A stretch of DNA of 10,465 bases from Chloroflexota bacterium (GTDB lineage Bacteria; Chloroflexota; Anaerolineae; B4-G1; SLSP01): assembly GCA_022707665.1 (NCBI GenBank), contig JAKJAE010000073.1:1-10465 (forward strand). The letters are read 5' to 3'. Shown in pieces: positions 1 to 10,465 of this stretch. The position numbers were made by a program, and so were the translations under genes. Within the stretch, counting starts at the first letter, position 1, and every line of letters begins with the position of its first letter. The notes under the pieces were generated by a model. It had not been told where the DNA came from. It did no database searches and saw nothing but the letters and a program-made list of their open reading frames with translations.

Positions 1-2614
1 GTGATCCGTGACGCTCTCCTGTCCAGCAGAAGTGAAGCAGGGCGTCAGGGTTCACGACGTGCTCCGGCTTCTCTCCCGCGAGCAAGCGCTCGATCGCTTC
101 GACGACGAGGGCGCCCTGGTGCGCGCCCACCTCACGCGTGTTTCCCCCGAGGTGAGGTGTGGCGATGACGTTCGGGAAGCCCAGGAGGGGGTCATCCGCG
201 CCAGGCGGCTCGGCAGCGAACACGTCCAGAGCCGCGCCCCCCAGCTTGCCCGACCGCAGAGCATCGACCAACGCCGCATCGTCGACCAGCGCGGCGCGGG
301 CCGTGTTGATGAGGAATGCGCCGTCCTTCATGCGCGCCAGGGCCTCGGCGCTGATGAGGCCACGCGTCTCGTCGGTGACCGGGGCGTGAAGGGAGACGAT
401 GTCACTCTGTGCGAGGAGATCTTCCAGAGTGACCTTCTCAACACCGAGAAGGACAGCCTCCCCGGTCGTGAGGAAGGGGTCGACCACGACAACGTGGGCG
501 CCGAACGGCCGCAGGCGCCGGATCACCTTGCGCCCCACGGCTCCCGCGCCTACGAGCCCAACCGTCTTGCCCCAGAGCTCACTCCCCTGGAAGCGCTCGT
601 GGGCCATACCCATCCGGCCCATATCGCCAGCTTCACCTCCGGGCTCGCGGAGGAAGAGGGCAGCCTCTGGAAGCTTCCTCAGTAGCATCAGGGCAAAGGC
701 CAGCGTGAGATCGGCGACGGCGTCCGCGTTGCGTCCCGGCGTGTTGATCACGGGCACACCGGCTGCGGTGCAGGCGGTCAGGTCGACATTGACGGGATCG
801 CCCCGGCAGACCACAATGGCTCGCAGGTCGGGCAGCTTCTGCAGCGCCTCCGCATCGACCACGTCAACTTCGGTGACGAAGATGTGGATGCCGGCTAAGG
901 TCTCCCAGAGGTCTTCGCCGACCAGCAGCCGGCTCTCGCGCCGGTAGCTGGCAAAGGTCACGTCGCTCAGGGCGCGCAAGCGGCTGAGAGAGGCCTCATC
1001 CAGCTCCGCGCTGACGTAAATGCGGGGCCGGACATTGCCTGCAGGACTGGGCGCGTGTCCCGGTGCGGGCCGGGCCATCACCTCGCGCACGATGGTTTCG
1101 GCGGCATCGGCGTCCACATCCTCACGCCTGTCGAGAAGCGCCCGCCAGCCCTCGTAGCGCGACCGGTAGCCGGCGGCGGATGCGGCGTCGGGAGTGTAGA
1201 CGTGCATTGCCCTGATGAGGCGTTCGCCCGCTGCGGCCAGGTCAGGGTGGAGCCCTACGCCGGTGGCGGCGCCCAGGGCAGCGCCGAGCGCGGCCGCCTC
1301 GGTGGTCGGGCCGATGCGCACCGGGCTGTCGAGGACATCGCTGACGAGCTGCGCCCAGACCTGACTGCGGGCCATGCCGCCGGTCAAGCCGATCCCGTCC
1401 AGGGGCTGGCCCGAGACCCGCTGCACTTGTTCGACATTGGCGCGAACCGCATAGGCCATACCTTCCAGAACGGCGCGCGCCATAGCAGCGCGTCCTGCGG
1501 CGTCGCCGGTGGCGCTCGTTGCTGCGAAGGTCAACGTATCGGTGGGTAAGCTGAGTGCTGTAGCATCGAAGAGGTGGGCCCCGGCGGTCGAAAGGACTCC
1601 GTAGGCCCCCGGCGGTACCGTAGCGGCCTCGGCGCAGAGCGCTGCGACCGGGTTCGGCGCGTCGCCATACCACGAGGCTGCCAACCAGTCGAGCGCCCGG
1701 CCCATCGCTCCCGCGTTGCTCTCCAGCACGTAGCGGCCCGGCACGGCGTGCATGCCGGTCCAGAGGCGCTTGTGGGGATCAATGCCTGGCGCGCTGGTGA
1801 CAGCCATGACCGATGCCGTCGTGCCGGTGACGACGCCCACCTGTCCTGATGCGACGGTGCCCATTGCGAGGAGGCTGCACTGGGTGTCGGCCCCGGCACT
1901 GACGACGGGGATGCCGGCCTTCAGGCCAAGGTGCCGAGCGGCGTTATCTGAGAGCATGCCGATCGTAGTCCCGGCGTCGACAAGATCGGGGAACAGGTGG
2001 CGCGGCAGTCCCAGCGACGCGATCAGGTCGTCGTCCCACGCCTGCTGCTCGAGGGAGTAGGCCATTGATTCGCCTGCAAGGGTCCGGCTGGCGGTGATGG
2101 CTCCGGATAGCCGGTATCCCAGCCAATCGGCAAGGCCCAGGGCAGCCGATGCACGCGCCAGTGTCGTGGGGGCGTGTTCAGCGAGCCAGAGCAAGCGTAC
2201 GCCGGAGAGGATCGGGTTGGGCCAGCGTCCTGTGCGCCGGTAGATCTCCTCGCCCCGGTCGTTGCTCAACTGGAGGGCAATGACCCCGGCGCGCGCATCC
2301 AGGGTGGGGGTGCCAAAGAGGGGGGATCCAGCGGCATCGATGACGACCATGCCGTGGCGCATCGAGGCGATGCCGACAGCCGCAATCCCGTCCGCGGCAG
2401 CCCCGGCCCGGGCGAGGGCCTCGCGGGACATCTCTCCGACAGCACGCCAGACGAGGTCGACATCGAGGTCAAAGGCCCAGGGCCAGTACGCCGGGGCGCG
2501 AGTGTGATTCCAGCTACGGCTGCTCATCACTGCCGTACTGGTTTCGGTGTCTACGACTAGGCAGCGGCCCCCGCCGCCGCCGAGATCGATCCCCATGACA
2601 TATCGTGCGCGCAT
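1..2614 (-). CDS. FGGY carbohydrate kinase fused to D-2-hydroxyacid dehydrogenase (3' end cut by window edge)
   Basis: One open frame of 871 codons without a stop, running off the left edge; ATG at 2614 follows AGGGGAG. Residues 1-500 are an FGGY kinase, which transfers ATP phosphate to a sugar or polyol hydroxyl. Visible motifs are the N-terminal phosphate loop D10-LGGGGGR17, DARA at 106-109 (a DARA motif I also recall from the autoinducer-2 kinase LsrK), GAD with likely catalytic base D242, GTT at 264-266, TGGMARS at 411-417 and EAAALGAALGAA at 439-450. A Pro/Ala-rich linker (about 500-528) leads to a D-isomer-specific 2-hydroxyacid dehydrogenase (529-871): NAD-binding GAGAVG at 689-694, acidic D712, catalytic R773, E802 and H821. 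Both halves are near full family length with all key residues, so both are probably active. The codon phase is continuous across the junction. The stop should lie just outside the window. The SDR gene ends 75 bp upstream. The substrate is unknown; an aldose, polyol or AI-2-like compound is possible. Confidence 0.93.
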   Translation of the reverse strand, partial: MRARYVMGIDLGGGGGRCLVVDTETSTAVMSSRSWNHTRAPAYWPWAFDLDVDLVWRAVGEMSREALARAGAAADGIAAVGIASMRHGMVVIDAAGSPLFGTPTLDARAGVIALQLSNDRGEEIYRRTGRWPNPILSGVRLLWLAEHAPTTLARASAALGLADWLGYRLSGAITASRTLAGESMAYSLEQQAWDDDLIASLGLPRHLFPDLVDAGTTIGMLSDNAARHLGLKAGIPVVSAGADTQCSLLAMGTVASGQVGVVTGTTASVMAVTSAPGIDPHKRLWTGMHAVPGRYVLESNAGAMGRALDWLAASWYGDAPNPVAALCAEAATVPPGAYGVLSTAGAHLFDATALSLPTDTLTFAATSATGDAAGRAAMARAVLEGMAYAVRANVEQVQRVSGQPLDGIGLTGGMARSQVWAQLVSDVLDSPVRIGPTTEAAALGAALGAATGVGLHPDLAAAGERLIRAMHVYTPDAASAAGYRSRYEGWRALLDRREDVDADAAETIVREVMARPAPGHAPSPAGNVRPRIYVSAELDEASLSRLRALSDVTFASYRRESRLLVGEDLWETLAGIHIFVTEVDVVDAEALQKLPDLRAIVVCRGDPVNVDLTACTAAGVPVINTPGRNADAVADLTLAFALMLLRKLPEAALFLREPGGEAGDMGRMGMAHERFQGSELWGKTVGLVGAGAVGRKVIRRLRPFGAHVVVVDPFLTTGEAVLLGVEKVTLEDLLAQSDIVSLHAPVTDETRGLISAEALARMKDGAFLINTARAALVDDAALVDALRSGKLGGAALDVFAAEPPGADDPLLGFPNVIATPHLGGNTREVGAHQGALVVEAIERLLAGEKPEHVVNPDALLHFCWTGERHGS

Positions 2615-2689
2615 AGGACTCCCCTGGAATTGTGGATGCGTTGGGTGCTGTACCGGACGGGGCGACGGGTTCCCGCCACCTGAGGGCGC

Positions 2690-3511
2690 CTAGACCAGAA
2701 AGCCTCCATGCGAATGGATGACCTGGCCCGTGACCCAACCGGCTTCTGCGGAAGCGAGGAAGCGAATCAGTCGAGCGGCATCGTCAGGCATGCCCAACCT
2801 GCCCAGAGGCGCCTGGGATTCCCATCGCGCTTTGAGGTCAGGCGAGATCCAGCCAGTATCGGTAACGCCCGGGTCAACGGCGTTCACCGTGATCCCCAGC
2901 GATGCTACCTCGGCACTGAGGCTGAGCGTAAAGGCTTCGACCGCGCCCTTCGTCGCAACGTAAGCAAGCTCGCCGGGCATCGGACCCAACGACTGGCCCG
3001 ACGTGAGGTTCACGATGCGTCCGAACGTGCTTGTCGTTCCCGCTGCATCTGTGTGCTCCCCGAGAGCCTTGCGGTAGCGCCGAACAAACTCGACACACAT
3101 GAGCGCCATACCGCGCAAGTTGACAGCGTAGGTGCGGTCGAGCTGCTCGGCGGTCAGAGCATCGATGCCGCCCTGCATCGAGTAGGTAGCATTGTTGACG
3201 AGGACTTGCACCGGTCCAAGGGTGTGCTCGACGGTCTCGAACAGGCGCGCCGGTGCAGTGGGATCGGAGAGATCCACCTCGAGCCCCTCGGCCTGGCAAC
3301 CCAGGCCGCGCAACTCGGCGAGGAGCTCCTGCGGGTCATCCGGGTTGGGACTGTAGACCAGGCCCGATTCGTGGTCGTAAGGACGGTAGTAGGTGATGAA
3401 GACGGCGTCCCAGTCGCGGGCGAGGGAGCGGGCGATTGCTGCGCCGATGCCGGCCTTGCGGCTGGCGCCAGTAACGAGGGCAACGCCCTGGGCTCTCTTT
3501 CTTGATGTCAT
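2690..3511 (-). CDS. Short-chain dehydrogenase/reductase (SDR)
   Basis: A 273-residue classical SDR, the usual length, with a Rossmann fold binding NAD(P). Visible motifs: TGASRKAGIG at 14-23 (the TGxxxGxG cofactor loop with a two-residue insertion), D80, NNAT at 106-109 (in place of NNAG), N131, catalytic S171, Y184 and K188 in the YxxxK motif, and DPG at 213-215. It should be a cytosolic alcohol/ketone oxidoreductase of the 3-oxoacyl-reductase-like (FabG-like) type. The insertion after the first strands (about residues 42-60) resembles a group of bacterial SDRs of unassigned substrate. The frame is open up to 3685, but ATG 3511 is preceded by AGAAGGAG at five bases spacing and starts just before the first beta strand, whereas the upstream extension is low-complexity Gly/Ser and covers a G-rich hairpin. 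It lies between the Fe-S protein and the kinase fusion. Its substrate cannot be told. Confidence 0.93.
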   Translation of the reverse strand: MTSRKRAQGVALVTGASRKAGIGAAIARSLARDWDAVFITYYRPYDHESGLVYSPNPDDPQELLAELRGLGCQAEGLEVDLSDPTAPARLFETVEHTLGPVQVLVNNATYSMQGGIDALTAEQLDRTYAVNLRGMALMCVEFVRRYRKALGEHTDAAGTTSTFGRIVNLTSGQSLGPMPGELAYVATKGAVEAFTLSLSAEVASLGITVNAVDPGVTDTGWISPDLKARWESQAPLGRLGMPDDAARLIRFLASAEAGWVTGQVIHSHGGFLV

Positions 3512-3596
3512 GTCCGCTCCTTCTGCTCTCGCAGATTCACTGTCAACTGTGTTCCGATGTGGCGGGAAAGACGAGGGGTGACTACTGCTAGAGGAG

Positions 3597-3620
3597 CCCC
3601 CCCTCCCCAGCCCTCCCCCC
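3597..3620 (-). promoter_or_regulatory. Potential G-quadruplex in the leader before the SDR gene
   Basis: On the minus (transcribed-sense) strand there are four G tracts, complementary to C runs at 3615-3620, 3611-3613, 3605-3608 and 3597-3603, separated by loops of one, two and one bases. Tracts of at least three G with such short loops fit the standard quadruplex pattern. It lies about 85-110 nt upstream of the SDR start codon. Folding in DNA or RNA is inferred, not shown. Confidence 0.45.
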
Positions 3621-3648
3621 AGGGCGTCAGAACGCCCTGGAGGGAGGG
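3611..3648 (-). terminator. GC-rich hairpin directly after the Fe-S gene (possible terminator or processing element)
   Basis: Arms 3611-3627 and 3632-3648 pair over 16 of 17 positions around the four-base loop caga at 3628-3631. The hairpin begins three bases after the TGA stop of the Fe-S protein gene. No T run follows on the minus strand; a G-rich stretch does, so this is not a canonical intrinsic terminator. It may attenuate transcription or protect the upstream message. The downstream arm supplies two of the four G tracts of the adjacent potential quadruplex. Confidence 0.5.
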
Positions 3649-3651
3649 AGA

Positions 3652-4728
3652 TCAGAGTCGATGTGCCATTCGTTCTGCTTGCCACGCGGCCTCATCGAGC
3701 GGCGGAACGAGGAGGTCGTCCTCGGGCCGACGGGTGAGGCTGATGGCATCAACGGGGCAGACAAGCGTACACTGCCCACATCCAACGCAGCGCATCGGAT
3801 CGACCACCGCCACGCCCCCGGTCGCGGCGATCGCGCCGAACTTGCAGCGATCCTCACACGCACCGCAGCCGATGCAGAGTGTCTCGTCGACCACGGCAAG
3901 GAATGCAGAGCGGGCGATTGCAGTTGGGACGTCGAACTCAGCGACGCGACGGAGCACGCCGCAGCAACAGGTACAGCAGTTGCAGATGTAGTACTGGCCC
4001 GAGCGGTGATTGCTCACACTATGGACCAGGCCGGCCTCTTCGGCCTCGCGCAGGATGCGCAGCGCCTCGTCTTTGGTAATCGCGCGGTTGACATCCGAGC
4101 CATCGAAGGCACCCTCGACCGGGGCGAAGACCATACAGTTCTCGATGGGCGCATCGCATCCTTTTCCAAGGAGGTGCTGTTGTGTGCGGCAGATGCACTG
4201 ACGCACGCCCCACGACTTGGCGCTCTCAACGAGGGCTGCGGCCCGTTCATAGGGATGGATTTCGACGTTGTTGCCGATGGCTTCGCCCACTGGCAGCACC
4301 CGGTGCACCGAGGGTCCCGGGACGGCCTGCATGCCCTGCGAATCCCGAAAGTAGGCCTCGAAGAGCGCCGCCATCTCGGCATCCATCCGTGGAAGCTGTG
4401 CTTCGTAGGACCCCACAACGAAGGGCATCAGCGCGAACAGCAGGACCCGGTCACCACGCTGCATCGTGACCAGGCCGTGGCGGACCATGTCCTTGAGCGT
4501 ACGGGCGGCAGCCCGGGGCTCAACGCCAGCGCGAGAGGCGATGGCATCCGGGGATTCGGGCTCCATGGTCATCACGCTGCCGAGCCGGGCCTCCTCAGGC
4601 GTGAACATCCATGCAAGCAGGCGCAACTCGGCGCCTGTCTGCGTCGCCGGGAAGCCGTTGGGCATCGCATCCAGTTGCCGCGCCAGTGCACGGTAGGTGG
4701 CTTCGTTTTCCGCATTCAGCTCTGCCAT
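3652..4728 (-). CDS. Cysteine-rich 4Fe-4S dicluster protein with N-terminal winged-helix-like region
   Basis: A 358-residue protein with 18 cysteines. Residues about 50-100 look like a winged helix (a PDAIASRAGVEPRAAARTLKD stretch followed by GLV). The middle has CxCR at 178-181 with further cysteines at 191 and 198. A dense cysteine patch, YICNCCTCCCGV, holds C249, C251, C252, C254, C255 and C256. The C-terminus has two classical ferredoxin motifs: CxxCxxCxxxC at 285/288/291/295 and CxxCxxCxxxCP at 314/317/320/324, which normally bind two [4Fe-4S] clusters. No signal peptide or membrane segment, so probably cytosolic electron transfer. The ATG at 4728 follows a perfect AGGAGG. It lies in line with the OYE and Gfo/Idh/MocA genes and could carry electrons to or from one of them (inference). 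The winged-helix region could instead be a structural or DNA-binding sensor domain. Confidence 0.9.
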   Translation of the reverse strand: MAELNAENEATYRALARQLDAMPNGFPATQTGAELRLLAWMFTPEEARLGSVMTMEPESPDAIASRAGVEPRAAARTLKDMVRHGLVTMQRGDRVLLFALMPFVVGSYEAQLPRMDAEMAALFEAYFRDSQGMQAVPGPSVHRVLPVGEAIGNNVEIHPYERAAALVESAKSWGVRQCICRTQQHLLGKGCDAPIENCMVFAPVEGAFDGSDVNRAITKDEALRILREAEEAGLVHSVSNHRSGQYYICNCCTCCCGVLRRVAEFDVPTAIARSAFLAVVDETLCIGCGACEDRCKFGAIAATGGVAVVDPMRCVGCGQCTLVCPVDAISLTRRPEDDLLVPPLDEAAWQAERMAHRL

Positions 4729-4753
4729 AGCCGTCCTCCTCAGATCCTGTCAG

Positions 4754-4770
4754 ATGCCGGTAGCCGGCAG
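4754..4770. repeat. Inverted repeat upstream of the Fe-S gene
   Basis: Arms TGCCGG (4755-4760) and CCGGCA (4764-4769) flank the three bases tag. CCTG at 4746-4749 and CAGG at 4773-4776 could extend the stem after an internal bulge. It lies about 27 bases upstream of the Fe-S start codon, so it could affect translation initiation or message stability. It could also be chance in GC-rich DNA. Confidence 0.35.
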
Positions 4771-4796
4771 GTCAGGAACGCGGTCCGCGATCCTGG

Positions 4797-4823
4797 GGTC
4801 CTGGCGTGAGTCCATACAGGACC
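4797..4823 (-). terminator. Hairpin at the end of the Gfo/Idh/MocA gene
   Basis: GGTCCTG (4797-4803) and CAGGACC (4817-4823) form a perfect 7-bp stem around a 13-base loop. On the minus strand the stem starts at the last base of the TAG stop codon. No T tract follows, so any termination would be weak or Rho-dependent; message protection is another option. A further small palindrome, CGCGGTCCGCG, lies at 4779-4789 on the Fe-S gene side. Confidence 0.35.
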
Positions 4824-6196
4824 TATTCCTCTGGCTGTGGAATGTCAACCGGAGGCACTTCGTCAAAGGAGAGCGGCTCGCTATCGGATGGCATGGGGGC
4901 GTAGTCGGGCATACCGATGTCGTGCACCAGGTCGTCGATCCGGATCAGCTTGCCTGTGCGCATCGAGGCGTTGGCTGCAACACCGGTCAGGATGGAGTAG
5001 GCGCCCGCACGCTGGTCGGCTGCTGTCAGATAGGGATCGGCGGGTGGGTTTTCGCCGAAGAGGTCCTCGAGGATACGTCCGTCGCCGCCTCCGTGGCCGC
5101 CACGCGACGTCCAGACGTCCACATCGTAGGATGGGCTGAAGTGCGGGATGATGCGGATGTGCGTGCCGCGTTCGACTGTCTGGCCAGGCACTGTGCCATC
5201 GGCGTTGATGTAGGAGGACTCGACGGTGGTGTGTTCCAAGCGTCCACGCGTGCCATTGATCGAGACGGTGTAGCCCTCCCACGGCATGAAGGCGTTGAGC
5301 GAGTAGCTCATCTTGGCGCCGTTCTGGTAGTCGACGACCAGGGCCATCGTGTCCTCGATGTCGATCAGATCGCTGAAGACGCAGCGGTCGCGGAAGTAAC
5401 CATCATAGACCTCGTTGTCCAGGTAAAGACGCTTAAGTCCTTCGTGGGCGGCCATATCGAGGCGGAAGCGGCAGTTTGTCTCGGGGCAGGTGAGGCAGCG
5501 CTCGGTACGGTTCGTGAGGCCGAAGCGATCGGCGGTCTGGGGTGTGTAGAAGCGTCGGTGACCCTGAGCGAAGACGGCCTCGGGCACCGAGGCAAGCCAC
5601 CAGTTGATCAGGTCGAAGTGGTGGGTGGCCTTGTGAACCATCAGCCCGCCGGAGTTCTCCTTGTTGCGGTGCCAGCGCCGGAAGTAGTCGGCACCGTGGC
5701 GCGTATCGAGGAGCCAGTGGAAGTCGAGCGAGAGGACCTCGCCAATCACGCCCGACATAAGCAGTGCTTTCATCTGAGTGCGCGGCGGCGAGTAGCGGTA
5801 GTTAAACGTCACGCGACAGCGTTTCCCGGTGGCTCGCTGGGCATCGATGATGCGCTGGCACTTCTCTGCGTCGGTGGTCATCGGCTTCTCGGTGATGACG
5901 TCACAGCCCAGCTCCATGGCGCGGACGATGTAGACGTCATGAAAGCAGTCCTTCGTCGTGACGATGACCGTATCGGGTTTGGTCTCGGCGATCATCTGGT
6001 CGAAGCTGCGGGCGGGATAACCCTTCACCGCCGCACCCATCTCACGCGCTTCCTCGACCGCGAGGGCGATGCGGCCCTCGTTGACGTCGCAGACTGCAGC
6101 CATCTCAGATGTGTCGGCGTAGGTCTGCAGGATGCCGTAGAGGTACATTTTTGACCGTCCGCCCAGCCCTACCTGTACATAGCGTTTTCGAGACAT
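4823..6196 (-). CDS. Gfo/Idh/MocA-family oxidoreductase with a cysteine-containing insertion
   Basis: A 457-residue protein, longer than the roughly 340-390 residues common in the family. Members oxidise or reduce sugars and cyclitols with NAD(P). The N-terminal Rossmann part has VGLGGRS at 9-15 and the family EKP signature at 103-105 with K104; the catalytic region is HKATHHFD at 188-195, a variant of the usual Gly-Gly-x-x-x-Asp-x-x-x-His-x-x-Asp stretch. Inserted at about 230-275 are four cysteines: CLTC at 234/237, C242 and C272. Such CxxC...C insertions occur in related uncharacterised members and may bind a metal or stabilise a loop. The C-terminal tail (about 430-457) is acidic and Pro-rich. 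ATG 6196 is preceded by AAAGGA. It lies 65 bp after the OYE gene, in the same cluster as a DegT aminotransferase. Gfo-type oxidation followed by DegT transamination is a known pairing in amino-sugar and aminocyclitol routes. The exact substrate is not identifiable. Confidence 0.93.
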   Translation of the reverse strand: MSRKRYVQVGLGGRSKMYLYGILQTYADTSEMAAVCDVNEGRIALAVEEAREMGAAVKGYPARSFDQMIAETKPDTVIVTTKDCFHDVYIVRAMELGCDVITEKPMTTDAEKCQRIIDAQRATGKRCRVTFNYRYSPPRTQMKALLMSGVIGEVLSLDFHWLLDTRHGADYFRRWHRNKENSGGLMVHKATHHFDLINWWLASVPEAVFAQGHRRFYTPQTADRFGLTNRTERCLTCPETNCRFRLDMAAHEGLKRLYLDNEVYDGYFRDRCVFSDLIDIEDTMALVVDYQNGAKMSYSLNAFMPWEGYTVSINGTRGRLEHTTVESSYINADGTVPGQTVERGTHIRIIPHFSPSYDVDVWTSRGGHGGGDGRILEDLFGENPPADPYLTAADQRAGAYSILTGVAANASMRTGKLIRIDDLVHDIGMPDYAPMPSDSEPLSFDEVPPVDIPQPEE

Positions 6197-6261
6197 TCGA
6201 GGTCCTTTCGAGGCGGGGTTCTCACCTTATCCCTGGCGACTTACCTTCGTGCTTCGGGCTG

Positions 6262-7710
6262 TCATGACGCACTCTTTAGCTTCCGCTTCGCCTCGTCGAG
6301 CTGTGCCTTCTCGGGTCGCTGCTTGTAGAAATCGTCGAGCGGATAGCAGCCGGAGGGCAGGGCCGAGCGGGGCGCGGTGGTGCAGTCGCTGAAGGTGCGG
6401 CAGATGCGCCGGCGATCCAGGGCATGCCCTACCAGAGCGTCGGCAGCGAAGTCGGGGTAGGGAAGCACCATGCGCCCCAACCCGACGAAATCGGCCTGAC
6501 CCGTGCGAACGACGTGTTGCGCGACGTTGGGCAGCCACTCCTGCAGGTAGGAGTAGCCCGATCCCACGAAGCACAGATCGGGCCGGTGCTGCTTGAGCTG
6601 TGCGGTGACCCAGATCTGCCGTGCAACACCAACCAGCGGATCCTCGGGCGGTTCGTAGCCATCCGAGGGTGGGAAGAGCGCCGGGCGCTGGATGTGTGGG
6701 ACGTAGTAGGGGCTGCCCGCAGTCACGCACACGAGCTCGATTCCCAGCTCGGCAAGGAGATCGACGAAGGCGAACGGCTCGGACAGGTCAATGCCGACAC
6801 CGGTGCCATCGCCGCCGAAGGCGTAGTCATACGTCGGGCCGTCGAAGGGCACCGGCTCGCCCACGCCATCGGGTCCCGGACGGAACGGCACGAAGTCGAA
6901 TGCGCTGACCCGTACGCCGATCCGCATACCCGGCACCTCGGCGCGGATTCCGCCCGCGATTTCCCGCAGGTAGCGGGTGCGGTTCTCGAAGCTGCCACCG
7001 TAAGGACCAGGACGGGTCCTGGCACTGAGGAGCTCGTGCCCCAGGTAGCCGTGGCAGTGTTTCACGTCGACGAACATAAAGCCTGCTTGCTGTGCCAGTT
7101 TCGCCGCCGCAACGGTCCGATCAATCAGACGGCGGATATCGTCGTCGCTGATGACGGGCGCGTCTGCGGGGATGCCGAACTTTGGATCGAGCAGGGGGTG
7201 ATGGTAAGCAATTCTGGGCTCAAGCTTGGTCCACGACGTGGGCTTGCAGAAGCGTCCCGAGTGGGTGAGCTGCAGCCCCACGAGCAGATCGTCGGCGGTG
7301 CCATACCGCTCGCGGTGGGCATCGACGAGCGTCTCACGCAGCGCGGCAAGGGCACCGACCGTGTCCGGCGAGATCAGCAGTTGGTTTGGGTTCGCGCGCC
7401 CGTCGGGCTGCACAGCCGTAGCTTCGCCGCCCCAGATCAATTTGCACCCGCTCAGGCCAAAGTTGCGCCACCGACGTTGGGTCAGGTCGGTGGGAAGCCC
7501 ATCGGGCGTGCCATCCCAGCCCTCCATCGCCAGCACACAGAAGCGGTTGCCGATGGTGAAGCCATCCTTCAGGGTGGCGGGCCGTGCCAGTGGCGTCTCC
7601 GGTCCGGTTGCCATCTCGGCGTCAAAGCCCAGATGGAGGCCAAGTGCCTTGAGCTGTGCAGAAAACGCCTCCGGTGTTCGAAGCGTCGCGATCCGTGGGT
7701 AATCAGGCAT
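6262..7710 (-). CDS. Old Yellow Enzyme-family NADH:flavin oxidoreductase
   Basis: A 482-residue FMN-dependent TIM-barrel protein of the OYE / 2,4-dienoyl-CoA reductase type. Visible motifs: QLTHSGR at 147-153; DVKHCHGYL at 215-223, whose H218 and H220 match the substrate-binding histidines of the family; PYGGSFENR at 236-244; VGSG at 382-385; and FVGLGRM at 408-414, which usually bind FMN phosphate. These enzymes reduce activated C=C bonds or transfer electrons to other acceptors. It is longer than single-domain OYEs (about 350-380), partly through an insertion at about 272-310, but lacks the second, dinucleotide-binding domain of the 670-residue enzymes. C437, C443 and C455 near the C-terminus might be a remnant or variant of the cluster-binding cysteines; one ligand appears missing. 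ATG 7710 follows AAGGAGA; the frame is open to 7881 but that extension covers the upstream gene's end. The 50-bp gap to the DegT gene is AT-rich, with TGATTCT repeated at 7741-7747 and 7756-7762. Confidence 0.93.
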
Positions 7711-7760
7711 CAGGTGAGATCTCCTTGATTGGCTGCTTCTTGATTCTTTATTCTCTGATT

Positions 7761-8936
7761 CTAGAGCCCCGCCGCCACCTGTTTCACCTTCGAGATCATG
7801 GCGTCCAGATCCTCGCGAGTGCGCGTGGGGTCGGTATGAAGGTAAGCCGTGCGCGACAGGACGTCGAGCGTGCGTGGGCACATGTCCTTTGAGTAAGCCA
7901 CTGGCTCGGGAGCGAGCTGGTAGGCGTCGAAGGCCGGATGATGAGCACCCTGCTGGCTCATGATGGGCTCCCAGTTGCTGTAGACGTGGCGACCGCTGTC
8001 GATTGGCGTGTCAGCGCTCACGCCAACAGCGTGGACACCGTCGAGGAAGCGGCGCATCGTGGGCTCGCTATCGAACAGCAGGGCCACCGTGGTGCCACAG
8101 TCGCCCTCAACGTCGTGGATCGGGTTGAACGTGAAGGGTCCGGTGCCGTTGAGCGCTTCGATGATCGTTCGTTTCTCCGTCAGCATCGCGTCGAGCATGC
8201 CGTCGAGGCGCGTGAGCTGGACTCGCAGGATCGCGCTAAGGATCTCGTTGATGCGGAAGTTCCACCCCGCGAAGATAGGGCTCTGGAGCTCTGCGGCGTG
8301 GTTCCGAAACGAGCTGCCGCCATCGTGGAAGATCAGGGCCCGTTCGTAGACCTCGCGGTCATCGGTCACCAGGGCGCCGCCCTCACCACAGGTCATGATC
8401 TTGAAGTGGTTGAACGAGAAAGCGCCCGCGTGGCCGATGGCACCCAGGCGCTTGCTACCGTAGGCGCCGCCATCGGCCTGGCATGCATCCTCCAGCACCT
8501 TCAGGTTGTGCCGGGCTGCAATGTCCATAATGGCGTCCATATTGCTGGGCAGGCCAACCATGTGGACGGGGATGATGGCCCTGGTCCGGGGCGTGATCTT
8601 GCGCTCGACGTCCCTGGGATCGATCGTCAGCGAGGCATCGACCTCGGCGATGATGGGAACGGCACCGACCGCGAGCGGGGCCAGCGGCGTGGCCATGTAC
8701 GTGTAGGCCGGGACAATGACCTCATCACCGGGCCCGATTCCAAGGCCCACGAGCCCCATGATCAACGCTGCGGTGCCGCTGGTCACGGCGATGGCGTACT
8801 CCGTCCCGATCTTCTCGCGCCATTCTTTTTCAAAGGTGTCCGACTCGCCGCCCTCGCCTCCGCGATAGCGGAAGAGCTGGCGCGACTCGATCACCCGCTG
8901 GACTGCGTCAACCTCTTCTTTGCCGATGATGTACAT
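7761..8936 (-). CDS. DegT/DnrJ/EryC1/StrS-family PLP-dependent aminotransferase
   Basis: A 391-residue protein of the fold-type I PLP enzymes that transaminate keto-sugars and keto-cyclitols, usually with glutamate or glutamine as amino donor. Motifs: SGTAA at 53-57 for the PLP phosphate, EDACQADGG at 149-157 with D150 near the PLP nitrogen and Q153 stacking, and FSFNHFK at 173-179 followed by TCGEGG, so K179 is the Schiff-base lysine. The catalytic lysine is intact, so it is more likely an aminotransferase than a regulator-like homologue. The start is uncertain: ATG 8936 has GGAGG eleven bases upstream and begins at the conserved IIGKEEV helix; a GTG at 9035 with a weak ribosome-binding site would add 33 residues and is possible. 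It is first after a roughly 300-bp gap with a candidate promoter. Biosynthesis of an amino sugar, or its catabolic reversal, are both possible. Confidence 0.92.
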
Positions 8937-8955
8937 GGGTGCACTTGCCTCCGGT

Positions 8956-8968
8956 TGTCTGCCAGACA
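8956..8968. promoter_or_regulatory. 13-bp palindrome, possible operator
   Basis: TGTCTG-C-CAGACA is a perfect inverted repeat around one central base. It lies 20 bases upstream of the preferred ATG of the aminotransferase gene, next to its ribosome-binding site, or inside the coding region if the GTG at 9035 is used. Short odd-spaced palindromes of this kind are typical of GntR- or LacI-family regulators, but no regulator gene is in the window, so this is only a candidate. Confidence 0.35.
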
Positions 8969-9112
8969 GACTCGTGATCAGGGGGGTGGTGACAGGGTCA
9001 AACCACAGATCCCAATCGGGCTGAGCCCTGATCACCGGTCTCTCGTGCTTAGTTCATCTGATGTTTGGGGTTCGTAGGTGCGGCCTCGGTCGATCCGGAG
9101 CCTCAGCAGGCA

Positions 9113-9130
9113 CGCCCAGCAGACTGGGCG
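9113..9130 (-). terminator. Hairpin between BtpA-family and aminotransferase genes
   Basis: CGCCCAG (9113-9119) and CTGGGCG (9124-9130) form a perfect 7-bp GC-rich stem with a four-base loop, caga on the plus strand. No T run follows on the minus strand, so it is either a weak terminator or attenuator for transcripts from upstream, or a structural part of the leader. The loop matches that of the hairpin at 3611-3648. Confidence 0.4.
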
Positions 9131-9160
9131 GCAGGAGAACCGATGAACCGTTACCTGCGA
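9129..9160 (-). repeat. Degenerate copy of a short intergenic repeat
   Basis: It aligns with 10112-10140 over 25 identical bases with a few small gaps. Shared blocks are CGGCA, GAACCG, TGAA, GTTAC and CGA in the same order. In this copy the hairpin present in the other has decayed. It is placed between genes like the other copy, which suggests a REP-like dispersed element rather than coding sequence. Confidence 0.45.
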
Positions 9161-9198
9161 ACCAATTTGGCTGACCGCCGGTCACTGCCCCTGGGGCC

Positions 9199-9226
9199 AT
9201 TGTAGTCCCGACAGGGGGATACGCAA
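9199..9226 (-). promoter_or_regulatory. Candidate sigma-70-type promoter for the aminotransferase operon
   Basis: On the minus strand, TTGCGT (9226-9221) and TACAAT (9204-9199) are separated by 16 bases. It starts 11 bases after the end of the BtpA-family gene, and transcription would begin near 9192, inside the palindrome GCCCCTGGGGC. It would give a leader of roughly 155-255 bases. The match is reasonable but unproven, and GC-rich phyla often use other promoter rules. Confidence 0.35.
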
Positions 9227-9236
9227 CGGCATGGGC

Positions 9237-10046
9237 CTACCGAAGCTCCCGGACGCGGTCCATGAAGGCTCGGACGCGGGCTTCATCGACGTGGTTCTCG
9301 AAGACGCCATCTATCTTGAACGTGGTGCCAACCACGGCGCCATCGGCGATGGCGAGCTGCTGCTCGACGTTGCTGAGCTTGACGCCGGTGTTGGCGAAGA
9401 CAATGGTGCCGGGGACGATGTCCTTGACGGCCTTGAGGGTCTGCGCGTCGGTACTGGCGCCGGCGATCAGGCCCGAGACACACAGAGCGTCGGGCCGGTG
9501 GTTGAAGACGGTCGATCGGGCGATGGAGACGATGTCGCGCCCGCCCAGGTATTGAGCCGCCTCGGGGACGATGTTGAAGAGCAGCTTCACGTCTTGAGCG
9601 CCGATGGCATGTTGGTGGCGCACAACGGCGCCGCAGTTCGTATTCCAAAGGCCAAAGTCGCTGGCGTAGACGCCGGAGAAGATCTCGCGCACGAAGCGCG
9701 CGCCGGTCGCCACAGCCAGGTCGAGCGACGCCGCCGGATCCCAAAGCACGTTCACACCGAAGGGGATGCGGATGTCGGGCAGCAACTCACCGATCACGCG
9801 CGCCATCGCCGCCACGGTCACCGTCTCCACCTTGGTCAGATAGGGCATGCTGAACTCGTTGGAGAACATCACGCCGTCGACGCCGCCGTCCTGCAGCGCC
9901 AGGAGATCCTTCCGCGCCCAGGCGATCACGTCCGCCATCCCGGTGGCCTGGTCATACTTGGGGTCGCCTGGCAATGCATTCAGGTGGCACATCGCGATGA
10001 TGGGCTTATCCGTACCGAACAGGTCCAGGGTCCAGGGAATCGTCAT
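9237..10046 (-). CDS. BtpA/SgcQ-family TIM-barrel protein
   Basis: A 269-residue protein matching the BtpA/SgcQ family. Recognisable stretches: IIAMCHLNALPGDPKY at about 16-31, GGVDGVMFSNEFSMPY at 54-69, FGVNVLWDP at 96-104, SGLIAGAST at 191-199, and FANTGVKLSNV (217-227) leading to ADGAVVGTTFKIDG (234-247), all in the order expected of a TIM barrel. BtpA is named from a cyanobacterial protein needed for photosystem I accumulation; SgcQ lies in an uncharacterised sugar operon of E. coli. The catalytic activity of the family is not settled, and the nearness to kinases and sugar oxidoreductases here favours a role in sugar or nucleoside-like metabolism. ATG 10046 is preceded by GGAGAGG; the frame continues upstream to 10421 but that part overlaps the kinase gene in another frame and is not family sequence. 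No signal peptide, so probably cytosolic. Confidence 0.9.
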   Translation of the reverse strand: MTIPWTLDLFGTDKPIIAMCHLNALPGDPKYDQATGMADVIAWARKDLLALQDGGVDGVMFSNEFSMPYLTKVETVTVAAMARVIGELLPDIRIPFGVNVLWDPAASLDLAVATGARFVREIFSGVYASDFGLWNTNCGAVVRHQHAIGAQDVKLLFNIVPEAAQYLGGRDIVSIARSTVFNHRPDALCVSGLIAGASTDAQTLKAVKDIVPGTIVFANTGVKLSNVEQQLAIADGAVVGTTFKIDGVFENHVDEARVRAFMDRVRELR

Positions 10047-10111
10047 CGTCACCTCTCCGAGTGTTAGTTCTCCGCACGGCCTGGCGCGCGCCGGTGGTGC
10101 GCAGGTAGAGC

Positions 10112-10140
10112 CGGCAGAACCGCTGAAGCGGTTACTACGA
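10112..10140 (-). repeat. Intergenic REP-like repeat with hairpin
   Basis: It contains AACCGC (10118-10123) and GCGGTT (10128-10133) as a 6-bp stem with a four-base loop (tgaa on the plus strand, TTCA on the minus strand). It lies in the 110-bp gap between the partial kinase and the BtpA-family gene. A second, degenerate copy is at 9129-9160. No T tract follows, so it is better explained as a dispersed palindromic repeat than as a terminator. Confidence 0.45.
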
Positions 10141-10156
10141 GCTGCGATAGGCCTGT

Positions 10157-10465
10157 CTAGATAGCCGCCAGCCGGTGCATCAGGTCCGCAGTCTGTGTGT
10201 ACAGCGCGCGATAGATCGCGTAGGTGGTCTCGTACGCCGTGGGTCTCGGATCGGCGGGCACGATCCATCGCCCGTTCTTGACCCAATGTGCGACCTCGGT
10301 CAGGTCGTGGAACGCGCCGATGCCCACACCGGCCATGAAAGCGTCGCCGTAGCTCGCGCCGATCTGCTGCTCGGGGACTTCGAGCGCGATGCCCGCAACG
10401 TCGCTCACGATCTGCAGCCATAACCGGTTCCGGGCGCCTCCACCGACGGCGAGGATGCGGTGAGC
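10157..10465 (-). CDS. FGGY-family carbohydrate kinase, C-terminal fragment (5' end outside window)
   Basis: The last 102 residues of a sugar kinase whose start lies beyond the right edge; stop TAG at 10159-10157. AVGGGARNRLWLQIVSDVAG (residues 6-25 of the visible part) is the FGGY C-terminal signature that contacts ATP, with the usual W-x-Q-I-x-x-D pattern, and GASYGDAFMAGVGIGAF (36-52) is the following adenosine-binding helix. The tail with Y-x-x-x-Y spacing (about 78-90) is typical of xylulokinase-like members. It is clearly different from the kinase half of the fusion at 1-2614, which has TEAAALGAALGAA in the same place, so this is a second kinase and not a recent duplicate. It would phosphorylate a sugar or polyol in the cytosol. 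Subfamily cannot be decided from this fragment. Confidence 0.92.
   Translation of the reverse strand, partial: AHRILAVGGGARNRLWLQIVSDVAGIALEVPEQQIGASYGDAFMAGVGIGAFHDLTEVAHWVKNGRWIVPADPRPTAYETTYAIYRALYTQTADLMHRLAAI

What the first reader, a model, noticed from the sequence alone, without database searches (positions are those of the whole stretch)
1..2614. Single-chain fusion of an FGGY sugar kinase with a D-2-hydroxyacid dehydrogenase
The frame is continuous from ATG 2614 to the window edge, and my residue-by-residue translation gives 871 codons with no stop. Kinase residues (D10, D242, GG at 412-413) and dehydrogenase residues (GAGAVG 689-694, R773, E802, H821) are all intact, joined by a Pro/Ala-rich linker at about 500-528. 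FGGY kinases and D-2-hydroxyacid dehydrogenases are normally separate proteins. A fusion suggests they act on the same pathway intermediate, for example a phosphorylated aldonate or 2-keto acid, and could channel it. I cannot say whether this architecture is already catalogued.
Basis: partly seen in the sequence, partly recalled or inferred. Interest (0 to 1): 0.72.

Follow-up and report, generated by a model that had tools for sequence, protein, structure and literature searches.

The report
Truncated kinase–dehydrogenase–lipid-carrier–aldolase fusion gene
The fused sugar kinase and dehydrogenase at the edge of this DNA piece is the first two-thirds of a larger four-part enzyme that also carries a lipid-carrier-type domain and a carbon–carbon-cutting aldolase, recurs in several bacterial phyla, and for which I found no published description.

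Summary
The frame is real: ATG 2614 to the contig edge, 871 codons, FGGY kinase plus D-2-hydroxyacid dehydrogenase, catalytic residues intact (one misnumbered: Asp is 243, not 242). But it is a truncated piece. A homologue identical at 868 of 871 residues is 1304 aa long; the full order is kinase – dehydrogenase – SCP2 (sterol-carrier type) – class II aldolase. Of the 80 best loci fetched from named genomes, 78 have kinase and dehydrogenase in one frame and 57 have all four domains in one frame, in Chloroflexota, Myxococcota, Actinomycetota, Proteobacteria and Planctomycetota. Others keep the aldolase as the next gene (7) or all three enzymes as neighbouring genes (1). So it is no artefact, and the three enzymes probably share a pathway. 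The aldolase resembles DHAP-forming fuculose-1-phosphate and 5-deoxyribulose-1-phosphate aldolases. In 12 of 80 loci the gene adjoins steroid-type genes (CasG-like ligase, KshA-like Rieske, P450), never in the window's phylum; there, aldehyde dehydrogenases or sugar-acid genes are nearby. Best reading: a catabolic fusion that phosphorylates, oxidises and cleaves a sugar-like chain, SCP2 perhaps holding a hydrophobic part. Substrate unproven.

The parts
2..2614 (-). Truncated ORF: first 871 codons of a ~1304-aa kinase-dehydrogenase-SCP2-aldolase protein; 3' end beyond the contig
   Evidence: 868 of 871 residues identical to P0001
1868..2602 (-). FGGY_N (aa 5-249), D10 and D243 present
1262..1834 (-). 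FGGY_C (aa 261-451), GG 412-413
1031..1126 (-). Pro/Ala-rich linker (aa ~497-528); low model confidence at 518-526
50..964 (-). 2-Hacid_dh catalytic domain (aa 551-855) with R773, E802, H821
146..700 (-). 2-Hacid_dh_C NAD-binding domain (aa 639-823), GAGAVG 689-694, D712
2690..3685 (-). SDR oxidoreductase directly upstream; also directly upstream of the fusion in a same-genus genome (81% identical, L097)
3652..4728 (-). Protein with C-terminal [4Fe-4S] domains; same-strand gene run
4823..6196 (-). Gfo/Idh/MocA oxidoreductase; same-strand gene run
6262..7881 (-). Oxidored_FMN (old-yellow-enzyme type) protein; true start probably internal
7761..9035 (-). DegT/DnrJ/EryC1 aminotransferase family protein
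9237..10421 (-). Frame holding a BtpA/SgcQ family protein (Pfam match aa 138-391)
10157..10465 (-). C-terminal fragment of a second FGGY kinase, cut by the other contig end

Best explanation
The ORF is the 5' two-thirds of a single-chain catabolic enzyme: FGGY kinase – D-2-hydroxyacid dehydrogenase – SCP2 – class II aldolase. SHOWN: domain order, one frame, conserved catalytic residues, recurrence across phyla, and separate-gene counterparts of the same three enzyme types side by side. INFERRED: the kinase phosphorylates a terminal hydroxyl of a sugar, polyol or sugar acid; the NAD-dependent dehydrogenase sets the oxidation state next to it; the aldolase binds the phosphorylated end and cleaves the chain to DHAP (or a like C2/C3 phosphate) and an aldehyde, which neighbouring aldehyde dehydrogenases, aldehyde:ferredoxin oxidoreductases or CoA ligases take on. 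The SCP2 domain may hold a hydrophobic part of the substrate or product, so that in lineages with steroid-type neighbours the substrate would be a lipid carrying a sugar-like chain. I put ~0.97 on the architecture, ~0.75 on 'kinase, dehydrogenase and aldolase act in one pathway', ~0.65 on 'DHAP-type retro-aldol cleavage', ~0.35 on 'hydrophobic substrate' (lowered from 0.4 on re-check, because the 20 genomes of the adjacency count were picked by me after I had seen some of their neighbours). The order of the kinase and dehydrogenase steps is not known.
Against: No substrate or activity is known. Steroid-type neighbours are in 12 of 80 loci only, none of them Chloroflexota, the window's phylum; the window's own neighbours look like sugar or small-acid genes. 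The 20-genome count is not a clean test: I chose the genomes after seeing some of these neighbours, it includes the two loci that supplied the queries (L050, L016), it ignores relatedness, and there is no catabolic-gene control. Nine loci have K-DH with no aldolase detected; four of these end within 1 kb of a contig end, five (L059, L061, L062, L065, L068) do not, so the aldolase need not be encoded nearby. L077 has an amidohydrolase next to it and a P450 at 2.8 kb but no SCP2. In the trees the sampled K-DH-only forms lie inside the fused group, so loss of SCP2 and aldolase is as possible as later gain. A D-2-hydroxyacid dehydrogenase normally needs an alpha-hydroxy acid, which a plain polyol-lipid is not. 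The ALDH-like gene of the mycobacterial loci is distant (Pfam 1.6e-19; no NCBIfam match at 1e-20). SCP2 lipid binding is assumed from the family, and the SCP2 part of the model was not reached by the fold comparison.
Confidence: 0.6

Rival explanations
1. Small-molecule reading: the fusion degrades a small sugar acid, tetritol or uronate product, and SCP2 is a membrane- or oligomer-contact module without a role in substrate binding.
For: The separate kinase|2HADH|aldolase genes of S. meliloti and Shinella sit with sugar ABC transporter genes and a sugar-binding transcriptional regulator; in S. meliloti pSymB they directly precede genes annotated glycerol-3-phosphate dehydrogenase, class II aldolase, FGGY kinase, and further on triose-phosphate isomerase and RpiB. 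Anaerolineae neighbours: beta-glucuronidase (L007, L022, L072) and glucuronate isomerase (L007); a sugar-binding regulator at L006. The aldolase also resembles 3-oxo-tetronate 4-phosphate decarboxylase.
Against: Those separate-gene forms lack SCP2, which is present and sometimes doubled in the fused family; CasG-like ligase and KshA-like Rieske genes adjoin the fusion in some Myxococcota and Gammaproteobacteria.
Confidence: 0.4
2. The three activities act on both halves of a cleavage: the aldolase cuts first, and dehydrogenase plus kinase convert the released C2/C3 acid (hydroxypyruvate or glyoxylate, then glycerate) to phosphoglycerate.
For: The dehydrogenase scores with phosphoglycerate dehydrogenase and glyoxylate/hydroxypyruvate reductases. 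A published guess for B. subtilis YoaDC has YoaD produce glycerate and YoaC phosphorylate it (PMC2885750, passage). K-DH without a detected aldolase in 9 of 80 loci.
Against: The phosphate-end residues of FucA-type aldolases (N, SS before E; residue roles recalled) are identical in 46 of 46, which suggests a phosphorylated aldolase substrate. No FGGY glycerate kinase is known to me (recalled).
Confidence: 0.2
3. The two-domain joint is an assembly or sequencing artefact.
For: The gene is cut by a contig edge, and the G000 assembly is fragmented (513 contigs).
Against: Kinase and dehydrogenase are in one frame in 78 of 80 loci from named genomes (the others: L083 with separate genes, L075 a fragment), some in long contigs such as NZ_LGHJ01000011 and CP070734.
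Confidence: 0.01

Closest known systems
LsrK, autoinducer-2 kinase (5ya0) and other FGGY kinases
   Same: FGGY fold over the first ~495 residues, 30% identity; conserved Asp and GG
   Different: NCBIfam AI-2 kinase score 266.9 against cut-off 528; fused to further domains
Phosphoglycerate dehydrogenase / D-2-hydroxyacid dehydrogenase family
   Same: GxGxxG, Asp712 after it (NAD type by a recalled rule), Arg/Glu/His catalytic set
   Different: PGDH score 236.3 against cut-off 454; Arg628 identical in 34 of 34, role unknown
DrdA 5-deoxyribulose-1-phosphate aldolase and FucA L-fuculose-1-phosphate aldolase
   Same: Class II aldolase fold and catalytic residues; the Drd pathway also ends in DHAP plus an aldehyde (PMC6079011, passages)
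   Different: The Drd route uses kinase, isomerase and aldolase as separate proteins; here a dehydrogenase is fused and no isomerase domain is present; ~30% identity
Separate kinase | 2HADH | class II aldolase genes on S. meliloti, Shinella and Paracoccus plasmids
   Same: Same three enzyme families, adjacent, same order
   Different: No SCP2, not fused; kinase and aldolase fall outside the fused groups; S. meliloti kinase scores best with XylB, aldolase with FucA-type models
Sphingosine kinase + sphingosine-1-phosphate lyase (recalled)
   Same: Alike in outline: phosphorylate the polar head, then cut to a lipid aldehyde and a small phosphate
   Different: Unrelated proteins and chemistry; analogy only

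Membership tests
FGGY carbohydrate kinase | FGGY_N and FGGY_C domains above cut-off | tested here: met
   138.7 and 74.9 bits
FGGY carbohydrate kinase | Catalytic Asp in the GADTQ motif and GG of the C-terminal half (roles recalled) | tested here: met
   D243 and G413 34 of 34; G412 in window
Autoinducer-2 kinase (LsrK) | NCBIfam equivalog cut-off 528 bits | tested here: not met
   266.9 bits
D-2-hydroxyacid dehydrogenase | GxGxxG plus Arg/Glu/His catalytic set | tested here: met
Phosphoglycerate dehydrogenase (SerA) | TIGR01327 cut-off 454 bits | tested here: not met
   236.3 bits
Class II aldolase (full-length relatives) | Aldolase_II domain, three His and a Glu | tested here: met
   162.2 bits in P0001; 46 of 46. 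Not present in the window itself (contig ends first)
L-fuculose-phosphate aldolase (FucA) | NCBIfam fucA cut-off (TIGR01086, 400.25 bits) | tested here: not met
   77.4 bits for L106
5-deoxyribose disposal (Drd) pathway | Kinase, isomerase and aldolase encoded together | tested here: inconclusive
   The fusion has a dehydrogenase and no isomerase domain; a separate isomerase gene was not sought
SCP2 domain | PF02036 above cut-off | tested here: met
   43.9 bits in P0001, 56.2 in L010; cut-off 21.3
SCP2 domain | Binds a hydrophobic ligand | not testable with these tools
   needs protein

The most novel reading that the evidence does not exclude
The fusion is a dedicated machine for removing the sugar-derived side chain of polycyclic lipids. 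It would bind the ring system in SCP2, phosphorylate and oxidise the polyol or sugar-acid chain, and release DHAP plus a lipid aldehyde that becomes an acid and is activated by a steroid-24-oyl-CoA-synthetase-like ligase. The chain of ribosyl/ribonyl-hopane is a 5-substituted 5-deoxyribose, the skeleton that DrdA-type aldolases cleave. Such an enzyme would turn bacteriohopanepolyols into the C32 aldehyde and acid (hopanoid chemistry recalled).
Probability: 0.1. Interest if true: 0.9.

Novelty: new variant of a known kind. Interest (0 to 1): 0.6.

Why it matters
A four-part kinase-dehydrogenase-SCP2-aldolase chain found in Chloroflexota, Myxococcota, Planctomycetota, Actinomycetota and Proteobacteria implies an unrecognised catabolic route whose steps are physically coupled. 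An SCP2 domain inside a sugar-type enzyme is unexpected. If the substrate is a polyol-lipid, the gene would give a genetic handle on how such lipids are broken down. It is directly testable with one expressed protein.

Tried and rejected
Assembly artefact: rejected. AI-2 kinase identity: below cut-off. SAM-riboswitch link, after the recalled B. subtilis yoaDCB S-box operon: no Rfam match at gathering scores in 141,604 bases from 7 sources. Missing 3' end in the same genome: the own-genome search lists no second high-identity place, so the gene is cut by the assembly. A conserved gene neighbourhood across the loci: not found; in my clustering no other cluster reaches more than 6 of the 80 loci (its simple gene caller chose wrong frames in GC-rich DNA, for example in the window). 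Fold match for SCP2: the 50 VIA rows shown are of the aldolase part, so nothing follows for SCP2. For the kinase-dehydrogenase model the 50 Foldseek rows shown are FGGY kinases, so the dehydrogenase fold rests on sequence matches. Papers: searches returned none; one search listed 5, unrelated by title. Hopanoid-degradation enzymes: searches listed 3 papers each, seen as listings only. PMC6302742 searched for yoa, FGGY, hydroxyacid dehydrogenase, SCP2, hopan: none. Most subscription papers are outside that library.

Trees: the aldolase tree is poorly resolved and warns of long branches; in it the Smithella-type neighbour aldolases group with the rhizobial ones (100/99). Rows were chosen by me: 22 fused loci of 80 for the trees, 34 rows for A3, 46 for A2, 24 for A1.

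Full report
WHAT IS THERE. The minus-strand frame from ATG 2614 to base 2 is open for 871 codons and runs off the contig; the window is the whole contig C484 of a 3.06-Mb, 513-contig, 73%-complete genome. Pfam finds FGGY_N, FGGY_C, 2-Hacid_dh and 2-Hacid_dh_C above cut-off. The prediction (mean pLDDT 88.5) has a low-confidence joint at 518-526; its kinase part is closest to LsrK, its dehydrogenase part matches phosphoglycerate dehydrogenases by sequence.

IT IS TRUNCATED. The protein search (1482 matches, 120 listed) returned P0001, which differs from the window at 3 of 871 residues but is 1304 aa long; 113 of the 120 listed (my reading) carry FGGY, 2-Hacid_dh, SCP2 and Aldolase_II. The order is kinase, dehydrogenase, SCP2, aldolase. 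A same-genus genome (G045) carries these parts on two contigs whose ends overlap at 96% identity, with a frame change in the linker of one.

HOW WIDESPREAD. A scan of genome contigs found 419 of 456 stretches encoding a relative (of any part of the query); the best 80 were kept, which favours full-length ones. My profiles sorted them: 51 K-DH-SCP-ALD; 5 with two SCP2 and 1 more with a split DH match (L082); 1 with the kinase over two frames (L042); 1 K-DH-ALD (L077); 7 K-DH plus a separate aldolase gene; 1 with three separate adjacent genes (L083); 9 K-DH only; 4 pieces or broken copies (L030, L032, L070, L075). Of the 9, L051, L056, L060 and L080 end within 1 kb of a contig end; L059, L061, L062, L065 and L068 have 3.9 kb or more on both sides without a detected aldolase. 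Organisms include Anaerolineae with the strain Bellilinea caldifistulae GOMI-1, Myxococcota, Mycobacterium, Halioglobus, Actinomycetota, a planctomycete and Smithella. It is patchy: 10 of 48 genomes of the order at E <= 1e-150. In a sample of the phylum 5 of 301 matched the SCP2-aldolase model at 1e-60, but only 3 of these in a ~1315-aa frame, the other 2 by the aldolase end alone; G000 itself counts as a miss there because the part is cut off.

WHY ONE PATHWAY. Kinase and dehydrogenase trees put the 22 sampled fused rows together (98/97 and 89/55), next to the three-gene form of L083. On plasmids of S. meliloti, Shinella and Paracoccus the annotated order is kinase, 2-hydroxyacid dehydrogenase, class II aldolase, with ABC transporter genes. 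In Smithella-type loci the neighbouring aldolase groups with the rhizobial ones and not with the fused ones, so K-DH seems to have paired with an aldolase more than once; that tree is weak elsewhere. The sampled K-DH-only forms lie inside the fused group, so loss is possible.

WHY A LIPID MAY BE INVOLVED. SCP2 scores above Pfam's cut-off. Within 600 bp of the gene lie a CoA ligase in 8 of 80 loci, a KshA-like Rieske protein in 7 and a P450 in 5. Within 1 kb at least one of these is found in 12 of 80: L016, L025, L026, L027, L037, L038, L041, L042, L049 (a weak P450 match), L050, L073, L076; a weak ligase match at L035 is not counted. The best NCBIfam match of two of these ligases is steroid-24-oyl-CoA synthetase (615 and 664 bits, below its cut-off of 750). 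The Rieske proteins carry KshA_C (L050) and match 4beta-methylsterol monooxygenase only weakly (64 to 85 bits, cut-off 600). In 20 whole genomes a Rieske match lay within 250 bp in 5 (expected 0.07) and a ligase within 600 bp in 4 (expected 0.09). That is not a clean test: I picked the 20 of 80 after seeing some of these neighbours, the count contains the loci that supplied the queries (L050, L016), ignores relatedness, and has no catabolic-gene control.

None of the 12 is Chloroflexota. There the neighbours are ALDH (L007, L022, L072, L078), beta-glucuronidase (L007, L022, L072), glucuronate isomerase (L007), or aldehyde:ferredoxin oxidoreductase-like genes (L004, L055, L082), and many loci show none of the families I looked for. 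ALDH-like genes are within 600 bp in 8 of 80; three of these are closely similar mycobacterial loci with a distant ALDH, and one (L032) is a partial match at a contig end.

LIMITS. No assay, no substrate, no order of steps. A 2-hydroxyacid dehydrogenase suggests a carboxylate in the substrate, which favours sugar acids. I hold the architecture as settled, the shared pathway as likely, the lipid reading as open.

Noticed in passing
window 2690-10465: The Pfam-matched genes of the contig all run on the minus strand: SDR, Fe-S protein, Gfo/Idh, old-yellow-enzyme type, DegT aminotransferase, BtpA/SgcQ, second FGGY kinase fragment; together they look like one sugar or amino-sugar type catabolic cluster.
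   Followed up: partly
window 3652-4728: 358-aa protein with [4Fe-4S] motifs at the C-terminus; its first ~275 residues have no Pfam match at 0.001.
   Followed up: no
L027:4002-5408 and L041:659-2059: Lignostilbene/carotenoid dioxygenase-like gene near the fusion in a Halioglobus genome, and one alike by eye in a second.
   Followed up: partly
L004 and L055, upstream of the fusion: Conserved run: aldehyde:ferredoxin oxidoreductase-like gene, aminotransferase-like gene (same cluster as the class III one of L039), M28-peptidase-like gene (by eye), NAD-epimerase, fusion.
   Followed up: partly
L029, L033, L039, L053, L078, L082: Two SCP2 domains in tandem inside the fusion.
   Followed up: no
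L110:6721-10273: Haloarchaeal plasmid with a class II fructose-bisphosphate-type aldolase, FGGY kinase and 2-hydroxyacid dehydrogenase adjacent: a like trio with a different aldolase family.
   Followed up: no
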